Part shown: piece by piece, positions 1 through 64,000 of the stretch
How the letters are laid out: each line of letters begins with the position of its first letter
Numbering within the stretch: the first letter of the stretch is position 1
Origin: Anodontia alba
Lineage: Eukaryota; Mollusca; Bivalvia; Lucinida; Lucinidae
Length of the DNA stretch: 64,000 nt
Assembly: GCA_964016985.1 (NCBI GenBank)
Contig: OZ024823.1
Location: forward strand, 26,376,095 to 26,440,094
Direction: 5' to 3'
Made by a program: the position numbers and the translations under genes
The notes under the pieces: generated by a model
Databases searched by the model: none
The model's input: only the letters and a program-made list of their open reading frames with translations
What the model was told of the DNA's origin: nothing

Positions 1-116
1 AAAATATCTTAAAGAACTGTGTAAACTATGCTACAACATAAATGTGTTTACAACGACAAAGAACTGAGCAGCCAGTCGACGACAAATTTGTAGCATCACT
101 GAAACTGGCATCTTAC

Positions 117-165
117 CTCCTTGCTCGTCCAACAAGACAAGAGTAGTGATTCCTGCCTCTTTGGC
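117..165 (-). CDS. SNAP25: SNAP-25-like SNARE, exon 4 version b (distal copy)
   Basis: Read on the minus strand, this 49-nt exon encodes AKEAGITTLVLLDEQG plus the first base of the next codon. It is flanked by an acceptor (GAATGTAG) and a donor (GTAAGA), with a pyrimidine-rich tract upstream of the acceptor. The peptide matches the first SNARE helix of SNAP-25/SNAP-23, ending in the LDEQG that carries the ionic-layer glutamine (Gln53 in vertebrate numbering). SNAP-25 is the Qbc plasma-membrane SNARE that pairs with syntaxin and synaptobrevin in exocytosis. The phase (0 in, 1 out) predicts that the next exon opens with the rest of a Glu codon, as in the family (EQL...). A second version of the same exon lies 5 kb upstream at 5100-5148. 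The following exons are off the left edge. SNAP-23 or another Qbc paralogue remains possible. Confidence 0.85.
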
Positions 166-399
166 CTACATTCACGACATCCAGAAACAACAGAAAGGCA
201 GAGTATGTCAACATATTGCATATATGTATATGGTAAAGAGATTTTGTCATGACATAAATACATTATAAACAAAGGCTAGGTTAATTTGACCATACAAGTT
301 GCAATGTCTTGATGGCCAGTATGTCCATCACTGACATCCATCTGGACAAGTTTATATTACAATTGATATCCTTAAGTTTTGAAAACTTAATTTTATGCT

Positions 400-580
400 T
401 TTTGGATATAATTTTTGTTTTTCAAATGTTTGTTTCACATACCACTTGGTGAAATGAAGGGTAAACAGTGTAGACCCTGACCAGACTGCTCTTTCAGAAG
501 CAGTCTGATCTGCATCTGCACTGTTTGAATATGTCATTATAGCAGAAATGTTTGTGTACAAAATTTTAGGCCATTAACCG
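400..580. repeat. MITE-C type foldback copy
   Basis: A central palindrome (GTGTAGACCCTGACCAGACTG paired with the CAGTCTGATCTGCATCTGC arm) is followed by an AAAATTTTAGGCCATTAACC end. Related copies are at 36840, 39975 and 46015. It lies in the intron after exon 4b of the SNAP-25-like gene or in the intron between the two exon 4 versions, depending on splicing. Confidence 0.5.
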
Positions 581-1400
581 TATTGTGAGAAATAGCTCAG
601 GTTTTTTCTTGCTAAAATATAATGATATTTTTACTTCTCAAAGAAGGATAGGTACTCACTGGATATGCCCCAGCAAGATTAGTAGTGGAGAAATAAAAAT
701 ATTTACACAGACACTCTTGTCTGAGCAATGTTGTGAAAGAGCTACAATTGTTTACTTGTATGGTAAAATTTATTTCTTAATAAAGCCTAAAACAGCTGGG
801 TACAACAAATTTTGTAACATACACAAGCAGACACCTAAAGCTCATCACAGTCCTATTCTCTATTTGGATTTTGCTACTCTTTGAAGGCCACACATTTTGT
901 ATGCGTAAACTAGCTGGTGCATAGACTTATCTAATAAATCTTTACTCTTCTACTACTTTCAAATGCATGGATAGCATGGTCCTGGTCTTTGCTGCTTGTG
1001 TGCTGTTAGGTAAGTTTTGGCTGTGTCCCAGCTCAAATGTATGTATGTCTGACTTCCAGCAGGTATCATAGTTATAGATAAGAGTGGTACTCAGAAGGAC
1101 ATTTTCCATATTTCTACATGTCAGTATATGCTGTGGCTACTTGGCATCAGGTGGCAATTGCACCTATAACATATGGGCCATGTCATGGGAAAAGAGCCAT
1201 TATAGCATGTGCCAACAGCAAAGGTTCAAGCAAGCCTGTGCATTCACAGTCTCACCAGAACCTGTGCTGTTCACACACATAAGCAGTAGGCTAAAGGATA
1301 CTTCAGCCAAAGAGCTAGACGTGGCCTTGCTCAGGGGCCAAGCATGCACACTGTAAGATTTATTCTATGGTAAGTCCAAAGAGCCTTTTTCTCACAACCT
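581..1400. other. intron sequence, nothing recognised
   Basis: Frames of 99 and 90 codons exist here but show no family resemblance, no codon-biased look and no splice context. No terminal repeats or tandem structure were seen. Confidence 0.5.
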
Positions 1401-1630
1401 GGGCCCAGTTGTTCAAAACTAACGATGTCGTTAGTTAACGTATTTGTTAAAAATTTAATCATTAAATATGGCATATACGCTAATATTTTTGCTGAAAAAA
1501 TATGAGTAGCTTTTGCATTTGCATTTTCAGCAAAAATACCTGTGAATTAGATATTGTACTTACTAGAACAGTTAACATTTTGACCACTAATGAGCTTGTT
1601 AAGCTAACGATGCTTTGAACATCTGGGCCC
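1401..1630. mobile_element. MITE-A copy 1
   Basis: The ends are GGGCCCAGTTGTTCAAAAC and the inverse GCTTTGAACATCTGGGCCC. The interior holds opposed TTTTTGCTGAAAAAATATGAG and CATTTTCAGCAAAAA arms. The element is short, non-coding and foldback-prone, hence a DNA-transposon-derived MITE. No clear target duplication was found. Confidence 0.75.
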
Positions 1631-2130
1631 TGGCTTATGTTTTTGTGGAGAAATATGAAAACTACCAAACCTTTTGAGTAGAAAGAAAGCATCTTATCTC
1701 CGAGCTATGAGATCCTCACAGCTCTAGATAAGGACTTTTTTCCAATAAAAAAATATTGGTGTTTTTCTTATTTCTCCATAAAAAACATATGCTGGGGGTG
1801 CTCATTAGAAGCACCTCAGTTACAATCTTTTAATGAGTATCACAACAGTGAGGCTATTCTAATGAGTACCCACAACATATGTTTTTGTGGAGAAATAAGA
1901 AAAATGTCATGTGGAAACCCTTCTTATCTGAGCTATGAGATACTAATGACAGTGCTACAGGTGGTATATTCACGGAGGAATCGTTAAGGAGATTTGGCTA
2001 TAATTCTAGGATAATTTTCTCCAATTCTCCATAAAAAAAAATATGTTGTGGGTACTCGTTAGAAGCGCCTCAGTGAGGCCCTTCTAATGAGTACCCAGAA
2101 CCTATGCTTTTTATGGAGAAATAAGACAAA
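1631..2130. mobile_element. cluster of MITE-B foldback copies
   Basis: Three partial to full copies of the B family lie head to tail: a right half near 1635-1700, a fuller copy at about 1714-1947, and another at about 1985-2130. Diagnostic pieces are TCTAGATAAGG ends, TTCTTATTTCTCCAT arms and a central GGGTACTCRTTAGAAGCGCC palindrome. Boundaries are approximate. Confidence 0.6.
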
Positions 2131-3434
2131 AGGGCCAAGATGGCCCTGTATTGCTCACCCAATTACCAGACAAGTCTGAGTCAATTGGCCTTTTGGTTCA
2201 AAGAAGTTCAATATTGATTTTCAAGATGGTGGCCATGTTGGATTTCCAATCAAAACGATTTTAGTCAATTGCCCTTTTGGTTCAGGAGAAAAAGTTCAAA
2301 ATAAATTTTCAACATGGCTGCTAGGTAACCATCCTGGATTTCTGATCAGAATGATTTTAGCTATTTTTGATCAACAAGTCACCCCGATACTTCCTATCAA
2401 ATTTCGAATCAATTGGCCTTTCGTTTCAGGAGAAGTTCAAAATAGATTTTCAAGATGGCAGCTGTGGGGGCCATCTTGTATTTCAGATTGGAGCAATTTT
2501 AGCTATTTTTTACCTACGTCACCTTGATGATTCTTACCAAGTTTCAAGTCAACTGGCCTTTTGGTTCAGGAGAATAAGTCAAAAACAGATTTTCAAAATG
2601 GTGGCATCTTGGATTTCCAATCGGGACGATTTTAGCTATTCTGATCTATCAGTCACCCCTATGCTTCCTACCAAGGTTCGAGTCAATTGGCTTTTCAGTT
2701 CAGGAGAAGAAGCGAAAAATAGATTTCCATGGCAGCCATCTCGGAATTCCACTCAGAACAATTTTTTTTTTTTTTCAATTTTTGATCTGCAAGTCACTCC
2801 AAAGCTTCCTACTCCGGTTCAAGTCACTTGGCCTTTTGGTTCAGGAAAAGAAGTGAACAATAGATATTCAAGATGGTCGCCATGGCGGCCATCTTGGATT
2901 TCTGATCAGAACGATTTTTTTTTTTTTTTTATCTACAAGTCACCCCAATGCTTCTTACCAAGTTCCGTGTCAACTGGCCTTTTGGTTCAGGAGAAGAAAC
3001 GAAAAATAGATTTTCAAGATGGCCACTACAGTGGCCATCTTGGATTTCCAATCCGAAAAATTTTAGCTACTTTTCATCTACAGGTCACCTCAATGCTTCC
3101 CACAATGTTTCGAGTCAGTTGGCCTTTTGGTTCAGGAGAAGAAGAGAAAAATAGATTTTCAGGATAGCCGCAATGGCTGCCATCCTCGATACCCAATCAG
3201 AACGATTTTAGCTATTTTTTATCTACAAGTCACCCCGATGCTTCCTACCGAGTTTTGAGTCACTTGGCCTTTGGGTTCAGGAGAAGAAGCGAAAACTAGA
3301 TTTTCAAGATGGCTGCTATGGCGGCCATCTTGTATTTCCAATCAGAACGATTTTAGCTCCTTTTGATCTACAAGTCACCCCGATGCTTCTTACCAAGTTT
3401 CTAGTCAATTGGCCCAGGGGTGTAGGAGGAGTAG

Positions 3435-4015
3435 GCGCTTTTAACTCTTAAACTGCCAATCATAACAATTGTCATCTGCTTAATGTTTGTTTGTTTGTGT
3501 TGAGGTTTTACGGCCCAGTCAACCCAATGGGGTCATGTCGAGCGTGGTCAGTTTACCTAACCACACGTTTACTGGGCAGGTTTAGTCCTCTAAGCGGTTA
3601 ACCAGTATTGTGCACATTCTTTCGCCAGAAACTGACAACTGCCCTTCTTGAATCAGGGGAAGGGAGAGAATGACCGTAGAAAATATTTCATGATCAATCT
3701 CTACGAAAGAATGTTGCCGATCTCGGCGGGGGTTGAACCCACGACCTCCTGGTCTCCAGTTGGACGGCGCATCCAACTGAGCCACTGAGGCCGTCCATCT
3801 GCTTAATGTCATCTGCTTGTGATTTTAAAAGTCATTTTTTGCAAACAGTATGAACCCAGATCAGACTGCTTCTCTAGGAGCAGTCTGATCAGGGTCCACA
3901 CTGTTTGCCTGTATGCAAAAAGTAGGTTTGAAAAGTTTGCAAGAATATTCAGCAGACGACATAAACAGATGATATTTTCAGATGCAGGTTTATTTGGCAT
4001 TTTAAGGGTTAAAGC
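3435..4015. mobile_element. MITE inside H1, itself split by a SINE
   Basis: The left part begins near TTTAACTCTTAAACTGCCAA. The right part holds GCAAACAGTATGAACCCAGA and an opposed CAGTCTGATCAGGGTCCAC arm and ends near GGCATTTTAAGGGTTAAAG. It carries the AACAGTGTAGACC core shared with MITE families C, E and G. A related left end recurs at 40775-40830. Confidence 0.45.
3486..3795 (-). mobile_element. SINE1 copy a (tRNA-headed), full length
   Basis: The minus strand reads a tRNA-like head with a TGGCTCAGTTGG A box and a GGTTCAACCCCC B box, a ~230-bp body, and a tail ending CCTCAACACAAACAAACAAA. An exact 13-bp target duplication CATCTGCTTAATG flanks it (3473-3485 and 3796-3808), the mark of LINE-assisted retroposition. 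Confidence 0.9.
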
Positions 4016-4098
4016 AATTGCTGATACCGCATGACGGACGACGGACACAGACTGACCATAACAGCTCACCATCAGCACTTCGTGCTCAGGTGAGCTAA

Positions 4099-4857
4099 AA
4101 AGTTATCCGGGAATTATCACCAAATACTCCTTCTTAACAATTTCTCTGTATTCACGCAGGCAAGCTACGGGTACCAACCAGTATATTGCACAATATAGAT
4201 CAATCAACCTTTCATATGCTGAATTTAATCATTACCAGCAAGAGATGATCTTAATGAAATGTCAGGTGTAAAAATAAGAAAATATACTTTATGGTTTGCA
4301 CAATCTGCAAACACTTGCACCTGCCTGAACATGTAGGAAGTCTCAGCAGTCTTTGCAGGATGCTCTAAGGATTTTTTTTTTTTTTTTTTTTTTTTGTTTT
4401 TTCAGCAAAGAGTAAAAACTCATCAGACTGTCCAATTGTGCATGCTCATCCAAGCATTCCCTGGAAGCCATTAAAGTACATTTTCTCATGACTTGACTAA
4501 TTCTGCCTTCAGCATAATGAAGGTGAACATGAAAAACTTGTCTAAGCTAAACTTCACAGACACATAGTCTTTTTTTTTTCATATAAAAATCTATCTGCAG
4601 AGTTCATCCTAATACAGTTGCACAGAGTGGGACTGTGAACAATATAAACCTGGATGCACAGAATGATCAGGGTTTACACCATTACCTTACAAAATAGGTA
4701 AAAACTGGTACCAGACTCACCAAACCTGAATTAGTGTACTATTTCTAAAATTTCAGCACTCTCCAAACCTAAATGCTTTTGTGGAAGAATTTCTATTAGA
4801 ACATAGACCAGAGAATATTTGTGAAGTTTTAGCTTGTCAGGGTACAGAGTTACACCA
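4099..4857. other. intron sequence, mostly unassigned
   Basis: The stretch contains a poly-T run at 4372-4395 and short T-rich runs. It opens with TTATCCGGGAATTATCACCA, which resembles one arm of the foldback at 37635-37780. Nothing else was recognised. Confidence 0.45.
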
Positions 4858-5055
4858 TAGCTCCAGATAAGAGGGGTATCAGATATATATTTTCCTATTT
4901 CTCTAAGAAAACGTATGTTGTGGGTATTCATTAGAAGCGCCTCACCGAGGCGCTTCTAATGAATACCCACAATATAGGTTTTCATGAAGAAATAAGAAAA
5001 ATATCAGTATATTTTTGGCTGAAAAAGAAAGCCTTATCTGGAAATATGATTACAC
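4858..5055. mobile_element. MITE-B copy
   Basis: The central palindrome (GAAGCGCCTCACCGAGGCGC TTC) sits between GTGGGTATTCATT arms, with outer TCTCTAAGAAAACGTATG and TTTTCATGAAGAAATAAG arms. The element ends about 45 bp from the donor site of exon 4a, so it lies just downstream of that splice site in transcription. Confidence 0.7.
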
Positions 5056-5099
5056 AATTTCTATTTTTCACATTAGGGTTATATTCTCTATTATCTTAC

Positions 5100-5148
5100 C
5101 TCCTTGCTCATCCAAATTGACAAGAGTTTGAATTGCAAGCTCTTTACT
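5100..5148 (-). CDS. SNAP25: SNAP-25-like SNARE, exon 4 version a (proximal copy)
   Basis: The minus strand encodes SKELAIQTLVNLDEQG plus one base, between acceptor GGTAAACAG and donor GTAAG. Length (49 nt) and phase (0 in, 1 out) equal those of version b at 117-165. Eleven of 16 residues are shared, including the IxTLV core and LDEQG with the ionic-layer Gln. The five differences include Leu for Ala and Asn for Leu at positions that by the usual heptad spacing (Gln53 minus 11 and minus 4) would face the bundle core. Frame, splice sites and key residues are intact, which argues against a dead duplicate. Its pyrimidine tract is weaker than that of version b, as expected if use is regulated. 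Expression is not shown by the sequence. Confidence 0.82.
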
Positions 5149-5544
5149 CTGTTTACCATTGAAGTGAGCATAAAATTGGGAGGTAAACACAAGACCATCA
5201 GTTTACAGGTCTAAGACTTCTTCTATACCGTAACTACCATAAATACTGGGATATCTTAATTCCTAGCCATTCTTCTTTTAACACTTAAAGCGCTGAGCAA
5301 AACTGTTTATACTGCAGATTGGCATATGCATCTGTACAGATTCAAAACTGTAGCAGACAACATTCCATTTTTTATTATTTTTCAGAGAAAATAAGGCTAA
5401 GCATGAATTGTCTGCCTAGCAGAATGACTTGCATGAAATGCTAAGCTTTATTTTCTCGGATAAAAATAATTTTTAAAAAATCAAAATGTTGTCTGCTGCA
5501 CTTCTTATAAGCACTCTAAGGGCAACACTAAATTTGATAACTCA

Positions 5545-5693
5545 ATTTTAGAACCTGCTGATGTACTTGAAAATTGTGGATGACTGGCAAACAGTGCAAA
5601 CCCTAATCAGCTGCCACACCCTGTGGTATTTGATCTGGATATACACTGCTCAGGCTGGTCTTTCCCAATACTTATATAAATATGGTATTACCA
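5545..5693. mobile_element. MITE-E copy (diverged)
   Basis: CTGCTGATGTACTTGAAAAT, GGCAAACAGTGCAAACCC and TTTCCCAATACTTAT are in the order seen in the full copy at 14714-14898. Confidence 0.5.
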
Positions 5694-5736
5694 GATGGAT
5701 TTCTTCCAGTGGAAAGAGCCTAACACAGCCATACAT

Positions 5737-5976
5737 CGAGGGTTGATCGCAAGACTGTAGCAAGTCAGATGGTTGTTTTTCCCAATACTTAATCTCCTCA
5801 CCATGAAGATGTTATGACGATTACAACATATCTTTCTGTAAACAATGGAAATTTAGGTGCCATTGCTCGTATGAGCAATGGCACCTAAATTTGCATTGTT
5901 TACAAAGGGTCAAAGTTGCCCCTAAACAAGGGTTTCAAAAATATGTTTGAGTTACTAGTCTTGCGCTCAACCCTCG
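5737..5976. mobile_element. MITE-F copy 1 with 4-bp target duplication
   Basis: The ends are CGAGGGTTGATCGCAAGACT and the inverse AGTCTTGCGCTCAACCCTCG. The interior holds a near-perfect palindrome (GGTGCCATTGCTCGTATGAG with its inverse). Flanks are ACAT at 5733-5736 and 5977-5980. The second copy (24662-24905) shows AAAT on both sides, so a 4-bp duplication is characteristic. The superfamily is not certain. Confidence 0.8.
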
Positions 5977-6185
5977 ACATGTGCAGTGATAAAATCTAAT
6001 CTAGCGATCATCAAAAAAAAACTGAAGACATTATTGAATCTGTACAGATGCATATGCCAATCTGCAGTATAATCAGTTCGTCTGTCATTACTGGCAATGA
6101 CCAATCTTCATCAAATGCATACAGTGCTACTGTTTGTATGTTCTAAGAGGTATTATTGAATGTGTGCAGATGCACATGCCAATCT

Positions 6186-6428
6186 GGGCCCAGTTGTTCA
6201 AAACTAATGACATCGTTAGTTAATGTACCATTAAAACTTTGACTAATAAATATGGCATATACACTAATATTTTTGCTGAAAAAATGTGAGTAGCTTTTAT
6301 ATTTGCAAAAGCTACTCACATTTTTCCAGCAAAAATACCTTCAATGAGATATTGTACTTACTAGGACAGTTAACATTTTGACCACTAACAAGCTTGGTAA
6401 GCTAATGATGCTTTGAACAACTGGGCCC
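6186..6428. mobile_element. MITE-A copy 2
   Basis: GGGCCCAGTTGTTCAAAACT begins it and TTTGAACAACTGGGCCC ends it. The centre contains GAGTAGCTTTTATATTTGC and the inverted GCAAAAGCTACTCACATTTT arm. Confidence 0.8.
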
Positions 6429-6429
6429 T

Positions 6430-6610
6430 GTAGTATAGAGCTGTAGATAAGGTATGTTTTCTTTTCTTTTTCTTTCAAAAAAAGAAACCTCAACATTTTT
6501 TTCTTATTTCTCAATAAAAAATGCTGTGGGTACTTATTAGAATCACCTGAGTGAGGCACTTCTAATGAGTACTTATAACTTGTTTTTATAGAGAAATAAT
6601 TATCTCTGGT
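6430..6610. mobile_element. MITE-B copy
   Basis: It has AGCTGTAGATAAGG, a TTTCTTATTTCTCAATAAAA arm, a TACTTATTAGAATCACCTGA palindrome and a closing ATAGAGAAATAATTATCT. Confidence 0.6.
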
Positions 6611-6680
6611 AGTGCTTTTCAAATAACTCTTTTAACTTGACCAATGCAATTATCATTTTTACACTTTTGTCACAGTTTTG

Positions 6681-6716
6681 GCTGCTGCTGCTGCTAATAA
6701 TAATAATAATAATAAA
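6681..6716. repeat. CTG/AAT compound microsatellite
   Basis: Five CTG units run directly into about seven AAT units. Confidence 0.9.
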
Positions 6717-6889
6717 TTAATCTGACAAATATGTTTTCTAAATTTAGTGGTGACAGAAGACCTAAATATGGGCTCAGTTAGCATGACCTTTTCAAAAAAG
6801 CTGCCCAATTACAAACTGTTTTTTTTTTTTTTTGTTCAAAAATATTTTAAATTGTATTATTTACCAAGCAGACAATAACCAAGCTATCT

Positions 6890-8120
6890 ACCAATCCTCC
6901 AAAATGCCTTTCACAACTAGTAGAGTTGGTCCACAAAAACAAATCTTAAGAGTTTTAAAAACAGCACTACATTTATGTCTTGGACCAATTATTGGGGAAA
7001 ATCTTTGAGCAAAAGCTAAGAATAACATCAGGATTGGTACATTTGCATAAGTTGTACAAACAAGTGGGTCATGATGGCCATGTATTGCTATCTTGAGTAT
7101 CATAGCACTTAGAGAACCTGACCTAGAAATGATCAAGGCAAACATTCTGACCAAGATTCATGATGATATTAGCAAGTAAATCAATGTAGCATGCCTAATG
7201 GACTGGAAATATAGGTCAAGGTCAACTATGGATGAATGCACTCAAGGGGTCATGTTAAGGTGTATACGTGTGCCAAGTATCACTGGCTGTAAGACCAACA
7301 GTAACCGAGAATTGAACCAAAACACAAAAACTTAACAAAGTCAGTGGACCACAAAATATAGGTCAAGGTCAAATATAGATGATTGCACTCATGAGGCCAT
7401 GCTAAGATATATGCAAATGCCAAGTATGACTGCTGTAGGACCAATACTTATCGAGAAAATGACCTAAATATAAAAAGGAAGTCACTGGACCATGAAATCT
7501 AGGTCAAAAGTGACCATTTTGAACTTGACCTAGAAATCATCACAAGACATTTTGAGCATGATTCATAATGATCACTTCAAAAATGTGACCTCTACAGTGA
7601 TAAGATTTTCCTTTGAGTTGGTCTGGTGACCTAGTTTTTGACCCCAAGCAACCCAGTTTTGAACTTGACCTAGAAATCATCAAGACAAACATTTTTGAGA
7701 AAAATTTATGATGATTACTTGATTTATTGACCTCTAGAGTAACAAGGTTTTCCTTTGATTTGGCCTGGTGACCTCGTTTTTGACCCTAAGTGACTTAATT
7801 TCAAACTGGATCTTGAAATTATCAAGACAAATACTTTGAGCAATAGTCATGAAAATTACTTGAAAATTGTGACCTCTGGAGTGTAAACAAGGTTCTCTGT
7901 GATTAAGCCTGGAGACCTGGCTTTTGATCCCAAGTGACCCAATTTCAAACTTGACCTAGAAATCACCAAGACAAACATTTTGAGTAAGATTCATGATGAT
8001 TACTTAAAATAATGGGTCAAAACTGTGACCTCCAGAGTGCAAACTAATTGTTGACGACACATGACGGACAGAAAGTGATCACAATAGCCCACCCTGTGCA
8101 TTTGCTTAGGTGACCTAAAA
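6890..8120 (+). repeat. H2: tandem-core Helentron/pearl-like element
   Basis: Units of about 140 bp contain AACTTGACCTAGAAATCATC, GACAAACATTTT and TGATTACTT. The 3' part has GACGACACATGACGGACAG, then AGCCCACCCTGTGC / GCTTAGGTGACCT followed by AAAAA. Exon 3 of the SNAP-25-like gene begins about 100 bp beyond its 3' end. Confidence 0.6.
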
Positions 8121-8225
8121 ATCTAATTTTACGGTAGTATCCGTAAAAATATCTTGGGGCTTCATACATTACATATAAACAGATGACCACACTTTTTCAT
8201 CTGCCCAAAATAAAATCATACATAC

Positions 8226-8267
8226 CTCTTCACACATGTGCATCATACGCCGGGTGCTTTCCAGCGA
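8226..8267 (-). CDS. SNAP25: SNAP-25-like SNARE, exon 3
   Basis: The minus strand reads SLESTRRMMHMCEE, a 42-nt in-phase exon between acceptor TTTTTCATTTCAG and donor GTATGTATG. SLESTRRM is the signature start of the first SNARE helix of SNAP-25 and SNAP-23, and the 42-nt length matches the vertebrate SNAP25 exon as I recall it. It joins in phase to the ATG exon at 32297-32386 (ends ...TTDE) and to either exon 4 (5100-5148 or 117-165). About 24 kb of repeats separates it from the ATG exon. Confidence 0.9.
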
Positions 8268-8485
8268 CTGAAATGAAAAACAATAAACAAAAGTTTAGTG
8301 AGTTTATAAAGCTAGATAACTCCAGCCAGCATGCTAAGCTTGCCAGTGCTTGCCAAATACTGGGTGGTAGGTTTACAGCTGTGTCCTTTGTGACAAATGA
8401 TTCGAGTGGTGCAGTGCCTACACAGATAAAGGGTTTATGGGTCTGCGAAAGCTGAGATGCAAAGGGGTCTACTCTATAAGGGAAA

Positions 8486-8740
8486 AAATCTGTTTGTGTA
8501 GAGGTTTTACGGCCCAGTCAACTCATTAGGGTCATGTTGAGCCTGGTCAGTTAGGTTACCTAACCACACATTTTTCTGGAAAGGCTTAGTCCTCGAAGCG
8601 ACTTACCAGTACTTGTGCACATTCTTTCGCCAGAAACTGACAACTGCCCCTCTTGAATCAGCAGAAAGGAGAGAATAACCATAGAAAATATTTCATGATC
8701 AATCTCCACAAAGGAATGTTACCAGATCCGGCTATAATGG
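8486..8740 (-). mobile_element. SINE1 copy b, lacking most of the tRNA head
   Basis: The body and tail match SINE1 (minus strand tail ...CTCTACACAAACAG) through the AATCTCCACAAAGGAATGTT part, then the sequence breaks off before the A box. GGTCTACTCTATAAGGG at about 8467 and GGTCCACTCTATAGGG at about 8759 flank it and could be a decayed target duplication. Confidence 0.75.
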
Positions 8741-8914
8741 AGGAATTTGCTCCCTCTGGGTCCACTCTATAGGGAAAGAATTTGCTCCCTCTAAGAGCAA
8801 ATTCTTTCCTTATAGAATAGATCCCAATCCAAAAACATCACATGTGGTACATTTCTGCAAAGTAGGTCACAGCGAGCTAGTTTTGAGGCAGGTGATCTAA
8901 GTTGGTGGGGTGCA

Positions 8915-9149
8915 AGCACTGTTGATTGTTTCTTTTATTGTGGTTTAAGGACACTTTCAACACTCTTTCAGTCATATTGCAAAGGTATCTTGTGAAGGGC
9001 ACTCCCTGCTCACTTTTAGCGTGCTGCTTCTTTCAAATATCCTGCCCCAGATACGATGATATTCCTTGAAGTCACATAGTACTGACTACACACCAACTAG
9101 TTCTAATTCCTAGCTCTACTTTCTAAATGCTGAGTTCCAAGTGAAAGAG
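8915..9149 (-). mobile_element. SINE2 copy, old and truncated
   Basis: It is a diverged match to the body of the adjacent full SINE2: TTTCAACACTCTTTCAGTCATA, TGCTCACTTTTAGCGTGCTG and AATGCTGAGTTCCAAGTGAA are in order. The tRNA-like head is absent. Confidence 0.65.
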
Positions 9150-9161
9150 CAATCTGTGTTG

Positions 9162-9488
9162 TTTGTTTGATTTGGGCTTAACGTCGCTTTCAACCTTTTT
9201 CAGTCATATCGCGACGGTGTCTGGATGTGGCAGGGAGCTCAATGCTCACTTTTAGAGTGCTGCCTCACTGAAATATCACGCCCCAGACACTTTGACATGA
9301 TATTCCACCCAGTCACATTATACTGACACTGAGCTGACCAGTTCTAGCTCTACTTTCTTAATGCTGAGCGCCAAGCGAAAGAGCAGCTAGTACCATTTTT
9401 AAAGTCTTTGGTATGACCCGGCCGGGGATCGAACCCGCAACCTCCCGGTCACAAAGCGGACGCTCTACCACTGAGCCACTGTGCCGGT
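9162..9488 (-). mobile_element. SINE2, full-length tRNA-headed copy
   Basis: The minus-strand head reads GACCGGCACAGTGGCTCAG with A box TGGCTCAGTGG and B box GGTTCGATCCC. The tail is GTTAAGCCCAAATCAAACAA. An exact 12-bp target duplication CAATCTGTGTTG flanks it (9150-9161, 9489-9500). It is not a functional tRNA gene because the acceptor stem does not close and a SINE body follows. Confidence 0.9.
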
Positions 9489-9500
9489 CAATCTGTGTTG

Positions 9501-10175
9501 AGATGCATGTACTGATGGAAGCCAAGTTTTGAGGCATGTGATCTCAAGTGGTAAACAAAATTAAACAAATCTTTTTGAAGAACAAAGAAGGTGAAATAAG
9601 GTAAAGTTATGCTATGGTAATGTCCTAAAATTTGCATAAAATGCAAAATTTAAGCCAAAAAAGTGTTGAATAAAGTGTTTACTGTAATTCTTACACATTC
9701 AATGCACTTCCTCTCATTTCATTCTATTAATATTCAAAACATCATCTGACTGCTTTCAATAGCTTTTGAGATATATGTTCCAAAGAAAAATAAACAAGCA
9801 GAGGATATAGTTCTACTACTGCCCAAGGCAGAGTGATAGTTCTTACACAATGTACTTCCTCTTATTGTCCTCCACCAGTGGTCTATGATTATTTTCAATA
9901 GTTTCCAGGAATGCTCCTGTGCAACAGCTAGAAGTACAGATGTCAGACAGACTGATGGAAATGTGGTAACTATATGCTCACCCTTCACGGAGCATAAAAA
10001 TACAAATGCATATACTCACCTTCAGTAAAGGCACTTTTTTTAACAACAATGCCAACAAGAAATGCCATTTATTTTCTTATTACAACATACATTTTTTTCC
10101 AGAGAAATAAGCAAATTCAGGGAATTTATGTCCCCCGCCTATTAAAAATCTTCCAAACAAGAGCATCGGTGAATT
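9501..10175. other. intron sequence, nothing firm
   Basis: A short MITE-B-like arm (TTATTACAACATACATTTTTT, AGAGAAATAAG) is near 10075-10110. The 84-codon minus frame at 9734-9988 has no recognisable domain. Confidence 0.4.
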
Positions 10176-10179
10176 TGAA

Positions 10180-11437
10180 GAATGCTCCCTGAAGATGCGC
10201 AGTAGTGGGAGGGTTATGTTAGTGAAAGAGTAAAATACTTTAAGAGATATGCTATGGACAAGCTTATTATTGCAATCAAAGTGCTGTAGATGCTAGTGGC
10301 TTGGGCATCAGAAGGCCCAATGACAAATGACTAATGATCCATCTGCCTAAAAGCCTGTCAAATGTATAAAAAAAAAAAAAAAAAGCTGTGGGAGGAATTG
10401 TGCTCACAAGGTACCTACTAGTATATGCAATTTCATAGTAATGAAGCATGAAAAAAGTCTATGTTAAAAATTAAAAATGTGAAAAAAGTAAAAAAAAAAA
10501 GTAATTTCAAGATTCTGTAAAAAAGCATATGCATTATCTTCAGACTATGGTTAAAACATCTGTATAGTTTCAGTGGAATGGCATAAAACTGTAGGAAGAG
10601 TTGCACTCATAAGGTACCTACTACATATACACTTTCATAGTATTGAAGCATGACAAAAAGTCTAAGTTAAAAATGTGAAAAATTTAAAAAAAAATTATTT
10701 CAAGATTCTGTAAAAAGCACATGCATATCTTTAGACCATGATTAAGATACCAGTGAAGTTTCAGAAGGATCGGTATAAAACTGTAGGAGGAGTTCACAAG
10801 GCTCCCACTACAAACTAGGAACCATGCAAAAAAAGTCCAAATTAAAAATGTGAAGAAAGTGAAAAAAAATTAACTTAAGGATTCTGTAGAAAGCACACGC
10901 AAATCTTCAGACCATGATTAACACCTGTAAAGTTTCAAAAGGATTGGTCCAAAACTGTAGGAAGAGTTGCGCTCACAAGGTAACTACTACATATACACTT
11001 TCACAGTACTGAAGCATGAAAAAAAGTCTAAGTTAAAAATGTGAAAAATTTGAAAAAAATTACTTCAAGATTCTGTAAAAAGCACATGCATATCTTCAGA
11101 CCATGATAAAGATACCTGTGAAGTTTCAGAAGGATCGGTATAAAACTGTTGGAGGAGTTGCCCTCACAAGGTTCCCACTACAAACTCGGAACCATGCAAA
11201 AAATGTGAAAAAAAAAAAAAAATTTAAGGATTCTGTAAAAAGCACATGCAAATCTTCAGACCATGATTAAAACACCTGTAAAGTTTCAAAAGGATCAGTC
11301 CAAAATTGTAGGAGTTGTTGTCACAAGGATACAAATTCGGACCCATGCACCACTCTTCACGCACCAAGGAAAGCCGAATACCATGTCCCCTCACTTTTCT
11401 TCGAAAAGGCTGGGGACAATAAAAAAAATATATACAA
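10180..11437 (+). repeat. H3: tandem-core Helentron/pearl-like element
   Basis: Five to six units of 160-190 bp carry CTTCAGACCATGATTAA, AAGTTTCAAAAGGAT and GTAGGAGGAGTTGCGCTCA. The 3' end near 11390-11437 forms a hairpin (TGTCCCC / GGGGACA) followed by ATAAAAAAA. An inverted relative is at 42290-42655. Confidence 0.6.
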
Positions 11438-11845
11438 ATGGATACCAATAAAATTTGGAATTATGAAAAAGAAGATAATTACTTTCCCCGATGCCGATTC
11501 AAGGTGTTGCAACGCCAAGGCATGCTCCGACACTTCTGGTTGCTCAACTTCGCTGACACTCATTATGAACAACAACTACATTTTTTCAAATCCACTAATG
11601 TTAAAACACATTATATATCCACTCTACATTATTTCCTCAATGCTATATAGTTGCGTTTTCCTTGTTGATAACTTATAATATAAACAGTTGGTAATCTTAC
11701 TATTAAATAATTCTCGAGTTCACATGTTTGTTTTTTCTGCTTTCTTTTTTTCGAACATAAATCAAATATAAATCAATTACCAGACAATAGTTGTTTTCCA
11801 TTATCTTAGCTCTATCTCTAAAATTTAATGCTATGCATGTAGAAC
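11438..11845. other. intron sequence, nothing recognised
   Basis: Two overlapping plus-strand frames of about 70 codons show no family resemblance. No terminal repeats were seen. Confidence 0.4.
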
Positions 11846-12042
11846 TAAAATATTAGCCCGTAAGGTGCTATGCAAATTTGTATGAAACAACATTCTGAAA
11901 CTGATTTTGTCATTTTTTCAGAGAAAATAAGACTGATCATTTCATGTGAATCATCTGCCTAGCTAACAATTCAAATAATGTCAAGTCTTAATTTAAAAAA
12001 AAAGTTCATAGCATCATCTGCTGTGGTTGTGATAAGCACTTT
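11846..12042. mobile_element. MITE-D copy
   Basis: CAGAGAAAATAAGACTGATC and ATTTCATGTGAATCATCTGC are present with the opposed half ATTCAAATAATGTCAAGTCT. It abuts a G copy and a second D copy. Confidence 0.5.
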
Positions 12043-12255
12043 AACCCTTGTCCTGCTGAAAATTTTAAATTAAAATGCCACACCCACTTCTAATTTTCAG
12101 CCAATCAGATTACTTGATCTGGATTGTTGCTGTAAAGTCACATACTTAATGGCAAACAGTGCAGATCCAGATCAGTTGGCTGAAGAAGCCAACTGATCTG
12201 GATCTACACTGTTTGCAAAGGCAGGATATATCCGGGTTCAGCATGACAAGGGTTA
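12043..12255. mobile_element. MITE-G copy
   Basis: It opens AACCCTTGTCCTGCTGAA and closes TTCAGCATGACAAGGGTT. The centre is a palindrome of CAGATCCAGATCAGTTGGCT and its inverse flanked by AAACAGTG. Confidence 0.75.
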
Positions 12256-12460
12256 AGGGTTAATAGACAACATTTTTCTTTTATTTTCCCCTGAAAACAG
12301 GGATTAATAGTTTATGTTCATTTCATGCGATGACCAAGCTGACAATTCAGATGAAATGTCAAGTCTTATTTTCTCTGAAAAACAACAAAAAAATTTAGAA
12401 TGTCATCTGCTACATTTTTTTTTTTTTTTTTTGCTTGGTGCTTCAAGAGTTAATTCTTAA
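12256..12460. mobile_element. MITE-D copy with poly-T
   Basis: ATTTCATGCGATGACC with opposed GACAATTCAGATGAAATGTC and AAGTCTTATTTTCTCTGAA arms, followed by a 17-nt T run. Confidence 0.5.
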
Positions 12461-12673
12461 AGCCAATTAAAATTGCAACAGACATTTATTTTATTTTGCT
12501 TGTTTCAATATTTCAGGTATTACAACTACAGCAGAAATGTAGTGGTAGATAAGAGGAGCATTTGGATAAATAATTTTCTTATTTCTCCACACTGGAAATG
12601 TGTCAATAGGACAAAGATGCCCTCACTCAAGGGCCATCCGGAAACAAACATTTTGCAAAATATGAAGTTGAAC

Positions 12674-12752
12674 AAGACCTGTCGCTAGACAGGATAGCTC
12701 GCCTGAACTCGCGCTCATCAATCAAATAAAAAATCCTGATCATTGTGTGCGT

Positions 12753-12796
<44 letters not shown>

Positions 12797-13999
12797 ATGG
12801 TGGGGGGAAGGGAGGAAGACATGGTACTGGATATAATTTGGGATGAACATCTTCTATAGCTGCTATCTGTATAAATAGTATGATTTGAAAAGTAGCTTAG
12901 TAAATAAAAGATCTTAAGAACTTTGATGTAAAACTTTAACATAAAATTTCTAAGTCTGTGTGACCTTGATTTGTAGGTTATAGGGCAGGCATAGTGCTGA
13001 ATAAAATTTTGCAGCAATATCTATAATCATGCCAAATATAAAGTAACTCCATGCAAGGATTTAGAAATTATGAGATCTCAAAAACTAAGATGCAAAACTT
13101 TAACAAATTTCTGTGACCTTGACCTCTAGGTCATAAGCAGGGGTGGGAATGATGATGAATAAAATTTTGGATCAATATCTATAATCATGTCAAATATAAA
13201 GTAACTCCATGCAAGGATTTAGAAATTAAGAGATCTTAAAAACTTTGACTCAAAACTTTAACATGAATTTCTAAGTCTGTGACCTTGAACTCTAGGCCAT
13301 AAGCAGGGGTAGGAATTGTGCCGAATAAAATTGTGGATCAATATCTATAATCATGCCAAATATAAAACTCCATGCGAGGAATTAGAAATTAAAGATCTTA
13401 AAAACTTTAACACAAACTTTAACATAAATTTCTAAGTCCATGACCTTGACCTCCAGGTCAAAAGCAGAGGTGGGGATAGTGCAGAATAAAATTTTGGATC
13501 AATGTCTATAATCATGCCAAATATAAAGTAAATCCCTACAAGGATTTAGAAATTAAGAGATCTTAAAAATTTTATCGAAAACCTTTAACATAAATTTCTA
13601 AGTCTGTGACCTTGACCTCTAGGTCATAAGCAGGGGTGGGATGGTGCCGAATAAAATTTTGGATCAATATCTATAATTATGTCAAATATAAAGTAACTCC
13701 ATGGAAGGATTTAGAAATTAAGAGAGCTTAAAAACATTGACTCAAAACTTGAACATAAATTTCTACATCTGTGACCTTGAACTCTAGGTCATAAGCAGGG
13801 GTGTGGATAGGGCTCAATAAAATTTTGGACCAACATCTATAATTATACCAAATATAAACTAACTCCATTCGAGGATTTTGAAAATATGAGGTCCTAAAAA
13901 CTTTGTAAAACTTTAACATTTTTGTTAATGCTGACGCCAACACTGACCAGCAGGGGATAGTGCAATAGCTCTTCCTGTAATTTCATACAGGAAAGCTAA
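12674..13999 (+). repeat. H4: tandem-core Helentron/pearl-like element inserted in H5
   Basis: The 5' end has CCTGTCGCTAGACAGG hairpin and ATAGCTCGCCTGAACTCG. Six units of about 163 bp carry AAGTCTGTGACCTTGACCTC and ATCAATATCTATAATCATGC. The 3' end is CAATAGCTCTTCCTGT / ACAGGAAAGCT followed by AAAAA. The same family makes H16 (56338-58958) and resembles H11. Confidence 0.65.
12744..12796. repeat. GT/GTGTGC microsatellite
   Basis: About 50 bp of GT with interspersed GC near the 5' end of H4. The His-Thr frame on the other strand is an artefact of this run. Confidence 0.95.
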
Positions 14000-14497
14000 A
14001 AAGGGCCATAACTCCCATAATAATTGGCAGATTTTACCCTAAATTGAACTTGACCTATATTTTATGATTTTATATATACCTATGTATAACCTTTATTTCA
14101 TGATTATACATATATATATACCTGTATATAAAATACCATTTTTCATACATACTGACAGAACGATGAAGTTGAAAAAGCGCCATAACTCTCATAATAATTG
14201 GTGGATTTTACCCTAAATTAAACTTAACCTATATTTTATGACTATATACTTGTGTATAAATTATGACTCCAATACACTGATGTTTTCAAAAGGTATCGGT
14301 GGAACCATTTTTTGTAGGTGCAGACAGGACGGGATATATGGACTAGCTGTACAGACGGACAGGACGTACATACGGACAGCAGTGATATTATATGCACCCC
14401 CTACACCATTGAAAATGTGGGGGCATGCTTCCACTGAATATCCCACCACATAGGTTTCCATGGAGTATCCTATTTACTCTAAATATTGGGACAACTT

Positions 14498-14710
14498 AAC
14501 CCTTCTCTTGCTGAACACGACATGCCCTGTCTTAGCAAACAGTGTAGATCCAGATCAGAAGCCCTTCTGAAGAAGCCAACTGATCTGGATCTGCACTGTT
14601 TGCCATTATGTATGTGAATTTGTATCAACAACCTGGATCAAGTAATCTGATTGGCTGAAAATTGGAAGTGGGCGTGGCATCTTAATTCATTCAGCATGAG
14701 AAGTGTTAAC
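14498..14710. mobile_element. MITE-G copy
   Basis: AACCCTTCTCTTGCTGAACA opens and TTCAGCATGAGAAGTGTT closes it. The inner arms GATCCAGATCAG and CTGATCTGGATC pair. Confidence 0.7.
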
Positions 14711-14713
14711 TGC

Positions 14714-14898
14714 TTACCATACTTGTCCTATAATTTGTAAAAGTCTGTTTGACTACCTGCTGATGTGTTTAAAGTATTGCTGGATGAGTGGCAAACAGTG
14801 CAGCCCCAGATCAGATGCCACATTCTGCACCATCTGAGCTGAGTCTACACTGTTTGCTCAGGCATGTCTGTCCCAATACTTAGGATTATTATGGTAAT
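14714..14898. mobile_element. MITE-E, best-preserved copy
   Basis: The left end CTTACCATACTTGTCCTA is matched by a right end with GGATTATTATGGTAA. Between them are TGGCAAACAGTGCAGCCCCA and the opposed GAGTCTACACTGTTTGCTCA plus CTGTCCCAATACTTAG. Confidence 0.65.
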
Positions 14899-14899
14899 A

Positions 14900-15354
14900 A
14901 GAAAAACATCAACATTTTTGGGTTGGAAAAAAATCTTCAGTTATGGTTAAAAAGTGTCTTATCTAGATTTATGCAGTTTGTGTGCAGAAAAAAATGTGCC
15001 ATTCCCCAGTGGGTCTAGTCTCTCACAAATATCTTAAAATCAATTTTAAAGCTAATCCAGAGATAAAAAAAAATCTTGTCTTGATACAGGAACAAATAAT
15101 TACCATGTAATGACTACTAAGGCTGATTAATTTCATAAAGCCTCACTGAAATCTGAATTTAATTAAAGTGTCTGTCAAGTTTCCTGAATTCTGATTTTGA
15201 TAAACTTCTCTTTAATTCACATGCAGTAATCTGACAGTAAGGCGGATTCTTTTTTCTATAATTTTAGCCTGCTCAATTTACACAACAGCACACAAGTCTA
15301 AAAGCCACAGCTGTTGTGATTTAGATCAAACAATGCGAATGCATAAATAAGAGG
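14900..15354. other. intron sequence, nothing recognised
   Basis: AT-rich with no repeat structure that I could pair and no coding signal. Confidence 0.4.
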
Positions 15355-15990
15355 CCCATGTGCCATGATTAGCTCACCTGATAAAAACAGCGATTGCATA
15401 TCTGCAAATACCAATATTGCTACAGCAACTAGGATATAAATTTGACCATACCATGAAAAGGTCAAAGGTCGTCCTAGTATCATCATTTTAACAAACTTAG
15501 TAGACTTTGATTCCCAGATGCGGTAAACCAAGATTCAGCCTCAAAGCTTACTTAGTTCTGGAGAAGAAGTGTTTTACCATATATGGGTATGGCAGCCACT
15601 TGTTCAATGGTGCAGAACCTTTAGAAAGGTCAAAGTCATCCTAGTCTCCTCATGTGGACAAACTTGGTAAACCATGATTTCCCGATGCTGTACACTAAGA
15701 TTCAGCCTCAAAGCTTTCTTAGTTCTGGAGAAGAAGATTTTTAAGTTTTACCATATATGTGCATGGCAGCCATCTGGTTCAATGGTGCAGAACCGTTTGA
15801 TCAAATTGTCAACATCCCTTCGACAGAAGGCCACATATGAAATCTGGTGAAAATTGATCATGCTGTTTCAGAGAAGAAGACATTTAAAGATTTCACGACT
15901 CGTTTAAAGATTTCACGACTTTATACAAGTACATAGCCCTGGCAAGGACAGATAACCCACAAAATGTTGATGGTACTTAAATAGTTTTCC
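15355..15990 (+). repeat. H7: short two-to-three-unit tandem element
   Basis: It opens TTAGCTCACCTGATAAAAAC. Units of about 150-190 bp share AAGATTCAGCCTCAAAGCTT, TTAGTTCTGGAGAAGAAG and TACCATATATG. A 20-bp segment is duplicated directly near 15885-15920 (AAAGATTTCACGACT). Confidence 0.45.
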
Positions 15991-15996
15991 TAATTA

Positions 15997-18420
15997 TACC
16001 CCTGCAAACTTTGTGTGTGTGGGGGTGGGGGGGTGGGGGTGGGGGGTGGGGGTAGGGTATACTGTTTTCATGTCAGTCCGTGGGTCCATCCGTGTGTCCG
16101 TCCGCGACACTGTTTTTTTTTCCCTAATATATCTTGAAAATGCAGCGATGGATATTCATCAATTTCTGCAGACACTTTGATATCAATATGGTGTACCTAC
16201 ATAAGAGAAAGTAAGGGCTAGGGGCCAATTCTCTTGGAGTTAATGCCCTTTGTAAAAAGAATTTCTTAATGCAGTAAAAAGTTTGTGCGTATACTATCTC
16301 CTTAACCAATGGCTGGAATTTGACCAAACTAGCATAGATACATCATCAGGATGGGGGAAAGAAGTGATTAGATTTTGGTGACCTTGACCTTATTTTCAAG
16401 ATCACTACATTATAAATACTCAAAAAGTGAGCATTGTTAATGCAGTAAAATGTTTGTGTGCACATTATCTCTTTAACCAATGGCTGGAAATCGCACAGAT
16501 ACATCCTCAGGATGAGGGAAAGAACTGAATAGATGGTGACCTTGACCTTATTTTCAAGGTCACTACATTATAAATACGCAAAAAGTGAGCCTTGTATGCA
16601 CTCTATCTAATGAATCAATAGATGGAATTTGACCAAATTAGCACAGATACATCATTGGGGTTCGGGAAAGAAGTGATTAAATTTTGATGACCTTTATCTC
16701 GTTTTCAAGGTCACACCGGCACTCTGAAACTAAAATTTTGATAGAAAAAGTTTGTATGCACACTATCCCTTGAACCAATGGCTGGATTTTTAACAAACTA
16801 GCACCAATACAGTGTTAAGACATGGGAAAGATGTGACCTTGACCTCATTTTCAAGTTCACTACATTATAGACACAAAAAATGAGCTTTGGAAAAAGTTTG
16901 TGTCCACACTACCTCTTTAACCTATGGCTGGATTTTGACCAAACTGGCACAGATACATCATCAGGATGGGGGAAAAAAGTCATTTGATTTTGGTGACCTT
17001 TACCTTATTTTCAAGGTCACTACATTATAAATACTCAATAAGTGAGTATTGTGTGCACTCTATCTCATGAATCAATAGATGGAATTGGACCAAACTAGCA
17101 CAGATATATCATTGGGACTGGGGAAAGAAGTGATTAGATTTTGGTGACCTTTATCTCATTTTTAAGGTCACACTGGCACTTTGAAACTCAAATTTTGATA
17201 GAAATAAGCTTATGTGCACACTATATCTTGAACCAATGGCTGAAATTTTAACAAAATAGCACAGATACATCTTTAGGACATGGGAAAGAAGTGATTAGAT
17301 TGTGACCTTGACCTCATTTTCAAGGTCACTACATTATAAAGACTCTAAAAATGACCCTTGTGTGCACCCTATCTCATGAATCATTAGATGGAATTTATTC
17401 AAGCTAGCACAGATACTTCACTGGGATGAGGGAAACAAGTGATTAGATTTTGGTGACTTAGACCTCATTTTCAAGGTCAATCTGACACTCTGAAACTCAA
17501 ATTTTGATAGAAAAAAGCTAATGTGACACATTTATATCAATAAGGTGTACCTACATAAGAAGAAGTATGGGCTAGGGGCCCATTCTCTTGGAGTTATTGT
17601 CCTTTGTAAAATTTCTTTAATGCAGTAAAATGTTGTGTGCATACTATCTCTTCAACCAATGGCTGGAATTTGACCAAACTAGCACAGATACATCATCAGG
17701 ATGGGGGAAAGAATTGATTAAATTTTGGTAACCTTGACCTTATTTTCAAGGTCAGTACATTATAAATATTCAAACAGTGAGCCTTTTGTGCACATTTTTT
17801 TTTCCTGCTCTTGATTACTATTTTTAGGAATCTTAACATATTTTGCATAAATGTTCATATTCATCAGATGTTGCTGCTGCAGAAAAAGAAGGGTCAAGGG
17901 ATCAATACTGATATAGTTATTCCCCTTTATAATTCTTTAATGTCTGTAACACTTTTGTTTTTCCTGTGTATCTTGCTTAATAGTTTTAGGAATCTTGTAA
18001 TATTTTGCATGAATGTTGATATTGATAAGTGGTTGTTGCTGTGGAATTTTTTTTTTCCTGTCTATCTTGCTTAATAATTTTATTAGATTTTGGTGACCTT
18101 GACTTGGCCAGCACTCTGAAACTGTAAATTGCAGCCATTAGTGTAATATATTTTGAGAAAATGATTTTTCAACTTTTTCCCCATGCGAATGTATGGGGAT
18201 GTAAATTTTACCTTGCTGGCAAAATTTTGACCATAACTGAAAAGCTTTACTACTTTAATCATACATTAAAAATTTTAGCCATTAGTCTTTACTACATATT
18301 GAGAAAATGATTTTTTAACATTTTCATATGGGAGGGCAAATTTGAAATAGTCCATTCTACTAACTCTTAGTCTTATGTTTCTTGCTAAATAAAAGCACCA
18401 CAAGCATAATACCCCACCAT
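15997..18420 (-). repeat. H8: tandem-core element, reverse orientation
   Basis: Its tail is at the left: TTATACCCCTGCA, a G-rich run at 16019-16053, and GTCCATCCGTGTGTCCGTCC, which is the ACGG microsatellite inverted. About nine units of ~150 bp follow, carrying CTTATTTTCAAGGTCACTAC and GGAATTTGACCAAACTAGC. It stands back to back with H9. Confidence 0.55.
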
Positions 18421-18424
18421 AGCA

Positions 18425-19435
18425 GTTATTTGTTTATGTATTAAAGTTATCGTTGCGAAAATGTCTGGAAAGAAAATGACAGAGGGACAGATAATAATCC
18501 TAAACCAGATCTTGATAATATCAATGCATTATAGCAAGTTTGGTTAAAAGGCCTTGTTATTTACTCAAGTTATCATCCAGAAATGAAAATATGGGCGTGT
18601 CTCAGGCAGATAACTCCGTAAAAATTTGAGGAAATTTGCACATTAGCAATTCCAAACCAGATCTCCTTAATGTCAATACATATAGCAAGTTTGGTCAAGT
18701 TCCCTTGTTATTTACTCAAGTTATCGTCCGGAAACGAAAATATGGGCGTGTCTCGGGCAGATAACTCAATAAAAATTTGACGAAATTTGCCCATTAGCAA
18801 TCCCAAACCAGATCTCTTTAATATCAATGCATGTAGCAAGTTTGGTTAAAATTCCTTGTTATTTACTCAAGTTATCGTCCGGAAACGAAAATATGGGCGT
18901 GTCTCCGGCAGATAACCGTAAAAATTTGACAAAATTCGCCCATTAGCAATCCCAAACCAGATCTCCTTACTGTCAATGCATATAGCGGGTTTGGTGAAAA
19001 TCCCTTGTTATTTACTCAAGTTATCGTCCGGAAACAAAAATATGGGCGTCTCGGGCAGATAACTCGGTAAAAATTTGATGAAATTTGCTCATTAGCAGTC
19101 CCAAACCTGATTTCCTTAATGTCAATGCATATAGCAAGTTTGGTGAAAATCCCTTGTTATTTACTCAAGTTATAGTCCGGAAACGAAAATATGGGCGTGT
19201 CTCGGGCAGATAACTGCGTAAAAATTTGACAAAATTTGCCCATTAGCAATCTCAAACAAGATCTCCACAATATCGATGCACATACCAAGTTTGGTGAAAA
19301 TCCATTGATGTTTACTCAAGGTATCATCCGGAAACGAAAAACGGATGGACGGATGGATGGACGATGGACGGACGCACGGACGACCAACGTGAAACCATAA
19401 TACTCCGCCACTATTTTGTGGCAGGGTATAAAAAT
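18425..19435 (+). repeat. H9: tandem-core element with ACGG tail
   Basis: Six units of about 150 bp carry CAAGTTATCGTCCGGAAACG, AATATGGGCGTGTCTCGGGC and TATAGCAAGTTTGGT. An ACGG/ATGG microsatellite follows at 19342-19383, then a hairpin (CCGCCACTATTTTGTGGCAGG) and TATAAAAA. Confidence 0.65.
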
Positions 19436-19944
19436 GTAACCCTAGCATCGGAAAGATGAATTTTTATATATATAAAGCTTGGATATTAGTTCATACAAAA
19501 CCGCTGTATAGCAATGCAAAACTAATTGCATTTTGGAGGAACACATGCATTTTGCATGATACTGGTTTAGAGTTTTGCCAAGCAACTGTAAGTTCTATTA
19601 AGCGTATAGTACATATGTATATACTAACAGGTAAATAACCTAATATACACCCAACTCGCGATAAATTAATCCATAAATTAATCCGTATAGCTGACATCTG
19701 AATATAAATTGGCAGTGATCGTTTAAAATTCTTGTCGCATTTTGTAAAACGGTGTGTATTTTATGGAATTTTGATGAAAAGTTTAGTTTGCAGAAATTAC
19801 ATCAATTACTATGTTTGGTCTTCATACATTCTTACCCAGTATGGTTTGTCAACAAAGGTTTTGAAATTATGGACATGAAGGAATGCGCGGCGATTCCCCT
19901 TACTTACTTGCTTAAGACTTAAATAAGTATAATACAGTGTTCTA

Positions 19945-21223
19945 CGAGGGCGTGTCAATAAATAACCAGCCTATCCCATTTCCGATGGACCGAGACGGTC
20001 ACAATTTTCAAGCTTTGTTTCAATATATGTTTTATACATGGGTACAAAATTGCATGCGTATTGAATCATTCTTTAATAAGATATTGAATGTCCAACATGG
20101 CTAGTGATGCAAAGGCAAGCTTTTCATCTAAATTTGAGTACTGTGCTGTAATTCGGTACTTGTATTTAAAAGGTAAAACAGGCAAGGAAATACACGGCGA
20201 GTTAGCCAATGTTTATGGGTCTTCTGCACCATCTTATGTTCAGTTTAAATTCTGGGTAGGGGAATTCAAACGCAGCAGAACATCTTTAGAAGATGAAGCC
20301 AGGTCTTGACGCCCATTGGATGCCACCGATGAAGAAATGTGTAACAAAGTTCGGGATCTGGTATACTCTGATAGGCGAATTCAGGTGGAAGAAATAGCGC
20401 AGGCATTAGGCATTTCACATGGTAGCGTTTCAACAATCTTACATGATCATTTAGGTATGCCAGGCTAACAGCCCGTTGGGTCCCCAAATCCCTTAGCGAT
20501 GAGCAATGGCAACCAGTGCATCAGTATACAGCGCCTTGTTGAAGCGTTTTAGGTCAAAAGATGATTTTCTTTTGCCTCTGGTGACTGCAGATGAGATTTG
20601 GGTTCATTATTATGAGCCAGAGAATAAAGCTCAGAGTTGTCAGTGGGTAGGGCCTGGGTCCCCAAGTCCAAAGAAGTTCAAGACGCAACCATCTGCTTGC
20701 AAGGTGATGGCCACAGTATTTTGGGACACAAAAGGCGTTATTATGTTGGACTTTTTACCCAAGAGAAGTACAATAACTGGAGTGTACTATGCAAACTTGT
20801 TAGACCAGCTGAGAACCGCCATCAGTGAAAAACGCTGAGGTAAACTCTCTAAAGGTGTTTTGCTGCAACAGGACAACGCGAGAGTCCACACTTGCAAAGT
20901 TGCAATGGATGCTGAAGAGCGAAACGGGTATGAATTGATACCACATCCTGCCTATTTGCCTGACCTAGCTCATACCGACTTCTTCCTATTCCCAAACTTG
21001 AAAAAGGATATCCGTGGACTTCATTTCCGGTCTGATGAATGAGTTGTGACGGCAGTTGAGGAGTGGGTCAATGGAAAGAACCCTGACTTTTTCATTTCTG
21101 GGCTGATGGCACTTGAACACCGTTGGTCTAAGTGCATCACACTAGAGGGCAATTACATCGAAAAAGAAGAGGTGGATCTCAACCGGAAATAAGTTAGGCT
21201 GGTTACTTATTGACTCACCCTCG
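19945..21223 (+). mobile_element. mariner transposon, 1.28 kb with TIRs and TA duplication
   Basis: Terminal inverted repeats of about 28 bp begin CGAGGGCGTGTCAATAA at left and, inverted, CGAGGGTGAGTCAATAA at right, with three mismatches. TA flanks both ends (19943-19944, 21224-21225). Length and internal transposase are typical of mariner-family Tc1/mariner elements. Confidence 0.93.
20088..21192 (+). pseudogene. mariner (DD34D) transposase, inactivated
   Basis: The frame starts with MSNMASDAKAS and an N-terminal helix-turn-helix region (YLKGKTGKEIHGELANVYG), then a second HTH segment (EEIAQALGISHGSVSTIL). The catalytic triad is intact: Asp at 20590-20592 (TADE), Asp at 20872-20874 (LLQQDNARVHT) and Asp at 20977-20979 (PDLAHTDFFLF), with 34 residues between the last two. 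Inactivating changes are a stop at 20307, single-base losses near 20463 and 20504, and stops at 20836 and 21040. The stop at 20836 looks like CpG decay of an Arg codon. The frame ends ...VDLNRK at 21192, just before the right TIR. The three catalytic residues persist, so the copy is fairly young. Confidence 0.93.
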
Positions 21224-21554
21224 TAATCAAATATTTTTTTATTCAAAAATCATAAGCTAGAATGCCCAAAAAATCTGGAAAAATCTAAAATGTGTCATTC
21301 AAAATGGTGTCATAAAATTTGAAATCATTTTCTTTCAAGTTTATTGAACATTGTTTGGTGTTAATCCATTTCTCTGTACCTGCTAATAAAGGCTATAGAA
21401 AATGTTAGAAGTTTTATTTGAAACGAAGTTTGCAACAAAATTTAAACATTGATGTCAGACAGGAAATCGTGGTACACTCCCTTAAATGCAAAAAACAACC
21501 GGGGTGTCACTAATGACGTCATGTTTGCATATGTGCATACGAAAAGTAACATTC

Positions 21555-21864
21555 GCCAGCCTCGGTGGCTCAGTTGGATGCGCCGTTCGACTGGAGACCA
21601 GGAGGTCACAGGTTCAACCCCCGCCGAGGTCGGCAACATTCTTTCATGGAGATTGATCACGAAATATTTTCTACGGTCATTCTCTCCCTTCCGCTGATTC
21701 AAGAATGGCAGTTGTCAGTTTCTGGCGAAAGAATGTGCACAGTACTGGTTAACCGCTTAAAGGACTAAGCCTGCCCAGTAAATGTGTGGTTAGGTAATTT
21801 GACCGCGCTCGACATGACCCCATTTGGGTTGACTGGGCCGTAAAACCTCAACACAAACAAACAG
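21555..21864 (+). mobile_element. SINE1 copy c, full length
   Basis: The head has TGGCTCAGTTGGATGCGCC and B box GGTTCAACCCCC. The tail ends CCTCAACACAAACAAACAG. The target duplication is AAGTAACATTC / AAGAAACATTC (21544-21554, 21865-21875). Frames that read through the head are non-coding. Confidence 0.88.
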
Positions 21865-22111
21865 AAGAAACATTCTGCTTTTCGTTTTGAACTTTTTTTT
21901 CTTCTTTTTTATGATTTTAACCTGAATACACAAGGTTTTGTATACTTAAAATTTATTAAGTATCAACTGAGCCTCCATAGAAACGTTCAAGTTTTCGTGA
22001 AATGCAATGTATGCATATCTGCTATACAGTTGTATTAAATACAGAAATGTCCCGGCTTTCTTCCTATATCAAAATAAATTGTATATCTTTCCGATGCTAG
22101 GGTTAGCAAAA

Positions 22112-22276
22112 ATTGATTACTAGAGTTAATACTATCTTGATGTGTCTAAAATATTGCTGTATGTATGGCAAACAGTTTAGACCTTGATCAGATGCAGCAT
22201 TCTGCAGTGTCTGATCTGGGTCTACACTGTTTGCAAAGGCCTGTCTGTCCCAATACTTAGGGTTATTATGGTATTA
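22112..22276. mobile_element. MITE-E copy
   Basis: GATGTGTCTAAAATATTGCTG, GGCAAACAGTTTAGACC, CTGGGTCTACACTGTTTGC and CCCAATACTTAGGGTTATT are in the family order. Confidence 0.65.
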
Positions 22277-22685
22277 TTATTTTTTTTTTCTAGCTTCTTT
22301 CTAGGATCCCTTACAAGAAAAATAAGACACACAATAAAATTTTAAGATAAAAATTCAGCTGAAGTTAGCAGTAATCATCTGGGAATAATTAGTCATTCAA
22401 GATCTATTTTATAACTTCAACAATAAAAACACATTATTCTAGGCATAGAAATGAGAAATCTGTCTGAAGTTTCTATTACATTTCACAAGTCCACTTGCAA
22501 TTTGGAAACAGGAATTCCCATAAGTTACTTTGAAGTTAAACATACTGGTATTACTAGTGCCATAAAAATATGCGCCCTGTTATTATGAAATGCAGTCTCA
22601 GTAAATATGCAAAACCTGAAGGCCTAGATTAGCCCACACATCAAGGAAAAAGCTACTTAATATTTTTCTGTCGTTATTTTATGTA
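22277..22685. other. intron sequence, nothing recognised
   Basis: AT-rich, with no tandem or inverted structure noted. Confidence 0.4.
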
Positions 22686-22815
22686 AAGCATAGCTCTAGA
22701 TATGAGGTGTTAAAATGTTGTGGGTACTCATTAGAAGTGCCTTGTTGAGGCTCTTATAAAGAGTACCCGCAACATATCTTTTAGAAGATATAAGAAAAAA
22801 AAAACTTATCTAGAG
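22686..22815. mobile_element. MITE-B copy, shortened
   Basis: AGCTCTAGATATGAGG is followed by GTTGTGGGTACTCATTAGAAG, the opposed AAAGAGTACCCGCAACAT, and TTATCTAGAGCTT... type right end. Confidence 0.6.
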
Positions 22816-22834
22816 TTTTGTAAAGTAATAAACC

Positions 22835-24640
22835 CTTAAGCGCCAATCACATCTGCAGCAGATGACATTTTGAAATATATATTTTTTTCATTTTTTCCGA
22901 TAAACTAAGTCATGACATTTCATTACTTGGCAGATGATTCATACGAAATGTTATAACTCAGTTTAACTGAAAAAAAAAAAAATAATAATAAATAAATAAA
23001 TAAATGAATAAAATAAAAAAAAAAGAAATATTAGAATGTCATCTGCTAAAAATTTTGCTTGGCACTTTTAGGGTTAAATACAAATTTTGAGTTAAAGATT
23101 TGATAAAGCTAAGTCATGACATTTCATTACTTGGTAGATGATTCATATGAAATGTTATAACTTAGTTTAATTGAAAAAAAAAAAAATAAATAAAAATAAA
23201 TAAATGAATAAAATACAAAAAAAAAATAAAAAAATATTAGAATGTCATCTGCTAAAAATTTTGCTTGGCACTTTTAGGGTTAAATACTAATTTTGAGTTA
23301 AAGATTTGATAAAGCTAAGTCATGACATTTCATTACTTGGCAGATGATTCATATGAATTGTTATAACTCAGTTTAATTGAAAAAAAAACAACAAATAAAT
23401 AAATGAATAAAATAAAAAAAAAAAGAAATATTAGAATGTCATCTGCTAAAAATTTTGCTTGGCACTTTTAGGGTTAAATACAAATTTTGAGTTAAAGATT
23501 TGATAAAGCTAAGTCATGACATTTCATTACTTGGCAGATGATTCATATGAAATGTTATAACTCAGTTTAATTGAAAAAAATAAATAAATGAACAAAATAA
23601 AAAAAAAAGAAATATTAGAATGTCATCTGCTAAAAATTTTGCTTGGCCCTTTTAGGGTTAAATACAAATTTTGAGTTAAAGATTTGATAAAGCTAAGTCA
23701 TGACATTTCATTACTTGGCAGATGATTCATATGAAATGTTATAACTCAGTTTAATTGAAAAAAATAAATAAATGAATAAAATAAAAAAAAAAAAGAAATA
23801 TTAGAATGTCATCTGCTAAAAATTTTGCTTGGCACTTTTAGGGTTAAATACAAATTTTGAGTTAAAGATTTGATAAAGCTAAGTCATGACATTTCATTAC
23901 TTGGCAGATGATTCATATGAAATGTTATAACTCAGTTTAATTGAAAAAAAATAAATAAATGAATAAAATAAAAAAAAAAAGAAATATTAGAATGTCATCT
24001 GCTAAAAATTTTGCTTGGCACTTTTAGGGTTAAATACAAATTTTGAGTTAAAGATTTGATAAAGCTAAGTCATGACATTTCATTACTTGGCAGATGATTC
24101 ATATGAAATGTTATAACTCAGTTTAATTGAAAAAAATAAATAAATGAATAAAATAAAAAAAAAAAAGAAATATTAGAATGTCATCTGCTAAAAATTTTGC
24201 TTGGCACTTTTAGGGTTAAATACAAATTTTGAGTTAAAGATTTGATAAAGCTAAGTCATGACATTTCATTACTTGGCAGATGATTCATATGAAATGTTAT
24301 AACTCAGTTTAATTGAAAAAAATAAATAAATGAATAAAATAAAAAAAAAAAAGAAATATTAGAATGTCATCTGCTAAAAATTTTGCTTGGCACTTTTAGG
24401 GTTAAATACAAATTTTGAGTTAAAGATTTGATAAAGCTAAGTCATGACATTTCATTACTTGGCAGATGATTCATATGAAATGTTATAACTCAGTTTAATT
24501 GAAAAAAAAAAAAATAAAATAAATAAATGAATAAAAAAAAAAAAAAAAGAAATATTAGAATGTCATCTGCTAAAAATTTTGCTTGGCACTTTTAGGGTTA
24601 AATACAAAGTTAAAGATTTGATAAAGCTAATGATTTTTTG
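22835..24640 (+). repeat. satellite array of about nine 184-206 bp units derived from a MITE-D-like sequence
   Basis: The marker CTAAGTCATGACATTTCATT recurs at about 22904, 23108, 23314, 23508, 23692, 23878, 24064, 24250 and 24436, with a partial unit near 24626. The later units are spaced exactly 186 bp. Length change comes from the A-rich AAATAAATGAATAAAAT segment. Each unit also holds TGTCATCTGCTAAAAATTTT and CTTTTAGGGTTAAATAC. The inner unit palindrome (CATGACATTTCAT / ATGAAATGTTAT) resembles dispersed MITE-D copies. Confidence 0.92.
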
Positions 24641-24661
24641 AACAACTACATCTTTGTAAAT

Positions 24662-24905
24662 CGAGGGTTGAGCGCAAGACTATTGTAACTCAAACATATT
24701 TTTGAAACCCTTGTTTAGGGGCAACTTGGACCCCTTTGTAAACAATGCAAATTTAGGTGTCATTGCTCGTACGAGCAATGGCACCTAAATTTTCATTGTT
24801 TACAGAAAGAAATGTAGTAATCTTCATAACGCCTTCATGGTGAGGAGATTAGGTCTGGGGAAAAACAACCATCTGACTTAACGCTAGTCTTGCGCTCAAC
24901 CCTCG
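24662..24905. mobile_element. MITE-F copy 2 with AAAT duplication
   Basis: CGAGGGTTGAGCGCAAGACT at left pairs with AGTCTTGCGCTCAACCCTCG at right. AAAT flanks both sides (24658-24661, 24906-24909). The inner palindrome TTGCTCGTACGAGCAA is perfect. It sits right after the satellite array. Confidence 0.85.
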
Positions 24906-25165
24906 AAATGAAGTCACTAGAATGCCCTGTTTATCCAGTCTGACACTAAGTAAAATTTTCTTAGATTCATTCTTAAATTTCTTAGATTTATTCCTTTAAT
25001 CTCTCATTATCTGAAATAATGCACTAATTCATCTCCTGAATGTCAGAACTGCATTAAATCCGTAACACAAAAAGCGTTGATACATCACATTAATTCTGCA
25101 CATTATAGAAACCACTGCAGAAGCATCTTCTCTATCCATTGAGAAGTTTATAGATATTCTATTAT

Positions 25166-25375
25166 CCCCATAGCTCGAGATAAGGCACTTTTTTCCAACA
25201 GAAAAGTATTGATATTTTTCCTATTTCTCCATGAAAACATATGTTGTGAGTATCATTAGAAGCACCTCATGAGGCACTTCTAATGAGAACCCACAACATA
25301 TCTTCATGCAGAAATAAGGAAAAAATTTTCTCATACCATCTTACCCAGAGCTATGATCTAAGCAATCACTCCCAT
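25166..25375. mobile_element. MITE-B copy, nearly complete
   Basis: It has GCTCGAGATAAGGC, ATTGATATTTTTCCTATTTC, a central CATTAGAAGCACCTCATGAGG palindrome and a right part closing near ACCCAGAGCTATGATC. Confidence 0.7.
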
Positions 25376-25609
25376 AGGTCAACAAGCAGAAAATCGTGCA
25401 AGGCTCTCTGACTTCTTAACTAGTGATATTGATTCTCAGAGCATATGTTATTGGTAAAAAATAAAAATATTAATAACCTAATATAAAGTGATATCATAAG
25501 CCACGAATGTTGATAAGATGTTATTTTTGAGATAAAAAAAAAATATTGATATTTTCTTACATTTTATTTCTTAATGAAAACATGTCATGGCATCTCCTCT
25601 GAATACAGG

Positions 25610-25818
25610 ACCTATTAACCCTTTAAGAAGCATTCAAAACTGAAGCAGTCAACATTTTTAAAAATGTTTCAACTTTTCCAGAAAATAGGTTTGACAATTC
25701 ATCTGAAATGTCCTGCCTTGTTTTTTGGGCAAAATAAAAACATTTTTTTAGTCCTGTATGCATGCTTCAATGGTGCTTTAAAGATTAATATGAAATACCC
25801 GCAGCCTTATTTTGTCTG

Positions 25819-25863
<45 letters not shown>

Positions 25864-26140
25864 TGATACATTTATATATATATTTTTAGAATGCTGGCAA
25901 AATTGTAGTAGATGGTAATCTAATTTCTTTTTTTTTTTTCTTTTCTTTTTTTTTTTCTTTTTTTTAAATCTAATTTCTTTTTTTTTTTTTTTTAAGAGAA
26001 AACAAGACTTGGCATTTAATGTGAATCAGCTGCTAGGCAGACAAGTCATATAGAATGTCAAGCCTTATTTTCTCTGAACACTAAAAAAATCAAAATCTTG
26101 TTTGCAGCATTGCTGACTAGTGCTTTGCTATCAGGGTTGG
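25610..26140. repeat. two MITE-D pieces around ATA and poly-T microsatellites
   Basis: D-family arms (GACAATTCATCTGAAATGTC; ACTTGGCATTTAATGTGAATC with AGAATGTCAAGCCTTATTTT) lie on either side of an ATA run at 25822-25861 and pyrimidine runs at 25925-25993. Confidence 0.5.
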
Positions 26141-26217
26141 GATCTTATTTTGAAGGAAAACTCAAAAGTCCTGATATTGTTCTTATCATATTTACCCGAA
26201 GTATTTGGACACCTTAA

Positions 26218-26378
26218 CTCCTTACCATACCTGTCCTAAAATATGAACACATACAATTTACTACCTGTTGTTGTGTCCAAAAATTGCTGGATGAGTATGG
26301 ATGGGATGCCTCATTCTGCAGCATCTCATCTGGGTCTACACTGTTTGCTCAGACCTGTCAGTACAAATAGTTAAGGTA
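26218..26378. mobile_element. MITE-E copy
   Basis: CTCCTTACCATACCTGTCC opens it; ATCTGGGTCTACACTGTTTGC and AGTTAAGGTAAA are near the right end. Confidence 0.6.
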
Positions 26379-26379
26379 A

Positions 26380-26917
26380 ATACGCTACATTTATTTACAA
26401 AAATTTTCAAAGGGGAAAAACTCTGTTAACATTTGGTGGCCTGTATCTTGAGATAATATGCGTTGCTCCACACCATGATCTAACTATATATCAAGTTTCA
26501 GCTTTACTGGAAGTAAACTGTAGGAGGAGTTAGCCAGAAACGAAATGTTTACAAAAGTTTTCAAAGGGGCATAACTCTATTAATATATGGTGGACCCTAA
26601 CCTTGAGAAAATATGCACTGCTCCACATCATGATCTAACTTTATATCAAATTTCAGCTTGATTGGATGTAAACTGTAGGAGGAGTTAGCCGGAAACAAAA
26701 TGTTTACAAATATATTCAAAGGAACATAACTCTGTTAATATTTGGTGGACTGTAACCTCGAAACAATATGCACTGCTCCACATCACAGTCTAACAAAACA
26801 TCAAGTTTCAGCTGGATCAGATGCAAACTGTAGGAGGAGTTATCCGGAAACGAAAAGTTTACAGACGGATGCCGAGAGGCATAACATAATATGTCCTGTT
26901 TTTCAACAGTATAAAAA
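26380..26917 (+). repeat. H10: tandem-core element, three to four units
   Basis: Units of about 155 bp carry GGCATAACTCTATTAATAT, CACTGCTCCACATCATGATC and TGTAGGAGGAGTTAGCCGG. The tail is ACAGACGGATG, then the hairpin CTGTTTTTCAACAG and TATAAAAAA. Confidence 0.6.
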
Positions 26918-27860
26918 AGAGCTGTCAGCAGACAGCAGAGCTCACCTGGAATTGGGGTTACACTGGAGTGTCGGGGTGCTCTTTAGGACAAGTTTGATCT
27001 GGGTCTGCACTGTTTGCTTAGGCCTATCTGTCCCAATACTTAGAATCATTACGGTAAGAGGAAATGTTATGGCATTTTAGCTGGACAGGATTTCTTGTGC
27101 TATGGTTTGGTCATATTGACAGGATTTTTTTGTGCTATGGTTGTCATAAATTAAACATTATCAGGGATCAATTGTAAAATTTCTAAGTCTGTGACTTTGA
27201 TCTTGAGGTCATAGGCATGGTTGGGGGTGATGATGAATAAAAACTTTGGACCTGTATCTAATCATTCCAAATATGAACCAAATCTATCATATGGTTTATA
27301 ATTATGAGCTCTTAAAACACTTTAATATAAAAGTTCTTAACTTTGACCTTGAGGCTATGGGCAAGGGCAGTGAGTATTGCTGAATAAAACTTTGGACCTG
27401 TATCTATCATCATGTCAAATATGAACAAAATCCACCGTATGGTTTGGAAAATATGAGCTCTTAAAAAACTTTAATATAAAACTTTTAAGTCTGTGACCTT
27501 GACCTTGAGGTCATAGGCATGGGCAGGATATTGCTGAATAAAACTCTGGAACTGTATCTATCATCATACCAAATATGAACAAAATCCATCGTATAGTTTG
27601 GAAAATATGAGCTCTTAAAAATCTTTAACATTAAAAATTTTTAAGTCCATGACCTTGACCTGACCTTGACCTTGAGTGATGAGCTGGGGTATTGTTGAAT
27701 AAAACTTTGGAACTATATCTATCATCATACCAAATAGGAACCAAATCTATCAAATGGTCTGGAAAATATAAGCTCTTAAAAAACTTCAATGTAAATGTGG
27801 AAGCCGACGCTGGGGGTAGTGCAATAGCTCTTCCTGGACTTCATCTAGGCGAGCTAAAAA
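26918..27860 (+). repeat. H11: tandem-core element directly abutting H10
   Basis: The 5' hairpin GAGCTGTCAGCAGACAGC and AGAGCTCACCTGG start at the very end of H10's A-run. A MITE-E fragment (26960-27060) follows. Then come four units of about 155 bp with TAAGTCTGTGACCTTGACCT and AACTTTGGACCTGTATCTAT. The 3' end is AATAGCTCTTCCTGGACTTC / CTAGGCGAGCT followed by AAAAA. Confidence 0.6.
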
Positions 27861-28160
27861 TGGGTACTCTACTGAAAGGATTCTAACAAATTATTAGAAA
27901 ACTGGGTACTTGGTAGAACCACTCTGCTGAAGGGTTTCACTAAAGGGATGATGGAGACCATCTGGGTATCTGGGAAAATCAAGTTCCACTACAGCCAGTG
28001 CAAGGAAGAGGGTGTGGGTGGGGAGGGGGCATATGTAGCCCTGCTAACTACACTGTTCTTGTGTTAGATGGATGGATGGACTGAGAGACACATGGATGAC
28101 CAATGTGATACCATAATACCCTGCCACAGGGGAGGGGGGGGGGGGGGAGGGGGGGAATAG
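27861..28160. repeat. tail fragment of a tandem-core element and G-rich run
   Basis: GATGGATGGATGGACTGAG, ACCATAATACCCTGCCACAG and a near-pure G run (28131-28155) resemble the tail of H9 without its core. Confidence 0.4.
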
Positions 28161-28274
28161 AAAGAAAAGCAAAAACAATTTGCAATCCTCTTTTTCATGG
28201 CCTCATATATATATATACATATTTATTTTATTGTTAGCTGTGAAATCAGTGTATATCTGGTGAAAATAAAAGTG

Positions 28275-28325
28275 GTATCAGTCACTAGTGAATTGATATC
28301 GTATCATTTCACTAGTGACTGATAC
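28275..28325. repeat. perfect 18-bp inverted repeat
   Basis: GTATCAGTCACTAGTGAA (28275-28292) and TTCACTAGTGACTGATAC (28308-28325) flank a 15-bp spacer that itself repeats GTATCA. Confidence 0.85.
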
Positions 28326-28373
28326 GATTTATATTTTCATTCCTCGCTTTGGACGACTTCATACCTCGTAATG

Positions 28374-28521
<148 letters not shown>

Positions 28522-28554
28522 CAGCTATATTATGTGCTTATTTTCAAGTTATAT

Positions 28555-28730
28555 GGCATAGTGGCATCTATTCCTGCGATTTTGTACCAGCTCCTGACAA
28601 GAATTTAGGAAAAAATATATAGACATAAAATGTCAAAGCGTATTTTCCGGGGAAAATCAGAAAAACTATTTCAAGATGCTATCTGCTGAGATCTACACCC
28701 TGGATGCAAAGCATTAACCAAACAGCAGAT
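28555..28730. mobile_element. MITE-D half copy
   Basis: AAAATGTCAAAGCGTATTTTC and GATGCTATCTGCTGAGATC match one arm of the family. Confidence 0.4.
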
Positions 28731-28903
28731 AGATCTTTTGTTTTCCCTTTACTTGACCAAGAATTACCTGGTAGTGTGAATGACTTTTGTGTTGTCTCCC
28801 TTTGACAACAGAGTGAAAATTTCTGATCATCAATTTGCTGAGCTTAGATAAGGATAAAGTTTCTGGTGATATTTTTGGATATTTTTTTTTTTATTTCTTT
28901 ATT

Positions 28904-29099
28904 AACCCTAGTCCGACTGGACCTGGATATGTCCTGCCTTTGCAAACAGTGTAGATCCTGATCAGCTGGCTTCTGGATCCAACTGATCTTGATTGAAACA
29001 GTTTATCATTAATTGTATCTGTTTTAACAACCTGGATCAAGTAATCTGAAAATTAGAAATGGGCCTAGCATCTTAGTTTATTCAAAATGACTAGGGTTA
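28904..29099. mobile_element. MITE-G copy
   Basis: AACCCTAGTCCGACTGGACC left and ATGACTAGGGTT right, with GCAAACAGTGTAGATCCTGA and CCAACTGATCTTGAT arms. Confidence 0.65.
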
Positions 29100-29100
29100 A

Positions 29101-29405
29101 GATATGAGCGGCAGCAAGCATTAGTAACAGCTCTTTTTCAACAATCTTCCAGTGGTATTTTTTCATAATAAAGGTAGAAGAGAGCTTGTCATCTTGCAGG
29201 GTACTTGACCAGAGAATATACAGAATGATACAGGGATCTGGGTATAGACAATTTCTACTTCTTTGTCCAAAATTAGCAACTGGAAGCATTAGGATAAGAT
29301 TTTGAAACTAAGACAGCCTTATTTTTCTCCTCAGACATGCACAAATGGCACCTCTTTGTCTCTTTATTGTTTGGTTGAGTTAATGTTTGATGTCAACAAT
29401 CTAAT
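29101..29405. other. intron sequence, nothing recognised
   Basis: A 74-codon minus frame begins here but has no recognisable domain or splice context. Confidence 0.35.
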
Positions 29406-29572
29406 CATTGCTCTTGATAAGGCACTTTTTTCAACCAAAAAGTATCTATATTTCTCTTAGTTCTAGATGAAAACCTACGTTGTCAGTACTCATTAGAAGT
29501 GCTTCTGAGACACTTCTAATGAGTACACACAAGAAATGTTTTCACTGAGAAATAAAAAAAACTATTTACCTG

Positions 29573-29796
29573 TGTTACGACCTAGCACTCCTACCTTTGA
29601 TTATCTGCCTTGGCAGATTACGCATAGCTTCTAAGTATATATTCAATCTCTGACAACTGCGTCAGGGAGTCGACTCTTTGGCTCAGTGGTTAGAGCATTG
29701 GATTTTTATCCTGGAGGACCGGGTTCGATTCCCAGGAAAGCGGAATATTTTTTCAGCTATGCTTCATTCCTTTGTTACGACTATCATGTCGTAAGA
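29573..29796 (+). repeat. TRIM 5' LTR
   Basis: It begins TGTTACGACCTAGCACTCC and ends ATCATGTCGTAAGA. TGTTACGAC / GTCGTAAGA form an imperfect terminal inverted repeat. The usual final CA is GA in both LTRs. Confidence 0.92.
29679..29732 (+). promoter_or_regulatory. Pol III type A box and B box in the 5' LTR
   Basis: TGGCTCAGTGG (29679-29689) fits the A-box consensus and GGTTCGATTCC (29722-29732) fits the B box, at tRNA-like spacing. The D arm GCTC AGTGGTTA GAGC is perfect. Anticodon and acceptor stems are broken, so this is a tRNA-derived promoter-like module and not a tRNA gene. Transcription is inferred only. Confidence 0.75.
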
Positions 29797-29814
29797 TGGG
29801 GGCTCGTCCGGGAT
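29797..29814 (+). promoter_or_regulatory. tRNA-Pro type primer binding site
   Basis: TGGGGGCTCGTCCGGGAT directly abuts the 5' LTR. It is complementary to the 3' end of tRNA-Pro and equals the 18-nt site well known from gammaretroviruses, so chance occurrence at exactly this position is negligible. Confidence 0.93.
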
Positions 29815-29868
29815 AGGACTTTACTTAGCCAAAAATGGCTTCACGTCATCATAAATGATGACTTCCTT

Positions 29869-29880
29869 GAAAAGGGGGAG
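29869..29880 (+). promoter_or_regulatory. polypurine tract of the TRIM
   Basis: GAAAAGGGGGAG directly precedes the TGTT of the 3' LTR, the place and composition expected for plus-strand priming. Confidence 0.88.
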
Positions 29881-30106
29881 TGTTACGACCTAGCACTCCT
29901 ACCTTCGATTATCTGCCTTGGCAGATTACGCATAGCTTCTAAGTATATATTCAATCTCTGACAACTGCGTCAGGGAGTCGACTCTTTGGCTCAGTGGTTA
30001 GAGCATTGGATTTTTATCCGGAAGGACCCGGGTTTGATTCCCATGAAGGGCGGAATATTTTTTCAGCTATGCTTCATTCCTTTGTTACGGTTATCATGTC
30101 GTAAGA
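29881..30106 (+). repeat. TRIM 3' LTR
   Basis: Same ends as the 5' LTR. The A box is at 29987-29997. The B box at 30031-30041 has T for C (GGTTTGATTCC), which would weaken it. Both boxes sit at almost the same offsets as in the 5' LTR. Confidence 0.92.
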
Positions 30107-30190
30107 CCTGATACCCACTCTTATCTAGACCTATGAATCTTTTAGTGATCATACCCATGTCATGATGGTGTGATGGTTGGAACTGATGTC

Positions 30191-30503
30191 TTTGTTTGTT
30201 TATTAGTTTGTGTTGAGGTTTTACTGCCCAGTCAACCCAATGGGGTCATGTCGAGCACAGTCAATTTACCTAACCACACTTTTACTGGGCAGGCATAGTC
30301 CTCCAAGCGGTTACAAATATTGTGCACATTCTTTCACCAGAAACTGACAACTGCCCATCTTGAATCAGTGGAAGGGAGAGAATAACAGCAGGAAATATTT
30401 CATGATCAAACCCATGAAAGAATGTTGCCTACCTAGCTGGGGTTGAACTGGCAACCTCCTGATCTTCAGTTGGACGCGCATCCAACTGAGCGACCGAACG
30501 ATG
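30191..30503 (-). mobile_element. SINE1 copy d, diverged full length
   Basis: Tail GGCAGTAAAACCTCAACACAA and body in order. The head at the right end retains ACCGAACGATGC and GTTGAACTGGCAACC changes from the consensus. No clear target duplication. Confidence 0.8.
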
Positions 30504-30504
30504 C

Positions 30505-30760
30505 ATTTGTAGAGATCCACCTCAATACAGTATAATGCCCTAGATACAATGAAATAATACTACCACTAGGCAAATTATACTAACAGCAGTTTGATCAGTC
30601 CTAACTCTTCTTCCTGAATTTAATTCTGAGCATCAAGAGAAGCTAATGCCAGTTTTAAGTAGCTAGTAGGAATAACTAGCCTGAGATCAAACCCTCAACC
30701 TCCAAATCTGTAGATAGATATTCTAGCGACTGAACAACTTGACCCAGTCCCTCTTTATTG
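30505..30760 (-). mobile_element. SINE2-like, heavily diverged
   Basis: Segments recall SINE2 (TACTAACAGCAGTTTGATCAG, TGAGCATCAAGAGAAGCTAA) and end with a degenerate tRNA-like head (GATCAAACCCTCAACCTCC). Confidence 0.4.
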
Positions 30761-30807
30761 TACATCTCCTAGTTCCAGTGAAAAGAGTTGCAGGCAGTCA
30801 AATATCA

Positions 30808-31965
30808 TAGCTCTAGATAAGGCACAGTTTCAACCAAAACTTACAATATTTTTCTTATTTCTTGAGCACATCAGGTGAGCTAAAAAATATATTTTTCTAA
30901 TTTCTTCATGAAAAAAAAGTTGTGGTCACTTATTAGAAACATCTCCCCAGGGCAATTACAGGGTTCATACAGGCAAGGCCAAGTCAAATTCAAGGACTTT
31001 TCAAGGACTTTTCCAGGACCAATTTTAAGTTTTCAAGGACTATAATACACAAATTCGTAAAATCTGGCACTGTCATTGCTTCCACATCCAGTGAAAACAT
31101 TTGGGCTAAAAAAAACTGATAATTTCTGTTAAAATGAACTCTCTTAAAACCAAAAGTATTAAGCTGTGATTGCAGTTTCTGTTTTAACCTGTGAGAAATT
31201 TACGAATGTCCGAGACATCACTTTTTTTTGTTTCTTATGCCCCTCTCCCTGCGCCTGTGACCATAATGAACTTTCACCCATTTGTGTCGATGTCCTTATT
31301 ACAAGGTTGACAGTGCGCCTTATGTTTACTGTTCGTTTCCTTTACCCAAGAATATCGTTTCTGCCACTCTCTGCTATAAACATACATTTCCATTACACAG
31401 AAATAAATTCAGGGTCCAAAAAAACACACATTAAAGAACAGCAGACGCCATTTTTGTTTTTTGTTTAGTCTGGTTATTTGAATTGACCTTTTTCAGTAAT
31501 AAAAGTTGTCAAAATCGCCAAGTACCAGTCTGCAAGGGAGACAATCCAAACATCAAGTACGAATCATTCGAACCTATGTGTATTCGAACTTTGTTTTCGT
31601 GCCCAGCACATTCGAACTCTTTAGTTATGGAACTCCTGCTCATCTGTCTTTACTCGAAACTTGCCGATTTTTTTAGGAACTTTACTTTTGATTCTCACAG
31701 AGATTTAAAATTGTCTAGAACACAAGAAAATGTGAAATTCAAGTACTTTTCAAGGTCTATGGTCAGTTTTCAAGGGCTTTTCAAGACAAATTTTGTTTTC
31801 AAGGACTTTTCTAGACTGCCCTTCATTTTCAAGTACTTTTCAAGCCTGTGCAACCCTGAATTACTATGACTACCCAAACCATACGTCTGCGAAAAAATCC
31901 CAGGAAGAAAAAATATTTATCTGAATACCCTGCTTATCTTGACCTATGCAATACCCATCTTATAT
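30808..31965. mobile_element. MITE-B copy split by a hAT-like element
   Basis: The left part (AGCTCTAGATAAGGCAC to CCCCAGGGCAATTA) and the right part (AATTACTATGACTACCCAAA to CTTATCTTGACCTATG) together give one MITE-B. AATTA occurs on both sides of the insertion. Confidence 0.6.
30959..31858. mobile_element. hAT-like non-autonomous element with TTCAAGGACTTTTC subterminal repeats
   Basis: The ends are CAGGGTTCATACAGGC and, inverted, CAGGGTTGCACAGGC. Many TTCAAGGACTTTTCAAGGAC motifs lie within 100 bp of each end. Flanks share only AATTA (5 bp), shorter than the 8 bp of hAT, so superfamily is uncertain. Frames of 100 and 128 codons inside are not recognisable proteins. Confidence 0.65.
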
Positions 31966-32023
31966 GAAATTATTTCCACATGCTGTAACCCAATATTACC
32001 AAGTATACCCTAAATATTGGGTT

Positions 32024-32155
32024 ACCTTGCCATACATGAAATTTGAACAAGCTCATTTTACTACCTATTGATGTATTAATCCCTTGAGGAGAGGCAAACT
32101 GTCTGGACCTATCTTCTGTGGCATTTGACTTGGGACTACAGCACTTGCTCAGGTA
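32024..32155. mobile_element. MITE-E copy, degraded
   Basis: TTACCTTGCCATACATGAAA, CTACCTATTGATGTATTAAT and GGGACTACAGCACTTGCTCAG fit the family order. Confidence 0.45.
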
Positions 32156-32290
32156 TTTATATAGCTCCAGATAAGAAGGGCCGAGGCACTTCTAATGAGT
32201 ACCCAAAACATCTGTTTTCATGACAAAATAAGCAAAAATATTACTGCTTTTTGGTTGAAAAGGTTCTTATCTGAAACTGCTATGTACTGT
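32156..32290. mobile_element. MITE-B partial copy next to the ATG exon
   Basis: GCTCCAGATAAGAAGG, CACTTCTAATGAGTACCC and AGCAAAAATATTACTG are followed by TTATCTGAAACTGC. It ends about 5 bp from the donor of the ATG exon. Confidence 0.5.
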
Positions 32291-32296
32291 ACTTAC

Positions 32297-32386
32297 TTCA
32301 TCTGTGGTTTTGTTTGCCTGCATCTGTAGGTCCTCCAAACCCCTCCGCATCTCGTCATCCGACGAAGAATTTGGAACTCTTGACAT
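32297..32386 (-). CDS. SNAP25: SNAP-25-like SNARE, first coding exon with ATG
   Basis: The minus strand encodes 30 residues starting MSRVPNSSSDDEMRRGLEDL and ending QMQANKTTDE, then donor GTAAGTAC. The LEDLQ..AN..TDE pattern matches the N-terminal start of the first SNARE helix in SNAP-25 proteins, which continues SLESTRR as encoded at 8226-8267. Phase is 0 at the 3' end. The ATG context (AGCAAAATG, A at -3) is good. A possible acceptor (CCACACAG) at about 32427 would give a short 5' leader in this exon; the leader exon(s) and promoter are not identified. Confidence 0.85.
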
Positions 32387-32559
32387 TTTGCTGGTACTTC
32401 TAATAACTCTAGCTCAGTTGTATCTTCTGTGTGGTAGTTTTCAGATGAAGTTTAAAGTCTGTGTAGCCTACGTATTACCCTTTTTACTGAACCTGTGGTC
32501 AGTGTTGTTTTTTCTCAACCTGAAAATAGATGAGCAGGGTCATTAAAAAATTATCTATC

Positions 32560-32690
32560 ATAGTGATTTTTCCAACCCAAAAGTACTGATATTTTTCTTA
32601 TTTCTCCACAAAAACATATGTTGTGGTACCCATTAGAAGCATGTCATCGAGTTGCTTCTAATGAGTATCCACAACATAGAAAAATTATCA
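32560..32690. mobile_element. MITE-B copy
   Basis: AAGTACTGATATTTTTCTTA and a palindrome with CCATTAGAAGCATGTCATCG and its inverse. Further B-like arms occur at 32800-32880. Confidence 0.6.
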
Positions 32691-32921
32691 CAGCCTTTTC
32701 ATTAAAAGCTCCTCCTCAAGTTCTTATGAGACGTCTATTTATATTTTCATTTAGATGATTTAAAATGTTAGAAAATAAAACCTTCATTATTACAATACAT
32801 GTTTTAGTGGAGAAATAAGAAAAACTATCAATATGTTCTGGCTGAAAAAAAAAAAGTACCTTATCTAGAGCTTTGAAACCATGAACTAATTTTTCATTAA
32901 ATTAGGGTAAAAAAATGACCT

Positions 32922-33153
32922 GGGCCCAGTTGTTCAAAGCGTCATTAGCTTAATTAGCTCGTTAAGGGTCATTTAGTTAACTGTTTTAGCGGATTCAATA
33001 CATAATATTCTGATATTTTTTGCTGAAAATATGTGAGTAGCTTTTGCACTCACATTTTTTCAGCAAAAAATTTCAGCATATTTGCGTACCACTCGATTAA
33101 AATTTTAACGAATCGTTAACTAACGACGTCGTTAGCTTTGAACAACTGGGCCC
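32922..33153. mobile_element. MITE-A copy 3
   Basis: GGGCCCAGTTGTTCAAAGC to GCTTTGAACAACTGGGCCC, with TTTTTTGCTGAAAATATGTG and the opposed CATTTTTTCAGCAAAAAAT. Confidence 0.85.
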
Positions 33154-33189
33154 TGATATACTGTGTGTAGATTTCTATGATGAATTTGT

Positions 33190-33246
33190 CTGATTTGAGA
33201 CTTAAAGGCCCCCGTCAATGTTTTGGTCATGTCGAGCTGTCTCCCT

Positions 33247-33277
<31 letters not shown>

Positions 33278-33412
33278 GAAGAAGTAGAATGGAAAAGAGA
33301 ATAAGGCCCAACCCCCCTGATCTTGCTTCAAGTGAGGCAAGACCCTTCCGGCAAACAATGGCAGGACCAACTCTTCCAAAGTTTCAGCAGGGAAGCATAA
33401 CGGCCTACTACC
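33190..33412. repeat. possible SINE3-like fragment with GA run
   Basis: TGAGACTTAAAGGCCCCCGTCA and GTCATGTCGAGCTGTCTCCC resemble the tail side of SINE3. A GA microsatellite fills 33242-33276. Resemblance is weak. Confidence 0.3.
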
Positions 33413-33414
33413 TT

Positions 33415-33624
33415 AACCCTTGTCCTGTTGAATAAATTAAGACGTCACGACCATTTCTAGTTTTCAGCTAATCAAATTACTTGATCCAGATTCTTGATAT
33501 AAATTCACATACTTAATGGCCAACAGCGCAGATCCAGATCAGTTGGCTTCTTCAGAAGCCAACTGATCTGGATCTACACTGTTTGCAAATGCAGGACATA
33601 TCCAGGTTCAGCAGGACTAGGGTT
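33415..33624. mobile_element. MITE-G copy, well preserved
   Basis: AACCCTTGTCCTGTTGAA and TTCAGCAGGACTAGGGTT ends. The central GATCAGTTGGCTTCTTCAGA palindrome is near perfect. Confidence 0.8.
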
Positions 33625-33629
33625 AAAGT

Positions 33630-34690
33630 CTATTTTTTTTTAATATTTTTTGGCCTGATTTTTGGTGATAACTTTTTTATTTGTTATTTTGGAAAACCAT
33701 GTCCAGCAGGAAAGTTGTCTTGGAGGACTGCACAAACTTCTCCAAAAGGTTCAAGCTTCCTACCATTTATACACTTTCCTCTAACTAGATATTAAGTTTA
33801 CAACATTCAGCATTTTTTCTATATGAAAACTTGTCAATCATACCATTGTGGTATAAATAATGCAGGCAGAAAATGTGAAGCCATTGTGCCGTAGACCTCA
33901 AGGGCTGTTCAATATTCTAACAAGATACATACTGCATGCCTTTTATAAGTATGTACACATTAATTATTAGTGCATTGACTAAAATGTTCTGACGTAAGAA
34001 CATCTTTTCAGTGTAGCTTATGCACATTTGAAGCATATGGTGCACAATTATTGCAATAGACTGTTAATTTGCTAACAAGAGTCCAGCTTCATATATCCCA
34101 CCCAAAATAAATTCAAAACTAACTGTTCTGTACCTTAAGTTTATTGACTGATTGACTTATCAACTGATTGACATTTTGAGCATCTATCCGTTTATTTCTA
34201 TTTCTTCATCATGTTTCTTTAAGTTCAGAAAATTTGAGAAAAGTTATAAACATTTGGCAGCTACGTCACGCGAAAATATGTGTAAAAAGTTTTGCGCATA
34301 TGCAGATATCCAAGACCTAGTGCAATAAAAACCTAGATTGCGCAGAAGACGGCACGGCTCACAAAATCCCCATGCTCTGTGCTTCAGTGGTTTAGGAGGA
34401 GATATGCTACAGATGGACAGACAGAGGCATTTACAATATCCCCATCACTATCTCCTAAACCACTGAAGCACACAGCATGGGGATTTTGTAAGCCGTGCTC
34501 TAAACCAGCAAAAAACGAAAATGATCACCTCATTGGAGGAAAAGGTATGAATGGTAGGAAGCTGGAACCTTTTAGAGAAGTTTGCACTGGTCCTCCTGGA
34601 CAACTTTCTCACTGGACATGTTTTTCCAAAATAACAAATCAAAAAGTTATTGCCAAAAATCAAGTGAAAAAATAAAAAAAAAATGTAGTT
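33630..34690. mobile_element. large (~1.05 kb) foldback element
   Basis: An outer arm of about 150 bp at 33633-33785 (GGCCTGATTTTTGGTGATAA...) recurs inverted at about 34527-34682. A second arm of about 50 bp at 34348-34400 (AAAATCCCCATGCTCTGTGC...) recurs inverted at 34446-34499. Frames across the arms are mirror artefacts. Confidence 0.7.
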
Positions 34691-35054
34691 TAGTATACTC
34701 CCAAGATGGATCTATACCTAAAATGGCAAAACTGACAACTCTTCAACACAACAAAATAAGCAGAACTGTAACTAACAAAATATATTGTAAACATGTTTTC
34801 TACTGGAAAGAAATGATGTTTTTGACAAAATAATTTCAGCTTTTTAGTGTATATTGTTCCTAGATGCTACTTCTTTGTAAACAATCTACTTTTTTACAAC
34901 TCCCTCAAGTATCAGGTGTCTGAAATATGTTCTACCATGTCAGCTCATGTCATATATCATAGCCGGTATCTACATACAGTATGTTAAATGTCATAAAATT
35001 TTGAACACTTTATTGTATACTTTTTTTTGCCTAGATTTCGTTTTTTATGCAGCT
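34691..35054. other. upstream region, nothing recognised
   Basis: AT-rich sequence without paired arms or tandem structure. It lies 5' of the ATG exon, so it could be intron or upstream DNA. Confidence 0.35.
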
Positions 35055-35066
35055 GTTTCTTAAAAT

Positions 35067-35384
35067 GCTGGCCTCGGTGGCTCAGTTGGATATGCCGTCT
35101 GACTGGAGACCAGGCGGTCGCGGGTTCCACCCCCATGGAGGTCGGCAACATTCTTTCGTGGAGATTGATAATGAAATATTTTCTACGGTCATTCTTTCCC
35201 TTCCACTGATTCAAGAAGGGCAGTTGTCAGTTTCTGGCGAAAGAATGTGCACAATACTGGTTAACCGCTTAGAGGACTAAGCCTGCCAAGTAAACGTGTG
35301 GTTAGGTAAACTGACCGCGCTCGACATGACCCCACTGGGTTGACTGGGCAGTAAAACCTCAACACAAACAAACAAACAAAACAA
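35067..35384 (+). mobile_element. SINE1 copy e, full length
   Basis: tRNA-like head (TGGCTCAGTTGGATATGCC), body, and tail CCTCAACACAAACAAACAAA. Exact 12-bp target duplication GTTTCTTAAAAT (35055-35066, 35385-35396). Confidence 0.92.
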
Positions 35385-35389
35385 GTTTC

Positions 35390-35664
35390 TTAAAATAGTT
35401 AGTGAAATGGCAATCAATGCAGACCCTGATCCCACTGCTCCTGAAAGAAGTCTGATCTGCGCACTGCTTGCTTTTGCCATTTTGTCGGAAACTTTGGTGT
35501 ATGAATTTTAGGCCATTTACCATAATAGTTTACTTATTTCTCCATGAAAACATACATTGTGGGTACTCCTTAGAAGTGCCTCATCAAGGCCCTTCTAATG
35601 AGTACCAGGGTTTTCATAAAGAAATACTTTTCTGTTGAAAAAAAAATGCCTTATCTGGAGCTCT
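35390..35664. mobile_element. MITE-C-like piece followed by MITE-B copy
   Basis: AATGCAGACCCTGATCCCACTG with an opposed half and TTTTAGGCCATTTACCATAA is the C-like part. From 35525, TTATTTCTCCATGAAAACAT and CCTTAGAAGTGCCTCATCAAG palindrome form the B copy. Confidence 0.55.
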
Positions 35665-35666
35665 TT

Positions 35667-35876
35667 AACCCTTGTTCTGCTGAATAAATTAAGATGCCAC
35701 GCCCACTTCTAATTTTCAGCCAATCAGGTTACTTGATACAGATTGTTGCTATCAGTTCACATACTTAATGGCAAACAGTGCAGATCCAGATCAGTTGGCT
35801 TCTTCAGAAGCCAACTGATCTGGATCTACACTGTTTGCAAAGGCAGGGTATATCCGGGTTCAGCAGGACAAGGGTT
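35667..35876. mobile_element. MITE-G copy, well preserved
   Basis: AACCCTTGTTCTGCTGAA to TTCAGCAGGACAAGGGTT, with the central palindrome intact. The 82-codon plus frame here is non-coding. Confidence 0.8.
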
Positions 35877-35999
35877 AACTGCAACTTTCATGTTACAACC
35901 CGAGTCTAATCTGACAAAAAAAAAAAAAAAAAAAAACAGCAATAAGGAAAAAAAGAACCCTTACACTACAGCTTACATTGTATTCTCGTAACCTTCAAA

Positions 36000-36225
36000 A
36001 CACTAAGCAAAACTGTAGCAGAAGACATTCTGTTGTTTTTTTTTCATTATTTTTTATTATTATTTTTTTCAGAGAAAATAAGACTTGGCATTTCATGTGA
36101 ATCATCTACTAGGCAGCTGATTCACATGAAATGTCTTTCTCTGAAAAAAAAAATATAAATAAATAAAATAGAAAATGTGGTCTGCTGCAGTTGTGACTGG
36201 CACTTTTAACACTTTGCATGCTAGA
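36000..36225. mobile_element. MITE-D, near-complete copy
   Basis: CAGAGAAAATAAGACTTGGC, ATTTCATGTGAATCATC and the inverse GATTCACATGAAATGTC with TTTCTCTGAAAAA make a long hairpin. Confidence 0.7.
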
Positions 36226-36840
36226 TATAAAGATTTCAGTAGACTACATTTTGAAATATTTTTCCAGTGGAGACAATTTGCATGACTTGTCAGATTCTAT
36301 TTTCTTGGAAAAATCAGAAAAATATCACCAATTTGTTGTCTGCTGAATCTGCCCATAGCGTGGTAAGTGTTAAGGGTTAACTAGTTGCATGCAAAAATAA
36401 TCTAAATCATGCAGCAGCAGTATGGGCCCAGATAAAGAGATTATTGAATTATTCACAAGACAATTCTGCACCCAAACGTGCCTTGTTGGTACTCACTGGA
36501 ATCATCTCATCAAGGAGACTCCAATTATTAGTATTCACAATATATACTCTGATGCAACCCCCCGCTCCCCCCCCCCCCCCCCCCCCCCAAATTACCCCTT
36601 TATCAGAACCCATGTCATCTGGAGCTACAGTCTAATAAACAAGTCCATGTTTGGTGCCAATATCCAAACCTGTTCTCTAAGTTTCCATCATCTTATTGAT
36701 TTTTTGCCTAAAATTTGCCTTTCTTTATTGGTTGTGTTCACTTCAGCTCAGAGTGATTCAGAGAAATCTATTATCACTAAAAGCTCTAAAATAGCTTGTA
36801 CGCCAGAGGATCTTTGACCAAGATAAATATACAATAAGTG
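36226..36840. other. partial foldback, poly-C run, otherwise unassigned
   Basis: Half of a D-related foldback (to about 36375) is followed by a C run at 36567-36588. A 131-codon frame crossing the C run has no recognisable domain. Confidence 0.4.
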
Positions 36841-37045
36841 TTCTAAAATTCCGTTCACCAAAATTTCTGACAAAATAGTACAGTATATGCAAACAGTGCA
36901 GACCCAGATCAGACTGCTCCTGAAGGAGCAGTCTGACCAGGGTCTACACTGTTTGCTATTCCACTAAGTATTTTAAGGAAGGAAAAGTCAAACCAAAAAT
37001 GTATGGTATAAAGTGTTGGAAAGTTTAGGACATTTATCATAAGAG
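36840..37045. mobile_element. MITE-C copy
   Basis: TTCTAAAATTCCGTTCACCA left and TTTAGGACATTTATCATAA right, with GATCAGACTGCTCCTGAAGG forming the central palindrome. Confidence 0.7.
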
Positions 37046-37138
37046 ATGAATGCCAAGACTTATCTTGGCATATTCGAACAGTGCATATCAGACCAGACTT
37101 AGCATTAGTTTGGTCAGCACATTTCTCATATGTGAACA

Positions 37139-37260
37139 AGCAGGCCTGAGCAAACAGTGTAGACCCTAATTTGACATGGCAGAATGCTACATCAGATCAG
37201 GGTCTACTCTGCTACTTATCCAGATTTTAGATGCATCAACAGGTAGTATAAAAGAGAGCT
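37139..37260. mobile_element. MITE-E fragment, inverted
   Basis: AGGCCTGAGCAAACAGTGTAG and GATGCATCAACAGGTAGTA are E-family sequence read from the other side. Confidence 0.45.
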
Positions 37261-37384
37261 GAAATAGTGTGCATATCAGCCAGTACCCTGATGAGACTCC
37301 ACAGTCACAGGCAGGTCAGGGCTCTCTGGTATTCACTTATTAGAGCAAAATATAGGTCTTCAGTCGCACTTAATTCTATTATTA

Positions 37385-37605
37385 ACCTAAATACTTTGTA
37401 TGCTAGGTAAAAAATTCAGCAGGCCACATTTTGAAATATTTTTCTCCTATTTCCCAGAAAATAGGCTGACATTTCATGCAAACTATCTCTCTAGAAGATA
37501 AACTGCACGATATGTCAAAACCTATTTTCTGGGAAAAAATAAGAAAAATATCATCAATTTGGCATCTGCTGAAATTGCCCATAGTGTTGTAAGTGTTAGG
37601 GCACC
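37385..37605. mobile_element. MITE-D relative
   Basis: CTTTGTATGCTAGG, GACATTTCATGCAAACTATC and the opposed GCACGATATGTC arm. A similar foldback lies at 50335-50475. Confidence 0.5.
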
Positions 37606-37634
37606 CTCAACTACTTAGTGCACTTAGAAGAGGA

Positions 37635-37780
37635 GTTTAGGAGAAATATTTGATGACAATTCCGGGATAATTTTCTCACTGTCTCCATAAAAACTTGTGT
37701 TTTTACTGAATATCCACAACATTTTTTTATGGGAGAAAGAAAAAATATCCCAGAATTATCATCAAGTACTCCTCTTTCAC
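37635..37780. mobile_element. small foldback (ATTCCGGGATAATTTT type)
   Basis: GAAATATTTGATGACAATTCC at left pairs with ATTATCATCAAGTACTCC at right. Inner arms share TTTCTCACTGTCTCCATAAAA with B-family elements. Confidence 0.5.
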
Positions 37781-37789
37781 AAGTAAATC

Positions 37790-38230
37790 ATTTCATTGTG
37801 AATGAAAATTCTGGCCAGAATGTATGCCTACAGTAAATGGACACTCTGTTCTTCACTGAACATTTACGACATTTATGGCAAAAATGGATTTTCCAATGAT
37901 TCTGATTTATTGTTATAGTGTAAACAAGAATTCAATGTGATGTAATTGGATGTTTTGCCCAGTTTGGATCACTGACCTGCGGCATGCAAAAATGAATTTC
38001 TTAGAACAGTCCTGGACTCGTACTGGAAACTTTATTTCACAAAAAAACAACAAAAAAAAAAACAAAAACAACAAAGCAGCCAGTATGCAGTCTGGCCAGA
38101 ATCTTCATCACAGCTCCTGATAACTGGGTATTCATGCGACAATCTTCATTTGTGTATATTCAGAATAGAAATGGCGATAGTCTGCAATTCCACTTAGCCC
38201 TGACATTTTGGGGCAAAAACAAGATGACCA
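37790..38230. other. nothing recognised
   Basis: An A-rich run with AAC interruptions at 38038-38073 is the only repeat structure. Confidence 0.35.
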
Positions 38231-38231
38231 A

Positions 38232-38975
38232 AGTGGCTCTATATGGCTCACCTGAGTACAAGTGACCCTTAGGGTGGGGCCACTTTTTACCCCACAGGGT
38301 TGTAATTTGGACAAATCGTTTTGATACTTCCAATGACGTTTCCAGTCAATTGGCCTTTTGGTTCAGGAGAAGTTTAAAATATATTTTCAAGATGGCAGCC
38401 ATGGAGCACTATGGACAATGGACAACAGATACTGACCAATCACAATACTAGCTCACCATGAGCACTTCCTGCTCAGGTGAGATAAAAAAAGATGTTCAAG
38501 ATGACAGTCATGGCAGCCATCTTAGATTTCTAATCTGAACTATTTTAGCTATTTTTTATCTATATGTCACCTTGAAACTTCCTATTGTTTGGAGTCAACT
38601 GGCCTTTCAGGTTCAGGAGAAGAACTTCAAAATAGATTTCCAAAATGACAGCACTGGCGGCCACTTTGGATTTTCCATCAGAGCCCAATATTTCCAATCC
38701 TACCAAGTTTCTAGTCAATTGGCCTTTAACTTCAAAAGAAGTTCAAAACATACTTTCAAGATGGTGGCCATGACAGCCTTCTTGGATTTCTGATCAGAGC
38801 GCTTTTAGCTATTTTTGATCTAAAACAAGTCACTCCAATACTTCCTAGCAAGTTTTGGGTCAACTGGCCTTTTGGTTCAGGGGTAGAAGTTCAAAATAGA
38901 GTTTCAAGATGGCGGCCATCTTGTTCATTGGAGCGGAACGATTTTAGCTATGCTGGTAGACAGTCACCTAGGCAA
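38232..38975 (+). repeat. H12: tandem-core element (GATGGCGGCC type), internally rearranged
   Basis: It opens GGCTCACCTGAGTACAAGTG. A short core piece runs directly into a 3' end at 38443-38489 (TAGCTCACCATGAGCACTT / GCTCAGGTGAGAT then AAAAAA). Further core units continue to about 38975, so either two elements are juxtaposed or one tail was inserted into another array. Confidence 0.5.
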
Positions 38976-39012
38976 CATTCTTGTTCTCATTCTCTGCACA
39001 TAGTCTGATTAC

Positions 39013-39545
39013 TAAGTTGGAGTTTCACAGCCCAGTCAACATTGTTAAGGTTGTGTCGAGCCTATACACAATTTTCCTGGCAAGGCTTAGTCCTCTAAGC
39101 GGTTAACCTGGGCCCAGTTGTTCAAAGCGTCGTTAGCTTAACGAGCTCATTAAGGGTCATTTCGTTAACTGTTTTAGCGGATTCAACATACATTATTTTG
39201 ATATTTTTTGCTGAAAAAATGTGAGTAGCTTTTGCATTGCAAAAGCTACTCACATTTTTTCAGCAAAAAATTTCAGCATATTTGAGTATCGCTCAATTAA
39301 AATTTTAACGAATCGTTAACTAACGACATCGTTAGTTTTGAACAACTGGACCCAGGGCACATACATGTACTTGTGCACATACATGTACATTTGCCAGTAA
39401 CTGACAACTGCCCTTCTTGATTCAGTGGAAAAGAGAGAATGACCACAGAACTGATTTCATTGTCAATCCCAAAATGTTACGCGGACGAGCTGGGATTCGA
39501 ACTTGCAACCCACAGATATGCAGGCAGTCACACTACTGACTGCAT
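39013..39545 (-). mobile_element. SINE1 copy f, split by MITE-A copy 4
   Basis: CAGCCCAGTCAACATTGTTAA to CTCTAAGCGGTTAACC is the tail half. After the MITE the body resumes (CAGTAACTGACAACTGCCCTT) and ends in a tRNA-like head (GGGATTCGAACTTGCAACCC). ACATGTAC repeats were added at the junction. Confidence 0.7.
39110..39353. mobile_element. MITE-A copy 4, inside SINE1 copy f
   Basis: GGGCCCAGTTGTTCAAAGC to TTTGAACAACTGGACCC. Central AAAGCTACTCACATTTTTTC arms are nearly perfect inverses. Confidence 0.88.
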
Positions 39546-39970
39546 TTATATGGAGCCCAGCATCACCTGATGATGCTTTATATTTATACAATTTCATGAA
39601 ATTACCTTTAATGGTTTCAAATTCATGGAGTAGATATGATTTGTGACAGATGGATAGATGGTCAAACAGATGGCCATGCCAAAACCAAAATGCCTCATGC
39701 TATAACAATGGGCCACATCAAGCATCCTGCACAGTCTAGTGAAGACCTTTATTGTGTATTGATATTTTCAGGACAGAAGCCAATGAATCGTAAGCAGATT
39801 GAAGGCTGTGATATGAATATGCAGATGTATAGTCAAACCTAAGCCTTCCTTGTTTGCATAAGCCCAAAAGACAGTCAAATTGAGACAACTTTCAGAAAAG
39901 CTACCTGCCTTACTTGAAAGGTTACAACATACTAGTATCATTTTCTGTCCTTCCAACTCAAGGAAAGCTC
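39546..39970. other. mostly unassigned
   Basis: GGATAGATGG and GGCCACATCAAG near 39650-39720 might be a decayed tandem-core tail. Nothing else was seen. Confidence 0.3.
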
Positions 39971-39974
39971 ATCA

Positions 39975-40200
39975 CAGTTACAGTAAATGTCCTAAAATTT
40001 CCTACACCAAAATTTCTGACAGAATGGCATATGCAAACAGTGTAGATCCAGATCAGACTGCTCCTGAAGGGGAGTCTGATCAGGGTCTACACTGATTACC
40101 ATTCCACTAAGTATTTTAAGAAACAACAGCATAAAAAGCAAAATTAGGCCAAGAAAAGTATGGAATAAAGTGTTCAAAATTTTAGGACATTTACCGTAAA
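39975..40200. mobile_element. MITE-C, best copy
   Basis: AGTAAATGTCCTAAAATTTC left and AAATTTTAGGACATTTACCG right are inverse. The central arms GTAGATCCAGATCAGACTGC and CAGTCTGATCAGGGTCTAC type pair. Confidence 0.8.
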
Positions 40201-40204
40201 GATA

Positions 40205-40599
40205 ATACATGTACATGTACATGTTATATGGCTAAATGATAACTTGTGTTTTTGAAAAGATAACACTTGTGTATTGGATAAAACAGTTTTCTCATGGAAT
40301 GCAACAGGCATTTAATGCTTGCTGCATTCTATTAAACCTATTCTTATCCCATTCACAAACCGTGGAAATAATTAACTGCCAGTGGTACAAGTTGACTTTC
40401 CGATCAATACTGAATTGCTCAATACTGAATTAAGTTGTATGAAAATCATTTCTAACAATCAAGGCGTTTCCACCTAAGTATGTTGAATTTAAAAGAGCAG
40501 CAGATAGTATTTCAGAATCATTTGCTTGTTTTATCCTACAAAAGCAAAAGATTGACATTTTTTTATGAGGAATCTCCTTACGAGACCATCCACTCAAGT
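40205..40599. other. nothing recognised
   Basis: Only a short ACATGT palindromic run at 40207-40222. Confidence 0.35.
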
Positions 40600-40870
40600 A
40601 GCCATCATTTTTTGGGAAAATGTCTCTTGTTAGCTATTTGCTAATTGGTAGGAACTATCTGCCATGAAATGTCAAGACTTATTCTCTTTGAAAAATAAAA
40701 AAAAAAATAACAAAAGAATGTAGTCTGCTATAACATTTGTTTTGGCAAGGTTCTACATGTACTGTATTTATCCTACCCTTAAACTGCCAATCACAACAAC
40801 TGCCGTCTGCTTTGTCATCTGCTTGTGATTTTAACCCTTGTCCTGCTGAACCCGAATATACCCTGTTTTG
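40600..40870. mobile_element. MITE-D fragment, H1-MITE end and G end
   Basis: CATGAAATGTCAAGACTTATTC (D arm) is followed by CTTAAACTGCCAATCACAAC, which also begins the MITE inside H1, and then by a MITE-G end (AACCCTTGTCCTGCTGAA). Confidence 0.45.
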
Positions 40871-40874
40871 CAAA

Positions 40875-41040
40875 CAGTTCTAAAATTTGAACAAGTACAA
40901 TTTATACCCATTGTCATGACCAAAAATTGCTGGAGTGTGGCAAAGAGTGCAGACCCTGATGAGATGCCTCATTCTACAGCATCTCATCTGGGTCTACACT
41001 GTTTGCTCAGGCCTGTCTATCCATAAACATATGGTAAATA
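40875..41040. mobile_element. MITE-E copy
   Basis: TTCTAAAATTTGAACAAGTAC, GGTCTACACTGTTTGCTCAGG and CTGTCTATCC in order, ending near ATATGGTAAAT. Confidence 0.55.
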
Positions 41041-41094
41041 TGGTATATACATGTATATACTGTAAGGGATAAAAACTAATTCAAGCACTAGGAC

Positions 41095-42075
41095 CACAGC
41101 TCTAAGTTAGGCACCTACTAATACTTTTTCTTATTTCTTCATGACGATCCAGTACTTATGCTATTGCATAGGTCTAGATAAAAGTAGGTATCAGGTAGAT
41201 ATTTTTGGATATCAAGAGCTTTGCAGTATTGGTACTAATCAGAATCACCTCAATCCAAAATAGGGGTGTGCAAAATACTAATACACCGGTATACCACAGT
41301 ATTCCTTTGGTGTGGTACGTACCACGGTACACTTGCCTGTACTGCAGTAGTCTGATGATTCTATTTTTTAGCAACATTCTATTGTAGAAAACCATTACTC
41401 TTCAAAATATTGAAACAGATGAAGTTAAAACAGCTTCAAATGGTGTGCTTCAGTTATAAACCATTGAATTTCATTTGCAAACGGTAAGCCTTAATGTCTT
41501 AGGCAATGGATGAGGTGAAATAATTATACTTGCAACATTACTTGTTGTAAATGCATGTATATTTAACAATACCTGTTGATACTTTATGAAACAGCAGTTA
41601 TAGGAATGTAAATAAGTATGCAGTTATAAAATTGATAATAAGCAGGAAGATGTTACTAAAGCATTAAGTGCTGGAAACTGCTGACTTATGGTCCTACATG
41701 TATCTCCAGTCTCAACTGCTGATTTTTAATTTAAAATATAAATTTCTATTTATACAATATACAATGTAAATCAATATTTCACTGAAAATAAAACTCAGCA
41801 CATGATGATTGAGATGGTTTAAACTTATTGACCATCAGATATTGACATTTAAACCAAATGGCCACCACTGCTGGCAATTTCACAATGACCTCTGCAAAAT
41901 TTAATACTGTTGCGGTATACCGTGGTACGTACCACAGTACTCTGCTAAATACCGCAGTATTCTGTGGTACTTTATTTTTCACGGTACCCAGATCTCCAAA
42001 GAGTACCTCAACCAAGGTAATTCCAATGTGTACCACAACATACGGTTTTGTGGAGAAATAAGAAAAATATTAACC
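41095..42075. mobile_element. MITE-B copy split by a CCGGTATACC-rich insertion
   Basis: The left part ends near ATCAGAATCACCTCAA. The right part starts near GTACCTCAACCAAGGTAATT and closes with TTTGTGGAGAAATAAG. Between about 41256 and 41996 lies a foreign segment beginning AGGGGTGTGCAAAATACT with GGTATACC and GGTACGTACCAC motifs at both ends. Its class and exact borders are uncertain. Confidence 0.45.
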
Positions 42076-42116
42076 TGGATCTACGCAAGATCCACTGAGA
42101 AGACTACATCCAGACA

Positions 42117-42255
42117 CAGACTGGCCTAGGTCCTTGCTGCTCAGAAATAAGATGGTGATCAGGACAGACTGGCCTAGGTCCTTGCTGCTCAGAAATAAGG
42201 GTGATCTGGACAGACTGGCCTAGGTCCTTGCTGCTCAGAAATAAGATGGTGATCA
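42117..42255 (+). repeat. minisatellite, three units of 46-48 bp
   Basis: CAGACTGGCCTAGGTCCTTG starts units at 42117, 42165 and 42211; each ends GGTGATC. Confidence 0.95.
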
Positions 42256-42289
42256 TAGTGCTGTATTTATCCTAAGTATCCAGAGTGGG

Positions 42290-42655
42290 TGGGAAGGTCT
42301 TGTCCCCCCGCCTTTTTTGAAAAAAAAAATACAAGGGGACACAGTATATGGCTTTACGGAACTCCATAATTCGGAAGTACCTGATTCACCCCTCTGAGAG
42401 TCAGTACCTTGTGGACGCAACTCCTCCTACAGTTGTGGAGGGATGTTTTTGATACTTTGCAGGTATTTTTGTCGTGGTCCGAAGATATGCATGTGCTTTT
42501 GGTATATTCCTGAAATTATTGTTTGTTACTTTTTCTTGGTTTTGAATTTTTTGAGCTCAAGTAGAATAGGTAGTGGGTACCTTGTGGATGCAACTCCTCC
42601 TACGGTTGTGACAAAAGTATCTCAGTCTGACTCCAATGATCATTGATCCCTTTGT
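42290..42655 (-). repeat. H3-family element, inverted
   Basis: GTCCCCCCGCC near 42302 is the inverted H3 tail hairpin. ACCTTGTGGACGCAACTCC and ACTCCTCCTACAGTTGTGG are inverted H3 core, present about twice. Confidence 0.5.
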
Positions 42656-42814
42656 GAAATCCTCCTACAACTTCTTTCAGAATACATGTAGTTCCATATA
42701 ATGTGAATCACTGATGAAATGTGAATATATAGGGCATGTTTTGTTAATTTCTGAACACATCTAATAATATGTTGCGGATTCTCATTTGAATTTCCTAACT
42801 AAGGCAATTCTAAT

Positions 42815-42945
42815 GCATGTTTCATATGATGATTTGGTGTTTTACAGCCATGAGATGAATTCTGCCTCCATCTGGATTCGAACATGGGACCTTATGATCC
42901 AAAGCTGGGAGATCTAACCAATCGGCCACCCAGACACTTCTATCC
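42815..42945 (-). mobile_element. tRNA-like SINE head (fourth family)
   Basis: The minus strand reads TGGCCGATTGG (A box, 42918-42928) and TGTTCGAATCC (B box, 42874-42884), preceded by GTGTCTGGG. The stems do not close as a tRNA. The short body shows TTTGGTGTTTTACAGCCATG at the tail side. Confidence 0.55.
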
Positions 42946-43039
42946 ACTACCTATAAATCACCAGGCGAAAACTAATGGAACTTATCTCCTGAACATAAAA
43001 CTGCAGACAAGACACTGTTTTTAACTAGTTGTTATTAAA

Positions 43040-43225
43040 AAGTAATGTTAAAGAGCTCGTTAATGACAAACTGTTAACTGTTGAAACTCAGGTATTTTCA
43101 AATACATCGATATTTTTGCTGCAAAAATGTGAGTAGCTTATGCAATTACTCACATTTTTTCAGCAAAAAATATCAATGTATTTGCCATCTTTCAAGAAAG
43201 AAATTTTAACATCACTTTAGCTAAC
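43040..43225. mobile_element. MITE-A relative, degraded
   Basis: AAGAGCTCGTTAATGACAAAC, TTTTTGCTGCAAAAATGTGAG and the opposed CTCACATTTTTTCAGC arm survive; GGGCCC ends are gone. Confidence 0.5.
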
Positions 43226-43229
43226 AACT

Positions 43230-43400
43230 TTGTTATGGTAAATGTCCTAAAATTTCGAACACTCTAAAATTTCCAACACCTAATATTTTTGCCCAATATA
43301 ATTTCTAGAAATGTCCTAAAATCTCGAACAGAAGCAGTTTTGCAAAAAGGGGATTTCTAAAATTTCGAACACAGCTTTCATCATGTAATTTTTTATCGGC
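43230..43400. mobile_element. MITE-C fragments
   Basis: GTAAATGTCCTAAAATTTCG and two further TCCTAAAATCTCGAAC / CTAAAATTTCGAACAC copies in tandem. Confidence 0.45.
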
Positions 43401-43639
43401 ACATTCTAATTTTGGTAATGTTTTTTTGTTGTTTTTTTCCGTTATGGAACCGGAAACTAAAGTAGTAATAGTGTTGAAAGCCACTGCAAAACGTAAATGC
43501 ACACAGCAGTGTCATAACGAATTTTATGTACATAAATGGCATGGGAACCGTATTTTAATTTTATACAAACCCAAGAGATACTGACTTAAAATTCACAAGA
43601 AAAAAAAAAAAAAAAGAGAGAGAGAGAGAGAAAGAGAGA

Positions 43640-46010
43640 CTTCCATCACAGTGTTAGCCATTTCCATGCGACAGTCACATGGATGGGCCCACATGGATGT
43701 CCGCATCATGCGCAGGTGATCTAGAACTATTATTACCTTGTGTCAGACATGATAAATATTCCGGTTGAAAAACGAAGGCCAGGATAAATCTATGGATCCG
43801 CGCTGTACGATCTGACTATTTGCTGTTTGTTCGTGTACATCACCACTACTTCGTACGTCTTACTCTGAGACGTCTTATTGCTATGCCTACGTAGATTTTC
43901 ATGGGTCTGCTCAGATACGCCACCTGGCGACGACACGCAATTCTGGGACAGTCTCATTTTCCAGTAGAGAGTGCAAAAATATATATGTGAAAGTACAGAA
44001 AATGCAACAGTCACATTCCCTTGCCCCGCATGAAGAAACCGCGTGCTCGTAAAGGTAACGTCATGAGAAATCGTGGCGGAAACCGCTTAGAGGGAAAACA
44101 CACTTATATTCGTTAAATAAAAGAGCATGGTTTTCGTCAGAAATGCTTATGAAACTGGCAGGTATTAAAAATATAACCTAAGTACTGGGACAGATAGGCT
44201 TATGCAAACTGTAGACTCAGATCAGACAAAGAAAGAGGGAATTAAACTAGTTAGAGGGAACAGGGAACATGGAAATTTGGAAAACACTTTTAGGACAATA
44301 AGACGTGCGACCAGTATCAGAGAAAGAGGGAATTAAACTAGTTAGAGGGAACAGGGAACATGGAAATTTGGAAAACACTTTTAGGACAATAAGACGTGCG
44401 ACCAGTAAAGACTCAGATCATCTTCCAATGCAAGGGCAGTCAGGTTTTGTCGTTTGTGGTAACAAACAGGCATGTAAACTCCAGTTCTTGGAGAGATTAA
44501 AAATCTTTGGTTAAATACATCAACCTTTCAGTGAATGTTTTACATGCATTCTGTGGAGTCTGATCTGGGTCTACACTGTTTGCTCAGGCCTGTCTGTCCG
44601 AATACGTAAAGTACGGAAATTTGATCAAATCAAATCCCTTCAGAAATCTTCCTGGATCCGCCCCTAATTCATAAAAAAAAAATGCTGGGTCCGACTCGTA
44701 AAATTCCAGCATCATCAAGGCATATGCAATTAGCTCCCTTTAAATAGTATATAGTGTCCTTCGATAATATCTGCCGCTAATATTAAAGTTTAGCGTGCCA
44801 AAGGTTTCAATAAGCATGCCGAAAACGTTTTCATCGTGGGGATTAACGCTTCCAGCAAAATATTTCCTGTCTGTCCGCGTCACTGTCATGATATGCCGCT
44901 CAGTGCATCCTATCTGAACAGGTAATGGTCCACAGAGATGATAGGTCCCCACAAGCCAAAATGAACCTAATCATTTGTTACAAATGTGATCGGTCTGTGC
45001 ACTTGCTGGAGACTGCGATTCATGTATTAGTGTTTTATACCAATGACCTAATCAGTGAATTGAGTGGACACCATCCTGCACTAGACTGCGTCTTGCACTC
45101 TGTGACTTACACATATACACGAAGGGACATTTTCGCTTGAACAGGGATCTAATGATGACAGATAATTCTTGCAATAAGTTTCGTTACCGAATTCTAAACG
45201 ACAATACATTTTTTTTAAAGAAAGAAATATTGCTAAAAAAGATAATGGCAGTTCACAGATTTGGCATATGTAGTTCAGTTTGGAGTAGAGCTAAAATCTT
45301 TGATCGTGATCAGGCTGCATTCAGATCAGTTGTCCGCGCTGTTCGTTTATGTATGAGTCATTTCTGATAGAAACGACCTTATGACATTTGAGACCAGCAT
45401 AGACAAGATCAACATGCGCATCCGCGCAGTCTATGTATCGAGGTGGTCTGGTCTGGGTCTACGCATATCGCCAACAGAATGCATTATGTCAGCAAGCAGT
45501 GTGAATACTGCGCTTCAAAACGGCTGAAATTCTAATTAGTCTGCGCTTTTCACATTTAAACTCGTATACTTCACCTTTGTGGAAAGGGACTTTTGTGTTT
45601 CTGTAGTGGCTCAAACAAGAACAACGTGCGGTAACCTTTTGAAGTATTTTTTAGTCAGCTTGTTTATCTCAGTACGGTAAAGTGAAGAGGGTTGTTATGT
45701 AAGAAGACAGTGGACTAAGCCAGCCTAGTTTAAGAAAGTGACACATTCCCGGAGTGCCGAACAAACGTTTCTGGCGATTAATAAGTGTACTGGATAATTA
45801 ATTGTTTTGTTATGAGAAACATTATTCGACATAAAATTAATCGGATGGAATTGAAAACAAACATCAGTGTGGTAATTATTTATTAGTTCATACAATTTCA
45901 CATTCAGTTTACCAGTCACACATATAAGAAAACCCTTTTGTCGTGTAGGTCCTTTTTCGTCATTTCGTGTGTCCGAAAGCGGCCGATAGTCAGGTCAGTT
46001 TTGACTGTAA
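43640..46010. other. largely unique, CpG-richer DNA upstream of the SNAP-25-like ATG exon
   Basis: This 2.4-kb stretch has few of the window's repeats and visibly more CG dinucleotides (for example GGATCCGCGC, TACGCCACC, GGCGACGACACG, CCGCGTGCTCG). On the minus strand a TATATATTTTTGC lies near 43975 and a TGACGTTA near 44060. Promoter function for the minus-strand gene is only a guess, and no leader exon could be fixed. A MITE-E fragment is at about 44550-44612 and a TIR-like GGATCCGCCCCT near 44655. Confidence 0.25.
44230..44407 (+). repeat. direct duplication of about 87 bp
   Basis: GAAAGAGGGAATTAAACTAG to GACGTGCGACCAGTA occurs at 44230-44316 and again at 44321-44407 with almost no change, so the duplication is recent. 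Confidence 0.95.
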
Positions 46011-46014
46011 GTGA

Positions 46015-46130
46015 ATCTGTCCTAAAATTTCAAACAGTAAATTTTTTAACAAATCATAATTTCTAAAATTTTGAACAGCAAGAACTGAAATTATTTAATT
46101 TTGTTCGAAATTTTAGGACATTTACCGTAC
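46015..46130. mobile_element. MITE-C short copy
   Basis: GTCCTAAAATTTCAAACAG at left is the inverse of TTCGAAATTTTAGGACATT at right. Confidence 0.65.
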
Positions 46131-46440
46131 TGTTTGTTTGTTTGTGTTGAGGTTTTATGGCCCAATCAACCAAATGGGGTCATGTTGAGCATGGTCACTA
46201 CCTAACCACACTTTTACTGGGCAGGCTTAGTCCTCTAAGTGGTTAACCAGTATTGTGCACACTCTTTCACCAGAAACTGACAATTGCCCTTTTTGAATCA
46301 GCAGAAGGGAGAGAATGATTGTAGAAAATATTTCATGATCAAATCTCCACAAAAGAAATGTTGCCAACTCTGTGGGGGTTGAACCTGCAACCTCCTGATC
46401 ACTAGTCAGACATGCACCCACTTGAGCCACCGAGGCTGGC
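46131..46440 (-). mobile_element. SINE1 copy g, full length
   Basis: Tail GGCCATAAAACCTCAACACA and tRNA-like head at the right end (GCCAGCCTCGGTGGCTCAAG). It abuts the MITE-C end; no clear target duplication. Confidence 0.85.
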
Positions 46441-46465
46441 AACACTTTTATTAAGTTTTGAACAA

Positions 46466-46588
46466 GGGGCCTTGATATTTTTCTTATTTCTCCATGAAAA
46501 CATATTTTGTGGGTACTGATTAGAAGTGCCTCACCAAGGCACTTCTAATGAGTACCCACAAAATATGTTTTCATGGAGAAATAAGACT
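46466..46588. mobile_element. MITE-B core, nearly perfect palindrome
   Basis: CTTATTTCTCCATGAAAACA and TGTTTTCATGGAGAAATAAG enclose TTAGAAGTGCCTCACCAAGG and its inverse. Confidence 0.8.
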
Positions 46589-49500
46589 AGAAATGTGTCA
46601 GTATGACACAGATGCCCCTGCCCAGGGCCATCCTCAACCACACACAGGTATTTTGCAAAAAATGAAGTTGAAAAAAGGGACAAATCAATCTTTTTTAAAA
46701 AAAAAATATCGGTAGGAAAACATCTTTTGAAGGTGAAAAAGGGCCATAACTCCCATAATAATGGGTTGACTTTACCCTACTTGGAACTTGACCTCTATTT
46801 TATGAATATATACCTGTGTGTTAAATTTGAATTCAATACACTAATGTTTTCAAAAGATATCAAACTGAAACTATTTTTCAACGTTGAAAAAGGGCTGTAA
46901 CTCCAAATATAATTGGTGGATTTTACCCTTAATCAAAATTGACCTATATTTTATAATTATATGCTTGTGTATAAAATATGAATCCAATTCACCAATCTTT
47001 TCAAAAGTTATGGAACGGAAACCATTTTTCAAAGCTGACAAAGGGCCATAACTCCAAAAATAATTGGTGGATTTTACCCTAAATCCAACTTGACATACAT
47101 TTTATGATTACATACCTGTGTATAAAATTTGAATCCATTACACTAATCTTTTCAAAAGATATCGAATGGAAACCATTTTTCAACTATTTTTCAATATTGA
47201 TAAAGGGCCATAACTCCAAAAAGAGTTGGTGGATTTTACCCTAACTTAAACTTGACCTATATTTTATAATTATATGCTTGTGTATAAAATATGAATCCAT
47301 TCACTAATCTTTTCAAATGTTATGGAACGGAAACCATTTTTCAAAGTTGAAAAAGGGCCATAACTCCAAAAAGAATTGGTGGATTTCACCCTAAATCCAA
47401 TTTGACATACATTTTATGATTATATACCTGTGTATAAAATTTGAATCCAATACACTAATCTTTTGAAAAGATATCGAACAGAAACCATTTTACAACTATT
47501 TTAAAACATTGATAAAGGGCCGTAACTCCAAAAATGATTGGTGGATGTTACCCTAAATCAAACTTCACCTATATTTCATAATTATATGCTTGTGTATAAA
47601 ATATGAATCCAATTCACTAATCTTTTGAAATGTTATGGAACGGAAATCATTTTTCAAAGGTGAAAAAGGGCCATAACTCAAAAAATAATTGGTGGATTTT
47701 ACCCTAAATCATACTTGACCTACATTTTATGATTATATACCTGTGTATAAAATTTAAATGCAATACACTAATTTTTTCAAAAGATATCGCACGGAAACCA
47801 TTTTTCAACTATTTTTCAACATTGATTAAGGGCCGTAACTCCAAAAAATTATTGGTGGATTTTACCCTAAATCGAACTTGACCTATATTTTATGATTATA
47901 TACCTGTGTATAAAATATAAATCCAATACCAGGGCTCGGGAAAACCGGAAAAATAGCCGGTCTGGACAGAAATTAAGAATTCTGGACCGATTTCAAACAC
48001 CCCAAAACGCTAATAAATCTGTCCAACAGGTTTGTGCCTTGAACCCCATTTTTCCCCAACCAACCAATTTTCACGAATCAATGATGTCTTAAAAAATCAC
48101 AAACGGTCAAGTCTTCCCAAACTGACAACGTCCGCACACCTTTTAAATGCGATATTATGGTAGTTAAAAGGCTCTAAACGGTCATTTGACATGTATATTG
48201 GAGAGACAGCTGAATAACGGCAACCTACCGCAGCACAAATTAATTACGTCATTTTCCAAACATTGTCAAAAATCAACACTCCACTGACCTTTGTGCGGTA
48301 AACAAGCGATTAACACGAATCATCAGTAACGGTAGTCTGATAATTAATCCATTTGTGTGACACGTGTGAATACACTGAGACTGCAAAACATCCAGGTGCA
48401 GTTGGCGTGTCCAAAAGATCAAAGGTTGCTTTACTGAGAGTGATAAAAGAATGCACCGCTTGAACGCACCCGTTTTCTTCCTCTTCTTTTTTGTTTTGAT
48501 CAACATGGTTTGTCGGTCCCAGATTTGATAAAGAATTCCAAAACCGTGTACGTCCTGATCAGATGTCGCATACAACGGTTTCTGATCTGAGTATTATTGA
48601 TTGCTTTTTTTTTGTTGTTGTTGTTGATTGCCGTAACATGCGAGTATAATTCAAGGTAGATTTCACGGTAAAAATAAGTAATGCACCACTTGCGCTAGAC
48701 AAGATTGGTCAGTGCTTAAAATTTAAGCAGTCTGATCAAATCTTGAAACACTGAAAACTGCAAAACCGCCCGTGGCACAGGCCTTTTTTATCAGACCTAA
48801 TTTAGGTCCATGAAAGTCATTTCGTTCCGTCTCTCCTGTTTCCCGCCGTCTTTGTGCTTATACAAGACGGGAATCAGTTGTTTATAAATAGTTTAGGAAA
48901 ACCCTGCAGAGGTGGAAATAACAACAAAACCGTTTGTTTTTTTTTTCTTTCTTTCTTTTTACATACCTGACTGCATTTATTGATGACGCCAGCTTTGATC
49001 ATGCTCGTTATACCCGGACTTCCATCATATAACGGAGTTGAGGTGTATTATTTAAAAGGAGTTATAGGACTGCCAATTGTCATTAGTTTTCGTGACAGGG
49101 AATATATACATATTTTTTTTTTTTTGGAAATGGGCTCATTGATGACGTCATCGTCATCGGCTGGACCGATTCAGATTTCAAAATTTCCAGAGCCCTGATC
49201 CAATACACTAATCTTTTCAAAAGTTATGGAACGGAAACCATTTTTCTAAGTTGAAAAAGGGTGGTAACTCCCAAAATAATACACAGATTTTACTCTAAAT
49301 CGAAACTGACCTACATTTTATGATTATATACCTGTGTACAAAATTTCAATCTAATACACCAATCCTTTCAAAAGATATCGCACGGAAACCATTTTTCAAA
49401 GTTGAAAATTTTTTGAAGTTGAAAAGGGCTATAATTCCCAAAATAATTGGAGGATTTTACCCTAAATTGAACTTTGCTTACATTTTATGATTATATACCT

Positions 49501-49675
49501 ATGTATAAAATTTCAATCCAATACACCAATCCTTTCAAAAGATATCGCACGGAAACCAAAAATGTTACGTATGTGACGGGACGGACGTATGTACAGACTG
49601 CGGTACGGGACGGACGTACATACGGACAGCGTGATACTATATGCTCCCCCACTGAAAATGGTGGGGGCATAAAAA
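46589..49675 (+). repeat. H13: tandem-core element, interrupted by a hAT-like element
   Basis: The 5' hairpin is TGTGTCAGTATGACACA, then CAGGGCCATCC. About nine units of 150-160 bp carry AGGGCCATAACTCCAAAAAT, ATTGGTGGATTTTACCCTAA and ATTATATACCTGTGTATAA. The tail has GACGGGACGGACGTATGTAC and hairpin GCTCCCCCAC / GTGGGGGC followed by ATAAAAAA. H5 is its sister. Confidence 0.7.
47930..49197. mobile_element. hAT-like non-autonomous element, 1.27 kb
   Basis: Ends are CAGGGCTCGGGAAAA and, inverted, CAGGGCTCTGGAAAT. ATCCAATAC (9 bp) directly flanks both sides (47921-47929, 49198-49206). The interrupted H13 unit normally reads once through ATCCAATACACTAATC, so the duplication is real; 8 bp typical of hAT is possible if one base matches by chance. 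No transposase frame is present. The interior is CpG-richer than the array around it. Confidence 0.8.
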
Positions 49676-49944
49676 ATATTTTGCTGATCTATAGCTATGG
49701 AACACCCCTGTTGTCTAGTAGGATATGTATGACATGAAATTCAGATACAGTTTCTACAAGCCTACAGATACAGTACAATCACATTCCTTCCTAAATAGCC
49801 TTTTATCAACATTATTTCTTCATGAAATCTATAAAACCTAGGCCAGACATAGGAAAATTAAATTATGCATCAGGGAACTGGCTCTTCAAGAGGCTTTCAT
49901 CTATTCTCACATTATCTTTTACAACTACATATGAACCAGATCAA

Positions 49945-50130
49945 CAATGATCATAGCTCCAGATAAGGCATTTTTTTCAACCACAAAGTACTGATATTTT
50001 TCTCATTTTTCCATGAAAACATGTGTTTTGGGTACTCACAAGAAGCACCTCAGCAATGAGTACCACATCATATGTTTTTGTGGAGAAATAAGAAAACAGT
50101 ATAATAATACCTCCTGTTATCTGGAGCTAT
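49945..50130. mobile_element. MITE-B copy, shortened centre
   Basis: GCTCCAGATAAGGCATTTTT and TTATCTGGAGCTATG ends are inverse. The central palindrome is partly deleted. Confidence 0.7.
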
Positions 50131-50334
50131 GACTGATAACAGGCCAGCTGCCATCAGTAATACAGATACATGTATAATTTAAAACCCTTTTTTATGGATA
50201 TTAACCGATGGACAAACTCACAAAGGGCCTTAACTCAAGCACCTTAATGCCCCCTAAACCCAAACCATGGCCTAAACCTTAACCTTTCTCTCTGAGCTAA
50301 ATGAGTAAATGGTAAACTGATGATGTCTTTCTGA

Positions 50335-50475
50335 TTTTTCCCATGAAATAGACTTTGACATTTCATGCAAATTGTCTCAAGCATGAAATGTCAAACTTAT
50401 TTTCTGGAAAAAATTAGAAAAATATTTTAAAATGTTGTCTCTTAAATTTTTACCCAGCATGCTAAGCATTACTAT
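50335..50475. mobile_element. MITE-D relative
   Basis: GACATTTCATGCAAATTGTC with the opposed CATGAAATGTCAAACTTATT arm; similar to 37385-37605. Confidence 0.6.
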
Positions 50476-50514
50476 GATTATCTTCAGTTTTGGAGTGTGC
50501 AAGGTTTAAACACA

Positions 50515-51960
50515 AAATATTACAAGATGGCCAAGATGGTCCTGTATTGCTCACCAGAGAACCAGACAAGTTTTGAGTTAATTGGCCTTTCAGTTCATGA
50601 GAAGAAGTTCAAAATAGATTTCAAGATGGTGGCTATGGTAACCATCTTGAATTTCTGATCTGAACAATTTTAGCTATTTTTGATTTACAAAGATAAGTTC
50701 ATAATTTCTACCAAGTATCCAGTCCACTGACTGGCCTTAGATTTTCAAGATGGTGGCCATCTTGGATTTCTGATCAAAATGATTTCAGCTATTTTTATCT
50801 ACAAATTGCTCTGATACTTCCTACCAAGTATCAAGTTAATTGGCCTTTCCATTCAGGAGAAGAAGTTTAAAATACATTTTCAAGATGGCAGCAATCTTGC
50901 ATTTCCGACCAGAACAATTTTAGCTATTTTTGATCTTCAAGTCACCTCAATACTTCCAATGAAATTAGAGTTAATTGGCCTTTTGGTTCAGGAGTTCAAA
51001 ATAGATTTTCAAGATGGCAGCCATGGCATTTTGGATTTTCAATCTGAATGATTTTAGCTTTTTTTTTTTTTTTTTTTTATTCTATAAGTCACCCTGATAC
51101 TTGCTATCAAGTTTCAAGTCCACTAGTCTTTTGGTTCTGGAGGAGTTCAAAATAGATTGCCAAGATGGAAGTCATCTTGGATTTCTGATCCATTTTTTAT
51201 CTACAAGTTGCCCCAATATTTCCTACCAAGTTTTTAATCAAGTGGCCTTTCAGTTCAGGAGAAGATGGCAGTGGTGGCAGCTATCTTGGATTTCTGATCT
51301 GAATGATTTTAGCTATTTTTGATCTACAAATCATTCCAAAAGTTCCTATCAAATTTTAGAATGAGTTGGCCTTTCGGTTCAGGAGAAGAAGTTGAAAATA
51401 GATTTTCAAGATGGCAGCCATGGTGGCAACCTTGGATTTCCGATCGGTGATTTTATCTATTTTTTATCTACAAGTCACCCCATACTTCATACCAAGTTTT
51501 GAGTCAATGGGCCTTTTGGTTCAGGAGAAGTTCAAAACAGATTTTCAGGATGGCTGCCATGGCGGCAATCTTGGATTTCAGATCAGAATGATTTTAACTA
51601 TTATTTTATCTGTGGCCACCATCTTGGACTTCTGATTGTACCGATTTTAGCTACTTTTGATCTACAAGTTATATCCATACCTCCTATCAAGTTTCGAGTC
51701 AATTGGCCTTTCCGTTCAAGAGAAGTAGTTCAAAATAGATTTTCAAGATGACAGCCATAGCAGCCTTCTTGGATTTTCAATCAGAATAATTTTACTATTT
51801 TGATCTACAAGTTGCCCCATACTTCTTACTAAGTTTTGAGTCAATTGGCCTTTTGGTTCAGAGAAGTTCAAAATATATTTTTTTCTATTTTTATCTCTGG
51901 TGGCCATCTTGTTCAATTACCAGTTTAGCAAAATCAAGTATTTTTATGGCTGGTGTCAAG
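50515..51960 (+). repeat. H14: tandem-core array (GATGGCGGCC type)
   Basis: It begins AAGATGGCCAAGATGGTCC, equivalent to the H1 5' hairpin. About nine ~150-bp units with TTGGCCTTTTGGTTCAGGAG and AGATGGCAGCCATCTTGG follow. No 3' hairpin was found; the array meets a SINE1 piece at 51971. Confidence 0.65.
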
Positions 51961-51970
51961 TATTGTTTTG

Positions 51971-52106
51971 TTTGTTTGTTTGTGTTGAGGTTTTATGGCC
52001 CATGCAGTCAACCCAATTGGGTCATGTTGAGTGCGGTCAGTTTACCTAACCACTCTTTGACTCGGCAGGTTTAGTCCTCTAAGTGGTTAACCAGTATTGA
52101 GAACAT
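51971..52106 (-). mobile_element. SINE1 copy h, 5'-truncated
   Basis: Only the 3' half of SINE1 is present (tail CATAAAACCTCAACACAAAC on the minus strand). An exact 13-bp duplication AAGTATTGTTTTG flanks it (51958-51970, 52107-52119), so the truncation happened at insertion, as in L1-type retroposition. Confidence 0.92.
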
Positions 52107-52402
52107 AAGTATTGTTTTGTTAAGTTTGTTAAATTCAACAAACATAACAAAACAATACTTACGTGCTTAAGGTATTCCTTTGAGGTGGAAATTTAAGTTC
52201 AGGGAGAATGGAAGTTTTCTTTAAAGCTTTAATACTAACCACCAAATTAGTAATTACTTCAATTAGAGTTTCTGATATTGGAGGTACCACATTTACATGT
52301 ATGTACTACAATGTAAACCTTTCAGGCTAATCATTAATAGCAACTGTGATACTGGTTTCTCCTCTCAATATCTATGCCAGACCAATGCATGTTGAAATAA
52401 GG

Positions 52403-55400
52403 GGGCCAAGATGGCCCTGTATCGCTCACCTGATTACCAGACAAGTTTCGAGTCAACTGGCCTTTCGGTTCAAAAGAAGTTCAATATAGATTTTCAAGAT
52501 GGCAGCCATCTTGGATTTCCAGTCAGAATGATTTTAGCTATTTTTGATCTACAAGTCACCTTGATACTTCAAATGAAGTTTCGAGTCAATTGGCCTTTTG
52601 GTTCAGGATAAAAAAGTTCAAAATAGATTTTCAACATGGCTGCTAGGGCAACCATCTTTGATTTCCAATCAGAATGATTTTAAATATTTTTGATCTACAA
52701 GTCACCCTGATACATGTACTTCCTATCAAGTTACGAGTCAACTGGCCTTACTGTTCAGAAGAAGTTCAAAATAAAATTTCAACCTGGTGACTATAGTGGC
52801 CATACTGGATTCTGATCAGAACAAATTTAGCTATTTTTTACCTACAAGACACCCAGATACTTCTTACCATGTTTCCAGTAAATTGGCATTTCGGTTCTGG
52901 AGAAGAAGTGCAAAATTGATTTCAAAGATAGCGGCCATGGTGGCCATCTTGGCTTTCCAACTGGAAAGATTTTAGCTATTTTTTGTTCTACAAGTCACCC
53001 CTATGTTTCCTACCCAGTTTCAAGTCAATTGGCCGTTCATTTCAGGAGAAGCCGGGTAAAATAGATTTTCAAGATGGTGGCCATCTTTGATTTTCAATTG
53101 GAACGATTTTCGCTATATTTGATCTACAAATCACCCCAATGCTTCCTACCAAGTCAGTTGGTCTTTCAGTTCAGAAGGAGAAGAGAAAAATAGATTTTCA
53201 AGATGGCATCTTTGATTTCTGAGCCAATTTTTGACTTACAAGTCACCCCGATGCTTCATACCAAGCTTCAAGTCAATTGGCCTTCTGGTTCAGGAGAAGA
53301 AGCGAAAAACAGATTTTTCAAGATGGCGACCATGGCTGCCATCTTGGATTTCCAATAGGAATAATTTTTTGTCTAAAAATCACCCTGATGCTTCCTACCA
53401 AGTATCAAGTCAAACGGTCTTTTGGTTCACCAGAAGAAGCGAAAAAAAATATTTTCATGATGGCCACCACGGGGGCCATCTTGGATTTCTGCTGGGAACA
53501 ATTTTAGCTGTTTTTGATCTACATGTCACCCTGATGCTTCCTACCAAGTTTCAAGTCAAATGGCTTTTTGGTTCAGGAGGAGAAAGAAAAAACAGATTTT
53601 CAAGATGGCTGCAATGGTGGCCATCTTGGATTTCCGATTGAAAAGATTTTAGCTACTTTTGATCTACAATGACTAAAATCGTTCTGATAAGAAATCCAAG
53701 ATGGCCGCCATAGCGGCCAGCTTGAAAATCTATTTTTAGCTTCTCCTCCTGAACTGAAAGGCTAACTGACGTGACACTTGGTAGGAAGCATTGGGGTGAT
53801 TTGTAAATCAAAAATAGCTAAAATCATTCCGATCACAAATCCAAGATGGCCACCATGGCAAACAAGAGCTGTCGTAGGACAGCGTAGCTCGTCTGCTGGG
53901 TACATTTTATATTGTAACATTTTTATCATTAAGCCATATAATATAGGTCACACTGACCTAGATGTATTTGTATGTAAATCAATTTGTCACATAGATATAA
54001 TAATCCAGGTATGACAATTCTCCATGAAATAGTAATAAAAATAAAAGGCAAAATCACTGAAGCATGAAATATAGGTCACAATGACCTAGATATAGTACAT
54101 GGTCATTCATTGGGTCACATGGAACTAATATCCCAGGTGTGACATTTATCCAACAAATACTATTCAAGATATAAGGCAAAATCACTGAACCATGAAATAT
54201 AGGTCACACCAACAGAGATATATTTTGACGTCAATAATCGGGTCACAAGGAACTAATATCCCAGGTGTGACATTTATCCAACAAATAGTATTCAAGATAT
54301 AAGGCAAAATCACTGAACCATGAAATATAGGTCACAATGACCTAGATATAGTAAGTGGTCATTCATTGGGTCACATGGAAGTAATATCCCAGGAGTGACA
54401 TTTATCCAACAAATAGTATTCAAGATATAAGGTAAAATCACTGGACCGTGAAATCTAGGTGACCTGGACCGTAAAATGTAGGTCACCATGACCTTCACTC
54501 TCTAACACTTAAACCAATGTCACATAGTTAGCTGATGTATAACCAGTTGTGTCTATAACCTGTAGGCATATAAGATTTTACAAATGTGTCCTAGATTTTG
54601 ACCCCTAGCCCCACTCCAAGGCCCACCCTGAGGTATGAACCCAGGGGTATGTTCTTTTGGAATCTCAGAAGACTCCTCCAGGTACCCAAATTCTAAATAT
54701 GAATGCTCTATGAGGAGTGAAAGTCAAGATATAAGAATTTGAAAAACTTTAACACAGTATTACAAAGGTGTCCTAGATTCTGACCCCTAGCCCCACCCAG
54801 GGGCATGAACCCAGATGTTTATTCTCTTGGAATCTCAGAAGACCCTCCAAGGTACCTAAGTTCCAAATTTGATGCCTCTGTGAGGAGTGACTGTTGAGAT
54901 ATAAGCATTTGAAAAACTTTAACGCAGTGTGACGGGAACGGGAACGCAAACGCAAACACAAACGCAAACGCGGACAACCGGAGTGACTACAATAGCTCTC
55001 CTTGTACTTCGTACAGGCGAGCTAAAAATAGGCTTTTAAGATGGTGGCCATCTTGGATTTCCAATTGTAATGATTTTAGACATTTTTTATCTACAAGTCA
55101 CCCCGATACTTCCTCTCAAGTTTCAAGTCAACAGGCCTTTTGGTTCGGGAGAAGAAGCGAAAAATATATTTTCAAGATGGCAGCCATGGCAGCCATCTTG
55201 GATATCGGATTACAAGATGTTAGGATCGGAATTCCAAGATGGGCACCATGGCAGCCATCTTGAAAATCTATTTTTCGCTTCTCCTCCTGAACCAAAAAGC
55301 CAACTGACTTGAAACTTGGTAGGAAGCATCGGGGTGACTTGTAGATTAAAAATGTCTAAAATCATTACGATTGGAAATCCAAGATGGCCGCTATCTTAAA

Positions 55401-55760
55401 AGCCTATTTTTTGCCATGGCGGCCATCTTGGATTTGTGATCGGAATGATTTTAGCTATTTTTGATTTACAAATCACCCCAATGCTTTCTACCAAGTGTCA
55501 CGTCACTTAGCCTTTCAGTTCAGGAGGAGAAGCTAAAAATAGATTTTCAAGATGGCAGCCATGGCGGCCATCTTAGATTTCTTATCAGAACAATTTTAGT
55601 CATTTTTTACCTACAAGTCACCCCGATGCTTCCTAATAAGCTTTGTCAACTGGCCTTTTGGTTCAGGAGAAGAAGCGAAAAATAGATTTTCAATAAGGCG
55701 GCTGTGGTGGCCATCTTGGATTTCCAATCTGAACAATTTTAGACAGTTTGTCGGGCAGTT
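52403..55760 (+). repeat. H15: largest tandem-core array (GATGGCGGCC type), split by H6
   Basis: It starts with hairpin GGGCCAAGATGGCCC and TGTATCGCTCACCTG. About 16 units follow, several of them inverted (53665-53860, 55210-55400). The inverted stretches create long palindromes around CCATCTTGG/CCAAGATGG. No tail hairpin was recognised before 55760. Confidence 0.65.
53858..55028 (+). repeat. H6: tandem-core element inserted in H15
   Basis: The 5' end is CAAGAGCTGTCGTAGGACAG and GTAGCTCGTCTG. Units of about 130 bp carry TATAGGTCACAATGACCTAG and CAGGTGTGACATTTATCC, then a second block with GACCCCTAGCCCCAC. The tail is AACGCAAACGCAAACAC, hairpin TCCTTGTACTTCGTACAGGC and GAGCTAAAAA. The empty target survives in inverted form at 55391-55440 (CCTATTTTTTGCCATGG). 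Confidence 0.75.
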
Positions 55761-55764
55761 GTAA

Positions 55765-56337
55765 GTAGATAAATCACTTGCGCTCCATGCTGGTGATTTG
55801 CTCTATTTTACAACTGACCTCCAAACAGTGATTTATTACTCAACAAATCACTGCTAGGGCTGATCTATTTCTTAAATAAAATACAGGTCTCAATGGGTAA
55901 GTATTATTTTTTTTTCTGTTCAGTTGTCAATTGTGGAAAAATATAGCATTCTTGACTAAGTTAACTTTCCCAGTAACTGCACTAAGAATATATATAACAA
56001 GTGGTACATTTTTTAAATCAATAAGTGAATACTGTCTCCAGTAATATAGAAGAATACATATATCACTAAAAGATGTTTGAGTCTTTTTAGATTTTCAATA
56101 TTTGGATGAATTCCCATAAATTATGTTACTATAAATAAAAAGAATGCTTAATTTCAAATAATTGAGATGAACATAAAGAACAGTAAACAGTCTTTAGTCC
56201 AAAATATTGAGATGAACACAAAGAACAGTAAACAGTTTATAGTTTGTAACTGTAAGCAAGGTGCTAATAAAGGAGTACAACCCTATTACATCAACTAATT
56301 ATTGACTTCATGACATACTGCTAGTCAAAACAAAGAA
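55765..56337. other. mostly unassigned
   Basis: CAGTAAACAG with ATTGAGATGAACA is duplicated at 56160-56235. GATAAATCACTTGCGC and AACAAATCACTGC near 55775-55855 form weak inverted arms. Nothing else was seen. Confidence 0.35.
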
Positions 56338-57121
56338 AACAAGACCTGGGACAGCTCACCTGAACTCGTGCTTATCAATCAAATAAAAAGTTAAGACCGA
56401 CCTTAAAATCCTGATCATAGTTAGTGTGTGTGTGTTGGGGGGGGGGAGGGGGGGGGGGGGGGTGGAGACAGGGAGGAAGACATGGTACTGGATATAATTT
56501 TGGATGAACATCTTCCATATCTGTATACCAAATATAAATAGTATGATTTGAAAAGAAGCTGAGTAAATAAAAGATTAAAAGATTTTAAGAACTTTGAGGT
56601 AAAACTTTAACATAAAATTTCTGTGACCTTGACCTGTAGGTTATATAGAGCAGGGGTACTGCTGAATAAAATTTTGGAGCAATATCTATTATCATGCTAA
56701 ATAGAAAGTAAATCCATGCAAGGATTTAGAAATTAAGGTATCTTAAAAACTTAGACACAAAACATTAACATAAATTTCTAAGTCTCTGACCTTGACTGTA
56801 GGTCGTAAGCAGGGGTGGGAATGGTGTCAGATAAAATTTTGGATCAGTATCTATAATCATGCCAAATATAAAGTAACTCAATGCAAGGATTTAAAAATAA
56901 AAAGATCTAAAAAAAACTTTGACGCAAAACTTTAACATAAATTTCTAAGTCTGTGACCTTGACCTCTAAGTCATAAGCAAGGGTGGGAATGTGCCAAATA
57001 AAATTTTGGATCAATATTCTATAATCATGCCAAATATAAAGTAACTCAATGCAAGGATTTAGAAATGAAGATGTCTTAATAACTTTGATGCAAAACTTTG
57101 ACATAAATTTCTAAATCTGTG

Positions 57122-57567
57122 TTGTGGCTTAAGGACAAGTCAACCCTCGTGGGTCATTTTGTGTCGTCTCCTGGAGAAAGGGAGAAAAGAGATAGTAGAA
57201 GAGATGAAAGAGTGGGACAGAGAAGAAAGAGGAACAGGAATGAAAGTGAAGAAGAAATAAAAATATTCCCTCCTTCTACCCTTACCTGCTATAAGGAGTA
57301 TGTTTGTTTGTTTGTGTTGACGTTTTACGGCCAAGTCAACCCAATGGGGTCATGTCGAGTGCAGTCAGTTTACCTAACCACACGTTTACTTGGCAGACTT
57401 AGTCCTCTAAGTGGTTAACCAGTATTGTGCACATTCTTTCGCCAGAAACTGACAACTGCCCTTCTTGCTACAAGGAATAGCAGCCTAGCCCAACTGTAAG
57501 CCAATATCAGTCAGACGCCCTGGTGACATAAGACACATGACACCTTCGCACCACCTGACCACCCCCC
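57122..57567 (-). mobile_element. SINE3 copy 1, split by a SINE1 fragment
   Basis: The minus strand runs from GGGGGGTGGTCAGGTGGTGC to a tail of TTAAGCCACAA. TTCTAAATCTGTG / TTCTAAGTCTGTG (57109-57121, 57568-57580) is a 13-bp target duplication within H16 unit sequence. A purine-rich body (AGAAAGAGGAACAGGAATGA) is typical. The head does not show a convincing tRNA B box. Confidence 0.8.
57298..57465 (-). mobile_element. SINE1 copy i, 5'-truncated, inside SINE3
   Basis: The 3' half of SINE1 is flanked by TGCTATAAGGA / TGCTACAAGGA (57287-57297, 57466-57476). The undisturbed SINE3 at 58609 reads CACTACAAGGATAGCAG at this place. Confidence 0.88.
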
Positions 57568-58608
57568 TTCTAAGTCTGTGACCTTGACCAGGTCATAAGC
57601 AGGGGTGGGGATAGTGCAGAATAAAATTTTGGATCAATATCTACAATCATGCCAAATATAAAATAAATCCATACAACGATTCAGAAATTAAGATATCTTA
57701 AAAACTTTGACGCAAAACTTTAACATATAATTTCTACGTCTGTAACCTTGACCTCTAGGTCATAAGCTGGGGTATGAATGGTGTAGATTAAAATTTTGGA
57801 TCAACATCTATAATCATGCCAAATAGAAAGTAAATCTATGCAAGGATTTAGAAATAAAAAGATCTTAAAAACTTTGATGCAAAACTTTAACATAAATTTC
57901 TAAGTCTGTGACCTTGACCTCTAAGTTATAAGCAGAGGTGGGAATGGTGCCGAATAAAATTTTGGATCAATATCAATAATCATGCAAAATATAGAGTAAC
58001 TCCATGTAAGGATTTAGAAATGAAGACGTCTTAAATATTTTGATGCAAAACTTTAACATAAATTTCTAAGTCTGTGACCCTGCCCTCCATGTCATAAGCA
58101 GGGGTGGGGATAGTGCTGAATAAAATTTTGGATCAATATCTACAATCATGCCAAATATAAGTAAATCCATACAAGGATTTAGAAATTAAGAGATCTTAAA
58201 AACTTTAATGCAAAACTTTAACATAAACTTCTAAGTCCATGACCTTGACCTTTAGGTCATAACCAGGGATGGGGGTAGTGCCAAATAACATTTTGGACAA
58301 ATATCTATTATCAAACCAAATATATAGTAAATCCATGCAAGGATTTAGAAATTAAGAGATGTTAAAAACTTTAACGCAAAACTTTAACATAAATTTCCAG
58401 GTCCGTGACCTTGACCTACATGTATAGGTCATAAGCAGGGCTGTGGATAGGGCTCAATAAAATTTTGGACCAACATCTATAATTATACCAAATATAAACT
58501 AAATCCATCAGAGGATTTAGCAAATATGAGGTCTTAAAAACTTTGACGTAAAACTTTAACATTCTTTTTAATGCTGCCGCCAATGCTAACACAGACGCCG
58601 GGGGTAGT

Positions 58609-58901
58609 TTTTTTTGATTGTGTTGGGGTTTAACGACACGTCAACCCTTGAGGGTCATTTAGTGTCGTCTCCCAGAGAAAGGGAGAAAAGAGATAGAAGA
58701 GAGAGTAGAGGAGATGAAAGAGAGGGACAGGGAAGAAAGAGGAACAGGAATGAAAGTGAAGAAACAGAAGAAATAAAAACATTCCCCCTCTACCCTTACC
58801 CACTACAAGGATAGCAGGCCTTGCCCAACTGTAAGCCAATATCAGTTGGACGCCCCGGTGATGTAAGATACACAGCACCTTCGCACCACCCGACCACCCC
58901 C
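58609..58901 (-). mobile_element. SINE3 copy 2, full length
   Basis: An exact 14-bp duplication ACGCCGGGGGTAGT flanks it (58595-58608, 58902-58915), lying in the H16 tail. The minus-strand tail is GTTAAACCCCAACACAATCA then A-rich. Confidence 0.9.
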
Positions 58902-59116
58902 ACGCCGGGGGTAGTGCAATAGCTCTTCCTGTACTTTCGTACAGGTGAGCTAAAAATTGTCAGAGTACCTCAGGTTGTCTTCAGAGCACTGGGCTTCTGA
59001 GGATGGCCTTTAGAAGACATCTCTTTAAGGTAAAAATTATTATGTATTACTGCACTGGCAGATTTTTATTTAAATTTTGTACGATCACACTTTGTACTAA
59101 ACTCTGCTGAAGAAAA

Positions 59117-59426
59117 GCCGGCCTCAGTGGCTCAGTTGGACCATCCGGCTGGAGACCAGGAGGTCGCGGGTTCAACACCCGCCGAGGTCTACAACATTCT
59201 TTTGTGGAGATTGATCGTGAAATATTTTCTACGGGTAATTCTCTCCCTTCCGCTGATTCAAGAAGGGCAGTTGTCAGTTTCTGGTGAAAGAATGTGCACA
59301 ATACTGGTTAACCATTTAGAGGACTAAGCCTGCCCAGTAAACGTGTGGTTAGGTAAACTGACCGCGCTCAACATGACTCCACTGGGTTGACTGGGCCATA
59401 AAACCTCAACACAAACAAACAAAAAA
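59117..59426 (+). mobile_element. SINE1 copy j, full length
   Basis: Head CTCAGTGGCTCAGTTGGACC with B box GGTTCAACACC; tail CATAAAACCTCAACACAAAC. Target duplication TCTGCTGAAGAAAA / TCTACTGAAGAAAA (59103-59116, 59427-59440). Confidence 0.9.
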
Positions 59427-59689
59427 TCTACTGAAGAAAAAAGATATGTTACCAGGTTTGTTTATATACCAATTAACATCATAAATCCTGTTGCATATTT
59501 GAAATGTCCAATATCTGGAATATACCAGTGAACTAGATCAAATTCATTACTGAGTCACAGTTAATTAAGGTTTTCATCATTGAACATCTGTTGCCATGAC
59601 CGAAGAGCACAGCTCCAGGGCACCATATTATAGACTCTTATTTTGGTGAAGTGACATCTCACTTCTCTGTAAGTATTGCATATAAGACT

Positions 59690-59900
59690 TTATCACAGAG
59701 GTATACAGAATGTTTTTCTTTTTTCTTCACAAAAACGTCAGCAAAGGCTCCTAATTAGTACCCACAACATACATTTTGCTAATGGAAAAATAAGAAAAAT
59801 ATAGTTTTCTTTTTTCCATAAAAGCATATGTTAGCATCACTGTATTGATTCATTAACTTTTAGTTGAAAATTTGCCTTATCCAGAGCTAGTATGGAGTAT
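59690..59900. mobile_element. MITE-B copy, degraded
   Basis: GGCTCCTAATTAGTACCCAC and GGAAAAATAAGAAAAATAT with TTATCCAGAGCTAGTAT at right. Confidence 0.55.
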
Positions 59901-59907
59901 ATTCTAA

Positions 59908-60350
59908 GGCTGGCACAATTAATCGGATAATCTATTAATTGATCGATAAATTCCATAAAAATGATTATCATTACAGATTTGCTAATAACTGATCATTTGA
60001 TTTCTGTGTCTGTTACTTTCCCTTAGTATTCAGACCCTCAACTCCTTACCATACTTTGAACAAGTACACTTTACTAGCTACATTTTTATGCACAATTGTG
60101 TCTAAAATAGCTTACTGAGAGGTAAACAGTGAAGACTCCGATGAGACGCCATGTTTGCTGCATCTCATCTGGGTCTACAGTTTGCTTAGGCCTGACTGAC
60201 CGAATACATACAATAAATTATATTATGGCAAGAATCATGCTCAGAACGGTAAAATTATGACCAAATCTTCAGTGGTTACTAATCGATTATCAATCGCAAT
60301 GGCAGGACTGATAATCGGTTATCTTTTCAGCTCTGAGTAGCCAGCCTTAG
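59908..60350. mobile_element. short transposon with CTAAGGCTGGC ends, containing MITE-E
   Basis: CTAAGGCTGGCACAATTAATC at left is the inverse of CAGCTCTGAGTAGCCAGCCTTAG-type sequence at right. ATCGATTA motifs lie near both ends. A MITE-E copy fills the centre. Confidence 0.5.
60045..60212. mobile_element. MITE-E copy inside the CTAAGGCTGGC element
   Basis: CTCCTTACCATACTTTGAAC, AGGTAAACAGTGAAGACTC, CATCTCATCTGGGTCTACAG and GGCCTGACTGACCGAATAC in family order. Confidence 0.6.
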
Positions 60351-60357
60351 TTTATTC

Positions 60358-60575
60358 AAAGCCCAAGATAAGACTTTTTGCAACCAAAATTTTTGACATT
60401 TTTCTTACTTCCACTAAAAACATATGTTGTGGGTATTCATTACAAGCATGTCAGTGAGGCCCTTCTAACAAGTACCACAACATACGTTTTCATGGAGAAA
60501 TACAAAAATTATTTTCTTGATACTTTCCACCTGTCTTGTGCTATGGTACATGTATTTGTCTGGGATCTCATTAAT
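60358..60575. mobile_element. MITE-B copy
   Basis: AAGCCCAAGATAAGAC, a TTTTTCTTACTTCCACTAAAA arm, central TACAAGCATGTCAGTGAGGC and closing TTTTCATGGAGAAATAC. Confidence 0.6.
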
Positions 60576-60644
60576 ATCTCAATGGCTCAATACTTACAAG
60601 TGCTCAGACACAACAGATAAGGGATATCCAGAATTTTTTTATTT

Positions 60645-61580
60645 TTCTTCATGAACTAGAGCAAGTGCCCAGAGGGTCACAAATATACCCTGACAGGTGC
60701 CTTGTCAATGACAATGATATAAGGCAAAAATCAATGGACCATGATATATAAGTCACTCCGACCCACATAGAGTTTACAAGGTCAATATCTGAGTGACACT
60801 GATCTATCATCTCAAGTACAACTTTTCTCGAGAAATAGTCTTCAAGACATGAAGCAAAATTGCTGGACCATAAAATATAGGTCACTGACCTACATATACT
60901 TGAAAAGTCAATCTGATGTTTAGGTTACCTGTCGGATCATACTGTTTCATAATCTCAAATAATAATGATCATACATCAAATAACATATAAGATATAAGGC
61001 AAAATCACTGGACCATGATATATACCGGTAGATCAAGGTGACCAACATTTATTATGATATCAATCGTGGTGTCGCACAGAATAAATATCCCAAGTATCAC
61101 ATTAATCCATGGAATAGTCTTCAAGATAAAAGGCGAAATCACTGAAGCATAAAAATTAGGTTAAATGACCTTGACCTTATTACACTGAATGCTGATGTGA
61201 TAAACTTGTCTGATGCCCATCCTTCTTTATTAAGAAGTTGTTTGTATACACAAACTGTAATATACTACTTTATTGAGGCATCCTAGATTTTGACCTCTAG
61301 TCCTGCCAGATTTTGACCTCTAGTCCTGCCCCAGGGCATGACCCAGGGGTCATTAGATGTTAAATGGAAGAGAACCCTCCCAGGTACCCACTTACCAAAT
61401 ATGAATAGTTTCTGATAACTGGCTGCAGAGACTTACATAATCAAAAACTTTGAAGTAAAACTTGGTTATAGCAGGTGTTAACGGATGGAATCATGAACTG
61501 ATGGAAGGATGGATTGACGGATGGATGGAACTGACAAAAACTATATTCCCCTCTGGCATACTTTGTATGCCAGAGGGTTT
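60645..61580 (+). repeat. H17: short tandem-core element
   Basis: Three to four diverged units of about 130 bp with AGGCAAAATCACTGGACCATG and ATATAGGTCACTGACCTAC, related to the H6 core. The tail has GGATTGACGGATGGATGG and a perfect hairpin CCCTCTGGCATAC / GTATGCCAGAGGG followed by TTTAAATA. The 5' side repeats CCCAGAGGGTC. Confidence 0.6.
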
Positions 61581-61617
61581 AAATATATAAGTGGTAATCA
61601 TCAGACCCGATGCCAGG

Positions 61618-61805
61618 CAATTCTATGCTTTTTTCAACCGAAAAGTATTGATATTTTTCTTATTTCTCCACGAAAACATATGTTGTGGGTACTCATTAGA
61701 AGCGCCTCACCAAGGTGCTTCTAATGAGTACCCTCAACATATGTTTTCGTGGAGAAATAAGAAAAATATTTACCCGATATCCACTCTTATCTAGACCTAT
61801 GATGA
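61618..61805. mobile_element. MITE-B, best-preserved copy
   Basis: TTATTTCTCCACGAAAACAT and ATGTTTTCGTGGAGAAATAA are perfect inverses around TTAGAAGCGCCTCACCAAGG and its inverse. The right end ACCCGATATCCACTCTTATC serves as the empty site for the TRIM insertion at 29572. Confidence 0.88.
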
Positions 61806-62104
61806 ATGGTCACCAGTCAATGATAGTCACCTCATTATAACAGCCAGTTTTCTGATTCACAACAAGAATTCCGCGGAAGGCGTCATCGCACCTGCTGGCG
61901 CAAAAGTCACAGGAGCCACAATCAGAATGTGGTTATTAAATAAGTTTATTTCATTCTTAGCAGTGCTTACTTGGAAAACTGGGTTGAAAAAAATGTAGAC
62001 AAAGTGCCAAGTGGGGCACATATATTCCAGGCCAGTCCCATTCCCTCTAATGGCTATATCTCCAGCACTGACTTTTCGTATCATACAGCCCAATGATAAT
62101 GGAA
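61806..62104. other. nothing recognised
   Basis: A 78-codon minus frame has no recognisable domain. Confidence 0.35.
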
Positions 62105-63903
62105 CATTGATGTAAAATGTGTAAAAGTCACTGGAGCATGAAATTTAGGTCAAGGTCATGGGTCAAGGTACCTGCTAATTCAGTACATCAAGGAGAAGCA
62201 CAATGCAAGGTATGGTGGTTGTAGGCCTTATAGTTGAGGAGTTATCAAACATCAACGTAAAATTTGTCAAATATAGGTCAAGGTCACTGGGTCAAGGTAC
62301 CTGCCAAGCCAGTGCAATGAGATGAAGCACTATGCAAGGTTTAGTGGTTGTAGGTCTTATATTTGAGGAGATACTGAACATCAATATAAAATGTGTCAAA
62401 GTCCCTGGAGTGCACAATATAGGTCAAGGTCACCAGGTCAAGGTACCTGTCGAGTCAATACATCGAGAAGAAGTGCTATATAAGGTTTGGTGGTTGAAGG
62501 CCTTACAGTTGAGGACATATGGAAGGGTGACGTACACGGTGTAAAAGTCAATGGAGCGTGAAATATAGGTCAAGGTCACCCAGTCAAGGTACCTGCAGAG
62601 TCTGTACATTGAGGAGAAGCACTATGCAAGGTTTGATGGTTGTAGGCCTTATAGTTGAGGAGATATTGAACGTTGACGTAAAATGTGTAAAAGGCACTGG
62701 AGCGCAAAATATAGGTCAAGGTCACCGGGTCAAGATACCTGCCAAGTCAGTACATATTGGAGAAGCACTATGCAAGGTTTGGTAGCTAGAGGTCTTACAC
62801 TTGAGGAGATCTGGAACATTGATGTAAATTATGTTAAAGTCACTGCAGCCAAAATATAGGTCAAGGTCACCAGGTCAAGGTATCTGCTAAGTCAGTACAT
62901 TGAGGAGAAGCACTTTGCAAGATTTGATGGTTGTAGGCCTTATAGTTGAGGAGATATTGAATGTCGACGCAAAATATGTCAAAGTCACTGGAGCGCAAAA
63001 TATAGGTCAAGGTCACCGGGTCAAGGTACCTGCCAAGTCTGTACCTCTAGGAGAAGCACTATGCAAGGTTTGGTAGTTGTACGCCTTATAGCTGAGAAGA
63101 TCTGGAACGTCAACGTAAATTGTGTCAAAGTCAATGGAGCGAAAAATATAGGTCAAGGTCACTGGGTCAACATATCTGCCAAGTCAGGAGGTCAGGGAGA
63201 TGTGTCATGCAAGGTATGATGGTTGTTGTAGAATTGTAGTTGATTAGAATACTAACTTTGACGTAAATGTCGAACTTCGACATAACAGAACTGTTAAGAG
63301 ACAGACGGACGGACGAACGGACAGACGAATGGAAAAGCGGGCACCTATGTCGCAAAGTCAGGAGGTCAGGGTGATATTTCATACAAGGTTTGATGGTTGT
63401 TTAGTCTTGTAGTTGATTAGAATACTAACTTTGACATAAATGTCGAACTTCGACATAACAGAACTGTTAAGAGACGGACGGACGGTCAGACAGACGAACA
63501 GACAGACGAATGGAAATGTGGGCACCTATGTCGCAAAGTCAGGATGTCAGGGAGATGTTTCATGCAAGGTTTGATGGTTGTTTAGTCTTGTAGTTGATTA
63601 AAATACTAACTTTGACATAAATGTCGAACGTCGACATAAATGTTGACAGACGGACGGACGAATGGACAGACAAACGGAAAAGCGGACGCCTATGTTGCAA
63701 AGTCAGGAGGTCAGGGAGATGTTTCATGCAAGGTTTGATGGTTGTTTAGTCTTGTAGTTGATTAGAATACTAACTTTGACATAAATGTCGAACGTTGACA
63801 TAAATGTTGACAGACGGACGGATGGACTGACGGACGGACGGACGGACGGACGGAAAATCGGACGCCTATATCGCACCCTGCTACAAGCAGGTGCGATAAA
63901 AAT
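62105..63903 (+). repeat. H18: two successive tandem arrays with ACGG tails
   Basis: The first array (to about 63165) has seven units of about 143 bp with GGTCAAGGTCACCGGGTCAA and AAGCACTATGCAAGGTTTG. The second (63166-63890) has four units of about 175 bp with GTCAGGAGGTCAGGGAGATG and CTTGTAGTTGATTAG, each carrying its own ACGG run. The end is a hairpin CGCACCTGCTTGTAGCAGG-type (GCACCCTGCTACAAGCAGGTGC) followed by GATAAAAA. Confidence 0.7.
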
Positions 63904-64000
63904 AATGTTTTAAGATACAATGTCAAATAGCCCTCTCTACAACAGACACATCTTTAACCAACCCATTTTAGTCTGGAGACCCCCAAAGGGTAATTGGCAA

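Follow-up and report, generated by a model that had tools for sequence, protein, structure and literature searches.

Introduction

Miniature LTR retrotransposons (TRIMs) whose LTRs carry tRNA-derived segments have been described under the name Helenus, within the TRIMp3 group (Kojima 2024, PMC10886601). In bivalves, 51 Helenus families are reported from five orders of Pteriomorphia, with tRNA-Pro among the bivalve primers, and tRNA-Lys-TTT is the alignment partner of molluscan LTRs; animal families have target site duplications (TSDs) of 4 bp, and tandem arrays are reported in a fish family (PMC10886601). For the animal families, the helper has been inferred from the similarity of the primer binding site (PBS) to that of Gypsy elements. 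The same report states that it is not known how the dependence of TRIMs on an autonomous partner is maintained, and calls Pol III transcription of Helenus unvalidated (PMC10886601).

Two other groups of TRIMs resemble Helenus in part. Cassandra, in plants, has a Pol III-type promoter and terminators in its LTR, forms tandem arrays and is predicted to fold into an LTR-LTR 'super-hairpin' (PMC7215508). The bivalve biv-TRIM has repeats of 202-218 bp, an interior of 77-80 bp, the polypurine tract (PPT) GGGGAGA, solo repeats and tandem copies; it has no unambiguous PBS, and TGATCCCAAAGGAC is conserved in its interiors in all species but one (PMC6934838). Among autonomous elements, Gmr1 carries its integrase upstream of the reverse transcriptase (PMC8220671, PMC6238403).

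Here we analyse a TRIM located in a stretch of 64,000 nucleotides (the window) and its relatives in the host genome. We consider it probable, at roughly 80%, that this element is a 534-bp non-coding TRIM of Helenus type with a 4-bp TSD, whose LTRs contain a tRNA-Lys-like segment as the likely Pol III promoter, and that an abundant Gypsy element of the same genome likely carries out its reverse transcription and insertion in trans.

Results

Anatomy of the element

The element at 29573-30106 is a non-coding LTR retrotransposon of 534 bp, in which an LTR of 224 nt, an interior of 84 nt and an LTR of 226 nt follow one another. Its parts are the following.

29569..29572, no strand: left copy of the target site duplication, CCTG
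29573..29796, + strand: LTR 1, 224 nt, TG...GA, direct repeat
29797..29880, + strand: interior, 84 nt, non-coding
29797..29814, + strand: primer binding site TGGGGGCTCGTCCGGGAT, 18/18 to the MLV-type tRNA-Pro PBS, abutting LTR 1
29869..29880, + strand: polypurine tract GAAAAGGGGGAG, abutting LTR 2
29881..30106, + strand: LTR 2, 226 nt, direct repeat
30107..30110, no strand: right copy of the target site duplication, CCTG

The original prediction had proposed a complete TRIM within 534 bp around an 84-bp interior, and LTRs, PBS, PPT and a short TSD were all recovered. It had also placed an 18-nt tRNA-Pro primer site directly against the LTR, and this site matches the MLV-type PBS at every position; TGGGGGCTCGTCCGGGAT is contained in a printed MLV-PBS probe, where a proline-tRNA PBS is named (PMC4587795). 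The window copy also fits a 5-bp TSD, ACCTG, if the LTR ends one base earlier. Of the 34 TRIM copies whose 4-bp flanks match, just 8 are also compatible with 5 bp, and we therefore prefer 4 bp.

The two LTRs differ at 10 of 226 aligned columns (eight substitutions and two single-base gaps), and seven of these ten differences are clustered inside 30 columns of the tRNA 3' half (scan p 0.0014). We make no claim of gene conversion between the LTRs, the clustered stretch being also among the most variable in the TRIM family.

The tRNA-like segment, its boxes and the T runs

Each LTR contains a tRNA-like segment with candidate signals for Pol III, and a possible TATA element lies upstream of it.

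29636..29642, + strand: TATATAT, possible TATA element (putative function), about 30 nt upstream of the tRNA-like start, LTR 1
29641..29703, + strand: near-palindrome (LTR 69-131) made of an upstream inverted partial copy of the tRNA-like 5' half and that half itself; predicted RNA hairpin
29671..29744, + strand: tRNA-Lys(TTT)-like segment of LTR 1, Rfam RF00005 at 29679-29735, 28.2 bits, outer limits set by eye
29679..29689, + strand: A box TGGCTCAGTGG, LTR 1, 0 mismatches
29703..29707, + strand: T5 run in the anticodon loop, LTR 1, possible Pol III stop
29722..29732, + strand: B box GGTTCGATTCC, LTR 1, 0 mismatches
29748..29753, + strand: T6 run past the tRNA-like segment, LTR 1, possible Pol III terminator
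29980..30052, + strand: tRNA-like segment of LTR 2, Rfam RF00005, 25.4 bits
29987..29997, + strand: A box TGGCTCAGTGG, LTR 2, 0 mismatches
30031..30041, + strand: B box GGTTTGATTCC, LTR 2, one mismatch
30058..30063, + strand: T6 run, LTR 2

Both segments score just under the Rfam tRNA cut-off of 29 bits, and neither was called as a tRNA by ARAGORN; the anticodon position, judged by eye from the sequence, reads TTT (Lys). The Rfam matches at E up to 1 comprise tRNA twice and, weakly, U6 once, with 5S rRNA absent. The A and B boxes announced for each LTR proved perfect except for the single B box mismatch in LTR 2, as scored against strings that we take to be the consensus of these boxes. Using an A box without mismatch and a B box with at most one, at tRNA-like spacing, we found two box pairs on the + strand of the window, both in the TRIM, and two on the - strand; simulated single-strand 64-kb sequences gave one pair in 20.

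The same signals were followed through the 92 LTRs of the 46 TRIM units parsed from the host genome (see below). The A box is unchanged in 89 of them and the B box in 85, AGTATATAT, which holds the TATATAT motif, is kept in 88, the T5 run is present as ATTTTTA in 87 and the six T of the T6 run in 89; because the copies are young, this conservation is no proof of selection. Going by the A and B boxes, Pol III is likely to transcribe the TRIM. The conserved T5 and T6 runs argue against a simple full-length Pol III RNA, which would be expected to stop inside LTR 1. As these runs lie between the Pol III start and the primer site, a full-length RNA would need either read-through of LTR 1 or Pol II transcription from TATATAT.

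Predicted RNA folds

The near-palindrome of LTR 69-131 has 18 matches out of 24, a value reached by 0 of 2000 shuffles, and its predicted fold is stronger in the sense RNA (-31.7 kcal/mol) than in the antisense RNA (-16.2 kcal/mol). A second copy lies in LTR 2, at 29949-30011. The predicted fold of the whole TRIM has a z of -8.6, the two LTRs can pair as a long predicted hairpin, and an LTR 1-interior-LTR 1 construct folds better than 60 of 60 controls in which one shuffle was used for both LTRs. Among 25576 sampled 63-nt stretches of the window, 144 fold at least as well as LTR 69-131, the target being counted and the other 143 including stretches that overlap it. No covariation support for the hairpin stems was found in the 92 LTRs, where variant cells keep the pairing in 32 cases and break it in 37, with 0 two-sided changes. 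This variation, together with the many equally good folds in the window, leaves a selected function of the LTR hairpin unsupported.

The TRIM family in the host genome

Further copies were sought in the assembly of the host (1.86 Gb, 317 contigs). Of 2588 first-look candidates, a first-look number and no copy count, 40 were scored, giving 50 scored places, so that the copies sampled are those most like the window copy. Parsing of 39 fetched stretches, in which near-full-length LTRs and an interior were demanded, yielded 46 LTR-interior-LTR units including that of the window. The original prediction had called for such a search, and these 46 units, from the best-scoring part of the 2588 candidates, have the LTR-PBS-PPT-LTR order.

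The units are 530-538 bp long; 45 of the 46 start with TGTT (the remaining one, in the L050 array, with TATT) and all end with AAGA. Identical 4-bp flanks surround 34 of them, and among the other 12, eleven lie in tandem arrays and one, L016, is a mismatch. The LTR pairs are identical in eight units, which points to recent activity. The A/B-box segment is present in both LTRs of all 46 units. Copies without it, named in advance as the observation that would speak against a family property, are absent from this set, although they could have been missed in a best-scoring sample for which near-full-length LTRs were required.

Four tandem arrays, in which LTR and interior are repeated, were found (L022, L029, L043 and L050). 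The outer flanks of the whole array match in L022 and L029 (GTAT), so that these two may have inserted as units, and differ in L043 (ATGC/TACA). One further copy, L036, has inserted, with the TSD ATAT, into the TATATAT motif of another TRIM LTR that runs in the opposite direction; ATAT accounts for 6 of the 34 TRIM TSDs. Searches of the viral_contigs and genome_contigs collections with TRIM patterns gave no true relative: the matches (L001-L004) cover 16-19 nt only, on contigs with long open frames.

Other repeats in the window

SINE-like repeats that measure about 305 bp and have a tRNA-like head form another family in the window, with copies at the following places.

3484-3792, 21559-21872, 30194-30497, 35070-35378, 46131-46436 and 59119-59423: SINE-like copies
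8491-8732 and 57300-57467: partial copies

One of these copies lies 87 bp downstream of the TRIM, and the tRNA-Ser calls of ARAGORN at 35069 and 59120 correspond to the heads of two others. With SINE patterns, genome_contigs gave nothing and viral_contigs two matches, 22-26 nt long. A tRNA-Thr was called at 9414-9485 by both ARAGORN and Rfam; it is followed by a sequence resembling what is presumably another SINE body, and parts of 8963-9385 recur at a distance of about 235 bp. Three further places, 2263-3414, 50741-53635 and 55413-55749, are occupied by tandem repeats of about 145 bp in which long open frames occur. The open frame at 2361, in the first of these, has 1537 similar predicted proteins in public sequence, and for this reason is likely a translated satellite and not a gene.

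A Gypsy element with the same primer site

A piece of a Gypsy element is located between TRIM units of the L022 array. Its 221-aa frame matches RNase H families and ends directly after the RNase H. A fragment covering the reverse transcriptase tail and RNase H gave 150 scored places out of 3789 candidates in the host genome, all those listed being 99-100% identical to it, and many of the matches sit in open frames of about 1565-1618 aa. In the one copy read in this region, a 600-aa in-frame piece upstream of the reverse transcriptase contains the integrase zinc-binding and core domains, so that the order of this Gypsy is integrase before reverse transcriptase. It shares with the Gmr1 clade the position of the integrase upstream of reverse transcriptase and RNase H, and is likened to that clade by this domain order. 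The fragment had no relative in viral_contigs.

The end pieces of eight Gypsy copies show LTRs of about 580-597 bp, with 97.8-100% identity within pairs. The LTR ends are TGTTATATAACAG...CTCGTAACA in seven copies, the eighth, L076, starting within an AT repeat. All eight copies have a 4-bp TSD (that of L076 inside the AT repeat), and all eight contain the 18-nt primer site of the TRIM. The LTRs of both elements begin with TGTTA and end with TCGTAA followed by C or G and A, and the Gypsy polypurine tract, GAAGAGGGGAAG, is similar to that of the TRIM. The autonomous partner that the original prediction advised looking for, with a common primer site and common ends, thus has a candidate in a Gypsy with the same primer site and similar LTR ends. 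The two elements differ immediately before the PBS, where the Gypsy has a 5-nt spacer, GAAAT, and the TRIM none; the similarity of their leaders past the PBS is not clearly above chance (138 of 2000 shuffles reach the same).

Among 55 Gypsy 3' ends, one leads into a TRIM (the L127 hybrid described below, seen as L061), one into a second Gypsy (L120) and one has no LTR end (L101). L120 and L103 form a tandem Gypsy pair on one strand, about 5.76 kb apart, at G000:C16:7936996-7943414, in which the LTR past the upstream copy continues into a second Gypsy primer site and leader.

Insertions that join TRIM and Gypsy

A search of the host genome for the Gypsy spacer followed by the primer site and the TRIM interior gave 17 exact junctions, against 0 for a reversed-pattern control. 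All 17 places were read. As the search pattern contained the spacer of this Gypsy, it would not reveal hybrids with other elements. In 15 of the 17, all or part of a Gypsy LTR lies to the left of the junction; of the remaining two, L139 shows there a TRIM LTR whose 3' end is Gypsy-like, and L133 lacks any match to the Gypsy LTR. To the right, a TRIM LTR follows the interior in 16 hybrids, L130 being the exception.

Nine hybrids could be tested at both ends, and the outer 4-bp flanks are identical in eight of them:

L126: TSD ACAG, Gypsy LTR on the left, TRIM LTR on the right
L127 (whole Gypsy; left end L081, right end L061/L082): TSD CTAT, Gypsy LTR on the left, TRIM LTR on the right
L131: TSD ATAT, Gypsy LTR on the left, TRIM LTR on the right
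L134: TSD ATAT, Gypsy LTR on the left, TRIM LTR on the right
L136: TSD ACAC, Gypsy LTR on the left, TRIM LTR on the right
L139: TSD AATT, TRIM LTRs at both ends
L129 with L140: TSD CAAT, Gypsy after the TRIM LTR, Gypsy LTRs at both ends
L137 with L141: TSD GATC, Gypsy after the TRIM LTR, Gypsy LTRs at both ends

For L129 and L137, the parts of the Gypsy that were read are the two ends and the leader. The ATAT duplications of L131 and L134 are weak, their surroundings being AT-rich, and the flanks of L128 match (ATTG) only when an additional G is accepted. The remaining eight hybrids (L123, L124, L125, L130, L132, L133, L135 and L138) are truncated, continue into an array, have no Gypsy LTR, or were read up to their near end. 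The 3' end of the L139 TRIM LTR reads GTAACA-GAAAT, as in the Gypsy, placing the exchange at the very end of the LTR.

The Gypsy LTRs of the hybrids are 85 to 99% identical to one copy. In L127 no difference separates the two Gypsy LTRs along 595 bp, which indicates a recent hybrid. The L022 array is a composite of another form, in which Gypsy RNase H, PPT and LTR start lie between TRIM units; its outer TSD is GTAT and its four TRIM LTRs are 0-2 differences apart. No TRIM-helper hybrids are apparent among the publications examined, at the level of titles and opening lines of abstracts, a level that leaves their absence from the literature unproven.

Discussion

How the TRIM may be mobilised

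Because eight of the nine testable hybrids each lie within a single 4-bp TSD, TRIM and Gypsy were likely copied together, with the Gypsy as helper. The presence of a Gypsy end and a TRIM end inside one duplication makes an integrase that uses both types of end hard to avoid. We infer that RNAs of both elements would enter one Gypsy particle, where tRNA-Pro would prime both; the reverse transcriptase would sometimes switch template within the shared primer site, and the Gypsy integrase would accept either LTR end. The TRIM RNA itself is a more delicate matter. It might start near the tRNA-like 5' end of LTR 1, read through the T runs there and end at or after the T6 run of LTR 2, so that the tRNA-like body would form the terminal repeat (R). 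Were Pol III to initiate at the tRNA-like 5' end and terminate in the T6 run of LTR 2, R would, by prediction, be about 85 nt long and consist of the tRNA-like body. A complete model, in which a Pol III-transcribed TRIM and a Pol II-transcribed Gmr1-like Gypsy form a recombining pair that shares particles, with the tRNA-like body as R and with swaps of LTR and interior at the tRNA-Pro site that leave persisting hybrids, is tentative, and we think it rather unlikely to hold in every part.

Transcription has an alternative explanation. The genomic RNA could be made by Pol II from TATATAT, the tRNA-like segment being a passenger or giving rise only to a short Pol III transcript terminated at the T6 run of the same LTR. 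The TATATAT motif precedes the tRNA-like start by about 30 nt and is nearly as constant among the copies as the T5 and T6 runs, which hardly vary; a long Gypsy helper would presumably require Pol II itself. On the other hand, no poly(A)-signal-like hexamer of the tested list occurs in either window LTR, and the A and B boxes are conserved too, with the reservation made above that counts from young copies do not establish selection. We give Pol II transcription a serious chance, somewhat short of even. Insertion of a SINE has been proposed as the source of such LTRs (Kojima 2024, PMC10886601), and SINE-like copies are frequent in the window. A chance SINE insertion in one ancestral LTR, with no family property behind it, is nevertheless very hard to credit: the segment is found in both LTRs of every parsed unit (near-full-length LTRs having been demanded), its best match to the window SINE copy at 3484 is 9 nt long, and blastn with the LTR as query recovers none of the window's SINE copies. 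As a description of the TRIM family, SINE insertion is unlikely; as a remote origin, it may apply.

The hybrids could also have arisen by recombination between genomic copies after insertion, in which case they would say nothing about shared particles. Both elements are abundant, both form tandem arrays, and short homologies are present at the L022 junctions; chromosomal recombination could indeed have made part of the arrays and of the hybrids. Identical 4-bp flanks around a mixed unit in eight of nine testable cases are, in contrast, what integration of a ready-made hybrid gives, and in five of these eight the two sides are bounded by different elements, one by a Gypsy LTR end and the other by a TRIM LTR end. 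Recombination as the general explanation thus appears quite improbable to us. It is also conceivable that the main helper is a different LTR element that shares the tRNA-Pro primer site, with this Gypsy as an occasional partner, since the primer-site string also appears in print for murine retroviruses and is not specific to one family. The hybrid Gypsy LTRs all lie within the range of identity to one copy given above, so that the association, as seen with a pattern containing the spacer of this Gypsy, looks repeated, and we hold a different main helper to be unlikely.

Trans-mobilisation by the Gypsy, our preferred reading, brings something new through the hybrids, which bear on the helper identity of a recently active element of a published kind. 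If TRIM and Gypsy do form a recombining pair, they would provide the first direct view of mobilisation of an animal TRIMp3 element. The hybrids with a single TSD tie a Helenus-type TRIM to one young and abundant Gypsy, and so provide a defined pair for tests of packaging, priming and end recognition. The question of Pol III is sharpened by the conserved T runs, since a full-length Pol III RNA must ignore those of LTR 1.

Comparison with known systems

Single tRNA-derived SINEs can be set aside for the element, which has LTRs, PBS and PPT and is not a single tailed unit. It resembles biv-TRIM in the size of repeats and interior, in having a PPT and in its tandem copies (as far as the cited account of biv-TRIM goes); its interior lacks TGATCCCAAAGGAC and carries an 18/18 PBS, and these two differences set it apart from biv-TRIM. 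With Cassandra, as characterised in the cited part of its literature, it shares an LTR segment resembling a Pol III-type promoter, T runs, tandem arrays and a predicted LTR-LTR hairpin. The idea of a tRNA-type counterpart of this plant element holds in that each LTR contains a tRNA-like segment, whereas the corresponding segment of Cassandra, a plant TRIM, is derived from 5S rRNA.

The original prediction went further and saw a new design, which cannot be maintained: such elements are already published as Helenus (Kojima 2024, PMC10886601). The window TRIM and its relatives have in common with Helenus a tRNA-derived segment with A and B boxes in both LTRs (92 LTRs, 46 units), a non-coding structure of less than about 1 kb, a PBS after LTR 1 and a PPT before LTR 2, and a 4-bp TSD (34 of 46 units), as well as, in the published features cited here, tRNA-Pro priming, likeness to tRNA-Lys-TTT, tandem arrays and PBS similarity to Gypsy. 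The window TRIM is of Helenus type, every defining feature that was tested being present, an assignment made by features. The size, repeats and SINEs of the host genome look bivalve-like; if the host is not pteriomorphian, the published bivalve range of Helenus would be extended. What sets the present family apart is its hybrids with a Gypsy element, none being reported for Helenus in the parts of the published account on which we draw (PMC10886601).
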